Of a stretch of 64,000 bases of DNA, positions 1 through 64,000 are shown one piece after another. Positions within the stretch are counted from its first letter, which is position 1, and every line of letters begins with the position of its first letter. The stretch is from Aldrovandia affinis (taxonomy: Eukaryota; Chordata; Actinopteri; Notacanthiformes; Halosauridae): the NCBI GenBank assembly GCA_029706075.1, contig JAINUG010000072.1, positions 4,062,799 to 4,126,798 on the forward strand, read 5' to 3'. The notes beneath the pieces were generated by a model, which did no database searches, was not told where the DNA came from, and worked only from the letters and a program-made list of their open reading frames with translations. The position numbers were made by a program, and so were the translations under genes.

Positions 1-29
1 GCCGTGCACCTTGCTGAGCATGAGTAGGC

Positions 30-297
30 AGCAATGTAGTGTAATGGTTAGGGAACTGGGCTTGTAACACTAAGGTCCAGTTTCAATCCCCAGGTGGGGC
101 ACTGGCATTGTACCCTTGAGCAAGGTACTTAAATTTACATTTAAAGCATTGAGCAGATGCTCTTATCCAGAGTGACTTACAATGAGCTCAACACAATACA
201 ATACTTTCTCTGAATGAATATCCATATGTATGTAAATAACTGCAAGCCATGTAAGTCACTCTGGGCAGCTAAATGCCTGTAATGTGGTGTAATGTGA
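30..297 (+). repeat. tRNA-derived SINE with a second SINE tail inside
   Basis: The left part has a tRNA-like head (gtgtaatggttagggaactg, then a box-B-like motif near 'gtttcaatccccaggtgggg') followed by the family body 'cccttgagcaaggtactta'. A tail of the type 'cagatgctcttatccagagt' appears at about 155-175, and a second tail-like stretch ends at 297, so the copy looks nested or rearranged. Further copies of the same family occur at 15447, 24466, 26325, 42118 and 62430. Such tRNA-derived SINEs are common in teleost genomes; the exact family name was not checked. Confidence 0.8.
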
Positions 298-2276
298 GTA
301 GCTATAGCTACTAAGTATTGATTGTTTGTTCATTGTCTGCTCAGAATGCTGCCAGAGCATTCCGTGTCACGCCTAGCCCCACATCGCCGCAGACAGTAGA
401 GGTGTTCTTGTTTCACCGCACGTGTCTCTCCGGCCTTCGGCTGACACTTGACACACCGTGGTCGTTCAAGGTCCCATGGCACTTTTTGAAAAGGGCATGG
501 GTGTTAACCCCAGTGTCCTGATCAAATTCCAACAAAAACGGGCTCTACATCCGGCCACCTAATAATCCCCTTACACCCGATTGGCCACACAGTCTCTTGC
601 ATTCCCTAACCACTTTGATTCCCCAGATCATCACTGCGAAAGTGAACGTTTCGAGTTCTCAGTCGACCTACCCAGCTAAAGAAAGGTAAAATTTAATAAA
701 ACACAAAATACACTTTTCTCTCCTCCCCCCCCATACAGTTTATACCTTTGTGCCAATTGACAGTATTTGTTGAAGAATACTCCCGCACACTGTCTCTTGC
801 AAAATTCGCCAAGCATTCTGGGACTTCTGGAACACATATCCCTTCCTCAAGACAACCCCCCTGATAATGCCATTCGACTGTACCCATCACAAAATGAAAT
901 GTGGGCAGTCCTTGTATCGGTGGTGATATGAATGTTGTGTTTGTTTATTTCCCATGCCCTTATATGTGTGCACATATCACAGTGCAGTTTATTGTGCGCC
1001 TCGGATATGTTGATTCCTGTCCTATTTTCAGCTCGTCCCCTGCATTGCCTGCTGTGGTGGAAACTGTACTGTAACAAAAACAATGGAACGAGCTCATTTT
1101 CATCACTGTAATAATTTTGTCATTTCAGAAGATATCACAGAGAACAGTGTATGAAACTGAAAAGGTAAAGGATGTCGAAATTCTGATTATGGTTCCCATT
1201 CTGATTATCCCAAAAAGTCCAATAATCTGTGTGTTCAGGTGTTGCGGTTGCAGATTGTAAAAACAAACAAACAAACAAACTTTTTTTCATTCATTTCGTT
1301 TTCTACATTTCAGCCCATTGACCTTCACCTGATGCATTCCCTCCTCTCAGCCGGCTCAGACGTTAGGTTTATTCAGCGTTTTAGGCGCGCTGCACTCGGC
1401 TGCGAAGTTACAGAAATGTTGTGAAAATTAAAATGTGCCAGCTGTGCCTGCGTCTATGTTTACCCTGCTTTAACAAGGTCACAAGTGATCAGGCCACTTT
1501 CTGAAAATAGCTGTGTAAACTGTGGTTCCGGCCCTTTCCAGGAGTACTGTACATTCCATTACTGTACTGAGGACCTGAACAGGGCGAGCTCAGTGGAACC
1601 GTATATTTTTGGCCGAGCGAGTTTCAAAGAAGCAGCTCTGTGAAGGAGAAGGATGTGTCAGAACAGGCTTGAGCATGATGATATGATTGCTGTGCGGGTT
1701 TTTTAACAGAAAAAAAAAATCCTCGTGTTTATTTTCTCGCACAAGCCCAAAAAAAAAAACGTAATTACTTTTTTTTTTTTCTTCCTCCATGAAAGAGACT
1801 TGCGACAAGCTGTGTGGCGGCCAGCGCTCTTGGGTTCCAGGTTAATTTCTAAAAATCTGCCAGCTCACCGCAGGTTAGACAAAAATAACACGGGAGCACT
1901 CCAAATCAAACAGAGGCGCGTCTTTGCCTCGAAACCTCCGCGTTTCCTCTGGGCTGCCCCGCAAAGAATGCTTCCTCAGTTCTCCGGGCCCGTCTGGGAC
2001 GCGGTTACGCTGGGTGCTCCTGTGGCTTACCCCTAAACACTGCCTCCATTGTTAGGGGGCCGCGGCCGTCCCGAGGAGAACAGCAGAGTGTTTGCCCAAA
2101 AGAAAAGAGACTTCACTCAGGACCAAGGAGAGGAGCGCGCACGACAGAGAGAGAGAGAGAGAGAAATATCCATTTGTGCAGGCCAGTCAAAACAAGACAC
2201 ATTCCCTTAAACTTGGCCCACATTCTGAAAGGTGGGGTTTCTTAATGGCCAAACATAAACGGTACAAGTACACACA

Positions 2277-2307
<31 letters not shown>

Positions 2308-2775
2308 TCTATACTGCAATTTTGCCACAGGTCTTAAATCATATGGAAGAAGTGAGGTAGCGCTCGGCCCAAACTGTAGCTAACTATATATAATTAAGAA
2401 GAAGACATCTACTGTACTGTATGCATGTTTTCAGAGGGACTTTCGGTTCCATGAGAGCACTCCCCGTGGTTCTCTTCACAATTACCTTTCGTATTGAGGA
2501 TAAATATCCACATCTCGCCATCGGTGCCATGCGTTACTGTAAATTCAGCTGAAAACATCCTATCTGCCGTTTAAACGAATCTATGAAATGAAAGATTGCT
2601 CAGGTTACTGCTCCACCGCGGTTAATGTCAGAATGATTGATCTGCCTTTGAAGCGACGGACAGCCACAACTCTCAAAGGAGTGAATTATGAATTCTTTCA
2701 TCTGAGCCTTTTCTTTTCTTAGCTGTGAGACACAGGCGCTACTGTGAGATGCTGTGAAACTCAAGCTGTTCTCAG
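298..2775. other. gene-free stretch with two short GA runs
   Basis: No open frame here looks like a real protein. The stretch is mixed unique sequence with homopolymer runs near 1710-1790 and two (GA)n runs at 2145-2164 and 2282-2308. Nothing else is supported. Confidence 0.5.
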
Positions 2776-2778
2776 GAG

Positions 2779-2963
2779 AGACTCCCTCTCTTTCTCTCTT
2801 TATTTCTCTCTCCCCCTTTCTATCCCTCTCTCTTTCTTCCATTTTATCCTACTCTCTCTCACTCTTTCTCTATCTTTCCCTCTTTCTCTCCCTCCCTCTA
2901 CATCTCTCTCTCTCTCCTCTCTCTCTCCCTCCCTCTCTCTGCCCCCCGCCCCCTCTCTCTCCA
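2779..2963. repeat. CT-rich polypyrimidine tract
   Basis: About 185 bases are almost purely pyrimidine on the + strand, mostly interrupted (CT)n with CCCT variants. Apparent Ser/Leu/Pro-rich reading frames across it are products of the repeat. Confidence 0.9.
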
Positions 2964-2969
2964 GCTGTG

Positions 2970-4490
2970 TGGTGTGAATGAGAGATGGCCTTGAAAAGCC
3001 GAGTAGGCTGCAGGAGTCCCGCTCTCACGCTCGCACTCCCCGCCCCCCCAGGACTGGTCTCCCACAATGGGGCCGAGGCGGAGGCGTGAGCTGCAGTAAA
3101 TCCTCCTCACCCCTAGGGGGCCCTGTTTTCTCCCAGCTCCCCTCCACCCCCATTTCTAAAAGGCACTGGAGCAGCTACGGGGCCCTCAGCTCTGAGAAGA
3201 TGCGAGTCAAAGTAAATCTCCCAGCTCCCATGAGCCATCTCCTCACCCAATGAGCACTTTCAGAATGAAATGAGTCAGAATGAAAGACACACTGTCTCAT
3301 TGGCTTTTGGGGATAGTTGTGGCACACAGGATAGCTGTCCTGTATAGCTACACCTCCCATAAATGGCACAGTGAAGGTTTAATCATGTTTCATTTATCAA
3401 GCAAAGCCCAGCAATGCTTTTTCCAGCTGTGCAGTACACTGACATCACTCAAAGGTCAGTTGGTATAGAGACCTGCACATTGAGCCCCAGGCCTTTTACA
3501 AATCTGAAATGTTGCCAACGTGCGAAACCCTTGATTTTAAATTAACACACTATTGTACGCACAGATCGAAACTTTTGAGCAACTTTTGGTCCTCCAGATA
3601 GTAGCTCATTCATAATGCCCTCTATTGATGGCACTAACAGGAAAAAGAGGGGCTAGGTGCAGTTATTCAGTGGGGTACAAGCCTGCTATAAACCTGAGGT
3701 GGAAGGGTGGACAACCTTTCAGGAAGTCAATTAGAGTTTCAGGCCCCGGGAAATGGCCCTTTGGGGAGGCAGAGGCAGATTTTGGCCATCTGACAAGAAC
3801 ACGTGTGTTTTTGTCTTTAATTTCACTTGAATAAATGAGCGTGTGAAGGCAGCGCTTTAGCTGGATCTGGAGCTGCCCCGGGGTTCGCCCAGATGGATTT
3901 TCCAGTCCTCCCCCTTTTTCCCCAGTTCTTTTGGCTGCAGTACCTCTGTCGATCGTGGTGCCGGGATATATGCAGGATGATGAAAAACCAACAGGCACAA
4001 AGCTTGCCTTTTGTGTCTCAGAACGTTCTGGAGTCTGGAATAGGACACGCTGGCCGGACTACAGAGGACGCGACCATTCTGAGCACAAAGTGCTCCGCAG
4101 GTTTGGGGAATGTACAGGTGCACGTCGTGAAAATGGTTCCCAGCACAGTTCATCATTACTGTTTCAAAGTTTACAATCGGCCACTGGGACAGTGAGAGCG
4201 ACGTGTCTCACATGCATTTCCCCTTCACCCAGTTAAGTAGCTGCTCCTCTGGGGAGGTCCTCCAGGAGGTCCATCTTCATGCTCCAAATCAAAACAAGAC
4301 TGTAGCGATGACAGCCAATCACGAGCCAAGGAACGAGAAGCTGTCTGGAAAAGTCCATCCTGTTCTTGTTGCGACTATAGTGCTAACACACCACATTTTC
4401 ACGAAGTTCAGCTTTTGGTGTACAAGTACGACAAATAAAACAAGCCAATGACACCAACACTGAATTAATTTGTTCCATCTCAGTGTTCAA
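2970..4490. other. gene-free stretch
   Basis: This is unique sequence of mixed composition. Several frames of about 100 codons overlap at 3660-4240 on both strands, but none has recognisable domains or splice-flanked structure. I see no supported gene. Confidence 0.4.
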
Positions 4491-4492
4491 CT

Positions 4493-4556
4493 TACATTTA
4501 CATTTACCATATTCATTTAGCAGATGCTCTTATCCAGAGTGACTTAAAACACATTG
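4493..4556 (+). repeat. SINE 3' tail fragment
   Basis: The motif 'tagcagatgctcttatccag' followed by 'agtgactt' is the 3' tail of the SINE family seen elsewhere in the window. The tRNA-like head is missing, so this is a truncated copy. Confidence 0.7.
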
Positions 4557-4749
4557 TACACAATATGTCTAGAAGATAAGATAAGGTTAAAGGGTGAAGG
4601 TTGCTTGTACCTGGTTGGGCCGAAATGATGCTGTCTTTCAGACTCTCCCCTGTTTGAAGCGTTTCAGATCCTTCAGTGCTAGAGAGCACTGCTTTCAGGA
4701 CAGTTTGTATGTACTCTGTACTCTGTACAAGGCATTTATGTATGCACTG

Positions 4750-6000
4750 TAGGTACAGGTAACTGACAAAATAAAGGAAACACTTGAGTAAATGAAGGGT
4801 TCTGGCGGCTCTGTTATAGTGTGGGGTGCATTATCCTGGCATGGTTTAGGTCCACTCAACCCCTTAGAGGGCAAAGTAAACACCAATAAATACAAAGCCA
4901 TTCCGAGTGATCACCTTCTACCTATGGTGAAGCATTTCTATCCTGATGGAAGTGGTCTCTTCTAGGATGACAATGCCCCATCCACAGGGCACGATTGGCA
5001 GGCACGTGCACAGATAGGGCCAAAGAGGGGCTTGAGCCCCTGCCCTTTTGCCCTCAGAGTCAAAAAGTGCCCTTTTTTTGGCTGGTGTTAATTGTATTTT
5101 ATTTTTTCTTTATTTGTTATTGAAATTCTATCAAATATAAAGAGGGAAATGTATAATGGTATCCACGAAAAAATACACCGCTCTCCAACCCCCCCCCCCT
5201 TCCAAATGATTTATTCCGAATACAACTTGTCATGAAAAGCACCGCATCCCCAGTTCCAGTTCACGGTGAATGATATCACTCAGGTAGGCACTGTTTTAAT
5301 TATGAAACCATGATTAAACAGCACTTACTTACTTTTTATGTTATATATCCGTTAAAAGAAATGAAGTAGGTCAGTAGGACTTGCCACCTTCACGCTGTAA
5401 TTTCGTCATTACTAGCCTTGGTACTCGCGAGCAAGTAAGCTAATTATCATTAAAACGACGTTATCTCCGTCATGAAGGACACCTTACAAATATGCAATTA
5501 ATTTCTGAAGCAGGTAGTTACGTTTTGCTAGTTTAGTGTACCACCCCCTTTTCTTTATAGCCAGTTTTCTAAAAGCGTGCTGTTTAAAAGTGTATTATTG
5601 TTTGGGCATGTAGCAGTGTGTTTCCCTGTTAAAATCAACTTTTCTGCACCTCCTCGCTCTCTTCCTTTGAGAAGCGCTCCTGGCGCAGCCGTGCAAAACT
5701 GTCATCCATGTGAGGAAATTGCTAAGTGGCTATAGCGTTAGCGCACTGGCATTTAAAGGGCTAGAAAATAGGTGTTCTGATTGGCTATTATGAAACCAAA
5801 CCCCCACCACACCCACATATATTTTTTTAAAGTCCAACCTCTTTTACAACTGCACCAGAGGCGTGCTATCGTCCCGAGTCACGAAATTACCGAAATTGCG
5901 TTAGACACGCCCTAAAGCGCCACTGTCTTCGCTTTGCGAACCAAAATAGGGCCCTTTATGTTGGTGTTTAATTTACCTTGGCAGTTATCTGTATGTACTC
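4750..6000 (+). mobile_element. Tc1-like deletion derivative interrupted by another repeat
   Basis: The left end has the terminal inverted repeat 'caggtaactgacaaaataaa', followed directly by a transposase fragment that translates to a block like GSGGSVIVWGALSWHGLGP and carries an in-frame stop before its DDNAP motif. From about 4996 to 5957 the sequence is unrelated. Its right part, read on the minus strand, begins 'agggccctattttggttcgc', resembling a Harbinger-type end. The Tc1 right end resumes at about 5958 with 'ttggcagttatctgtatgta'. A related copy without this interruption lies at 40556. Element boundaries are approximate. Confidence 0.65.
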
Positions 6001-7060
6001 TATGTTTACAAGGCATCTATGTATGCGCTGTAGGTATGTATGCATGATTGAGTACAACATACAAGTTGAATGACAATAACATTCTGATGGTCATGTGGCT
6101 TCTGAAAAATATGCTATGGCAGTAGTTGTTTTATGTGAGATAAGTCAGGATAATTTGGGCACTTACCTGTATGTTGTTACATAAGAAGCTTCCTCCCTAG
6201 ATTACACAGCACAAAACTCCTCAAACACTTCACGTTTTATTATCAATGTAAAACTCACACCCCATCAAGCCACAAGAATTTAATTAAACTTAAAAAATAT
6301 ATATTATTACTACGTTTCTTGCAAAAATATTACAAAAAGAAAAAGGAAACCAGGAAAACACTGTTTCTGAAGGAAGCCGGCGGTTGTGCTGCGGTCGAGA
6401 CACTGGACCGTGAATGTAGACGGTCGCGATTTTAAAAGGCAGGTGCAACATCGCCACCGTCTCGCTGCGAAAGGGACCACGGTTGCTCCAGTGGGAGTCC
6501 CCGTTGCATAAATAGGTTACAGAGGTAGCGCGCGACGTGAAATATTCAGCGCCGTCCGCTCTGCCAATGAATAATGTAATAAACACCAATGGTGTTCCTT
6601 GACTCTCGACTGGAGGAATTGGCGGCTGTGTGGGCGGCGGGGCACGTCCACAAGGGGAACAGAGAGTGTCCTTGTCTCCCTCGCTCTCCGCTGGTGACAC
6701 ACTGACGGCCCGGGGGCCACACGCTCGGCCCTGACAGCAAGATTAATGCTCCTCGGTGCAGGTCAGGACACGGCCTGGAGAAATAGGACAGTGGGCCAAG
6801 GGTGGGGAAAAGCGGGGTGGCGGCAGCTGATTTGAAGGAGGAGAAGGGGGAAAAAAGGGCGTTTGGGGGAGGGGAGAATGAAGCTGTTGTGATTTAGGGC
6901 GAGGCTGCAGGACACGTGGAAGCCGCATTCTTTGGGGATGAGAGGCGGAAGGAGCAGTCCGGCACTGGAACAACAGACTGATTCAGAACCTGAGGAGGTG
7001 CTGCCTGACGCTCAGCCAATGCAATTAGACCTCAGACTGGGCGCGCCGCGCGAGCCTGCA
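6001..7060. other. gene-free stretch, partly CpG-rich
   Basis: Bases 6360-6740 are richer in CpG than their surroundings. A candidate polyadenylation hexamer for the minus strand lies near 6236 (ttttatta on the + strand). No exon with convincing coding content or splice sites was found, so its role stays open. Confidence 0.35.
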
Positions 7061-7385
7061 GGTCTCTCTCTGTCTCTCTCTCTTCTCTCTTCTCTCTCTC
7101 TCTCTCTCTCTCTCTCCATCTCTCTTACTTTCTCTCTCTCTTGTTCTCTCCCCCTCTTTCTCTTTTGTACACTCTCCCTTTTTCTCTCATTCTCCCTGTT
7201 TCTCTCTCTCCCTCTCTCTCTTTCTCTCTCGCTCTCTTCCTCGTTCTCCTCCCGCTCTTTCTCTCTCTCGTTCTCTCTCCCTCCCTCTATCTACCTCTCT
7301 CTTTCTTTCTCACTCTCTCTCTGTCTGTCTCTCATTACCCACTCTCTACTCTCTCCCCACCCCTCTGTCTCTCTCTCTCTATCTT
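7061..7385. repeat. long CT-rich polypyrimidine tract
   Basis: About 325 bases of imperfect (CT)n and (CTTT)n lie on the + strand. The Leu/Ser-rich frames of 124-165 codons over it are artefacts of the repeat. Confidence 0.9.
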
Positions 7386-7389
7386 GTCT

Positions 7390-8190
7390 TTGCATTGTTT
7401 TGCATTCGAGTTTTTTCTTTTTCTATTAAAAAACGATTTGACATGGTTAATGGTTACAGATTTCTTCATTTCTTTCGATAAAATCTTATTGCAACATCTG
7501 AATAAAGGGGACTAAAGTCAAAAAGTCTCTATCTTGCTCGCTCTCTCATTGATTTTGGGCCCGAAAACAGAACTCATCTGCATCACATACTTGACCACAA
7601 ACGATTGATTCATACTGAAGCCCTTTGGAGTCACCATCTTAATAAATCATTTTTAATTCTATTTAACATTGAATGTTTTGGATTAATCTAAATCACCAAT
7701 TATATTACTTTAAATCTAAATTTACCACCATTTATATTACTGAATGCTTTTTAGAATAAATGGCTTTTATTTAGAGATGTTCCCTCTGGGAAGCATTGGT
7801 TTGAGCAACGTCAACTAAACTAAGCTGACAATGATCGCTTTGATGGACCAAGTCGTAAAGTGAACACACAAAATGTTGAACTCTTTCAAAACATTCTTTC
7901 AAAAACATAAAACCCACCCCTTTCTAGAATACATTTCAAGGCATCTGTTTTTCAAGTAAGCTTATAAATAGGGTCAAATGCAACCTGTGAGTTTGTAGAG
8001 AATATGGGAGCTGAGGTTAAGTAGGTGAGCTGAGGTTGTACACTTTAGGTACAGAGTTATGAGCCCCAAGCTCTTAACATGGCCCTCCTCACAAGCATAC
8101 ATGCTACTCCTCCCTTTTTCTCACAGTTCATTAATCCATTCATTCATCCGTTCATGCGATGGTTAATTCATCGGTCAATTAATTTACTCC
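7390..8190. other. AT-rich gene-free stretch
   Basis: This is low-complexity AT-rich unique sequence without a supported exon or repeat family. Confidence 0.4.
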
Positions 8191-8195
8191 CCCCC

Positions 8196-8300
8196 TCATT
8201 CATCACCTGCGGACATTGTGGCCCTCGAGGCCTGGTGCAATCATTGCAAGTCGCATTGGAGAAGAGCATCTGCTGGATGCCTAAAATGTAAATGTAAATA
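8196..8300 (+). repeat. SINE tail remnant
   Basis: The stretch contains 'agagcatctgctggatgcct' and ends in 'aaatgtaaatgtaaata', the form of a teleost SINE 3' end. The part before it ('ggccctcgaggcctgg') also resembles the arm of the palindromic MITE at 9255. Confidence 0.5.
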
Positions 8301-8506
8301 TATTTGTTTTCTCTAATTCATTTGTTCATTAATTGTTTTGGTTCATTGTTCAAATCATTTTATTCTAAATGTATAATTATTTTTTTAAACCTGCGCACAT
8401 TGACATTTATGTCAAACTGTGTGTGGTTGAATGGATTACGTGCATGGAAATATGGAGGCGGTTGTGGATTTATACACATGATATGCATTAAGGATGGCTG
8501 AAGATA

Positions 8507-8672
8507 TAAGAAGCTATGTAGCTCAGTAGTTAGAGCATGGTGCTAACAATGCTTAGGTTGTGGGTTCGATTTCCATTGGGACCACATATATACTGATTTT
8601 TTTTCTTATGCATTCACTTGTGTAAGTTGCTTTGGATACAAGCGTCTGCTAAATGGCATATGTTATGTAAAA
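8507..8672 (+). repeat. tRNA-derived SINE, second family
   Basis: The head reads like a tRNA (tagctcagtagttagagcat, then 'gtgggttcgatttcc' as box B). A 3' part follows with 'gcgtctgctaaatggcatat', the common teleost SINE/LINE tail. The fused tail shows that this is a SINE and not a tRNA gene. Confidence 0.7.
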
Positions 8673-9254
8673 CAGCAGACAAGAGGACATTGGGGATGCT
8701 GGTGGAGGGAATGTGAATGACCCTAGTTGACAGACACAGTCAATAAGATCATGCCTGTATTGGTGATTGTGACGGGTTAGGGTCTCACACAAACACACAC
8801 ACCCTCGCACGTTTGTGTTTTCACTGGTCGCGTGTTGCAATGTGATGGCACACCCCGCAGGCGCTTCCCTTCAGCATGGGCAGGTGTCACCTCACCTGGA
8901 GCCGGTGTGGAGAGGGAGTCGAAGATCTGGAATCGGGAGGTTTCGAAAGAAAAAATTATGCTGGCTGAATCTTCATGCTGGTTTACTTTACTTTTCATTT
9001 GTGCTTTTCGTTGGACAGTGGAAGCCCGGTTTCCGCCCCAAAGATCCTGGGTGCATCTTTTGTTATACGCTTTTGTCTGTCCTGAATAAACAAATTGCTC
9101 CACACAAAATGGAGGAAAGAACAACGCAAGGCTGTCTGGAGGCCCAAAGACTGGCGTTGGAAAGACAGTTTCCTACAGTGGGGTGAGTCCACCCTATTCC
9201 CTATTTTTTGGTTGTGGAAGCTGCCTGATCTGCCTTTATATTTACACTTTATAG

Positions 9255-9460
9255 CCGGGCTGCTCAATTCCAGGCCTCGAGGGCCACAGAGTCTGCAGGC
9301 ATTTACTCAAAACACGCACTGCACTACCTGATTTCAATAATTAACTCACCTCCTGGACCAAGGAGGTAAACTAATTATTGAAATTAGGTTGTGTAGTGCA
9401 AGGTTGGAGCAAATACCTGCAGACTCTGTGGCCCTCGAGGCCTGGAATTGAATAGCCCGG
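9255..9460. mobile_element. palindromic hAT-like MITE
   Basis: The two halves are inverted copies of each other: arms with 'ccaggcctcgagggccacag' on the left and its complement on the right, and an inner palindrome around 'accaaggaggt'. The flanks CTTTATAG (9247-9254) and CTTTACAG (9461-9468) look like an 8-bp target-site duplication with one change. Eight-base duplications are typical of hAT transposons. It has no coding capacity. Confidence 0.75.
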
Positions 9461-9649
9461 CTTTACAGCAAATGACTTCATGTTGCATGCATCTGTCAGA
9501 GTTTCCTGGCGAAAGGAAGAACAAAAAACTTGTGCATGATTGAGTGGCGAGCTCATTCACCTGACTTGAACTCTTCTGGGAAGTTTTGGACTGGTTTTTA
9601 TACATTTTCAGGCATCACAACCATGTATATACAAACTGACATCTATATA

Positions 9650-10806
<1,157 letters not shown>

Positions 10807-11086
10807 TAGATGTATGGAGTTACACAAATGTTTCTTTGTGAATGTTTACACTTAAGGGATTAAGGGACAGATTAAGGGGGTGAATACTTTGTATACCCAC
10901 TGTATTTATTTATGTGTGTGCGTTATATATTTAATCACATTCTTATTTATATTTCCTTCTAAGCCTGCATTCCCAGTCAAGTTGTGTTTTTATCACAAGA
11001 GAGCATTCATTTTGTTCAAATGCAGAAAGTTTGTTTCTCATTTGCAATTAATGAGACAGTGAACTATTGTCATGCTTCATTTAGCT

Positions 11087-11092
11087 TTTATT
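11087..11092 (-). terminator. candidate polyadenylation signal of the unrecognised gene
   Basis: On the minus strand this reads AATAAA. It lies about 430 bases past the stop codon at 11521 and is a reasonable end for that 3' UTR. Cleavage would fall near 11065-11080. Confidence 0.45.
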
Positions 11093-11520
11093 AAACTATG
11101 TTTAGTGCATTAACAATGATAAACAGTCTCTGAAGCATGCGATCAAGTTGTACAACGAAAGTGCATTTGGAAAAAAATTGATAGGAAAGAAAAAGGAAGG
11201 AATTCAGTCAACTGAAACGAAACATTTCAGACACCAGGTACAGGTGCGACAATCATAACGGTGGTACGACTACCGCTACTCACCTTCAAGACATTGCTTG
11301 TTGCTGTAAAAACAGGAAAATACATAATTTCCTAAACATTAAAACACATCAATATTATGCTACCATGTGCTACCTGCATGCATACACTTTCTGAATGGAT
11401 TGATCTAATAATTATATCAAGTATATTTCACGAGATGAGACAAACTGCCAACGTCCTTTAAGCCAGATTGCGGCGAGAGAGCCAGGCTCCTTCATACGAC
11501 GTGGGCGATGCTCGGAGACT

Positions 11521-12300
11521 CTAGTCGTCATCCCACAGGTCAATGTTTTGGACCCTCTGGCTCTGGATCTCATTGTTGGCGTTGGCAAAAATGTAAAACT
11601 GGACGTTGTGGTAGTCCGGCCGGCCGCTAATGAGCTCGACGATCTGCCCCTCGCTCTGGAGCACCAGCTTGGCGTTCTCCTCCTGGTACTGGCTGTAGCT
11701 GACCAGCAGGTGCTGGAAGCAGGCCAGCAGGCCCCCTCCCATCATGCCCCTCTGCTCCATCCAGTTCTTCACCTCCAGGGCCTTCTGCAGGGAGAGGGCG
11801 CGCCCAGGTTCACCCGGCACCGGGGCCTGACCGTGATGGTGGCGCTGGGCTGGTGCGTGGCGTAGGTCAGGTGCAGCTCGTTGCACACCACCCGCAGCTC
11901 GGCGTTGGCCACGCCCCCCTCCCGCACGGCCCTCTGGGCCTGCTCCAGGCAGGGCTCGAACTCGTCCTGGCAGCGGTGGCCGGCGAAGTGCGAGGCGACC
12001 ACGCTGGCGGGGGTCAGGCGGGCTCCGACATGGATCTTCTGCTGCAGCTCAGGCCCCGCGGGCCCCAGCTTGACGGCGTAGTGGATGACAGGGCTCCCTG
12101 AGGTGAACTTAACCAGCTGCCGCTCCCCCTCCACCAGCAGGGAGACGTTGCTCCGCTTGACCGCCGGCATGCTCTCCAGGGCTTGGATGGCGTGCTCCAG
12201 ATTAACCTTCAGGACCGAGTCCAGGAGGCCCTCCTGTCTCAGCTTGGCCTTGGCGGACAGGAAGCACTCCAGATCCAGGCAAGGAGTGTTGAACACCTTT
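11521..12300 (-). CDS. 3' end of an unrecognised protein-coding gene
   Basis: I do not recognise this protein. A long exon runs from a splice acceptor (cttcacag just above 12300) to about 11814 and encodes 162 codons beginning KVFNTPCLDLECFLSAKAKL. A last exon, 11521-11784, encodes 87 residues from KALEVKNWMEQRG to the terminal IDLWDDD and a TAG stop. Amino-acid composition is balanced, hydrophobic positions alternate in strand-like and helical runs, and third positions are strongly GC-biased, all as expected for a real exon. The two exons lie in different frames, separated by 29 bases that begin GT and end in a pyrimidine tract plus CAG. Removing exactly those bases restores one frame. No signal peptide, membrane segment or familiar motif is visible. 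The upstream exons were not found with confidence between 12.4 and 22 kb, so this may be a partial or damaged gene. It lies downstream of SERTAD4 on the same strand. Confidence 0.6.
11785..11813 (-). other. 29-base intron-like remnant
   Basis: On the minus strand the bases start GTGAACC directly after CGG and end CCCTCTCCCTGCAG, so they carry a plausible donor and a textbook acceptor. At 29 bases this is too short for normal vertebrate splicing. It could be an intron collapsed in assembly, a real deletion, or a coincidence beside a one-base indel in a coding stretch. Confidence 0.5.
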
Positions 12301-12471
12301 CTGTGAAGACATCGGAAGAGGTGTGGTTTGAAACGTGTTCATCTCAATGCCAAAACAGGAAAGGGACACTAATTGTTCCAAAGTTTGCGTCAAATACCTT
12401 CCTGTAAAGACATTGGGAGAGGTGCGTTTTTATCTTAATGCTAACGTAGGCAAGGAACACTTTTTTTCAGA
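12292..12471. repeat. diverged tandem duplication covering a splice acceptor
   Basis: The stretches from 12292 and from 12393 align over about 75 bases. The first 34 bases differ at about six positions, all transitions, with an internal gap further on. Copy one contains the acceptor and first bases of the exon starting at 12300. Copy two contains an equivalent 'ctttacag' acceptor on the minus strand, 101 bases upstream. Confidence 0.65.
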
Positions 12472-12474
12472 CAT

Positions 12475-14090
12475 TTGTAGCCCTCCTATTTACATTAACA
12501 GCGAAAAACTAGAATGGTATCACTGGTTCCTTAGTCCTACAATATAATCCAACAGAAAGGTATAAAACTCACAATGTCCAACATCTGTGTGAAGATCTGT
12601 GTCAGAACAATAAAACAGTTTGAGGAGTCAATCATAGCCAGGGCGAATAACAAGAGGAAAGCCTTTGCTGTTTTAACACTTGCTCGAGGAATACTTCATG
12701 CTTTACACAATACATATTCGCACGACTGTGATAGAATTTCCTCGCCCGTGCTTTGTTGATGCCACCACGCTCTTTCTGTGGTATTTATGCGGCCACAGGT
12801 TTTAGGGGCCATCGGCAGCGTATTTATGACTCATATCACATTTTCCTTTGAAGGCCTCCTCCGGGAGACAATGGTCAATTTTGTTCTCACCATAGCCCAA
12901 ACTGCACTGCTTCACAGAGGAACCAGAGTCTTCTGGAGACACGTTTCTGTACGTAAGCTTTATGCCATTGCTCAGATCTGCACACATCACCATCAGAGAA
13001 TCATTCTGAGAATTATAATTCTCTCACACATTTGACCCATCGCCTCCCATTTGTACCTTGTTCATTGTCCCTCCCCGATTAATCGTCCCACCTTGAATTT
13101 CTTTATTAAATTGAAATGCATTGCACTGTATTACATGTCGTTGAAAAGAATCCCATTCATAAATGATCCACACTCACCATGTAGCACTTCTGTAAGTCAC
13201 TTTGAGTAAACGTGCCAAATGATTAAATTGCAAATTGTAGCAAATACTGTAGTGCCATTTCCGTGTGCTAAATTGAATCTGTATCCTCTTCTTAACTGAA
13301 AAACATTGGGTGCGGCTCTTTTATGAATGTATCGTCCAGCACTGCTCCCTCTGCCCTCAGGTCAAAAGTCTAGTGTCCTGAGGCCTCTGCCCTTCTGCCA
13401 CAAACTGCTAAAATGAGCAGTGACCCGGGTGAGACAGGGGCAATTGGCATGACTCCCCGGCAGCGCTGGGAATTCTGGGAGTTCTGCCCTGCGTGCAAGC
13501 AGGCCTTTAGCACACGATCCCCTGGAGCTGAGAGATGTGTCCTGACAGGAGGGCACTGGAAGGATCCCAGACCGACACACCCAGCGGGAGAGGGAGGGGT
13601 ACGAGATTAGGGCACACTGCCCCAACCAGCTGCACCCACATCCAGCTTTTCATTTCAACCACTCCTCTCTCTCTCTCTCTCTCTCTCTGTGACCTTGATA
13701 CACGGTGGAACAATGTTTACTGTCCCCTTTTTATAGTGAATACATACTTTGTGTATTGTGAAATTATATCATGTCATATATTGTGGGCCAACATGGTCTG
13801 AAGATAATGTGGCCACATACTGTACGTTCCACCTAATGTGCAGGTGGAGGCTAAAAATATGGAAACACAAATATCATACAACCATGGAATCCTGCTCTGT
13901 AAAGTTCTCGACGGACTGTTCTTGAAGAGACTGCTTGCTCACGCCCTAGATTGAAATTTGCAGGTGTTGCTTGCCTGTTTATCATGCACCTTCAACTAAT
14001 GCACAGACATTACGATCCAGGAGTATGTGCTTCCTACCACAGTTGCCCTTTGTTGATGTCTTTCCCTCCATGTGTTCCATGCCGACATCA
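12475..14090. other. gene-free stretch
   Basis: The stretch is unique sequence with one (CT)n run at 13667-13689. Frames of 60-90 codons on both strands have no domain or splice support. Confidence 0.4.
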
Positions 14091-14098
14091 CCTTAGAC

Positions 14099-14301
14099 CA
14101 GGGGTGTCAAACTCGTTCCATCGTGGGCCGAGTGTATGCAGGTTTTTGTTGCAACCAGTGCACTATACCAGGTGATTTCACTAAGTAGCTTCCTTCTTCA
14201 ACCAAGGAGGGGAACTAATTGAAATCACCTGGTGTTGTGCACTGGTTGCAACAAAAACCTGCATACACTCGGCCCTCGATGGAACGAGTTTGACACCCCT
14301 G
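14099..14301. mobile_element. palindromic hAT-like MITE with perfect 8-bp duplication
   Basis: The element begins 'caggggtgtcaaactcgttc' and ends with the near-exact inverse. The two arms pair over almost their whole length around a centre near 'aaccaaggagg'. Both sides carry CCTTAGAC (14091-14098 and 14302-14309), an 8-bp target-site duplication as made by hAT transposases. A diverged relative is at 55398. Confidence 0.88.
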
Positions 14302-14309
14302 CCTTAGAC

Positions 14310-15022
14310 ACTGTTCCTCGTGAAAACATCAGCAAGTTCAGCTGCCATCATCACTGAAGCTTCTGCCAAACGTGCCCCAACAATTACCCCTCTTTCAAAG
14401 TCGCTGAGGGTCTCGTCTTCCAGCCATGCTAGCCATAATCATAGACCATGACCCTGAGCACACTGGGGGTGTTAATTGCTTATTAACTCAGGAAAAACAC
14501 CTGTGTGGAAACACCTACATTCAGTATACTTTATGTCCCTCAGTTACCCGTGTTTCCACCTGTTTTTGGCCACTACCCTGTATATTAACTTTGCCCAAGG
14601 GATTCAAACCTGCAACATGCTGGTGACACGCTCAGTTCCCTTACCGATATGCCACACTGCTGTCGGCAAGCTTTTTTGTCCTTGTTGTTGTTTTGATCAG
14701 TTACACCAGGGGGTTTTTCACAGGCACAGATTCAGGGCGTCTTTGTGATGAAGAATTACACAACAGGAGCTGTTTATCAAAACACTGACGACCCAGTTCA
14801 GAACCCAAAATACAGGCAGGCATGTTGGAGGAAGAAGAGAAGAGAGAGACAGAGAGAGAGGGAGGGAGAGAGAAAACAAAAACAAAAATTCTGGCTTCAC
14901 CTACAGAAGGCTGTTATGTAACGTTAAGCCGTGAAAGAACACCTTGAAGACAATTAATGCTATTCATATGCTACTAATCAACATAATATGTGATTTATTT
15001 CTCTTTGGTTTATCTCCTTATC

Positions 15023-15079
<57 letters not shown>

Positions 15080-15440
15080 ATAAATTGTGACTGTTTTTTT
15101 TCTACAGGTGTGTTCAGTACCATTTATATTTGCATATATTGGATACTTCTTTTTACACCCAGCTAGTATTGAGCATTAATCTTATTAGCATATATAACAG
15201 GATTATTCAGATCCTGAGTTATTCGTTTCAAGCATGAGACAAAGAGAAAGACGGGGCTCTTATTCTTCTGCTCCTCTACGTACGAGACTCATTTCACTCA
15301 TGATGGCAGGATCTTCCCCAGCTGGGAGTCTGAAGCGTGAAGAGTCTGTGGCGTGAGAGCGTGTGGCGGGTGCGTCGCGCGCTGCGGAAGAGGATTGAGT
15401 CCTATTAGACACACTTACATAAACCTGCAGTGAACTGTCC
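14310..15440. other. gene-free stretch with GA, CT and AT repeats
   Basis: A GA-rich run lies at 14835-14875 and a (CT)n-(AT)n compound repeat at 15028-15080. Bases 15290-15400 are CpG-rich. On the minus strand that stretch contains a Met codon in fair context (gccatcatgagtg) just before a 'gtacgtag' donor-like site, which is too little to call an exon. Confidence 0.4.
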
Positions 15441-15446
15441 ACAGTT

Positions 15447-15597
15447 ACATTGTACATTTTAAGCATTTAGCAGACGCTCTTATCCGGAGCGACGTACACA
15501 GTTTTACATTTCCTTACATGCGATCAATTTATGCAGCTGGATATTTACTGAAGTAACTCACTGAAGTAACCCTAACCATTACACTACACTACAATAA
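15447..15597 (-). repeat. SINE copy, minus orientation, degenerate head
   Basis: Read on the + strand it begins with the tail 'tagcagacgctcttatccgg' and later shows 'tgcagctggatatttactga', the family body in reverse. The tRNA-like head is reduced to 'cattacactacact'. Confidence 0.7.
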
Positions 15598-15599
15598 GG

Positions 15600-16558
15600 T
15601 AATTCTGAGAATGTATTGATTAGTAACCTGTTAGCTAATTGTGTTTCTCAAACATTTAAACTAGTGGGTCAAACTGCAGGTCGGGGACCCACTAGTTGGT
15701 CGTCAGATACATGTGAGCAAAAATAACCTGCTGTACATGAATGTATGTTAAACTCTTTCCGTAGATATTCAAATTAAACACAGAAATGGTTATATGCTCA
15801 GCACTAGTACCATGCAGCTGTTTCAAGACATGTTAAAAACATTTGAATTCCATATTTGAGAATATATTTCGGCTTTATTTTAATGATAGTTAGGCTGCAG
15901 AAAATGTCACTAAATGGGTTGTGTGCTCAGAAGTTTGTGAACCCAAGCTTTACATGACATGCTGTTTGAAGCATTCCCTCACAGTTCCATGCCACCATCA
16001 TCTTAGACACGGTTTCTCATGAAACAGCATTCCGTCAATATTTGAGACAATATTAATAGCATATTTAGTGCATCTGTGCACAATTTAATGAGAATTGATG
16101 AGAGAAATTGTGTAATTGTGTATTATGTAATGAGAAAAATTACGATGCCTCGTCCACTTACCTGACCGAAGTGTGCACACCTGCTCTCCAGGTGGGACGG
16201 CAGCGATGACTACCACCTGCCCAGGAACTGACCAGGAACAGCAATCACCTGACCCCTCCCTCCCGCCATTGGCTGACGGGTTTTCTCAGAAGACGTTTCC
16301 AGGTACGGGTACTTATGTGTTTACAAAGTAACTGTGCTTTTACAGACCGCTCTCTGTGTTTATACCTCCATTGCCATCTGCTGAGTCACGCTGTTCGCTC
16401 GAGGCCACGGCGACATGAGAAACACGTCCACTCGAAGCGGCGTAGCTTTCACTGTAAGCTCAGCAAGCATCGTTATGGTCACTGCAGGGGGTCCAATAAG
16501 TGTTCCGCTGATATTCACTCTGCCCCATGAAGTAGTGGTATTGGCATAGAATGTTATT
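15600..16558. other. gene-free stretch with a possible minus-strand splice donor
   Basis: No repeat family dominates. On the minus strand 'gtcag|gtaagt' occurs near 16160, preceded by about 55 bases of open frame after 'tcctgggcag'. This could be a small exon but cannot be confirmed. Confidence 0.3.
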
Positions 16559-16561
16559 GTA

Positions 16562-16812
16562 CAGGTAACTTACAAAGTAAGGACACCACTTTGGTAACTG
16601 GGGAGTGTGGGGGGGGTACTCAAACAGCCCTGGCTCGGGATAGGAGAGTTGTTCCTGGGCAGGATGGGCGTTGGGGCTCGTTGGAAAGGGCAGTGCCGGG
16701 CCTATCCATTGGTACTGATCCTGGCACCCCCCTGACAGACACTCATGGTACTGCACCTGTTTATAGGATCTCTCATTTGCTCAAGTGTGGCCTTTATTTT
16801 GGCAGTTACATG
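16562..16812. mobile_element. short non-autonomous Tc1-like element
   Basis: The left end 'caggtaacttacaaagtaag' and the right end, whose complement reads 'catgtaactgccaaaataaa', are inverted repeats of the same type as the elements at 4750 and 40556. The 250-bp interior has no transposase. Confidence 0.7.
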
Positions 16813-17344
16813 GATGCATTGTATGATATGTTCACATGATATAGGCACCCCCCACAATTCATGCTGTCAACCAGTGTCCCCACGTTAAACTGGTGTGAAA
16901 CAACAGCTGTTCGTTAGCAGGGTAATTATTTTAATCTGTATCTACAATGTTGGAACGCTGTATCAAAGGGGTAAGTTATCCCTTATTAACTTATTTGGTA
17001 AGTTGTCTATAATGGTAATTAAGTGAATCCACAACCTTCCTGTGACAGGGCATACACTTTAACCCCCCGCTCCCCACTACTCGCTACTTTTCCAGCAGGT
17101 TTATGTAAGGGTATGGCTGCCAGTCTGATTTAGAGAAAACAGGGAAATAGGTCACCCTTCAGCAGACAACAGGCACGCCAACGTACACCCTGTCTGACTC
17201 GTGTCATGATGACAAAGCAAAGGAGCACACAGACACAGTCCTGTACACACAGATACACAAAAAACAAACACACACGCATGCTCGCACACGTACACATACC
17301 TGCATAAACACAGACATGTGCATGTATGCACACACTGGCACTTT

Positions 17345-17880
17345 TCTCCACTTCTTTATGATAGATTTAATGATACTCCGGGAGATATCGAAAGTCTTTG
17401 AAGTCTTCTAATGTCTTTCCACTGATTGGTGCTTTTGAAAACCTTTTCTCGGATTTGCTATGAATGTTATTTGGCCTTCATAATGAAGCTCTTGTTTGGA
17501 AATGCGCTAACCAACTGTGGGGCCGCTCACAGGCAAGTGTATGGAATTTTAAATAATTTGAAACACCTTAATTATATACATGTGGACTCCAATCAAATAA
17601 TTTTGTGAACTCTGAAGACAATTGATTGAACCAAAGTTTATTTAGGTGTGTCTTAGTACAAGGGGTGAATACTTATGCAACCAATTATTGTCTGTTTTTT
17701 TATTTGCAATTAATTAAGAAAATAGTTTTTAAATTTTATTTTACATTATAGAGTATTTTGTGTTGATCAGTGGCAAGAAATCCCAATTAAATCCATTTTG
17801 ATTCCATGAAGTGGTAAGAAAATAAAATGTGAAAAATGCCAAAGGGGTGGATACTTTTCATACCCACTGTACGTGCATGT
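17345..17880. mobile_element. Tc1-like remnant
   Basis: The right 120 bases repeat the terminal region of the element at 9650 (for example 'gtggcaagaaatcccaatta' and 'gattccatgaagt'), ending 'atacccactgt'. The left part has the form of the 3' third of fish Tc1 elements ('ggtgaatacttatgcaacca'). No transposase frame remains. Confidence 0.75.
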
Positions 17881-17884
17881 GTAC

Positions 17885-18600
17885 ACACAGACATATACAC
17901 AAATGTGCACACATACACAAACACTAGCACAAAGACACACACACACACATTATACATTGTGACACATTACTATTATGGCACATTTATGATGTGTGAACAT
18001 GTTATAGTGAAGGTTACCGTAGGCGTATGAATATGTTCCTTTGAAGGTGCAGTACAGCATGTTAACATCCCAAAGTGGAGGTGAACTGATTGAACATATC
18101 ACTCAAGGCCTGCAAACATTGTTGTATGTAAGCACTTACAGAGTCTGAGTATTGCACTGTAAATGCAATCATGGTGTGTGTGCATATCACTGTAAATGTA
18201 CAGAATGCACTTATTCATTCCTTCATATGAAGGTCCTTCTTAAATAATTCGAAGCTCTGATTTTGCCTGGAGTGTGTCTGATCATTTACGTTAGTCAATG
18301 ATAAACTGATTAACCAGAATGAATAACAGATAGGTGCAAAGATAGGAAAAGATCGGTCTCCCTTGGGCTGAACACAATTTTAAATCAGGCTTGCTCTAAG
18401 GTGAGCAGAATTATATGGAGAAACCTGTGAGGCTTTGGAGCCAATCTCAGGGCCTTGTGATGCAAAACCATTCCTCGGCAACAGACAGTTCCCATGGAAA
18501 CAGGGAGCTGCCAAAGTTCCTTGTTGACAAATGACAGCTCCCCTCAACGCAGTCTGGCTCGCGAGTCAAAGATGGCAGATCCCTGAGCCTCCGGGCTGCA
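17885..18600. other. gene-free stretch
   Basis: Short (CA)n runs occur near 17935-17948, followed by AT-rich unique sequence. No exon is supported. Confidence 0.4.
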
Positions 18601-19020
18601 GCGGGGGAGGCCTGAGAGAGAGGGAGAGGGGGAGGGCGAGTGAGAGAGAGAGGGGGAAGAAATGAGAGAGAGGAGAGAGAGGGGGAAAGAAGAGAAAGAG
18701 GGAGAGAAAGAAGGAGAGGGAGAGAGAATAGAGAAAGAGGGGAAAGGGTAGGGAGGGGGAGAGAGGAAGGGAGAGAGGAGAGAGAGAAGGGGAGAGAAGA
18801 GAAAGAGGGAGAGAGAGAAGGAGGCAGAGGGAGGGAGGGAGGGGGAGAGAGGGAAAGTGAGAGAGAGAAAGGGAGAAGGGAGAGAGAGAGAGAGAGATGG
18901 AGGGAATGAGATAGAGAGAGGGAGGGAGAGAGAGGGAGAAAGGGAGGGACAGAGGGATAGAGAGGGAGGCAGAGAGAAGGAAGAAATGAGAGGGAGCGAG
19001 AAAAAGAGAGAGACAAAAGG

Positions 19021-19059
<39 letters not shown>

Positions 19060-19070
19060 AAAGAGAGAGG
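18601..19070. repeat. 470-bp purine (GA-rich) tract
   Basis: The + strand is almost uninterrupted purine, made of GAGA, GGGA and GAAA units with few pyrimidines. It creates long Glu/Arg-rich frames on the + strand and Ser/Leu/Pro-rich frames of up to 254 codons on the minus strand; these are not genes. Confidence 0.95.
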
Positions 19071-19079
19071 AGAAGAGGC

Positions 19080-20329
19080 TGCCACACGCTGCCAGCCGTG
19101 AGGAACACTTCCCTGTGGAGCTCCACACTCCCCACCCTCTGTCATGCACATCATTGTCACACTCACACCATTTAAAGCTGTGAAGGAACGCTGGGCCCCA
19201 TTTACAGACACTTACCGACGCTTTGCAGCCCTCTCTTACCCCTGTCATCAGCAGGAACGCAAGCCTCTGTCTCCATGTTTAACACTCAAATCCATCTGCA
19301 TGTGCAGTCATCACTACAAGGCATCGCTAAAGGCATAGCGTCGTTCCTGGTGTAGGTTGCGTAACGTTTCAACACGGGGGATGCACCGACAACGACGGAT
19401 CACATTAGTGCCGTGAATCCTCTCATCCCGATGGTAATCAGGAGCGGTGGCCGTCGCATGAGTCGCCCGCACATTTGTGACCGGCATCGTAATCTCCTTT
19501 GTTCTCTTATCATTTTAAAGACCACTGACACTGACTCCACAAACATTACCTGCAGGCGTGGAGCACACTGAACCCAACATAAACAAACGCATCTGAGATG
19601 TTGCTGTTCAAAAGGCGGTTGCCTGGCTGTACACATCCCACACACAGGTGCGCTGTTAAGGAGTAAACCCGCTCTGTGAACCCCAGCAGCTTCAGGGGCA
19701 GAGGGATTAATGTCACTCCATCAAGAGAAGTATGAAGCACGGGGCCGCAGCCATCAAATGGCCTTCGTTACATTGAGCAGCTGCTAAAGAGTCCTCGCCA
19801 TTTCTCCAAATGGGCCAGAGTTTCTGCTGGAGAACAGAATCAGGGGAAATACACATTTGAAGAGAAAGATGTTCGGCTCTAAAGCTTCACTGCACTCTGA
19901 AAGTTTTCTCATTTGAATAACATAAGGGAAATTGTCTGAATAATGATCAGTAGTGTACATTCAAGTTTATTTAATGCCTATTATCTATTAGGAGCTCGTA
20001 ATCACTTTTAAATTTGCCTTGAAGAAGTCAATACATATCTTATTGAACCCCAGGGGAAGCATTTGGGTTAGATATGCCAAGTGTTCACCAAGTGAAATGG
20101 GCCAAATCCATAGTCATTCCCTAAGCCCTTAAGCATTCACTGAGTGATCACTATGTGTGATGTAGTGTGACATCACCAAGTGATGCTTGTGACAGTGTGG
20201 GGCGAAAGAGCTGTACAAAGCGCCTGCTTCACTCATCCCAAAACCAGCATCAGTCAGGGCATTGAAATTGCATTCAGCTTTTTCCTATTTAGGCAGAGCA
20301 GGGTTTCCTAAGATTATCATATATATATT

Positions 20330-20363
<34 letters not shown>

Positions 20364-21700
20364 TCCATAATATATGTAGTTACAGTGGGTTTACTGTGCT
20401 TTACATAATGAATGCTAGTTAAATGTTAAATTTAATCTAATAATTATTTAGTCTGCAAATGTATGAACTGTTTACAAGCAGCATTATATTGACATTAGCT
20501 GCTGTAGTTGTGAGCATAATTGTGTGGTCTCATTTATCATTCTCCATATTTTTTTTATTGCTCCACATTATTCTTCATGATGTTGTTTATTTATATAGCA
20601 TGTAAAAATTGGTATGGAAATTAGGTGCACACTTGCCAACTCGTGTGTGGGAGGTTAATTTGCCATGGGACAGCAGTGTCTTCTGGGAAGGTATTCCAAA
20701 AGTGTCTTTCCCCAGAACTCACTGTTGTTTTCCCCATTCACAAGGCAGTATTTGAGCCCTCAGTGACTATGGATCGTAGCATCCCATGGTAGCGGCCTGC
20801 ATTTCCAAACCATTAAACATTCCAGGGAATGAATTTGAATAGTAGCCTGAATATTGGTCCTTAAAGCACTGATTAACAAATGCCCAGAACGAACAACCAA
20901 ACACAATCCCCAGGTTTTATTTTCTCATACCCTGGGTGCCTTTTAACGTCCATCTCCTCTACTTTACCCACACTCATTTCGCTGTCACAGTTGGCCTCTC
21001 TTCTTTGACATGAGCCACACCCTCATTTTTGAAGACCGTCCAGTTGTGCTCGGCGGCAACCAAAAAAGGCAACAGCGATGTGAAATATAAGGCCTGTCTT
21101 AGGTGCTATTTGGTGCGTTTTTTTATTATATTTTTTTACTTCAGTTGACTTGTCTTTTATTGCAGCGCAGGGGTTTATAAATGAACATTGTTACGGGCGT
21201 CGTAAGCTGCGCCGCTTGGCGGGGGGAATGCGGGCCGACGTGCTACAGCCAGTAAATATTGTTTCCATAGAGATAACAGAGATGACACGAAGGGAGCCGG
21301 GAGGTGATTTGCTCATGTGTCAGGAAGATTAATGAGTGCCGGGCGCTGAACTGATGCCTGAGTCTCCCACACACTGAGGAGAGGGGGGCGGGTAGGGGTG
21401 AGACAGCCAGCCAGCTGCACCTCTGTGCCGCAGCAACACACACATGCACACACACACACACACACACACTCCTAATGCCTCAGAATACACTGCTACGCCC
21501 GCTGCAATTCCACCACAGCCTCTGTTCTACCACGCAACTGCTGCGACGGGTGATTTCCGCATTGGGAGAGTGGAACATCTGCCCCACTGCACTGCAGACA
21601 GACAGCAACACTGCAAGCGTTGCCGATAGTGTCAATACTACCACTAATACTCAGTAACAGTACAGTGGTATTACAGTTGACTAAATCATCACAGTTACTC
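19080..21700. other. gene-free stretch with AT and CA repeats
   Basis: An (AT)n tract lies at about 20322-20364 and a (CA)n run at 21438-21469. The rest is unique sequence. No exon with splice sites and coding content was found. Confidence 0.45.
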
Positions 21701-21710
21701 ATGCCCTAAG

Positions 21711-21917
21711 GCGGTGGTTTCCTAAACCTCTCCTTGGGCACCCCCAGCCGGCCTATGTATTTGTTAAATTCCACCACCAACACACCTGATCAACTCATCA
21801 ACCTCCACTAATCTACACTCATTAAGTAGTTAACTAGTTGAATCAGGTGCACTGGTGGTGGAATTTAACAAACACATGGACCGGCTGGGGTTTGCAAAGA
21901 GAGGGTTGGGAACCACT
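21711..21917. mobile_element. palindromic hAT-like MITE
   Basis: The arms 'tttgttaaattccaccacca' and its complement on the right pair across a centre near 'attaagtagttaactag'. GCCCTAAG lies on both sides (21703-21710 and 21918-21925), an exact 8-bp target-site duplication. Confidence 0.87.
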
Positions 21918-22129
21918 GCCCTAAGGGAACACAGTGAGACAGTGGGAATATTTGCCGCATTCTTTGGTGTCTGTGGGGAAATTATGCATGGAAGAGGCAA
22001 CAATCACAGCACAGCAAAATGTCTGAAAAATGAAAAATACAATGGATTTACCTTCTTTAGAGTGCGGGTGTTGCTCCTAGGAAAATAGAATTGTACGGAA
22101 CAAAGAAAATACAGCTGGTAAGCGCTCGA

Positions 22130-23572
22130 TGTGCATTTAAGGACATTCTATTTATTCATAATAATTTGTACAGTTGACACAAAAAAAACATCACATAAAA
22201 ACCGTTGATCAAAGTAGATTCACTTCTAACCACATTTCTTATAAGAAAATGCAAATGGTTGTGCTTTTTTATGTTCGTATCAGATCCTGACACCGTTGTA
22301 TTGCTCTTTGTAAAGATGTCTCATTTCTCATAATGCTTGAAAGCTCTTGGTAAAAAAAACAAAAAAAGGACCACAGAAGGAAATTGACAAAACAAACGAT
22401 GCGCTAAAAACACTTTGATATGAGGGGTACTTTCATTTGTACCTTGTCAGAAGGAAGAAAGGCTTCCGGAGGTGTTTTTTTGTGATTAGGTCGTAATCAC
22501 GAATGACTCAAATGCACAAAGTGACTGAGAGAGATTCTGTAACTGAGGTGAGTCACCTCCAGCGAGCGTGACGCGGACAGGACGGGACGGGACCGGAACG
22601 AACGGCAGCGCTGCGTTTAAGGTCCTGCAGGCCCGCCAACGGCCATCCGCGCACGTCACACTCAGTCTTATTCACTTCCCTGTCTTCACAGAGAACCGAG
22701 GCCTTTTTGGATTGGCAATCCGTTTTTTTCTCCAGATTGAGAGATCAGTCTGGGTTTCGTTGAGTGTGGAGAGCGATGCGGAGGTGGTGGGAGTGTGGGG
22801 GGGGTGTGTGAGATGTAAAACAGACATCCCTGGCTCCCCAGTGAGTGCTGTTCCAACATTGTTCTAGTTTTTTCGGGGGTGCGGTGGGGGGGGCGCCTAA
22901 CGCTCACGTCCCGGCCACCCACGCATTTTTTTTTTTTCCGCCTCTTGTTTGAACGCTGGCAGACCTCCGCGTGACGATGAGCATCCGTCGCTTCGGATTC
23001 GAGACGCTCCAACAACAAAAAGGAGACCTACACACATTACAAAAGTAAGGCACCATGTGTTTCTCACTCAGGGGAAACTCAAAAGTCCCGAGTCTTCTTG
23101 ACTTGACTCGTGGTCAAACTGATGTACGCCGTGCTGACATGAGACTCTCGAACCTTAGACCCAGACAGCCTTTTTCTTAATTCCCATAGTTTAACATGAG
23201 GAACACCCACTGTGTTTGTTGAAGGTTTGAACTGTCGGAGCTTACTGACGCTATGAAAACTCGAACTCCAAAGGAAAGAAAAAAACTCAAATCCGTGACC
23301 CACCCACTAATCACAGATGGAAAAACCCAGCATTAACAGCAGACAGAAGTTTGGGGGAAAACAACTGCCCTTTGACAAGTTAAACAACCATGATTAGCAC
23401 CAGGCTCGCAATGTTCTGATGAGTGGGTGGGTGGAGGGGGGGGGGACATTTTTGTGATTTAATTACAGGCCTGGGTTTCGGGGGTCCCAGCGCTACGCAA
23501 CACACCGCTGCTCCCTGGCCCGATGACGTCGTCGTCCTCCTCCTCGGCTCGTTTCCCCGGCAATCTGCTCCT
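22130..23572 (-). other. SERTAD4: SERTAD4 3' untranslated region (inferred)
   Basis: The stretch between the stop codon and the AATAAA at 22151 holds no other gene and no SINE or MITE, in contrast to its flanks. It is AT-rich towards the end and CpG-rich near 22560-22620 and 22900-23000. The extent is inferred from the polyadenylation hexamer only. Confidence 0.5.
22151..22156 (-). terminator. SERTAD4: candidate polyadenylation signal of SERTAD4
   Basis: The minus strand reads AATAAA here, about 1.4 kb past the SERTAD4 stop codon. No earlier hexamer between 22160 and 23570 stood out on reading, so this is the best candidate end of the 3' UTR. Confidence 0.5.
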
Positions 23573-24319
23573 CTACAGTTTCCTGGCTGTCTGGGCCCAG
23601 GCGGTGACCTCCTGCCCGGGGGGCCCCTCGGAGTCCGAGCTCCATCGTGAGTGTCCCGCCGTCTCGCCCCTCTCTCCCCGCTCCTGCCTGTCCGCCCCCT
23701 TCCTGTGCCCATGCTCCGCCTCCCTGGGGGCTGTCCTGTCCCGCCTGGGGCGCTCTTTGGTGTCGGGCGCCCCCCCGGGTTTCCCCGCCTCGGGTACGTC
23801 CAGACTCAGGTACGCGGACACCGGCCGTAGTTCCCTGCCCTCCGTGGCGAGCAGCTGAGGGAAGGCGGGGACGGAAGTGGCCGAGGAGGAGGAGGATGAT
23901 GAGGAAGAGGAAGAAGAGGACGAGGAAGAGGACGGAGAGGACGAGGCCTCCTCCTCGTAGATGGAGAAGGGCAGCCGCAGGTATCGGCCGCCGTAGAAGC
24001 AGCAGCAGCAGGCCTGCAGGCACTCCGGGGCTTCTCCGCGGACCAGCCGGAAGCGCTTGCGGTAGGGCCCCGGGGGGCCGGAGCAGGCCCGGGCTGTCTG
24101 CGGGGCCTCCCAGGGGCAGGCGGGGCCAGGGGTGGGCCCGGGGGCAGGGCCTGGGGGAAAGCACCAATCGCTCTGCAGCAGGATCTCGGCCCGAAGCCGC
24201 CGCAGCAGGTTGTTGACGAGGACGGAGCGCCGCAAGAAGGCCTCGGGGTCGTCGATGAAACGCATCTTCTCCAGAGACAGACGCAGCACGTGGGCGCGCT
24301 CCTCCAGCACCGGCGCCAC
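23573..24319 (-). CDS. SERTAD4: SERTAD4 last coding exon with SERTA domain
   Basis: The acceptor is gcatcctgcag, with the exon starting GTGGCGCCGG at 24319 in phase 0. It encodes the SERTA domain, the Cys-rich segment, the serine run and the tail, ending at a stop at 23573-23575. It is very GC-rich (CpG-island-like), which produces long antisense frames. Confidence 0.92.
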   Translation of the reverse strand: MAPVLEERAHVLRLSLEKMRFIDDPEAFLRRSVLVNNLLRRLRAEILLQSDWCFPPGPAPGPTPGPACPWEAPQTARACSGPPGPYRKRFRLVRGEAPECLQACCCCFYGGRYLRLPFSIYEEEASSSPSSSSSSSSSSSSSSSSSATSVPAFPQLLATEGRELRPVSAYLSLDVPEAGKPGGAPDTKERPRRDRTAPREAEHGHRKGADRQERGERGETAGHSRWSSDSEGPPGQEVTAWAQTARKL

Positions 24320-26267
24320 CTGCAGGATGCAAAAAATGCAAAAAATGTATCACGTGCTTTGTGTTTTCACACTCAGGCCAGCTAGGCCAAGCTAAAAGAT
24401 TAACCAAGTTGCACCTAAAGTCTCATGTCTCAGACTGCCAGCCTGTTTGCTTGTCTGTGGCCAAAGGGGGCAGTATTGTATAATTGTTACATAACTGGGC
24501 TTGTTACGCAATGGTTGTCGGTTCGATTCCCAGATGGGGCACTGCCGTTATACCCTTGAGCAAGGTACTTATCCTGAATTGGTTCAGTAAATATTCAGCT
24601 GTATAAATGTATTATATGTTAAGAAATGCAAAGAAATGTTAAGCTGTGTAAATCAGTCTGGATAAGAGTGTCTGCTAAATGCCTGTAAATTCCACCATGG
24701 GGTGTGGAGGTGCCACCGCCACTGTAAATCCTCTTACATAAAATATAAATATAAATAATGCTCATAGGTTGTTCATGAGGTGGTATCCTGTTTTAACTTC
24801 CAATTCAAATGACGCAGCTTTGACTATTATTAGATGGTGTAATTCATTATAATTTCCCTGTCATCACTTCATAAGCTGTTTGACAACTTGTTCTTTATCG
24901 TGTTCTTCACTAAAATGCTTCAGTCTCTCTCCTCATTCATAAATGTGGCATGGTATTCGCACATGGCTGTAGTTTCTGAAGATAAGAGGTCTCTATGGTA
25001 CTTACTGTCTGAGGGCAGTATGGAAACCTCACTGATCTCTATGGTACTTACTGTCGGGAGGTAGTATGAAGGCCTCACTGGTCTGTATGGTACTTACTGT
25101 CTGGAGGTAGTATGGAAACCTCACTGATCTCTATGGTACTTACTGTCTGGCAGCAGTTCCTGCTGAGTATTCTCTGTGGTACTCACTGCCTGACAATATT
25201 CCTTGAAGCAAAGTGCTCTCTATGGTATTGAATACTGCTCTGGCAGTTGCTCCTGAAGCTGAGTAGTCTCTATGGTACTCACCGTCTGGCAGTAATTCCT
25301 GAAGCAGAGGTGTGGGTCCTCGTCCTCTACATACTTCCTCTTAAAGTAGGCAATCCTCGACATGGTCACATGATCAGGCAGTCTTCTGCAGTGGGGCTCT
25401 GGAGGACATTAAAGTATGTGAGTAGAAATGAAAACAGATACAAGCAAAAACAAACTGATTCTTAATCTTCTCTTTCTTACACCAATCTGAAAGATCTAGA
25501 AGATGTCAGGCTTTTGTTTCCTCACAGGCCCTTCCTTGAACTAATGACACTGAGCAGGACTGAGCTGGGGCCTTGCTCCTGGGAGGTCAAAGGACAAACA
25601 GAGACCAAAAGATCCAGCTGAACACAAACAGTGCACCCTCTAACAGCAGAATATGGAATGAAAAGGAAAAGGAGAAGGAACTTTGCTGTTGGCTAAGGGG
25701 TGTCAAATTCTGTCATTAGTCAGGCATCATTATCTTTGGTGGCCATCTTTTCCACTTAAGTCAGCTCATTAGTGCCTTAATTGAACAGGATTCACCTCGT
25801 CCCTCAGACATAGGCCAGCGCTCCAGGTCATTGGCCTGCTTTAGTGTAAACGTGTCCGCTGAAGATCCATGGGTTTCTGGTTTCCATTCCAGCCCAGGTC
25901 CTGATTACTGAACTCGGTGAAGCCATTGATCGGATTGGACCATCTGATCACATGTCCTTCCAGTTGCCCAATCAGCCGCTGGTGGAAGGGTATCTCTAAA
26001 GCCCCTCAGACACTGTGGGTCTCCAAGACCAAGAGTGGATGGCACACGGGGGCCCACTCAGAAAGGGGCTCGGCCAATGAGAGAGCGCGGAGGGTCGTCC
26101 CTACCCTTCGCCAGCTGCTCCACGGCGCACTCTAGTGGTGAGGGGCCGGAGACGCAGCTCTTGCTGCAGCGCTCGGATTCCCAGACGGGATGGAACTGCG
26201 GGAGCGCGGGGTCCCCTTCAGAGGCGGCGTGGTCGCAAAACGGATTCATCGACAGGACCAGGGTCAT
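23573..26267 (-). CDS. SERTAD4: SERTAD4, SERTA domain-containing protein 4
   Basis: Three coding exons (26105-26267, 25283-25398, 23573-24319; 163+116+747 bases) join in phase to 341 residues; the human protein is of similar length. The start MTLVLSMNPFCDHAASEGDP matches the known vertebrate SERTAD4 N-terminus. Exon 2 encodes the conserved IAYFKRKYVEDED block. Residues about 98-145 form the SERTA domain (LEERAHVLRLSLEK, FIDDPEAFLRRSVLVNNLL). A PYRKR motif and a Cys-rich ACCCCFYGGRYLRLP segment follow, then a serine run at about 219-239. The last 95 residues are Arg/Glu-rich and do not resemble the human C-terminus. SERTA proteins are mostly nuclear transcription co-regulators linked to cell-cycle control; the specific role of this member is poorly known. 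The ATG lies 17 bases after a splice acceptor, so at least one non-coding exon lies upstream. The same-strand position downstream of SYT14 fits human 1q32.2. Confidence 0.93.
24466..24690 (+). repeat. SINE inside SERTAD4 intron
   Basis: The tRNA-like head runs through 'ggttcgattcccagatgggg', then 'cccttgagcaaggtactta', and the tail is 'ggataagagtgtctgctaaa'. The copy is nearly full length and opposite in orientation to SERTAD4. It sits between coding exons 2 and 3. Confidence 0.85.
24991..25290 (-). repeat. SERTAD4: seven-unit tandem repeat carrying 5' splice sites
   Basis: Units start with 'ctctatggta' or a one-base variant at 24991, 25037, 25083, 25129, 25172, 25218 and 25268, mostly 46 bases apart. 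On the minus strand each unit carries a donor: the first four have GTAAGT, the fifth GTGAGT, the sixth a decayed GTATTC, and the seventh is the genuine exon-2 donor GTGAGT. Units 4-6 also repeat the last coding bases of the exon. Reading through the real donor meets an in-frame TAG in the sixth unit. Confidence 0.88.
25283..25398 (-). CDS. SERTAD4: SERTAD4 second coding exon
   Basis: The acceptor is aatgtcctccag, with the exon starting at 25398. The 116-base exon encodes EPHCRRLPDHVTMSRIAYFK and onward to RNYCQT. The donor is CAGACG|GTGAGT at 25283/25282. The conserved YFKRKYVE block confirms the frame. The exon's last 25 bases and its donor are repeated in the tandem array immediately downstream. 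Confidence 0.92.
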
Positions 26268-26284
26268 CTCTCACTCACTCCGGT
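26105..26284 (-). CDS. SERTAD4: SERTAD4 first coding exon
   Basis: The acceptor reads tttcccaaacgcag on the minus strand, giving an exon start at 26284 and 17 bases of 5' UTR before the ATG at 26267. The exon codes for 54 residues plus one base. The donor is GAAGG|GTAGGG at 26105/26104. The one-base overhang pairs with AG at the start of the next exon to make Glu. Confidence 0.88.
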
Positions 26285-26324
26285 CTGCGTTTGGGAAATT
26301 TAAAAAACATAACGTAAGAGCACA

Positions 26325-26553
26325 CAATTACATTATAGGAATTTAGCAGATACTCTTATCCAGAGCGACTTTACAGTTTGCATTTTTCTTTTTACATACA
26401 ATCCATTTATACAGCTGGATACTTACTGAAGAAATTCAGGTTAAGTACCTTACTTAAGGGTATAATGACAGTGTCCCACCTGGGAATCAACCCTGCAACC
26501 TTTGTGTTATGAGCCCAGTAACATAATTATTATACTACACTGCTACCCATATA
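26325..26553 (-). repeat. SINE, minus orientation
   Basis: The + strand shows the reversed family: the tail complement 'cagatactcttatccagagc', then 'atccatttatacagctggat', then the head complement 'cccacctgggaatcaaccct'. It lies just upstream of the first coding exon of SERTAD4, in its 5' intron. Confidence 0.85.
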
Positions 26554-26565
26554 CATAATGATAAG

Positions 26566-26900
26566 AACAGACTGTTCAGCCCATCTAGGCTCATTTACCT
26601 ACATTCTACAGAGTATCCAGCATTGTGTCAAGCCTGGACCTGAATACCCCAAGTGTCTCTGCTTCTACTACATGACCTGGCAAGCTGATCCACACACTGA
26701 CAACTCTCTGTGTAAAAAAAAAACGTCCTGATATCAGTGCGGAATTTACCTTAGACTAATTTCCTCCTGTGCCCTCTTGTTCTGTTGACTGAACCCAATA
26801 ACCTGAAACATCTTTGGTAGTTCACTTTGTTAATTCCCTTTACAAATGTAAAAACCTCAATAAAATCCCCCCCTTTGTCTCGTTTTTCTAAGCTTGAAAC
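26566..26900. repeat. dispersed repeat, copy 1
   Basis: This stretch and 45089-45400 share long blocks such as 'ctactacatgacctggcaa', 'cggaatttacctt' and 'aataccccaagtgt'. Two diverged copies in one window mark it as an interspersed repeat. No coding frame is evident; the class is not determined. Confidence 0.75.
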
Positions 26901-26904
26901 GGCT

Positions 26905-27735
26905 GAACCACAATGTGCAGGAAGTCATGCCGGTCTCCGTCTTTCTCCCCCTGTTTGCATGTCCTTCCAAAGCTTATTTAAACTTTTTTAATGCACCCTT
27001 CTCAGTCAGATCTGTGAAGAGATACTGGGAAATATTGGCTGCCCCAGCCAATCAGTGATCAGGAACCGCTCAATAAGCATGCATTTAAAGGTTACGCCAA
27101 CAAGACATTTAAATACAAATTCCAGTTCAGCGGACAATGTTATCTAAATTGATACGTTTTGATCTTTATTAAAGGTGCAAGAGGATACCTGCAACCTTTT
27201 CAATCAAAGCAATAAAATATTATCTTTACAACCTGTCACTTCTGATGATGTTTAGCTAAGATCCATTTATATCTGTGCCTGCCTTTTCTTACTCAAAGCC
27301 CTCTCAGCTCTATTGCAATGACAGGACAGGAAAGGGTCCACTTTGACAGGATGTGACATAGACCTAACAGCTTCAGCCAAGAGTGCACCTCGATTCGTCG
27401 CTTTGAGGAGAAGCTAAAGCCTCCATCTCTCTGAGTGTCCTTATTGAACCCTGTGAACTCCTCGGTCAAAGACACAGATTAACTGTGATGTGGTGGAGTG
27501 ACCTTCACCTCCGACTTTGGGGCGGGCTCTGGCCTGAGGCCACTTGAACACCGTGCCACTTGTGCCCGTTAAACGAATCAGGCGAATCAGGCAAATCCGG
27601 CCTTTGATCTGAAAACTGCTTTCTGTCATGGAGACTGCCCTCTGTGCCTCTTTCATACAGAGTCACACACCAGCTGTTTCTGTACCTCCCCCTGGTCCCA
27701 CACCTCCCTGCTCCAACCAGCCTTAACCCCCCATC
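26905..27735. other. gene-free stretch
   Basis: This is unique sequence without supported exons. If SERTAD4 has upstream non-coding exons, some could lie here, but none can be recognised. Confidence 0.35.
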
Positions 27736-27739
27736 CAAA

Positions 27740-27829
27740 CATGCACACATACACACACACACACACATGCATACACATATATACACACACAAACACACAC
27801 ACACACACTCACACATACACACACACAAA

Positions 27830-27914
<85 letters not shown>

Positions 27915-28030
27915 ACACACATGCGCACACACACACACACACATACACATTCACACACATGTGCACAGAGACACACACACTCACACACATGTGCACAGAG
28001 ACACACACACACACTCATACAGACACACGC
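27740..28030. repeat. (CA)n microsatellite cluster
   Basis: About 290 bases of nearly continuous CA dinucleotides with CATA and CAGAGA interruptions. The Thr/His and Cys/Val frames over it are artefacts. Confidence 0.95.
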
Positions 28031-28959
28031 ACACCCAGGATGAGGCCGCGAGCCCCCAGGCACACTCCAACGATGTCACATCCTCGCTGCCATGCCGACC
28101 GCCGACAGGCAGCCCGTCTGTCTTAGACCGCTCGCTGATTAAAATGCCAGCCCGAATGAGACCGCCTGCCTAGCCCCCGCCACAATCAAAGCCCTGCACC
28201 GCCCTCCGCCAAAACGCCTGTCCTCCTCCCTAACTCCACCCCCCCCCCCCTTCGCGTCCGTCACGTCGACTGCGGACGCCGACCACGGCACATTAACTCT
28301 ACGATATTGGAGGTGATGGGGGAGGGGCTCGGGGGCTGGTGGGGGGCGCACAGGCTGGGGCGTAGCATGAAGTTGCTCCGGGAAGACAGCAGAGTGACAA
28401 AGAGGCTGGGATGTCTAACTGCCAGGGGGGGCAGACGGCAAGGAGGGGGCAAATGGCAATAGACAGGGAGGAGAAAGAGAGAGGGAGACAGAGAAAGAGA
28501 GAGAAGGAGTGTGACTGGCATTCGGCTGATTTCCCTGGACGGCAAACTGTCCAGATTGGTTGGTGAAATAAAATACCCCCCCAACCCTCACCCTGTACCC
28601 CCAACCCCCTCCCCACATACGACCACCGGCGCCACCTCACCCTAATTAACTCGTATCTTATTGAACTGCAGAAGTGCCAGGGATAATTAACAGGCCCGCT
28701 TCCTCCTGGAGAAGCCCTCTTTTTTACCTTGAGCTAGTCTCCTATGTGACTCAGTTGAAAACAACTCTGCCATCGCTCCATCCTCTCCCAGGAGAGACCG
28801 CTCCGAACGTTTGCCTCCTCTCTTCAGCTTTCATCTGCTCCTCGCTGAAGACGCTGACACCCTTCCAACGCTATTAAATGTGAAGCTGTGGCAGACAGCT
28901 CGCAATAAAATAAAGAATGAAATTCTGGTTGGTTTCCAACATGTAGAGCAAAACTTCTT

Positions 28960-29120
28960 GTTCTTCAGAGAGAGAGAGATAGAGAAAGAGAGAGAGTGAG
29001 AGAGAGAGAGAACGGAACAAAAGGAGAAAAGGGAAAAAAATCTCCCTCAGGGCATTTCTTTCTCCCTCTTTCTCTATCTCTCTCTCTCTCTCCCTCTCTC
29101 TCTCTCTCTGTCTGTCTCCG
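28960..29120. repeat. GA tract followed by CT tract (inverted arrangement)
   Basis: A (GA)n run at 28969-29010 is followed by a (CT)n run at 29070-29110. The two can pair as a hairpin. Confidence 0.8.
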
Positions 29121-29329
29121 TCTCTGTGGAATGTGAGACTGAAAACACACGCTCGCCCCAAAGAGTGGCGCTCCCGTTCAAACAGTCCCAGCTCCACTGG
29201 CGAAATGCGTTCGCTTGTTCCTCTTATCTCCCCAGCTCCCTAGCTGGCTGTCTGTCTCCCTCTTCATTATTCTCTTTGATGATGAGAAGTTAATTGCAGT
29301 GTGAAGGCGCGCGGCAGGGCCGCGAGAGG

Positions 29330-29382
29330 GAGAGTAGGAGGGAGGGAGGGAGGGAAAGAGGGAGGGAGGGAGAGAGGGAGTT
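29330..29382. repeat. (GGGA)n purine tract
   Basis: Tandem GGGA/GGAG units on the + strand. Confidence 0.8.
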
Positions 29383-29477
29383 GGCTGCCAGGGAGCCTCT
29401 GAAAGGGCTCGAATCAGTTGAGTCACAGGGGTGAAGATTTTCTCTGATTTTCAGTCCTGCTCTGCACCCACCCCCCT

Positions 29478-29478
29478 G

Positions 29479-29510
<32 letters not shown>

Positions 29511-29700
29511 TGCATGCACATGCAACCAACGCACACGTGTTGCATGGGTGACGAGACTCCCACATGCACGCACACACACACGCGGACACAGTCACATGCA
29601 CTCACACATATGCACACACACACACACACACAAATACACACATAGGCATGCACAGTGAGAAACAAGAGATTTGGTGATGAGACTGGGCAGTGAGACTGAG

Positions 29701-29731
<31 letters not shown>

Positions 29732-29760
29732 AGCACCCGGAGTGAGACACACACACACAC
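29478..29760. repeat. (CA)n microsatellite cluster
   Basis: Several (CA)n runs of 10-25 bases are separated by short unique spacers. Confidence 0.9.
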
Positions 29761-29764
29761 CACT

Positions 29765-31177
29765 ATAGCTGATGGAATATTAAACAGCAGCTGCCGAACG
29801 TGACAGGATGATCAGGAGAGAGGGGGACTGGGGATATGCTCCATCAAAGGTCATCCCTGAGGACACGCCTCCACTCTCTCCTATTGGTGCAGCCAGGGAC
29901 ATTGTCACTCCAGTTGAACCCCCCCCCCATCAGCCTCCAGTGTGGACCCAAACCACCACAGTTAATACCCGGGACACAGTTAAGAGCCGTATCTGCTATG
30001 GCAGCTAAAAGATTTCAGGCAAGCGAGAAATGTATAAAGGGACACATGCTGTGCCATATGATGGCAGCTGCAAACATTGTTACACGGCTTCGTGTTCCTC
30101 CAACAGCGACCGTCAACTGTCATCCAAGCCCATCCTCCGTAGAGGAAAAACAAATATTTTGTGTAGACCAGAACTATTTACCATTTTATGGCATCTGTCA
30201 TTCATGTAGATATGACAGTTTGGAAATCTCAACCCCTTCACTGGCAAAAAAGGGAGAAAATTTAATTTGGAATGGGAAAGGGGGTATCTGGAGCAGCATT
30301 AAACAAGAGCATAATAAACTCAACTAAACTTTCTGAAATATGTTCTCCACGGCCGCAAGTGTACAGTTGAGTCAACATGCTTTCAATAAAGGAGAAATCA
30401 ATCTTGCTATTTTGCGATGGGTGTGTGACTGTTTATCCCATCCCCTGAGCTCCAATAACTGCAGGGGCCCATCCTCGGCCCCCTCCTCTTTTCAGTCCAA
30501 CTCCCCCTCCCGCTCAATAGTAGTGCAGTCAGTCTGCGGCACATCCAGGTCTCTGTGTCTGTTGCCTCTGGGGCTGAAAGCTGTGCTCACAACGCTGCAT
30601 CTGTTACCACGGGGACACAGACATCTTCAGATGCCGCTCTGTGTTCCGAGCTGCATCAGTGTGAAAATGAGTGGCTGAACCTCAGTGTGAGAGAATGCAG
30701 GCTTCCTGTCCCTGGAGAGGGAGCTCATAAACACACAGGAATCTACACACGCCCACGCACAACACACATACACACACACACACACAGAGGAAAACATGAA
30801 CACGCACCCACACACGATCGTGCTTCTAATTTCAGTGCTCCGAGCACCAGGCTTTGGGTAGTCTAACCCTCTCTGACCCGGGGGTTTGGTCATAAGCCTG
30901 ACAAATGACAGCACTTAACCTTTACACAGAGAGCCTTCCAAGGGCTGTCTGCAGGTCTGAAAACAAGTGCTGCATGACAAGGAGTGCACTGGGACATGTT
31001 CACCCAGTCATTACTACACTCGTTCGTGCACACATACACAACTGCTCGCAGGCACAAACACATGCAAGAACATGTCCTGCACGACAAGGAGTGCAGAGGA
31101 ACATGTTCATCAAGTCATTAATACCCACACATATGCACACGCTCGGGCATGCACACACCTCTCGTAAGCACAAACGC

Positions 31178-31180
<3 letters not shown>
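29765..31180. other. gene-free stretch with small duplication
   Basis: Bases from about 30977 and from about 31083 share 'gacaaggagtgca' and 'acatgttca', a local duplication with an offset near 106. A (CA)n run is at 30765-30785. The + strand frame at 29836-30327 (163 codons) has no recognisable domain and spans unique sequence; I do not call it a gene. Confidence 0.4.
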
Positions 31181-31225
<45 letters not shown>

Positions 31226-31310
31226 TCACACACAAACATGCAGTCACAGATACACATGCACACACACACACGCATGTGCACACACACAGACACACACACA
31301 TACACTGAAA
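31180..31310. repeat. (CA)n microsatellite
   Basis: A pure (CA)n run at about 31182-31219 is followed by interrupted CA-rich sequence. Confidence 0.92.
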
Positions 31311-31879
31311 TGTTGGCAAGCATTCAACAGATGTGTCCCACCCAAGGCTTGAACCCACAGCTCTTTGGTCATTGGCATATGGAATGAAAATTATAATGAC
31401 AAGTCTCGGTCTGACTTCTGCTGGCTGTGTTCAAGGATACATGAAGGCAAACTGTTAGCAGCAAAGGACATGAGTGAAGACACAATGAGAGGGGTTGTTT
31501 CACATGGCAGGGGTCATTTCTTTTGAGAAAGGTGTTTTATCCCTAGGGTCCCAAAAAGAAGATTCAGCTCCCTCCAAGGAGAACAGATTATATCCATGCT
31601 TAATAACCTTGAAGATGGCAACAGGGTATTAATGGTGCATCATTAGTTACTGGTTATTATATATTAATGAACTGTGCTTTCAACTGCACAAAAAAACGAC
31701 AAGCTCTTAGTTGCAATTTTTCAAAAAGGGCAGCATTTACATTATGCAAAATAGTAAAAAACACCGATGCGCCGAAGAGACAGGGAGCGTAGGAGCACGG
31801 ACCCCGAGGCTAATGTACAAAGTGAGAAGCTCTCAGCTCTCCTTAAAAAAACTCCAACAAAAAACAATGGCACTTCCAG

Positions 31880-32200
31880 CTTTTTGTCTGACTCCGCGTC
31901 TTGGCATCAGATCTGTTTTGAGTGAGCCGCGGCGGAGCTGTAAGAGAGACGTCGAGCATCAGAACAAAAGTGGGCGTAGTGCTGTCAACGGCGCCTTTGG
32001 CTTGAGTGACAGGAGCGTTGACACCGCCTCGCGGTGACACCGCTTCCTGTGATCCGACGGTGAGGTTCTCCTTTTAATGCGTTTAGAAGTGTGACGCCGT
32101 GGCGGGCGGGCGGGCGGGCGGGCGAGCGCTCTCTCTCCCGCTCAGCCCACTTCCACTCCTGCGCGCGCGTGCGTGAGAGCGCCGTTCCATTCGCCAACGT
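31880..32200. promoter_or_regulatory. CpG-rich segment, possible promoter
   Basis: CpG dinucleotides are dense here compared with the flanks, and a (GGGC)n run lies at about 32101-32126, followed by 'gcgcgcgcgtgcgtgag'. Vertebrate promoters often lie in such islands. The segment lies 5.6 kb upstream of the first coding exon of SERTAD4, which needs an upstream non-coding exon. The assignment to SERTAD4 is inference only. Confidence 0.3.
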
Positions 32201-32384
32201 CCCGCAGTCTGGAGGAGACTGCCTTTTTCTTTAGAGTTCTACTTATAATTCACAGTGTTCTATTCTAGAATTTTACGCTTACTTTGAGGAATAGCAGCCC
32301 TTTATGATGCCGTTGGTTAGAATGAACTGGAATGTTACGGCATGTTCTAGAATAAACATCGTAACGTGACAGTACTCCTCAAAG

Positions 32385-32553
32385 GGTGTCCAATGTTATC
32401 CGAAAAAGGTTTTTGTTCTAGCCCATCATGACAAGACCTGATTGACCTCATCAAGGTTTTGATTGAAGGCCATGATTAGTTGATTAGTTGAATCAGGTGC
32501 TGTAGCGCTGCAGCCAGACCGACCCTTCTCGGATAAGATTGGACGCCCCTGTT
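32385..32553. mobile_element. MITE of the 'ggggtgtccaatcttat' type
   Basis: The ends 'gggtgtccaatgttatccg' and the complement of 'cggataagattggacgccc' are inverted repeats, with inner motifs 'gttgaatcaggtgctgt' and 'ggtttttgttctag'. A related copy is at 52641. Confidence 0.75.
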
Positions 32554-32699
32554 TTAAAGCGTAATGGTGAGGACTCCTGCACAATGGACCTGTTTAATGC
32601 CAGAAACAATGTTAGTGACACTGGAGACAAGATTAGGGACCACAATATGGTTTGTTACACCAGAGCCGTCTGCTACAAGCTGCAGGATTGTGTTTTATT

Positions 32700-32728
32700 A
32701 TGCACACACACACACACACACACACACA
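32700..32728. repeat. (CA)n microsatellite
   Basis: A (CA)n run of about 28 bases. Confidence 0.9.
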
Positions 32729-32969
32729 AATACACACATAGGCATGCACCTATGGCAATTATTTTGGCATTAGGTCAATTTCACAAAAAAGGCTCTTTGC
32801 AGAATACTGTTTGCACATGGCGTTCACAATGGTCTTTGCGAGCAGTAATGTTATATATTTTTGTCTACTTTTTAATACATCCTGACACCTCCACCTCTTT
32901 AAATGCCATAAAATTGACGCAATGTTGGGGCAGCGTTCTGAGAATGCTACAGCTTGAATATAACACCTG

Positions 32970-33240
32970 GGCCTGTATGTATAAAGGATCTCAGAGTACG
33001 AGTGCTGATCTAGGATCAGTTTTGCCTTTTAGCTCATAGTGGATATGGCTAGGATATGGACAGGGGCAACCCTGATCCTAGATTAGCACTCCTACTCAGA
33101 TGCTATATAAATACGGGCCCTGATTTAGGATCAGTTTAATCTTTTAGCTCATAATGGATATGGTTAGGATATGGATAGGGGAAACCTGATCCTAGATCAG
33201 TATTCCTTCTCTGAAATGCTTTATACATTCGGGCCCTGAC
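32970..33240. mobile_element. tandem pair of a short hAT-like MITE
   Basis: Two copies of a roughly 130-bp unit lie head to tail. Each contains 'ttagctcata' and 'ggatatgg', bounded by 'gatctaggatcag' type ends and 'gatcctagat' inverses, and separated by 'acgggccc'. Each unit is itself partly palindromic. Confidence 0.72.
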
Positions 33241-33595
33241 CTTGGATGTTCCACTTGAGCCCAGTGGCCTGCTGCAGGCGGCCAATGTCGAGCAACACTT
33301 ACGCCTGGTCCACAAAACAAGCCCTTGAGTCGACAAGCTCTAAAATCTCAGAGCCTGAACTGAAAGGTCTTTTACTGTATCCAAGTGTTCTCAGAGCAGG
33401 CCTGTTGAATGCTGCCACTGCCGAGAATCAAAAGGAGGCAATAAAACAGCAAACAATTAGTCCCCTGCTTGTAATTCCTGCTCAGAGCCAAGCGTGAGCA
33501 AACCCGGCGTATCCGCAACAACAAACACAGATCTCCAGAACGGGCTCCTTAGCACCCCAAAGGACGGAAGGAAAAAGTCAAGGGCTGCATTTTTC

Positions 33596-33625
33596 TTTTC
33601 TTTCTTTCTTTCTTTCTTTCTTTCT
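33596..33625. repeat. (TTTC)n microsatellite
   Basis: About seven TTTC repeats. Confidence 0.9.
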
Positions 33626-33629
33626 TGCA

Positions 33630-36050
33630 CTCTTTCTTTGCTTCAAAAATCTACTATATATGCCTTTCAGAGCATTAACGTCTTCCAACCGCTGCTAATA
33701 AGAGCACTAATGAGCCTTCATCTCCTAATGGCTGTGCCTCTTTTGGGGCTCAGGTCTGCACTTGTTACGGCTTGTGGAGCAGGGCTAATTTGGCTGCACA
33801 AAAGGCCTTACGGGCCGTTCCTAATCTGCTGTATGTGAGAAAAATAGTTTTGCTGGGTAGCAACCTGTTTTCGTGTTCCAGTGAAGCCATGAATTGTGGC
33901 AGAAGATTTCCAAACGGGGCTTGGCTGTGAGCTTGACCCTCCCTGACATGGCAGCTGGGTGTAGCAGGTTTTAGGGCACTGGCTATGGTTGTGACCAGGG
34001 GGAATTGAGGGTTCAGAGTCCCAAAGGGATGGTCTTTTGAACCCTTGAGCAAAGAAGACCCCTGGAAATGATATTTTGTGGGTCTCAAAACACATGGCAA
34101 TTAAGTCAAGATAATTGCCAATGATAAGTGATACAATGTGATCAGTTATATTTGAAAATGGCTTATATGTCAAACAGCTGATGCCATTTTTGTTGCTATG
34201 AGGCACAAACAATACTTGATGTAGAAAGGTGTCAGGTAATATTTTGGTCCCCCCCCGCCCCACCTCCCCCACGGCAACAGTTCCCTGAGATAAATTCTGT
34301 ACCTCCGCTATTTTAAGAAGATTGTTTGTCTGTCAGTGTAGTGGCCTGGCGTTGCGTAAAGTTAAGCCATAACACACACTTGTGATGACGCTCTCGGAGC
34401 ACAGGAGAAAACATTGCTAGCTGATTTATTTTATTTTTTTACTTTTACCTCAAGGTTACAAAGTGGCAGACTGCAGTGATTACACCTACACAGGCATGAC
34501 TGCTGCGCTGATAACACGCGCCTGAGGTGATACTGTTACAAACCGCTGATAGGCAAGTTGCAATTGTACAATTAAAGTAAATTAAAACAGCAATGCTACA
34601 ATTGTGGTGAACTTGTAAGAGCTGGAATCTCATGAAAGCTGCGTGAATGCTCTGTATTTAACCTTAAAAGCATAACCATCCCAAGTAATAGAGCTTTCAC
34701 GCGGTAAGCGCGTCGTCATTAATGAACAAAAAAGGGGAACTTTGAGCACCGAGCACAAATGGGAGAATGGCTGGACGGGACGATGCTATATCGGGTTTGA
34801 GAAACTTCTGATAGCGAGGCACTTTAGGAAATCCGAAAGTAGAAGCGCACTCCGTGCTGCTATTTACGGTCATTTTCAGTGCTCCGCAGCTTTATCTAAA
34901 CATGAATGAGCAATGCCTTTCCACACAGACACACCAATTAGGCAGTTCCAGAAAAAAAACCGTGCGGAGGATGGGAGAGAACGACATAAACACTGGGTGT
35001 CGGGAGAGGGACCCTGGGCCGCAGAGATAAGAGGAGTCAGAGGCAAAGAGACACTTCAGATCCGCGAAAGTGCTTTTCACACCTAGCCCTTCGCCCGCTG
35101 ATCAACCCAGGCACGAGGCGTACGTTAATTCCGACACAGTTTTATATACGATTGTTTTTAATGCCGTCGCTCGAGGTCGTTTGTGCTTTTGCTCGTGTCA
35201 TTCCTCAGGCCGTTTGTGGTTGTTCGTTATGAGTCGTTTGTCTGCTACGCACACCACCCTTTGTCAATAACATATCATTAAATTGTATTTGATTTATGGA
35301 TTAATATCACAGTGCCCGGTCTAAGAACGGCAGAATAAGTAACCCTCGACCCCCAGACATCACTGATAGGATTTCAGGCTCGTCTGCATAATCGCATTTT
35401 TACGATTAATTCCATCAGTAGTCTCCTCCGGGGCGACTCAAAAACAACATCTCTCTCTCTTAAAAAAACAGCTGGAGTTTACCCAGAGCAATTCGGGACA
35501 AGCACTGCACACTCGCTAACACACTCAGAATAATAACCATCAATAATTCATTTTAGCCTGAAGCAAAAAAAAATCCCTAACCTTTGACAGGAAACTGCTG
35601 TGCCAGACCCGTTGTGGTGGTCCGCAGACTGCTCGGCCCCCCACAAATTCAATCCGCCACACCCAGTTTTGGCTTTAACCAGTGAGCCAACTTCCAGCTG
35701 AGCCCCAAAGTGATATTCTTGCAATGTCTATGTGTTATTGTAACGTTGTTGTCATGATGCTACAACTACAACGCATCATCAGCTGTATGCCTGTAACTGG
35801 AGCGCAGCGAACAATGTGTCGAACAGAGACTGTAGTGACCGTGGTCACCCGTTTACACCGCCACTTGCTGTGGCAAGACTGTGAGCCCGTTACATATTAG
35901 CTGGGGAGCCTGGTTTCGCAAAAACTCCTGGTATGATTTATCGGTCGACTTCCAAACCTCAAAAAAGACAGAGTTGAAAGACACCTCTTCTTGACACCGT
36001 AAAAAAACAGCCTTGGGTGCATGAAGTGATCACTCCCTTAGGGGGAAAAA
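33630..36050. other. gene-free unique sequence
   Basis: Most of this stretch is free of recognisable transposons, and 34690-35240 is moderately CpG-rich. It may hold conserved non-coding sequence, but that needs comparison with other fish. No exon is supported. Confidence 0.4.
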
Positions 36051-36059
36051 AACCCACAT

Positions 36060-36260
36060 GAATTTCACGTGAAATATACCCCCAGAAACACGTGTATGTG
36101 TATGTGAATACCTGTGAAGTAAATGTGACAGCATATGATCGTATGATACACACATGTGGCAATATGGCATACATGTGGAAATGTGTGGTATACTCACGAA
36201 TCCCAAGTGAAATGTAAAAAAAACACGTGATTCACATGTGCAGAATTCATGTGATTTTTT
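36060..36260. other. cluster of CACGTG and CACATGTG palindromes
   Basis: Within 200 bases there are three CACGTG sites (about 36067, 36090 and 36223) and several CACATG/CATGTG motifs, many inside longer palindromes such as 'atttcacgtgaaat'. This may be a decayed palindromic MITE or an E-box cluster. Confidence 0.5.
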
Positions 36261-36264
36261 GGTG

Positions 36265-37393
36265 ACGGCTGTTTTAATCTAACCATATAGCACCTCACTG
36301 ATAATGGCAAAGTGGCACTTCACTACCCGTGTATAAGATGCGTGTGTCCTCGAGGGACTGCTCGGGATGATGTCACTGGCATGTGTAATGAGGACCCTGT
36401 GGGGCATCTCTGTGTGGGCACTCAGATGGGATGTGGAAGAGGGTTTGCAGGGGGGTGATCCTTATGAGGCTTCTGGCTCCAATGTTTGAGAGATTTACCC
36501 CTGTGTCGCCAGGAGCCAAAAACAGAGCTTGTCCCCTGAGTGCCCCAACACTCCTCGAACAATAGCTTGCTCCAACAAACACTAGAATCAGATCACCGTA
36601 ATCTCCTCTGCAACCCGGAGCTTGTGAGACTATCGTAATTCCATCTTTTACAGTTTTCCTTCTAAGGGAAACAAACAGCAAAGGTTGGATTCCTGGCAAG
36701 TGACTCCAGATGTTGTTGGCAGCGAGCACCGCGAGCAGCGTCCAAACTCAATACCAGTCCGCAAGGCCTGTGTGGCTTATACTCCATAAAGGAGAGAGAG
36801 GGCAAGAGAAAGAGAGAGAGAGAGGGGTGGGGGGGGTGGCAGAGGTGGAGAGAGGGTAGGGAGATAGACCATGTGAGGAAGAGAGAGAGAGAGGAAGAGA
36901 GAGACGAAAAAGGGAGATAGAGACAGAGGGGAGAGGGTAGAGAGTAGGGAGAAGGTAGGGAGATAGAGAGTGTGAGGAAGAGAGACTCTCTTTGAATGTT
37001 CCACTGAAAGGCTGCAAGTACTTTTAAAAAGGCCACCTGTTCTGGGCATGCAGCATTGGTGCTGACTGCCAGCCAGGCCACCACTCGCTGTAAGTAGGTG
37101 CGTCACCCCCCCCCCCAACACATTATCCTCTCCACATCTCTACCCTCTGACAAAGCATCTGCCCGTTATGAGGTTTGGGGGCGTAACCTCATTCCGCGGA
37201 AAAAAAGGATACATCTAATGGTAAAACTTCACGGAAAAGCGGGACCACTTATAATGATGTGGGCGCTACTTCAAAATCCCGTCTCTTTAAAAAGTCCTGC
37301 ACAGTGAAGCCCAAGAGAAAACTAGAGTGCGCTAACAGATTACGGACAGGATGCGGTGCGATACAAATCTAACACAAAGTGATTAGCAGTGAT

Positions 37394-37432
<39 letters not shown>

Positions 37433-40400
37433 CCACGTGACCAAAATGGGTTTCGTTATCACTGCCCTCTTGTTAAAGTCATTGTTATGACTGAAAGAGA
37501 GCGTGTATCGCTTATTTGGAGGTCAACCTACCAGCCATGTCATGGAGAAAGAACAAGGGAATAATGAAAATGTCTTATTTTTCGTTGTCAGGAAGTGCCA
37601 TTGTCTCAGATGCTCGAGTCCGTGATTGATAGAGTAGATTATCGTTGTAGCCGCAAGCGCCCATCTCGGCGATTACACGGGAGTCAGAAACGAGAGTCGG
37701 TTACCTGTCTGTGCATGCCAAAACTTGACACATATTGACAAAGGAGTCTGACACCGAGAAGGACATTTTGTTACATACTATACTTCAGCAGTGGATGGTC
37801 ATTTGCGAGTCGAAAAGGTAGCTATTATGCACTTTGCAAGCCGATTTATAAAAATTTTAAATGGTAAAAATGGCTAGTTATTGAACAATCATTATTTTGC
37901 GGTCACAAATCTCAATATTTAAATATGTCTTAATTAACTTTATTTTCACTTATTCCAATATGCAATACATACCTTTCCAATTGCATGTTAAAACATTGTA
38001 GGCTATTTGATTAATATGGATTATATTGCATTCGTCGCACCACACCAGATAACATCATCTTAATCAACATAATCTTACATAAATTGTCTCCACCTAATTA
38101 CTGCCGTGCAGTCGAAACTGAAACGTCAATACAAAACTGATCCGGACTGGCGTGATATCATGTTAGACCACCACATATCTACCTCTGGCTCAAGATTCTC
38201 CGTTCCCATTGAGGAATCTTTTTTTTCTTAAGTGTAAAATGTAAAGTCCACAGGTCCACTATCGAGTCCACAGGTAGGACAGCCTACCTTATCGGGTTGC
38301 ATCGCACACAGGCTATACGTTTATTGCCCATTCATGCACATAATGACCTACCTTGAATTGAGTTGATGTAGTTACGTCCACTTGTTTTCTTTTCTCCAAA
38401 TATAATCTTCCTTGCTAAGTTCCTTTCGAAGATAACACTTGGTATTTTTAGCTATCACCCAAACTACAGTAGCCTATCTCTATAGTGTCTGTCGGGACGA
38501 AGCGATATTGTATCGTTAATCACTTATTTCTGCAATACAACGTTCGCAATGCCAATCATACTCAAATATAAATAAAAAAGAATGAGCGATGAAACACTTA
38601 AATTGTACATGGAATTGTGTATGCCCGTCTGTCACTGAGGTCATGCGACCGCTGTGTCCGCACCTCCTTCAGAATGTAGTGGGAAGCATCACTTTCTTGA
38701 CCGCGTTAGAATCTGAACAAAGCCCTGGGAATGACACGGCGCGTTGGTTTCGTCCATTTAGCCTTGTTTTCCCCGAGACAGAAAGACTTCACTGGCAATC
38801 CGCAAAGGTGCAACGATGCAGCGGCTCCGTTCGGTGGGAATGATAGTTGTGTACGTCTGGAGAAAACACGAGCATCGCCCCATCCCTCACACAGTCATGG
38901 CACTTTTTTCAAATCAGCTCTGTTCCGTTCCAGCGGTAGTCCCTAGCTGGACTGCTTTCAGACTGGAGATGGATTTTACGTGTGACCGACAAAGGGAGGA
39001 GGGGAGGTAACGAGCCCAGGCATCTGTTCTCCATTTCCCCTTTGATGCAGCGTCGAGTCGTATTTTCCAGCGTTTCTCCAGAATGCATTCTGTTCTGTGC
39101 TTCCTATTTAGAGTAGCTTTGGGATGTATGCCAATCCGTGCTCCCGGGCTCGACTCATTACTACCTTTTTTTCCCTCTCTCCCTCTCGCTCGCTGCAAGT
39201 TCCAAGAAACACACCCTGCTACGAGTCAGGGACAGACATTCAAAACCAAAACCATATATTTTTTCTTCTTGAAAGCGATCTCCTCATCAAGTAAAAAGTC
39301 CCTTATTAGTTTTCCAGATGGATGGGAGCTGTGACCGGTTTGCTGTGTGTATGTGCGTGAGTCTGTCTATCTCCTGGGCTTTTGGAAGTTAAAAGTCCCG
39401 TATAAAAATGTCAGTCAGTAGCTATGACTATTTTCACGCATATTAGAAATCGTACTGTAAACATACCGTAACAACATTCAAATGCGTTTTGTGTTTGGTC
39501 AGCTTATCAATCAAGCATCACGACCGTCTGAATAAAGCGAGAAAGTAAAAGGATGTACAGTGCACTGCCATGTTGGAGTTTGAAAGACACGTTGTCGCTA
39601 TACCTGTTGACCTGATGATTGATTTACTGGGAAAAGATACACATCAGATACCTGATTCAATTATCCATATTTACAGATCTTTCTGAATACATCTAATTAT
39701 CTGTCTATATATCTATCTATTGATACCACGTTACATGCATGCATATATGCATCCATACATTCATACACATAGATACATTGATAGGGCTTCTGTGACCGAT
39801 TGCATAATTGGGAAGATCAATCAAATGTTTGTTCTGATCATTAATATATCCAGTTTAGCCTATACAATACGCAACAATATATATTACTAAGCCGTAATCA
39901 GTAGGCTACATTAATGAAAACAGGCCAATAGCTATTTTGTATATTCATATTTTTATTTCATGATACAGTCATGTAATCAGGGACATTGTTTACTTTTCTT
40001 CAGCAAGATGCTGCTCTGGCTCCATCTGTTGTTCAAAAGGTGGTGGTACAAAAAAATCTCTTGGATGCGCTTGGTTTTGGAGCAAAACCATTAGTAGCCT
40101 ACGGACACATCATGGTGATTGTTTGCACTGAGAACCATCATCACGTAGATCAAACGAATTGTCCTTCGCGTAGATACAATCGTGCTTCTTTTAAAATCAA
40201 ACTTTATTTTTAAACGCGGTAGCTTTTCTTTCATTTCATTGCTTGTAGAGCTGCAGCTTTGGAGATACACTCCCGCTAGTGTCCGCTGAATTCCTTCACC
40301 GAAAAGGAGCATGTTAATATGACGTATGGTGAGCATCAGACTCTGGAGACTACATACCTTTGGAAAGAGACGGTGAGGGTGTTTGATCCTCAGAATGTGT

Positions 40401-40500
40401 AATGGTGAACTACACCAACAGAGTGGGGTGGATTAATGGGCAAAACTAATGATCAAATGCTGGTGCTCATTATTCAGGTGCCTTTGAAATAAGCATGGTT
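36265..40500. other. gene-free stretch with GA and CA repeats
   Basis: A GA-rich tract lies at 36790-36985 and a (CA)n run at 37397-37431. Bases 38600-39200 are unique and moderately CpG-rich. AT-rich sequence with ATCT repeats lies near 39700. No supported exon. Confidence 0.4.
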
Positions 40501-40555
40501 ATCATATAATTGGAAAAGTGTGTGTGTGTGTGTTGCACTTCATACATGGCGTATA

Positions 40556-41102
40556 CTGGTAACTGCCAAAATAAATGAAACACTTGAAGGGTTCTGGCAG
40601 TTCTGTTATTGTATGGGGTGCATTTTCCTTGCATGGTTTAGGTCCACTCAACCCCTCATTGGGCAAGATAAATGCCAATAAATACAAAGCCATTCTGAGT
40701 GATCACCTTCATCTTACTGTGAAGAATTTCTATCCTGATGGGACTGGTTTCTTCAAGGATGACAATGCACCCAATCCACTGAATTTATTGAGCATGAAAA
40801 TGATGTAAACCGTATGCCATGGCCGTCTCAGTCAGCAGATCTCAACCCAGTTGATCACTTATGGGAGATTCTTGAGCTACGACTGAAACAGCATTTTCTA
40901 CCACCATCAACAAAACACCAAATGATGGAGCTTCTCATGGAAGAATGATGTTGCATCCCTACAACAGAATCCCAAACACTTGTAGGGACTATGCAACACA
41001 TCTATGCCAGGGTGCATTGAAGCTGGTCTGGCAGCTCATGATGGCCCACTGCCCTATTAAGACACTTTATGTTGGCACTTCCTTTATTTTGGCAGGCACC
41101 TG
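40556..41102 (+). mobile_element. Tc1-like internally deleted element
   Basis: The left inverted repeat 'ggtaactgccaaaataaatg' and the right end 'ctttattttggcaggcacct' pair as inverse copies. The interior begins abruptly at a mid-transposase motif (SGSSVIVWGAFSLHGLGP), continues through FKDDNAPN (catalytic Asp) and, after a frame change, SQSADLNPVDHLWEILELRL. Asp replaces the usual Glu in the third catalytic position. The whole N-terminal half is deleted at the same junction as in the copy at 4750. Confidence 0.85.
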
Positions 41103-41344
41103 TATGTATAGTCGTGAAACATACATGCTGTCCTTTAGAATTTGCTGTCCTTTGTTTTTCTTTACTGTGTTTAGACATAATGTGTTGATGCTGGAGCTTT
41201 GAGCACAGCACTGTTAATGAAACAAAAAAAATGAACACATTTTTATTTTCTCCCAGTTTAAAATGCCCAATTTTATACATAGGTCCATTTCATCTATGCG
41301 ACATCCCTGTCAATTCAGGACGGGACAACTCCCTCCCTGGGTGA

Positions 41345-41480
41345 CGCTATGAAGAATTATGTTGTGCCTCGAGGGACTTGAGCCACAGTCGAATCCGACA
41401 CCATCAGGATTCATAACCAGGCCGCGGGGCGCATCCACATACTGGAACCCGGCGTCCTAACAGGACGGGCCACCCAGCGG
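41345..41480 (-). repeat. tRNA-like dispersed repeat, copy 1
   Basis: Read on the minus strand this begins 'gctgggtggcccgtcctgtt' and continues with 'tgtggatgcgccccgcg' and 'tcggattcgactgtggctca'. The same order of blocks occurs on the + strand at 43925. The head resembles a degenerate tRNA promoter, so a SINE is likely. Confidence 0.6.
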
Positions 41481-41570
41481 CACCCCCATGCTCTGATGGT
41501 TTCTGAGGCAGTATAATTTCCATCAGAAGCCCAGCACTGCCGCACAGGATGCGTATGAGAGTTTGCCCGC

Positions 41571-41586
41571 CTGCATGCATGCATGC
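41571..41586. repeat. (GCAT)n microsatellite
   Basis: Four tandem GCAT/TGCA units that are also self-complementary. Confidence 0.7.
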
Positions 41587-42117
41587 GCTTGTCTGGTCTG
41601 GATCTGCAGACTCTCAGAGGTGGCCCCAAGGCTCCCAGACCGCACACTCTTGAGGGGTGGCCGGGCTCGCAGTGCCCCCCCCCGCCTTATAAAGTTACCC
41701 AACAAATAAATTAGGCACAGATACCCCATTGTCTCAGATCTCTCTGTTGTTTTATTGTTCCTCAAAAAGCAGGGAGAGTAATTCATCCACCCTCCGCCCC
41801 ATCGTCCACATCTGCTGTGGCGCGGTTGCATGACTGTGGTGGTGGTTGGTGCTGAGTTGAATGGATTCTATCCATCATCAAAGTACTGTACCACGCTGAT
41901 ACTCCCAAGTGTTGAAGGCCCACGTTTATACAGTACAGCTGCTGTTAACAGCTGCTGGCACATTTTGCTGGTAGAAAAAATCACAGGGAAAGGGGCATAT
42001 CGGTACAAATGGATAGCATGTTTAGTGAAGTTTATTTCTAATGCAGTGTGGAATTACATTCTGAGCTGCGGTATCCAAGCGCAAAGGGCAGATGTTCCAT
42101 ACAAGTCAGACATTAAG

Positions 42118-42340
42118 TGTTGTGCAACACGGTGGTGTCGTTTAATGGTTAGGGATCTGTGCTTGTAACTTAGAGGTTGCAGGTTCAATTCCCAGGTGGG
42201 GCACTGCCATTGTACCCTTGAGCAAGGCACCTAACCTGAATTGCCTAAGTAAATATCCAGTTGTATAAATGGAATGTACAGTATGTAAAGAAATGTGAAC
42301 TGTGCAAAAGGGATAAGAGCATCTGCTAAATGTAAGTCTA
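42118..42340 (+). repeat. tRNA-derived SINE, near full length
   Basis: The head is 'tggtgtcgtttaatggttag' and box B 'ggttcaattcccaggtgggg', followed by 'cccttgagcaaggcaccta' and the tail 'ggataagagcatctgctaaa'. Confidence 0.88.
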
Positions 42341-42384
42341 ACATGTAAAATATAACATGTAACACTGTGATTCACAAGTTACAT

Positions 42385-42490
42385 GGGGACCAGGTAGGCC
42401 TTCGTCAGCTTCGACACCTGATGCAGACCGTGCCTGGTCGAAATGTCATCTTTGCGGTGCAGCTAATAAACTCTTGGTAATTTTCCTTTT
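42385..42490. repeat. possible repeat 3' end
   Basis: The sequence 'ggtcgaaatgtcatctttgc' followed by 'taataaactcttgg' has the form of repeat-element 3' ends found widely in fish. Only one copy lies in the window, so the call is tentative. Confidence 0.3.
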
Positions 42491-43361
42491 TGTGATTCGC
42501 CTTTTGGCCATCATCAGTGCTTACTTTTGGATGTGTGTATTACACACCCTGATACAGAGTCTGTCAGAATCCTGCACAAGAGGGCCCAGGCTTGCTTGGT
42601 TGTCCTGGGTGACCCAGGGGAGAGCTGGGTAACAGTGAAACCACATGGTGATGACTGTCAGGGCCAAGGGCGATGGTGAGTGGACCTATTTTCACCTGAG
42701 CAGGGGGATGCTGTTTTTCATCTAACGGGCGAAAAAAAGGTATTGGCGTAGTTTCATTTTAAAGGGGGTTTTGCTGGAGGAGATGAGGGCCCGAACGAAC
42801 AGCAAGCCCATTGAAAAACTGATGCAATCCAGAGGGGTGCTAGAGAGGGATGTGCTGTCATTAGACAGCTCGCCAGCAGCCGAATTTCAATCTATTTTTT
42901 TTTATTGGCTGCCGATAATGATCCCACGGCTCGGTCCCCGATCTCTGGACTGCACTGAAATGATGTTGCCAGCTCAGAGGTGGTGCGGTGTAGCCAATTA
43001 TCTGCAGACACACCAGATGGCATTCCAGTGAGCCAGTTTGGGCCTATCACAAGAGAATAAGAGTTTTTTTTTTACTGTATTCCAGGCAAATATGAGAAAA
43101 TAAAAAAAGACAGAAATAAAACAGTGAGGGGAAAAAAAGCCCCCCGGCAATGTTTGGCATTCTCGTGAGTTCAGCTATTCCTCTAATTCGCTTTCTCCCT
43201 CTTTCTCCGGGGAGGGTGTTAAAGTTTAATGTGCTCCGCGGGCTTCTCTGCGGGAGCTCGCTGCACCTCCCATTCAGACCTGCTCCATCTGCCCAGGCAC
43301 AGGGCAGGCACACTGTGTGTTTAAACATGCCCGTACTAACCACTAACCAAGGGTACAGGAG

Positions 43362-43434
43362 CACCTGTGTGTGTGTGTGTGCGCATTTGTGTGGGTGTAT
43401 GCGTCCTTGTGGGTGTCTATGTGTGTGTGCACAC
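43362..43434. repeat. (GT)n-rich microsatellite
   Basis: Interrupted GT dinucleotides on the + strand. Confidence 0.8.
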
Positions 43435-43921
43435 ATTATGTGGTGGAGGATGTTGGTTGACCTGAAAAAAAAAAAGTTAAATAGATTGATTGCTATTTGA
43501 TTTATTGATTGATATTTAAAATATCTGGGTAGATTTGTTTTGAATTTGTCCTGTTGTCTTTAAATAGTTCCCCTTGTTCTTCAGATCCATCTGTCTGTTT
43601 GCCCTCTGCTCAGTAGCTATGTGACATGGCTCAGTACTGCTGATTTCCACAGACGGAGCCATGGCGTGATGAAAGGTCTTTGATTCCTATTCCTTTGGCC
43701 AGAGATGAGCATGAACAGTGGATGATCAAACCTGAAGCCTTTAAACCCACAAGACACAAGAGCCGTTATGCATTTTAAATTGTGAAAAAGTTTGCTCTCG
43801 CATTGGGTACTGTAAAACATATTTCAACCAGCCACCACTGGGCTGTGAAGCACTGCAACCACATGTATTTAGTGAGATGGAAGACAACTTACTGGTATCA
43901 AAATGAGAAATGCAAACAGAA

Positions 43922-44215
43922 GGGGGTCTGCTGGGTGGCTCATCTTGTTGAGCAGGTGTTCCGGTGTGTGGATGTGCCCCACAATCTGGTCTCAAATCCG
44001 TGCCTGTGCCAAATCTGTCCGGCTCCCCCGTGGGGTGGTGCATAATTCGCCGTGGCGATGCGCAGGGAGGGTGGGTTTCAATTGCCAGGTTTGTCGGATT
44101 TTCCTCATGCACCAGTGACCTCCTCTGATTGATAGGCCGCCTGCAGTCTGCCTGCGCCAGCTGGGTGTGTAATTGATGGAGGGGTTTCCACTAACGAGAC
44201 CGGCCTTTCCCACAA
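43922..44215 (+). repeat. tRNA-like dispersed repeat, copy 2
   Basis: This begins 'gctgggtggctcatcttgtt' and runs through 'tgtggatgtgccccac' and 'gaccggcctttccc'. It shares its first 110 bases with the inverted copy at 41345. The right part ('tgcagtctgcctgcgccagc') extends further than in that copy. Confidence 0.6.
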
Positions 44216-45088
44216 AAAAGGGAGTATATTTGGGGTTAAAATTGGTTTAAAAGAAGATAGGCTCATCTACATCCATTTTATGGTCAATGAGTTAGGACCA
44301 TGGAATAGATGTTCGCAAAAAAATGACCTGCCACTTCAGCATCCCTTGTTGTACTGTATACTAATGGTAAATGACTCATGGTCTTGCCTTGGGAATGAGC
44401 GGTCAGCCTGTCTGCAGTTTTCCAACCAGTCAGGTTCAGTTTCTCTCAACTTTAAAATGAAAGTCCGATTACCACAGAATGAAGACAGACAAGGTAGAAG
44501 AAATTCTATTGTATGGGATTTGAGATAGGCAAAAAAATAATGTTCTGAATATCAGGTGTATTCAAACGCCTTTTTTAAAACCAATTTTAACTGAAGGTGG
44601 GAGAAGGTGTTGACGCGAATGATACTGGGCCTCAGCCTCGACGTGTTGCTCCTCAGGAGTGCGTTTCCATGCTAACCGTGACACCCGCTGGCCTCCTGAA
44701 CTTCAAAATCGTCAGTCATCCGTTCCGAAGCATTGTCGCTCAACGTCACCAGGGAGACTGAGAGCCGCTCATTGTGGTGTGTAGTGAAACACAGATAAAG
44801 ATTAGGCCAGAGGGCTGGCTGCAGGGATGAAGGGCTCAACCATATGCTTGCGTGGCCCTGCTAAATCAGCATGCTCACGGTGACAGCACGCCGTCGGATC
44901 GACTGTGGGTTCGACCCCCAGCAGGGCCCTGCCAGACATTCAAATTGACATTCATTCCCTCCTTCATGCCACATAAATAGGATAAGCCTATGACACTAAA
45001 CAGCTTATGCTGTGTGTCAAAGAGTGGTGGTTTTGAGGCAGGCATGATACATCATGAAAATACCCTCTGATCTCCTTCCTGTCTGCAT

Positions 45089-45400
45089 TAACAACATAAG
45101 AACATAAGAATACATAATGATGAGAACAGGCCGTTTGGCCCATCTAGGCTCACCATTTCCTAGTCTAAAGAATATCAAATACTGCATGAAGCCGGGAATT
45201 GAATACCCCAAGTGTTTCTGCCTCCACTACATGACCTGGCAAAGCCGTTCCACCCATTGACAGCTCTCTGAGAAAAATACTTCCTGATTGCGGAATTTAC
45301 CTTGAACTAATTCCCACCTGTGCCCTTTTGTTCTGCGAACTGAACTCATCTTAAAAAATGTTTATAGTTAACTTTGTTGTAGTTCTGTTTTATGAATTAA
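45089..45400. repeat. dispersed repeat, copy 2
   Basis: Shares blocks with 26566-26900 and begins with 'aacataagaacataagaata'. It is in the same orientation and diverged by substitutions and small gaps. Confidence 0.75.
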
Positions 45401-45404
45401 AAAA

Positions 45405-48400
45405 CCTCTCCCCATTGGGAGAATCTGACCAAAACTGGAGAGGGCTCATCTCACTATTGACAGTTATTGTCAACCTGGAGTCAAAATTGTGATTTAACCT
45501 TTAATATACACTCTGTTACAGTTGCATTTGCTGTAACATGATAATTTATAAATGCAATGTGAAATGCAAAAAAAACCCTTTTGTAATATTTTGGTAAAAC
45601 ATACTTGGTAGAAAGAACACACAGGACACAACAGCCCACGGTAGAAGTGTTTCTCTTTTAAAAACAATGATATCACATACAAATCCTCTTTTTCATAAAC
45701 CGTCATGTTAGACATTGTTACAAATCAATTCACTTCTGTTGTGGTACATTTACACACAGTGACACAATGTTGTCTTATAGTAATAATAATAATAATAATA
45801 ATAATTCTCTCAAAAATAAAATGAGAAAAAAAGGCCACCGAAGATATCGGTGATCGTACAGTAGGCAGTTTTTTTTAAAGGAAGAAGAAAAGAAAAAAAT
45901 GTAGAATTAACCCAGGTAAATCAATAAATCAGGAAAGAACAAATCAGTAGAGCATAATAACACACGTAGAAAATGTATCTTGTTTTAAACCACAGTAGTA
46001 AGAACACACCTTGCGAAAGTTGGGTGCAAAAGGGTGAAGGTCCTGAACGTCTTAGCGACACAAAAAAGTACACACGGAACACCAGTTTCTGTGTGCAGTG
46101 TCTCTTGTGCTAGGAACCTGCGGGCATATTAAAATGTTTCTCAGGTAATGCTGGTGTAACTCTAGGTCCGCAAGGTCCCCCTGAGCACCCTTCTCCAGCT
46201 TGTCGATCCTGGCTGGTGTTGTCCCTCTTACTAAACCTTTGCTAATGGAACATAGTAGTCATGTTGTTGGGCGTCAATACAATGTTTCGCAACTGGACTT
46301 ACATCATAGCTTTGTAACCTACTCTATGCATCCTATGTAGGGTTAGTTGGCCAAGTAAGAGGTGAACTTCTTTCCTGTGGTTTCAGAATAGTAATATTCT
46401 TTGTGTTTTTCAACTGAGTTAAGTATTTCATGGGATTGCAATGCTGGCAAGCCTCCACCTTCTTCACCCCCCACCATTTTATATTCTAGATTGCCACTCA
46501 TACCTCTGTTCTTGCATATGCCAGACAGGAGACAATCAGGTCTCACAACAGGTGCAAAAAAACACAGGGAATGCAGCAAGACTCTCTGCCAGCTGAAGCC
46601 ACTCTAAGCCCCAGCAGCAATAACAATAGTGCCAATTTGGTATCTCGAATTAGAGCCAAAAAGGTTTTAAAGGCATATTGTAGACAAGCTGAATTCTGCT
46701 CAGATCTACTGGCCATAGACGTAAATACTTAAAACAGTAAACATCTTTTAAAAAGAAATATAGAATAGAATATATTGGTCTGAGATATTGGTGTAGTTCA
46801 TACAAAAAAGCACATTGCGCTAACAAGACTGAGGCATGCCATCTTAGTGGACTGTGCCATGCACTGAACCCATTCAGATAGTGTATCCCTGGGAGGCAAC
46901 TCCAGTTTCCAGAAGCTCACACGTTCGCCTATCCAGGGTATTTCACGGACTCTAATTAACGCTGGGATCGCACATTTGGACGAGGCGATTGGCCGACTGT
47001 GTGATTGAGTCACAAATCAGGGCTAATTAGTGGCTGCAAAACACTCTGCCACATGTTCTTGTTCTATTCCTTTAAATTCAGAGCAAAGAAATACCCTAAT
47101 CCCACAGTTTTAAGAAATGATGTGAAAATGCAGCGAGTGAGAATCTCAGCTTTGATCAGTGATTTGGGCCATGACTGCACTCCTTCGCTATGTTCAGTGT
47201 TGCCCTAGAGATAGATAGGGAGAGCAAGAGAGAGAGAGGTGGGCACGTGAGCGTGCCATCGGGGGACTTCCTGGTTCGCTGCCTATCTTTCACAAGGTGC
47301 GTTTCATCACTGTTGTGCTATAAAGATGTGCTTTTGTCATTACAAAGCGTACCAGTTCACAAGACTGAGTGACTCAATGTGGTTTTCGTTCTTTTTTCTT
47401 TTTTTCTTTTTTTAAAATACATCTTTAATGGGGATAGAATGGGACCAGAGACGTGTCATTATCAATACCACCGCTGACATCAGCACGATCGAGAAACAAT
47501 ATCACATTTAGGAACAAGGTTTTTCCATACATTTTTTACCCTCATTTATAGAATATTTATTTTTTTGTTATTCCCCATAAGATTGTAACTGAAAAAAAAG
47601 ATAGTTATGTTCATAGTGAAAATATTTTGTTTGTAATTTTTTTTCCTTTTTTTTTGTGTGTGTGAAAATGACACAATCAATTAATTAATGAATAAAGAAG
47701 AAACCCAACTAAGTGAAAGTACGTATCTCCAAAATCATACTGCTCACAGAGCTTTTTAACTTATACCGGATACAATCTTGTTTCAATGTTCTCATTGTTA
47801 ATATAAAAATAGATAGGAAAAAATCTATATAAAGTATACAGTATGCCACAATCAATAGGTTAGAAGTATCTTGATCAAAACGCAACGGTATAATTGAAGG
47901 AGATCGCAGAGACTGTGAAACCGGTTACCATCGGCACACTGGGAAAGTGACCAATCAGCAGGCTGCAAACATGGCTTTGCCCGTTCCTGTCACACCTCTC
48001 TGTGGCAGCAGCGATGGACCTAACTAACACTGCCACACTTACAGTTACCCTGCTCGAGTGATGGACCCACACTGGGGCCGACAGTAAAACCCTATGCTAA
48101 CTGCGTTACAATGGGCACATATAGGGTGCCGCATTACTTAAACCTGCCTCCAGTATTCCTGTTATGGTCACTGACTCCGTTAGTGATGGGTGTGGACATG
48201 TCCACCGTTTGAGTGAACACAGTCAGTTAATATTGCAGGCGAGTCTCCTGTGTGAACCGCGTAAGCCAGGTACGACTCCAACAACGGGTGGATATCTACA
48301 GCGCTAGGCAGAGCGGAGATGTGCTTGCACGCTCACGCCTGCATTACTTGCGGTTCTGAGCCCAGCGGGCCTGCAGTCAGCATAAGACCAACGCCCATCA

Positions 48401-48673
48401 GTGCGGAGCGTTCTGCTCCAGGACGGACCGGGTTCTTTCCTGCTCGTGAGCGTCGGTCCTCCCGAAGTTCAGAAGAAGACGCGGTATAAAGAACCTGCTT
48501 GTTAAACCAGAACAGCCCGAGAAAGCGCCGGGCGGTTCTCTCGCCTCCTCTGTGTATTCCTTCCACAGCTGTGTGCTTTTCACCTGGTGGTTGGGCCGCC
48601 AGTGTGAGTCTGTGTATGTGTGTATGTGTGTGCACAGGTACTGTATGTATGTGTGTGCATGTGTGTGCACAGG

Positions 48674-48707
<34 letters not shown>

Positions 48708-51700
48708 CTCCTCCCCACAAAAAAGGCTCATTAAAATCCCCCCTTGGCTCCAGATAAGGATCCTCACCCTTAGCCCCACCCCCGGTGAGTACAGGGAGCA
48801 CCGCCCCCTGTGTGCACGAGCCACACCCCTCTCTAAGGCAAGTGAGAGAGGCTCTGGTTAAATACCACCAGGTTCTGTGAGCTGTGCTGTAGGAATCAGG
48901 GGGCCAATGGCGACCATCCAGATAACCTGAGGGGGAGTTTGAAAGGGCTGGTGCTTAGCGTACTCATTAGTGCCACCTATAGGCCTTAGGGTGTAAGAAC
49001 GATTGCCGTGTACACATCCAGTATTTTAAGAGTGTCAACGATAGTCAGACACAGCTGAACTGGAATAGTCTGGGTTAAACCCACGTGCATCTGGAACATA
49101 CCTAACAAGTCTTGGCTGTCCACTGAAAGGTTTAGCTTAGGCATTGCTGTGGTTTAAAAGATAGAAGGACTCGCAGTCCCTTAAGACTTACAGTCCTCTG
49201 CCACTGTGACCTTTCTCATGGTAGCGTCAAAACTGCCAGCGGATGCAACGTTATTTAACTGATGACGGTAAAGCTTCTAAGGGCGCTAGTCTCCCATATA
49301 GTCAGCCACTAAAGAATGGAAACCTATCACGTTTGCCAGTTTTCCTAGAGTTCAGCTACACCGGTGGCACAACTTTAGATCAGCCAGGTACTGACATAGT
49401 CTGAGGACGTACTGTGAGTGTGATCTCACGTTCATATTCCGCCTCGCTGTTTACAGAGCTAAGGTCTGCCAAAATGCCTTTAAACGCTTACAGCAATTTT
49501 TTCCTTCATCATATCAAACAGCTTTACAACATCCTGTTTGTAAGAATATATATTATAGAGCCCTATTAATAATAATAATAATAATAAGTGCAGTCAGAAA
49601 AAGCATGTGTTAAAGAGCTGTCATTGACTAGCCCATCCATGCTCTGATTGTTGAACAGTAATATCATTGTAGCCTATATGATTACAGTATATGATTTTCC
49701 AGACACCTTAACCCTAAGGTCATAATGCTTACCAAGTTGTGCCTTGTACCTGTAATCCATGTCACGGGTGCAGTTTTAGTGGCCGAGCCAGAGAATGGAG
49801 AGGACCATAAGGGTCTTCAGTGAAAGATTAAACACATGCTTATTGCAATATTGCACACCACTGCATTAAAAGCACAATGAATACCCTTTAAAAAACATGT
49901 CCAGAAAATTGAGAAATATTAAACTAACGTGTCAATAACCCTTCGAAAAAACCCAACAATGTACATAAAGAAAATGCCATCGAGTACTAATGCTAAAACT
50001 GTTTGTGAACTTGAAGTTCTCACAACCCCACTTGGGTTTCCCTTAGTAGCTTATTATTTTTCTCAGGCGTGACCATCATCATACCTAATCCTAAAACAAC
50101 AGCATTTCCCCCCTTTCATACTATTCATTTCCCACCTTTTCTTTACCCTCCACCTGAGACTTGTGGTCAACTGTGACTATGTATGGTGTTAGTTAAACAG
50201 CTTGGATGGTGGTGTGTGGAATCACTACTGATTCCTGAGTGTTTTAAAGACTTCTGGTGCTTCCTAATGAGTACTGGGTACATACCTCCGCTAAGGGAGA
50301 AATGCAGACCTATTTGCTTTAAATTTTTAAGGCCTGAAATCCAAGAAATGACTGAAGATGACTTTGATCCCCTAGGATGGATTAAACGATGGATAGCTTT
50401 GGATGCTTGATAAAATGAATGTACATGCTGTAACTGTACTCATTTCTGTGGAAGGTAGACTTTCAGCCACACGACAGTGTTAAGTCCTGTGTAGCATACA
50501 ATGCTATTGGATCCGAGAAAAAAAGACAGCAAGAAAAATTGTTATATAAATGGTTTGTTTAAAATGATTTGTTTGTGTTCACACCAAGCTTCTTTGATGT
50601 TTTGTGTAATTACTGAATAATAATCGCTGTTATCCTAATCGTGTTGTATGTTTAAAAGGTGGGGTCAATAATTTCTTTTAAATATTTACCAATAAGAATA
50701 AAAAATGTTATTGTAAAAGTCTTTAGTCATAAATGAACAACAACGCCAAAATAAATCAATAATTACAAGTAATTGTAACCAAAACAAAAGTCCTGTGTAC
50801 TCATTAATTATGACTATATAAAATTGAGAAATACTGTGAATTTCTAGTTTTGGAAATCATGCTATTAGAAGCTTAGAAAACAAAGTTAGCACCAATGAGT
50901 GGTAAAAAAGTACTGTGTGTAGTATACAGTTGTATATTTGGGTTCATATTTGTAATGGGCAATAATTGTTATCGCCATATTTATATCGTTGTGTACAGTA
51001 AACTGGGTCATTGGCCAGGAAGGACACATGATCACCTGATAACATACAGGTATGTGTCATTAACATACAAGCTATGCCAATGTCCCCGTTGTTCTTTAAC
51101 TTGCTGTCCACATTCCATTTGTAGAGAAATTTGGGAAATGCTTCATTGTCTAAGCTCTCAGCTTGTGTCCATAATATTCTCAAACCTCCAGGCTGAAACC
51201 ACAGTGGAATTTACTGGAATGCTTTTCAAATGTAAACTGATTTACCGTGGTATTTCAAAGGGATTTGTAGGCCCAAAACTGAGTACAACTCATTGGATGA
51301 CTCATTGTGTGCGCACATGCACTTGCATTTAACTATGGACAAAGTGTGAAGACCCATGCCAGTATGTTGAATTGAATATTCCCTCCAACCCCCCAAAAAA
51401 ATCAATTTTCATGTGTAAAGAGTGGATACATTAATAAGCACTGGTATCATAGACTAGGCCTAAGCTTTACATGCATGGCCACCGTGGCATACCAGCTTCT
51501 GAGCTGGACTGAATTCTTTCACCTTCACTGTCAGAACTTCTTCTGTCCTTCACTTCCCTATTGCTCTGTTAAGGCTAATAGGGTTCATTTTGATAAAACT
51601 TTGATCCAACATGGTCATAGGGTCACTCCCCACTCCTGCATTTAGTGAGCTGTGGAAAACATGTTTGAGGGCCTACTCCTTGACTGTTATGGTTTCAGGG

Positions 51701-51755
51701 CCTAATCCTTGATTTCTAGCCCTCCAAGCAGAGAACAGGACTTGGGAACTGGACA
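45405..51755. other. gene-free, AT-rich stretch downstream of SYT14
   Basis: Short repeats are (TAA)n at 45777-45805, (GT)n at 48612-48705 and (AAT)n at 49567-49587. Otherwise the sequence is unique, and 47400-47900 is very AT-rich with several minus-strand AATAAA-like motifs (for example near 47553). Part of it could be a long alternative SYT14 3' UTR, which is inference. No protein-coding exon is supported; a + strand frame of 75 codons at 50183-50410 has no known domain. Confidence 0.4.
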
Positions 51756-51761
51756 AAATGT

Positions 51762-51767
51762 TTTATT
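51762..51767 (-). terminator. SYT14: candidate proximal polyadenylation signal of SYT14
   Basis: AATAAA on the minus strand about 460 bases past the SYT14 stop. A second hexamer at 51785-51790 lies close by. More distal signals exist, so the 3' end is uncertain. Confidence 0.4.
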
Positions 51768-52228
51768 TGGTCAAAATGTACCTATTTATTTACTACTCAT
51801 GTGCTCATACGCTCTATGCTGGATGCGCTTTAGGGTTGTGAGAGTAGTAGAGCTGAAAGCATGCTGGCTGCTTGGATTTTCCCCATTCTCCTTTTCTCCT
51901 CTGGACCGATTACTTTCCCCCTGTGAGCCACTTAAGTTAGCAGGAGTATGCAGGGTGCATTCTCTGCAGGCTCTAGCCTGAACACCAAGTTAAATTTTAA
52001 TCTCTTCAATATCTGATTTGAAAATAATCGAGCTTTTTTTGTGTTAGGTTTCGCAGGCAGGAGGTTGTCATACTCCAACCTCCAGGCAGGTTCTCCCCCA
52101 CCACCTGCACCACCACAGCCCCTCCCTATTTCTCAGATTTCACCGCAGGATAGTTTGGCATCTTCCAGAAGCATCCATCCCCATCTCTCTTCCTCTTCCT
52201 CCTCTCCTCCTCCTCCTCAGTCTAACTC

Positions 52229-52542
52229 CTAGGACTCCAGCAGACTGTGCCAGCGACACACCTGCTGTCCCTTGGACTCCTTCATCTGGGTCCAGTGCGA
52301 GAGCTCCTCCTCACCTGAGCTGTTGAGGCCCAGCGAGATCCAGCCAATCATCTCCTTGCGCTTCATGCTGCGCTTGTTGTAGACGGAGAGGATGAGCGTC
52401 ACATCCGAGAGCTGGAAGAGCGCCACTTGGAAAATGAACGTCTCCTTGTAGGTGGGGTTGGGCTGCCCCCGGCAAATGGAGGTCTTGCATTTGGACATCT
52501 CCTGGCCCATTGAGTTCAACAATGTCAGCTTAACATAGGTGT
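52229..52542 (-). CDS. SYT14: SYT14 last coding exon: C2B domain
   Basis: The acceptor ctctcatag gives an exon start at 52542. With the carried base it reads [20 protein letters not shown] and continues to the conserved CRWHSLLES and TAG at 52229-52231. Confidence 0.95.
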
Positions 52543-55500
52543 CTATGAGAGGGGAGGGGCAGGGGGAGGAGAGAAGGGAGGAACCAGTCAGTGATTGACA
52601 GTCACATCTGATTACACAGCTACTGTAACCACTTTCCCATCAGGGGTGTCCAATCTTATACAATAAGGCCTGATGCTGATTCAACCAATCATGGCCTTCA
52701 ATCAAGACCTTGATTAGTTGAATCAGGTGTTTTATTGCTGGGCTAGAACAAAAACCTGCACCTACACTGACTCTTCTCAGATAAGATTGGATACCCCTAG
52801 TCTAGCAGCATGCCTCGTACCTGAAAGAAGTCTCACGGTGACTGTAATGGTGTTAGTTTGTACCATTAACCAGTATATTTAGTTAGTTTACTAAAGGCCT
52901 GCTCCCAAGCTATTCTTTGGCTATGTGAATGGTCACAAACCCCATCTATAATTATTTGTTTTTAATTCAAGAGGTTTTAGCCACTTTGTCTCCAAGATGC
53001 TGCTATGCATAATTCTCTTAATTGCCTGTAATTAGCTGTCAACAATGTATTTACCTCTGTAAAATGTCTAGAGTTGAATTACCAGTTGGTTGTATTCAAT
53101 TAACCCAACACTGGTTTGCACTTTACAGGTATAGTTGTGCACATGGATAGATAGATCTTTAATATCATGCAATAAATTGAAACTGAATTAGATTGATAGG
53201 TTTAATATTTTATTAAATTATTAAATTAATTTTTAAATAATATTATTTTTAAATAGGAATATCAGTCTCCAATAATGCTGTTACATCACCCATGTTTATA
53301 ATTTTTTTTTTGCTCTGGCCACCATTTGATCTGCCTTTTTGCTTAAGGTCTTATTACAATCTTGATATAAATAGTAACTTCATTGTGAACTTATAAGAAG
53401 GCTCGATTAATTTCAGTTTGTTATGAGTGTGACGCTCGGTTTTTCATACTCTCCATCCCTCATAAGGATCTCTGATTTCCTGTTAGGATAAACTCAACCT
53501 CGGTGTGCCTCTCCATTTTAATACATCCATTCCCCTTCGGTTCTTTCATTTTACGTCAAGTGACGTCATACCACAGGGTTAGGAAAAGGACTTGATGAAT
53601 AATTCAAACAAACAAAAAATAAATCGTAACTGCTTTTCTAGGAAGCAATGGAAAAATAATCTATTCTGTTCATTTGAATGACTATTTTTTTCAATCGTAT
53701 TTTTTTTTCTTTGTTTGTTTTTTTTTGCTTTTTGACTTCATGCCAAAATTCAGATGGGACAGCTGACACAAGCCAATACACAAAATCGAGTGGTGGAAAC
53801 TACAGAAAGCGTGGCAATCACAAAAGCCAGAGCAAGCACTGCGCACATCTTTTCAAATCCGCCTCGCCTCCGCTTTAAAACCGTGCTTAATAATAATAAT
53901 ACTAATAGTCATAGTTATGCATTCTCCTCTCGATAAGCACGCTGTGTACCCCCCTCCTTCATGTTAGGAACATGCTGTATGACTGAGCTTTCATGAGTGC
54001 CAGCTGCAATTGAAGTTCTGTCTCACTGCTCGGCATAAAGAGGTCCTCCTCTTTTCAGCGACATAAAAGCGTGGTTGAAACAGCCTTGATTTCCATTCCG
54101 CTGGCATTGAGTCGGATCCGCTGCAGGGCTGTCAATGCTTTAAGTGGCCAGCGCCAGTCGACGGCGTCGTCTGCCATTGTTGTTCAATGAGTTGGGCCGT
54201 GACTGGCAATTAACGTGACTGACAGCCACAATCCAGCTGTGCTGCTTGATGGGTTTTTAATGGCCCGGAGCACCAATGGAAACTCAGTCTTCAACTCAGC
54301 GCCCTGTGCAACCGTTTGGCGGCAAATCGGCAGTGGATGGCTTTAGGAAAATAAAAAATCATTGTTCTTTCGCCACATGGTGTTTAATGGATCCTGTTCC
54401 TGGAATTGGTTTTCATTCATGCAGGAGATAAAAAATAATTCTTGCCACAATCACATTTAGAAATGTTGGCCGTTCCGGATGTACTGCCCTTCTCCGTAAC
54501 TGGAATCAACAATACGTCGGTTCTTAAACCGACAAGCTTGTTAGGCTAAATCTGTACTGATTTTCTGGCAGAAAAATGTTTTCATTTTCTAGCGAAAATG
54601 TTTTCATATTTTAGACCGCCTGGCTCCTCTGACCAATTTTGTGTCCATTTTAGTTAATGTCCTGATATCCCTTCACCTTTTCAATATTGTAGTGCCCTAC
54701 ATTCAGCAACTAGAGTGTCCTACTCCCATAAATGGAACATATGTCCCTCTGTTCACAAGTTCATTTATCCACTACTCTACCTCGCTGCCAGATCTGTACA
54801 TACAGTCCAGATGATACAAAATGTTCCCTTGAAGTTTCTGCAACGTTGAGTGAATGCTTTTCAGCTGTGGGGATTACATGGCGTGACGACAGCGCCCGCA
54901 CATTTTGGTTTCGGTCGTGTCTGGAATGATTTGTATCGTGGAACTGATCCAGAACGGACTCGGTCTAAACTCTTCTACAGCACCATAAAGGAACTCATTA
55001 ATGTGAGGCATCTGTAAAACTGCGCTTTATTAAATATTTTAAATAAAATATGATTATTGTTATTCATGTTCTATAACATAAAAAGAAGCCTATTTGGCCA
55101 ATAAAAGGCTGAAGTGGATTCACTGAAAAAGAGTCTACAAGTGTTCTTTATCAATTCTTACTTATGAGTCAAATAATGTAAATCCATTGGCTACAGCTAC
55201 AGTATGTGCAATGATGCTGAAATATCTTAGCTGACTGCAGGAAGGCAAACAAGAGACAACAACTCCTGTTTTCTAACTATTTTATTATAACCTTTCTATA
55301 TGCACGGTCGAAAATTCCTCTTTCTTCTTATGTTACACTCATCTGTTGTTTTTTTGTTGTCTGTTGTCACACTGAATTTGGTAGAGGAGACTCTTATCCA
55401 CTGGTGTCGAACTCATTCCATCGAGGGCCGAGGGTATGCAGGTTTTTGTTGCGACCAATGCGCTACACCAGATGATTTCACAAATGAGCTCACTTCTTCA

Positions 55501-56448
55501 ACCAGGGAGGGGACCTAATTGAAATCACCTGATGTAGTGCATTGGTTGCAAAAAAACCTGCAACAAAAACCCTGCGTACACTCAGCCCTTGATGGAATGA
55601 GTTTGACAGCCCTGCTGCTATACATGCTCGTGGTTGCAAACCCGATGACTGTGAAGATTTGCCGTTGGTTAGTTACTTTGACAGCAACGAAAGCCACCAA
55701 TCACAGAGCAAGGCCTTGACAGCTGACCACAGCAACGGCAGTGTGTGGAAGTGCAAGGTCAAACCTTCTCCGGCGAGTGAAGCACAATCACGACAGATGT
55801 TAGAGAGGCGAGCAGGCATGACTTACGCACAGCACAGGAGGGGGGGCAGTGCAGGGCAGCCATGAGTAAAGGGGTTTGGGGGTGGAGGCGGTGTGGAGAG
55901 CCAGCAGTCCCAGATGGGGGGTTGTATGTAATACACATAGCTCAGGCACGTTTTATTTATGGATGTGGTTCTTGTGTTACAGGAGGGATTAAAGGCTTTT
56001 CCAAATCAGACATTTACCACTACCAGGGGTAATTCGCCACCTACACTTTGAAACCCCTGAGGATTTAAACATTGATAAAGCATTAGGGTCGACTTGCCTG
56101 ACACAAATCTACAAGTCAAATGGTTGCTTTTCGCTTGGTTACCGATTTAAAAGATACAGATTTTTTTGGCATCAACAATACTAGTATGACATTCAAAGGA
56201 TTTATGTCCCACAATTTTAACTCTATGGAACAATACATGTCTCAGAAATGCCGATTTGTCAATTTGGTACACACGCTCTGGCCATTGTTTTCAGCAGCCG
56301 TGTCGCAGAGGCACAGAGAGTGTGTTGCAGTGGTTACTAATCACATGGCTTATGTATCTGAATGTTTCTGAATGTTACCAGGGTTCATTGAGGCCAGCAC
56401 CCATGAAGAACACAATGCCACTCAGCTAGTCTACTGCCACTCAAGTGC

Positions 56449-56523
<75 letters not shown>

Positions 56524-59500
56524 AAAAAGGAAGAGAGAAAGAGAAAGACAGAAAAAATACAGAAAAACAGACAGTGTCCAACATTGATAGTGGGGAGAAG
56601 AACCAGCAGATGTGTTGGTCTGACGGCAGAGACTCACCTCTGATAATATAAACCTGTCCACCTATCAAGTGTTTTAGACAACAGAACAGCCCGTCTGACA
56701 ACAGGGGTTGGGAAGCAGTAAAAGAAACAATGACCAAGATGTCAATAGTTGGGTGAGAGATAAGGAGACAGGAGAAAGAGAGAGACAGGGTCAAAAGGTC
56801 AAACATCACAAAAGGTTAACAAGAAGGTTATTGTTGGAGAAGACTGATTGGAGTTTAGATGTTCTCAGGTAAAGACAGAAGGGGGAAATTTGGGGAATTT
56901 TTTTCAAGCAGGTTGAGCTCAGGAGAGAGGGTTGGCTCCAGCTGACCATGGCCCACACTAATCAGCTGATCCAGGGTCAGCCTCATTCTGACAGGGTGAC
57001 CTCGTGCACATGGATCAGCTGATCCAGGGTCAGCCTCATTCTGACTGGATGACCTTGTGCACAAGGATCGGCTGATCCAGGGTCAGCCTCATTCTGACCA
57101 GATGACCTCGTTCACAGGAATCAGCTGATCTAGGGTCAGCCTCATTCTGACCAGATTACCTCGTTCGCAGGAATCAGCTGATCTAGGGTCAGCCTCATTC
57201 TGACCGGGTGACCTCGTGCACATGGATCAGCTGATTCAGGGTCAGCCTCATTCTGACTGCATGACCTTGTGCACAAGAATCGGCTGATCCAGGGTCAGCC
57301 TCATTCTGACCGGATGACCTCGTTCACAGGAATCAGCTGATCTAGGGTCAGCCTTATTCTGCTTGCAACATAGGGCAAAATGGAATGGTCGTGAACAAGA
57401 TGAGAGCCCGCCCGAGACACTTCAGATGGAGCTTGCTGTAACATCCCACCACAGCTGTTAAGATCCCATAATCATTTACACTTGTAATATTGGCCCTTCA
57501 TTATCACTTTGTTTTACCTGAATAACCTCTAAAACCTATTCTGGTAACATAATTGGCTTAGGTCAAGATCTTACATGGAATACAGAACAAGATATTTAAC
57601 TCACATCCATATATAATTTGAGCTACGGTATTAATGCAGAAAATATTAAGAGCACTTCATTCTTTATTCTGTTATTGAAGATTAAGCTTCTAACATTAAG
57701 CCTTTGTCTGCCAAGATGCCTCACAATGGCCATGAGTTACTGCAAGACGGATTTACAATTGGAAAAAGCAAATTGGAACCCAGAGGTCGTCATGCTGTCT
57801 GTAACTCATTTAACAGAAAGCATGCACAGCAAAACATTGAAGTAATGGTCATATATTAGCAACTTGGAATGAGCGACAGGAGTCTTTCCTTATCCTAGTC
57901 CTCTAAGGAGCTTTGATACTGTCACACACTAATTAGTCACAAACACATCTCTGCAATTAATTAAGTCAGTGGTTGGCTAGAGTATGAGAACATACTGTAA
58001 ATCACTAAGGGGACTCAAACAGTTGCATGACAACAGTAAGTTGAAAACAAAAATGCATAAATGATAAAAGAAAAGATAATCTGAAAAGATGCCTGTTTTG
58101 ATCACTGGGGAGCTGAGCTCCTTTTTGGAGACATGTGAAACAAAAACCCGGAACGCTCGGGTATCCAGGTGAAACACCTGCGCGGAGACTGCCTGCCGCT
58201 TTAGGGTACTTACTGGGTGGCTTGTTGGCAGCCAGGTTTTTGAAGTGGCTGCCCCTGATGATCTCCACTGAGAGTCGGCCCGTGGTGGCGTTGTAGACCA
58301 ACCCCACCAGGATCTCCGGCGTGGAGCCCTGGCCCGTCGACTGGAAGGACGAGGCGCTCTCGCTGCACGACATGTCCGAGATGCTGACCTGGGACTCGCA
58401 GCCCTGCTGGCAGGCAGACAGACAGACAGGCGGACACGCAGACCAACTGCTTTTACCTCGGAGCAAGCACAACACAATCATTCTCTTGTAACTTTTTTCT
58501 TTATTTTTATCATTCTCTTGTTGTTGTCTTGCATTTGTATTGTTATTTGCATTCCTTTTGAGGACCCAAGGAAGACTAGCTGTCACCACGGTGGCAGCTA
58601 ATGGGGATCCTAATAAAACAATAAGCAACAAGAGATGTCTGTAAAACACCAAATTTGACACCATTGCTAGCTTTTTATGCTAAACAAGGTCCTTTTTTAA
58701 AAACGGATTTTCTTAATTACAGTCCAGCAAGTTAGCACTTTAAACCAAATCTGATCATACAGCCATGTCACGGCCATACTATATGTTTAGATAATAAAAA
58801 CATTTAACTGCTCGTGAGAATGGACAAAACTTGATTTCCCCCCTATAGGTTCACATCCTTGAACAGCAAAATTAAATATTATATATACAATATAATGGGT
58901 TTGTGTTCTGTTGTGGCAGACATGTTTCTGGACCGTGTGGTTGACATATTTAAAGGTTTTCCGATTGAGAGGCAGGAACACTTTGCACTGCGCTGCTTGA
59001 AATTAATATACAGACCACTTTGATGGGGTTCATACCAGGTTTTTAATAAGCATTGAGGCTCATTGACAGTCTGTGCATGCTTTAGATTTCCTGTTGCTGA
59101 GCACTGCACCCTTGTGTAAATATTTCAGCAGGGCGTTAAGAAGTTTGGGCATCAGTAATGACGTGGACCAGACAAGTCCCTACAGCAGGCCCTGAATACT
59201 GACAGGGGTCCAACAGTTGGCATATTGTTCCAAATGCTGTTAGTATGTTAAAGTTAAATGACACATTATATGACGAGCATAGATGGCCTTTTATCATCAA
59301 TATCATCCATGTTGTACTGATGTGTACTACAACAGTCATCTTAAAGATCTTATAGGATTCCTCTCCACCTCAGTTACCAACCATGCACACCTACAGTGTA
59401 GACATGAGCATACAGAACATGCATTGATACACGCTAATCACACATGCAAACATCCGTGCCCAGCTACTTTAAATCCACATGCACGTATAGGCACACAAAT

Positions 59501-61636
59501 AACACCACATATGCATGCACACGTATGCATGAACACCCCCAAACCCACACATGCATGTGTGTACCTAACTACCCCTCCCACACACACACACACACAAAAG
59601 GGTGTCAGCATGCTGTACTGATGCATACTCATGGTTTTCAAGATCCGTCGAGATTCTTCCCCACCTTAATTACAATCCATGCATACCAGCACACACACAC
59701 ACACACACACATGCACGCACATACACAACACATTCATGCACGTACAAACACATGCAAACACACATAGACAAATGCACACGCATGCACAAGCATACGCACA
59801 CATGCACACACTCTTGCACATATAAGCACGCACACACACACACGCATCCCCCAGCCCTGTCGCCCCCCACCCACCCCAAACTCACCGGTAGCGTACAGCA
59901 GGGGTCTAAAGTGACAGGCACGGACATCCTGCCCTGCAGGTTGAGCTTGGTGAGGTAGAACACCTTCTCTCCCAGCACCTTCTCCTTCTTCATGCGCCGC
60001 ACGCTGTAGAGGCGGAAGCGCACAGCGTAGTTGCCGATCATCTCCGTCTCGACGTGGCTGAACTTGAAGGTCTCGTTGAACACCGGGCACGGGCCCTTCT
60101 GGATGCCCGTCTTGGCCCGCTGCTTTTTCGTGGGCAGGAGCACCAGGTGCACCTGCCAGGAGATGTTGCCCGTGCGCTTGAGCGCCGGTATGTCCGTCAC
60201 AGCCGTCACCGTCACCATCAGCCGCTGCTCCCCGGAGTCGTAGTCGAACACCACGTCCAGAGTGCCATACTTGGCGGCCGGCTCGGGCTCGTAGCCCTTG
60301 GGGAGCTGTGCTGCCGATCCGCGGGCCGACATGTCCTGGCGGGGGGAGAGGGACTGCTAGTTTTGGGGGAATGAGGGTTCATGAACCTGAAATGAGCTGT
60401 CAATGAGCTTACTTATATGAATCAATCAAAAGCTCATAGAATATACACAATGATTGGTTCCACTGATAGCTCAAGGTAGCTCGGCTTATGTTTGGGTTAA
60501 ATGACACCTCATCATTAATCACAGCATGTATGTCACACATCCTGTGTGTCACAAATGATGCTTCATCATGGCCGTATCTACCATTGAGGACACCGAGGTC
60601 ACGACCTCTGTATTTTTTCTGAGCTGTATTTTTTTACATACTGATTCAGTGTAATACTGAATAAAAGTGGTGAACTACTGTACATAAAATGACTTCACTT
60701 CGGTATAGCAAAGATTTTGTATAAAGCCAAGATTGCCGCTTGCTTGCCTGATCACCATCATCGTCATTACTTCCGTGTGTGTGTGGTGGTGAAGTGGACC
60801 GAGCAGGCGGATCTCGTTATTATTACAAAATCTTTGTTCAGCAAAGATGACGCAGTGATGCTCGGGACGACTTTGCTGCACAGCGGGAGTTGTAACTCAG
60901 ACTGCTGATCTGAAGCCAAGCGAAGCATGATGTAGGTGTAGAGATCTCTCATGTTATAAAAAAGTAGACTTGTATTATAACCAGATTAATGCTATTCATC
61001 TCCAGAGATCATCTATCGACAACTACTTTGTGTGTGGTTTTGTATAGTCGCTAGCCAAATGTAGCTGTCTCTGTCTAGCTGACTGTTATACGTACCACTT
61101 TTTAGTCAGACATTAAGGTGCCGATAGGCTAATTTAGGTTAACATTAGCTAACGTAGCATACATTGACAGTGGTGATAGGCACAAAGCTAGCTACATTTT
61201 AATGTACATTTTCATGACCTCTGTAATTCTCGACTCCAGGATACGGTCCTGTGCTTCATTGCCCTAGGAGAAAAGTCTCAGTAAAAGCACAACCGTCCCA
61301 AACACAACAAAGACCAGTCCAGTGGTCACACATTCATCCATATAATGAATTGGATTTACATAGCTTTGTATAGCAATCTTTTGTGGATCTCAAAGTGCTT
61401 TAGAGTGGGGTAGGGACAGTACTAATGTGTAGCACCAGTCTGGGTGATGCGTAACAGCCATTTTGTACCAGAATCATTCCCAACACAACAGAGGATTTAT
61501 TTATTGTGTGATATACAGATATCCTTGCCTATTGTACCATCATCCTTTCCTATATGCAAGTTGGGAGCCCATCTTGGGCAATGAACAATGTCTGTGAACA
61601 ATGAGACTTCCTGCAGTACAATAATACTGTACCACT

Positions 61637-61678
<42 letters not shown>

Positions 61679-63043
61679 GCATGTTTGCGCACATGCCTGC
61701 GTGTGCGCATGTATGGGGGTGTGTGTGGTCTCTGAGCACTGCTTGGGGGAAGAAATGTTCAGCTTATCTGTGGCCGTGATGTTTGCCGGTGTCTCATCCC
61801 TCCAGATAGCAATGTCTCTTCCACATATATTACTTCCACACTTCCACCCAGTGTGCTGTATAAATGGGTAGCACCTCATTTTTGACTAGCAAGCTCACAA
61901 CAAAGCTATTGATCACAGCTGATACACTTCTTTTGCAAACTGGGTTTTATAATAACTATTTTATTTCGACCTGCCGTCTCTGTGAAGCGAATGCATTGTC
62001 AGTGGGGGCTCATGAATAGAAAAAAAAAAATCAAAAAGGAAAAAAACACTCTGATGGTCTGGAGCACAATTCTACCACATAAATAAACTTTTCCTCCCTG
62101 GTTTCCATGGCTGCATTTCTCTCTGTGTTGTTGCTATGGTTTCTCCATTGTTGAACGCGTTCCTTGCAGTGTGCAGCGTTTGTTCTGTCTGATCTACATG
62201 GGAAAGCCAGCATGGTTCCGCCGTCTCTCCTTTTTAAGAGTATATCACGCAATGTTCATGTGCAGATGGCAGGGCTCATTCCCTTTCGCTCACCACCCCA
62301 TTTGCTGCCCTGCAGAGTATTCTGCAGCGGTCCCTGTCCACCTAACCGTCCATATTCTCTGCTTGTTGGACCTGCAAGCACATCCTCCTGCTACATTGAA
62401 CTGAACTAAAAGGTGCTTCTGTATGTCATAAGGCTTGGGGTTAGTGTAAGTGCACTTCGCTGTTTGTGTGGGGCGCTGCCATTGTGCCTTTGAGCAAGAT
62501 ACATAATTGCTTAAGTAAATATCCAGCTGTATAGATGGATTGTGCATAAAGAAATGTGTAAAAGCTGTGTAAATTGCGCTGGATAAGAGCGTCTGCTAAA
62601 GATCCTGTAACGCTGCAAGGCTTGCGGTTTGCGTAGCACCACATGGTTGTCTTCGGCTTGACTTCTGTGTTCAATTCTGTTGTGGACAAACACAGAAAAA
62701 CTTGCAGGTACAACTTTGTTCAAAACGAGTGTTCTCGGGGTGGAACAACGAGACTCGGGACGGACACAGACCTCGGGGCTGAGCACGGCCGTGCTGTCGC
62801 TGGGCACGTCCTCCTCGTAGCCCTTGGTGAGGTAGCTCTCCGTCTCCTGGCCCGCGCTGCCCTCGCTGGGGCACTTGCCGTAGGAGTGGGGCGGGCTGTC
62901 GCTGCAGTGGGACAGCCCGCACTTGGCGTCGCCCATGTCCGAGGGCGTGCAGGACATGCGCGGGGACCCGTCCTCGTCCTGGTAGGGGGGCGGCTGCAGC
63001 TCATCCAGCGGGGGGGTGCGCCTCATCCTCTGGATGCAGTTCA
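52229..63043 (-). CDS. SYT14: SYT14, synaptotagmin 14 (partial, 3' four exons)
   Basis: Four exons (272, 450, 190 and 314 bases) join in matching phase to 407 residues. They contain a linker ending STAVLSPE, a C2A domain ([20 protein letters not shown] through YLTKLNLQG), a short connector with [11 protein letters not shown], and a C2B domain ([20 protein letters not shown] through [13 protein letters not shown]). Synaptotagmins are membrane-trafficking proteins. SYT14 is one of the Ca2+-independent members, and both C2 domains here lack the usual cluster of loop aspartates; for example the C2B loop reads [12 protein letters not shown]. The N-terminus with the membrane segment lies beyond the right edge. 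Human SYT14 has been linked to a recessive spinocerebellar ataxia. The close paralogue SYT16 is the main alternative, but linkage to SERTAD4 favours SYT14. The gene may be one of two teleost copies (a or b); this cannot be decided here. Confidence 0.95.
52641..52800. mobile_element. MITE of the 'ggggtgtccaatcttat' type in SYT14 intron
   Basis: The ends 'caggggtgtccaatcttata' and the complement of 'ataagattggatacccctag' form inverted repeats. It matches the element at 32385 and sits about 100 bases upstream of the last coding exon. Confidence 0.8.
52805..55390. other. SYT14: SYT14 intron sequence
   Basis: Mostly AT-rich unique sequence with homopolymer runs near 53700. No exon or clear repeat family is visible. 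Confidence 0.5.
55398..55612. mobile_element. palindromic hAT-like MITE, diverged
   Basis: Same family as 14099: the arms carry 'ccatcgagggccgagggtat', with a centre near 'caaccagggaggggacct' and an inverted right arm ending 'gatggaatgagtttgacagc'. No exact target duplication is visible. Confidence 0.8.
56449..56517. repeat. (GA)n microsatellite, long and pure
   Basis: About 34 uninterrupted GA units in the SYT14 intron, followed by a purine-rich stretch to 56570. Confidence 0.95.
56961..57365. repeat. SYT14: 53-bp minisatellite, about 7.6 copies, in the SYT14 intron
   Basis: Units begin 'atcagctgatccagggtcag' or a close variant at 56961, 57014, 57067, 57120, 57173, 57226, 57279 and 57332, exactly 53 bases apart every time. 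Variant positions recur in order: units 1 and 5 have 'gtgcacatgg', units 2 and 6 'gtgcacaag', units 3 and 7 'gttcacagga'. A four-unit (212-bp) block has therefore itself been duplicated. Confidence 0.95.
58214..58403 (-). CDS. SYT14: SYT14 exon: connector and start of C2B
   Basis: The acceptor is ctgcctgccagcag. A three-base alternative (cag|cag) would add one Gln. The exon encodes [20 protein letters not shown] to [11 protein letters not shown] plus one base, and the donor is CCA|GTAAGT. Confidence 0.93.
58555..58620. repeat. LINE-type 3' end fragment
   Basis: The sequence 'gctaatggggatcctaataa' preceded by 'gaagactagctg' matches the form of 3' ends of L2/Maui-like LINEs in fish. It lies between two SYT14 exons. 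The class is assigned from memory of such tails. Confidence 0.5.
59308..59690. repeat. diverged direct duplication in SYT14 intron
   Basis: Bases near 59308-59400 and 59608-59690 align with motifs such as 'tgtactgatg', 'ccaccttaattac/ccacctcagttac' and 'ccatgca', about 300 bases apart. The second copy runs into a (CA)n repeat. Confidence 0.5.
59690..59845. repeat. (CA)n-rich microsatellite next to SYT14 C2A exon
   Basis: Interrupted CA runs end about 40 bases before the donor of the C2A exon at 59886. Confidence 0.85.
59886..60335 (-). CDS. SYT14: SYT14 exon: C2A domain
   Basis: The acceptor ccccccgccag is followed by GACATGTCGG at 60335. Exactly 150 codons, phase 0 at both ends, encode [20 protein letters not shown] and the full C2A domain. 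The donor is CCG|GTGAGT at 59886/59885. Confidence 0.94.
60340..62425. other. SYT14: SYT14 intron sequence
   Basis: Unique sequence plus a (GT)n run at 61640-61673. No additional exon is needed, because the exons at 62772 and 59886 join in phase. Confidence 0.6.
62430..62610 (+). repeat. partial SINE in SYT14 intron
   Basis: The head is degraded; the body 'gcctttgagcaagataca' and the tail 'ggataagagcgtctgctaaa' remain. Opposite orientation to SYT14. Confidence 0.75.
62772..63043 (-). CDS. SYT14: SYT14 exon: linker before C2A
   Basis: The acceptor cccacacacag precedes the exon start at 63043. Two bases complete a codon, and 90 codons follow: [20 protein letters not shown] and onward to STAVLSPE. 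The donor is GAG|GTCTGTG, weaker than the other donors. The Pro/Ser-rich linker [17 protein letters not shown] is conserved with mammalian SYT14. Confidence 0.9.
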
Positions 63044-63084
63044 CTGTGTGTGGGCACAGATTGTATTTGTTATATTGTTGTTAT

Positions 63085-63205
63085 ATTATCCATCCATCCA
63101 TCCATTATCTAAGCCGGGGGGGGGGCTGGAGCCTATCCCAGCATGCGTTCCGGGCGAGAGGCAGGAATACACCCTGGACAGGTCGCCAATCCATCGCAGG
63201 GCGTT
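63085..63205 (+). repeat. LINE-type 3' region
   Basis: The stretch runs from 'catccatccatccattatct' through 'ggctggagcctatcccagca' to 'acaggtcgccaatccatcgc', a motif order found in many fish repeats. A (G)10 run interrupts it. Confidence 0.65.
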
Positions 63206-63499
63206 GTTATATTATGTATTATATATTATAATAATAATAATAATTATTGGTAATTATTGTTGTTATATATTATTATTATAATGTATTGATTTATATATTT
63301 GATATATATACATATCCATTATTTCTATGTTTATCTAGCTACTGTTGGCCATTTTGGCCACTTTTTGGTTGCAATATCTTCATTAACCAATGTATGCTGT
63401 TGATGTAGACTTTGTTGTGTTTTGTCTCTTGTCTGTCTGCTTTTTGCCATATTAATAATGTATTTTATTTGATTATATTATATTATTTTTGACATACTT

Positions 63500-63595
63500 T
63501 TGTTGTTCTATTAATGTTGTGATATACGTTGGGACCCCCTCGAAAACGAGATGTGACATCTCAAGGGGTTGTATCCTAATAAATAAACTTCGATA
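63500..63595 (+). repeat. LINE-type 3' end fragment
   Basis: 'ggaccccctcgaaaacgaga' followed by 'caaggggttgtatcctaata' has the form of CR1/L2-like LINE 3' ends. (TAA)n-like sequence lies upstream at 63225-63245. Confidence 0.5.
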
Positions 63596-64000
63596 TATAG
63601 AACTGTGGATTATTGGGGGAGGGGGAGAGCAACTAAGACCCATTTTTGTAATTATGCTTTTTGTCATTTCATCCTCATAGGTTTCTGATGTTGGGTTATC
63701 AGTTCTTTCACTGTGAATATTCTAATGTGAGGCATACTTGTCACCCTTCCAAATTGTAATCCTCCTTTATGAAATGAGTTCTGTTTGCATGTCGTGAATC
63801 GTGACCAAATGCTGCATCAATATTCTTTGGTGCTGTGAAACACCTGTCCCCTTGTATTTACATAAACCAGACAAGAGTCAGCCCCAATAGAATGGATGAG
63901 AGCACTTAAACAAAAACTTGTTAAAGCCCCAAAAAAAGATTGACATTTTTTTGTCTGTGTGATGCTCTACAATATAAGTAATTTTTCTCCATGTTATCAA

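Follow-up and report, generated by a model that had tools for sequence, protein, structure and literature searches.

Tandem repeats that carry a genuine 5' splice site have been described in human genes. In ABCA7, a VNTR in intron 18 has a 25-bp unit that starts at the GT of the exon 18 donor, and it is highly polymorphic, with about 12 to 427 copies (PMC5954066). The same report puts splicing at the next donor, one unit further downstream, at 2 ± 1%, independent of VNTR length, with a frameshift and a premature stop as the outcome, and it describes skipping of exon 19 as dependent on VNTR length (PMC5954066). The exon 2 minisatellite of human IFI6 (6-16, G1P3) is reported to hold multiple donors; two downstream units are used, and three mRNA species are described (PMC4526556).

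Judged by its anatomy, the array described here belongs with the donor-bearing minisatellites of ABCA7 and IFI6, a kind that is already known. It lies in the window (the whole stretch of Aldrovandia affinis DNA that was analysed, 64,000 nucleotides long), at the border of the second coding exon of a gene that we take to be SERTAD4 from the features of the human protein. The gene model and one further ORF are as follows, with a slash marking each splice junction:

26105-26267, minus strand: SERTAD4 coding exon 1, with ATG at 26267 and donor GTAGGG; frame continuous with exons 2 and 3
25283-25398, minus strand: SERTAD4 coding exon 2, 116 nt, acceptor CTCCAG/AGCCCC; peptide ends ...YCQT
25277-25282, minus strand: genuine 5' splice site ACG/GTGAGT, assigned by frame continuity and highest of six donors by weight matrix and U1 pairing
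23573-24319, minus strand: SERTAD4 exon 3, coding portion with acceptor CTGCAG/GTGGCG; contains the SERTA motif
59670-60332, minus strand: C2-domain ORF (E 1.5e-9), which we take to be SYT14-like from the human SERTAD4 neighbourhood

Translation of the joined exons 1-3 gives a 341-aa frame without a stop. The exon 3 product carries the Pfam SERTA motif (PF06031, E 1.9e-13), and a YFKRKY-type exon precedes this motif, the arrangement by which we assign the gene. The name is further supported by the C2-domain ORF, because a SYT14-like gene is presumably a neighbour of human SERTAD4.

Two SERTAD4-like loci are present in the genome. In the paralog (contig C1224), 22 residues separate the YFKRKY motif from the inferred exon end, the same length and phase as in SERTAD4. 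The intron after that exon is about 108 bases long, as counted by eye, and the 550 bases examined around it contain no GTRAGT. Because the paralog exon ends at the same length and phase in a region without GTRAGT, the donor position is probably older than the array.

The array spans 24950-25312 on the minus strand and contains eight occurrences of a unit of about 46 bp that holds a 5' splice site. One is the genuine end of exon 2, five are copies in which GTRAGT is intact, and two are decayed; they follow one another in the transcript in the order U7, U6, U5, U4, U3, U2, U1, U0:

25267-25312, minus strand: U7, exon tail and genuine donor
25216-25266, minus strand: U6, exon-like tail with decayed donor; upstream part 18/24 identical to U7
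25171-25215, minus strand: U5, exon-like tail with intact donor GCA/GTGAGT, G at 25186
25128-25170, minus strand: U4, exon-like tail with intact donor ACA/GTAAGT, G at 25143
25082-25127, minus strand: U3, different upstream part with intact donor ACA/GTAAGT, G at 25097
25036-25081, minus strand: U2, different upstream part with intact donor ACA/GTAAGT, G at 25051
24990-25035, minus strand: U1, different upstream part with intact donor ACA/GTAAGT, G at 25005
24950-24989, minus strand: U0, exon-like tail with decayed donor; 29/38 aligned bases identical to U7

TRF reports a period of 46 at 24990-25150 (score 259) and at 25128-25309 (score 158). The first-pass annotation had described a seven-unit repeat of about 46 bp; the array and its period stand, but the count rises to eight with the addition of U0 at 24950-24989. 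Minus-strand GTRAGT hexamers have their first G at 25282 (genuine), 25186, 25143, 25097, 25051 and 25005, exactly where the donors had been placed, and the decayed unit that had been recognized is found at 25216-25266. The central claim, that a tandem repeat has multiplied a 5' splice site, is borne out by the genuine donor and its five intact copies. Among the seven non-genuine copies, the donor is kept as GTRAGT in five and lost in two (U6 and U0).

Exon-like tails are found in U7, U6, U5, U4 and U0, and the unit alignment agrees with the earlier observation that the last coding bases of the exon recur in the copies closest to it. U0 lies flush with the array end; its score is reached 8 times in 3000 when the remaining intron sequence is shuffled by dinucleotides and never in 2000 when the 90-base tail is shuffled by single nucleotides. 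When the seven other units are compared with this tail, U7 (0/2000) and U6 (p 0.0025) match it and the other five do not (p 0.09-0.61). Units U1-U3 (24990-25127) share a donor module with the exon, and in the comparison of U4 with U1, 22 of 22 bases are identical. For the remaining 24 or so bases of U1-U3, no homology to the exon tail was detectable in any of nine comparisons (p 0.19-0.72). The 22-base core, allowing up to three mismatches, has six matches in the window compared with 0.01 expected from dinucleotide shuffles.

As in the ABCA7 and IFI6 kind, this is a head-to-tail repeat at an exon-intron border, its unit exceeding about 10 bp (the IFI6 unit is 12 bp long), and the unit contains the genuine donor, with GTRAGT in the genuine unit and in five of the seven others. 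It resembles the ABCA7 VNTR in adjoining an exon and including that exon's donor in the unit, but whereas the ABCA7 unit is described as 25 bp long and beginning at the GT (PMC5954066), the SERTAD4 array has eight units of about 46 bp with about 30 exon-side bases, which in U7 are the last coding bases. The SERTAD4 array may also vary in copy number between individuals, as the first-pass annotation suggested. In IFI6, the downstream donors appear in reported mRNAs (PMC4526556); in SERTAD4, by contrast, the sole in-frame extension runs into a stop, and the downstream donors are candidates. The human UBC array likewise consists of tandem units that each hold a splice site, although there, according to PMC10809524, one element serves as both donor and acceptor inside coding repeats, whereas the SERTAD4 array shows donors only. 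The intact SERTAD4 copies read CA/GTRAGT, without the AG/GT of the UBC kind, in which each unit has a donor and an acceptor around an AGGT core. Dual-specific (AG/GT) or ratchet sites are not supported, because the base at -1 is A in the intact copies. Finally, the array shares with intron gain by tandem genomic duplication the copying of splice signals by tandem duplication, but in the reported cases an intron is gained (PMC4974935, PMC3443670), whereas SERTAD4 has no evident new intron and an existing intron has gained donors.

The genuine donor differs from its copies in predicted strength. We scored all sites with a vertebrate weight matrix and by predicted pairing with the 5' end of U1. 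Over positions -3 to +6, the genuine ACG/GTGAGT reaches 9.47 bits, compared to 7.07 bits for the four ACA/GTAAGT copies and 5.52 bits for GCA/GTGAGT at 25186; the corresponding U1 duplexes are predicted at -10.8, -7.0 and -7.1 kcal/mol. What sets the genuine site apart in score is a G at -1, unique to it among the six donors; the copies have A at this position, and ACA and ACG both code for Thr. The suggestion that four GTAAGT donors outmatch the genuine one is correct over +1 to +6 only and reverses once the scored region is extended to -3. Sites of at least 5 bits in 24321-25398 number nine, namely the six donors plus 25334, 25078 and 24737. Each intact copy is predicted to be able to pair with U1 over +1 to +7.

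We also considered whether RNA structure shields the copies. The predicted unpaired fraction is 0.27 for the genuine donor and 0.53, 0.52 and 0.51 for U3, U2 and U1, with a background of 0.48. Shielding of the copies is therefore not supported, as it is the genuine donor that is predicted to be less accessible than units U1-U3.

Use of an extra donor would have a single consequence for the reading frame, set by one feature:

25220-25222, minus strand: in-frame TAG, the first stop for any exon 2 extended beyond the genuine donor

This TAG precedes all five extra donors, so that the predicted product is the same from any of them: 20 residues after residue 93, giving 113 aa without the SERTA motif. 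The first-pass annotation had proposed that the array could yield exon lengths in steps, with early stops in most variants. Because all five donors share the TAG at 25222-25220, the array would not give graded proteins, and the variants would differ only in the distance from the stop to the junction. This distance is 34 nt for U5 (25186) and then 77, 123, 169 and 215 nt for the next four. A stop more than 50-55 nt upstream of a junction is the usual rule for nonsense-mediated decay; by this rule, four of the five extra-donor mRNAs would be decay targets and the one spliced at 25186 might escape.

Conservation within the array could point to selection on the donors. Among the six intact units, the downstream 16 columns, which form the donor module, vary less than the rest (mean difference 0.075 versus 0.405; column permutation 9e-05, scan-corrected 0.0017). 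In U7, U5 and U4 alone, variable columns number 12 of 26 outside the module and 2 of 16 within it (p 0.042), and in U1-U3 alone 8 of 30 and 1 of 16 (p 0.13). Part of this low variation is explained by recent shared descent of U1-U4 together with constraint on the genuine site; the donor module of U4 to U1 probably came from one recent source. With the neutral decay rate set by the divergence of the upstream parts, the four exon-like copies retain two donors compared with 1.68 or 0.80 expected (probability of at least two, 0.56 or 0.17), and survival of all three U1-U3 donors has a probability of 0.15. Multiplied, these give a joint neutral probability of about 0.03-0.08. Retention of donors in the copies thus appears borderline relative to neutrality, and clear selection is not indicated.

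Searches for related sequences covered the 1.22-Gb genome in 2576 contigs, and the counts are lower bounds. The 300-base array has a single match, which is itself. The 22-base core (up to three mismatches) occurs at least 13 times, with six matches in the array and seven elsewhere, compared with at least 11 for the reversed control; the upstream part of U1-U3 occurs at least five times, three in the array and two elsewhere, compared with at least five for its control. The array is single-locus, and its core is not found elsewhere in the genome above the control count. A dispersed element is rejected on these grounds, namely one match for the 300-base array and core and spacer counts not above controls.

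Two copies of a repeat of the short interspersed type, at 24470-24688 (plus strand) and 26333-26543 (minus strand), are 77% identical over 219 aligned columns and lie in opposite orientation, one in each intron flanking exon 2. With the exon between them, such an inverted pair could promote its skipping or the formation of circular RNA. Elsewhere in the window, this repeat has matches near 42140-42332, 62469-62610, 27-193, 15463-15560 and 4514-4546. A 157-aa ORF at 9971-10444 (plus strand) has a DDE_3 transposase domain (E 3.7e-10) and is presumably a Tc1/mariner remnant.

Minisatellites are common in this genome. We sampled 10-kb stretches, 20 in all, at regular, non-random places in six contigs and kept arrays with a period of 15-100, a score of at least 100 and at least 2.5 copies that were not simple. 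Twelve pass this filter and cover 2947 of 200,000 bases; two of the twelve hold at least four GTRAGT on one strand, and one of these is low-complexity and CA-rich. Teleost genomes have on the order of 200,000 donors. With about 1.5% of sequence in arrays, tens to hundreds of donors would therefore be expected to overlap one, even with strong depletion. One sampled minisatellite (locus L015, 8687-8963; period 83, 3.4 copies) has four GTRAGT on one strand, with the words ACAGGTGA and ACAGGTAA repeated. The window itself has a cleaner minisatellite at 56960-57361 (period 53, 7.6 copies, 88% matches, score 601), in which GTRAGT is absent from both strands.

We consider it probable that the array is an ordinary minisatellite seeded at the exon border, in which the genuine donor dominates and the extra sites leak at a low level. 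The array would have arisen when a tandem duplication spanned the end of SERTAD4 exon 2, each new copy taking a donor into the intron. We infer that a second round of amplification followed, of a 46-bp unit that combined the same donor module with a new upstream part, and that it gave rise to U1-U3. The array would thus reflect mainly repeat turnover. The genuine donor, the sole one with G at -1, would serve nearly all transcripts, and the downstream copies would be used rarely. An mRNA spliced at a copy would contain the TAG and therefore encode the 113-aa protein lacking the SERTA motif, and most such mRNAs would be open to nonsense-mediated decay. Several observations favor turnover: the genuine site scores highest, two of seven copies are decayed, the array is confined to a single locus, minisatellites are common and ABCA7 offers a precedent. 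The low variation of the donor module, the joint survival estimate and the lower accessibility of the genuine site count against it, as does the fact that, given similar strengths, the intron-proximal donor may prevail.

A working poison switch, in which splicing at the extra donors is considerable or under regulation and reduces SERTAD4 protein through decay-prone or truncated mRNA, seems unlikely to us. The shared upstream stop fits it, with four donors 77-215 nt beyond the stop and the fifth close enough that its mRNA could escape decay, and so do the little-varying donor module and the greater predicted accessibility of U1-U3. However, the genuine site is stronger, two of seven copies have lost the donor, survival of the others is borderline against neutrality, and the corresponding intron region of the paralog lacks GTRAGT.

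It is also rather improbable that the copies are relics, entirely silent and without measurable splicing. A genuine site that is both strongest and exon-proximal would favor silence, as would the two copies already decayed, but five good hexamers survive, and some use of downstream units is reported for both ABCA7 (PMC5954066) and IFI6 (PMC4526556). Equally speculative is a form of dosage control with its strength set by copy number, in which the extra donors add up to a tunable chance of a null SERTAD4 mRNA. Here protein diversification would not be involved, because all extra donors share one upstream stop. The same speculative idea would hold that mRNA from the nearest donor, 34 nt past the stop, escapes decay and yields the 113-aa product, and that the G at -1, a change from ACA to ACG that preserves Thr, is a counter-adaptation that keeps the genuine site ahead.

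We find it quite improbable that the copies act as U1 snRNP decoys, binding without splicing and thereby affecting intron retention, early polyadenylation or splicing at the genuine site; the predicted pairing of every intact copy with U1 would allow it, but this pairing is weaker than that of the genuine site. An assembly artefact or a wrong gene model can practically be set aside: a single haplotype is in view, the array having one genome match, but the units differ from one another, which makes a collapsed or stuttered assembly unlikely, and the frame, splice sites and SERTA motif are consistent, with a paralog exon of equal length.

Among the matches listed for the literature on minisatellites and splice sites, no title concerns a donor array, and we do not claim that a fish case is absent from print. 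For SERTAD4, no title on a splice-site repeat is among the matches listed, and a search on intron-proximal donors with double occupancy by U1 snRNP returned no match.

Taken as a minisatellite at an exon border, the array may be informative whether or not its extra donors are used. If they are, it would offer nearly identical donors placed naturally at fixed distances from a single exon, with which the roles of donor position and of the -1 base in 5' splice site choice could be measured. If they are silent, the genuine donor would hold against five close copies, with the G at -1 as the visible difference. Either way, the locus would add a fish case like those of human ABCA7 and IFI6.
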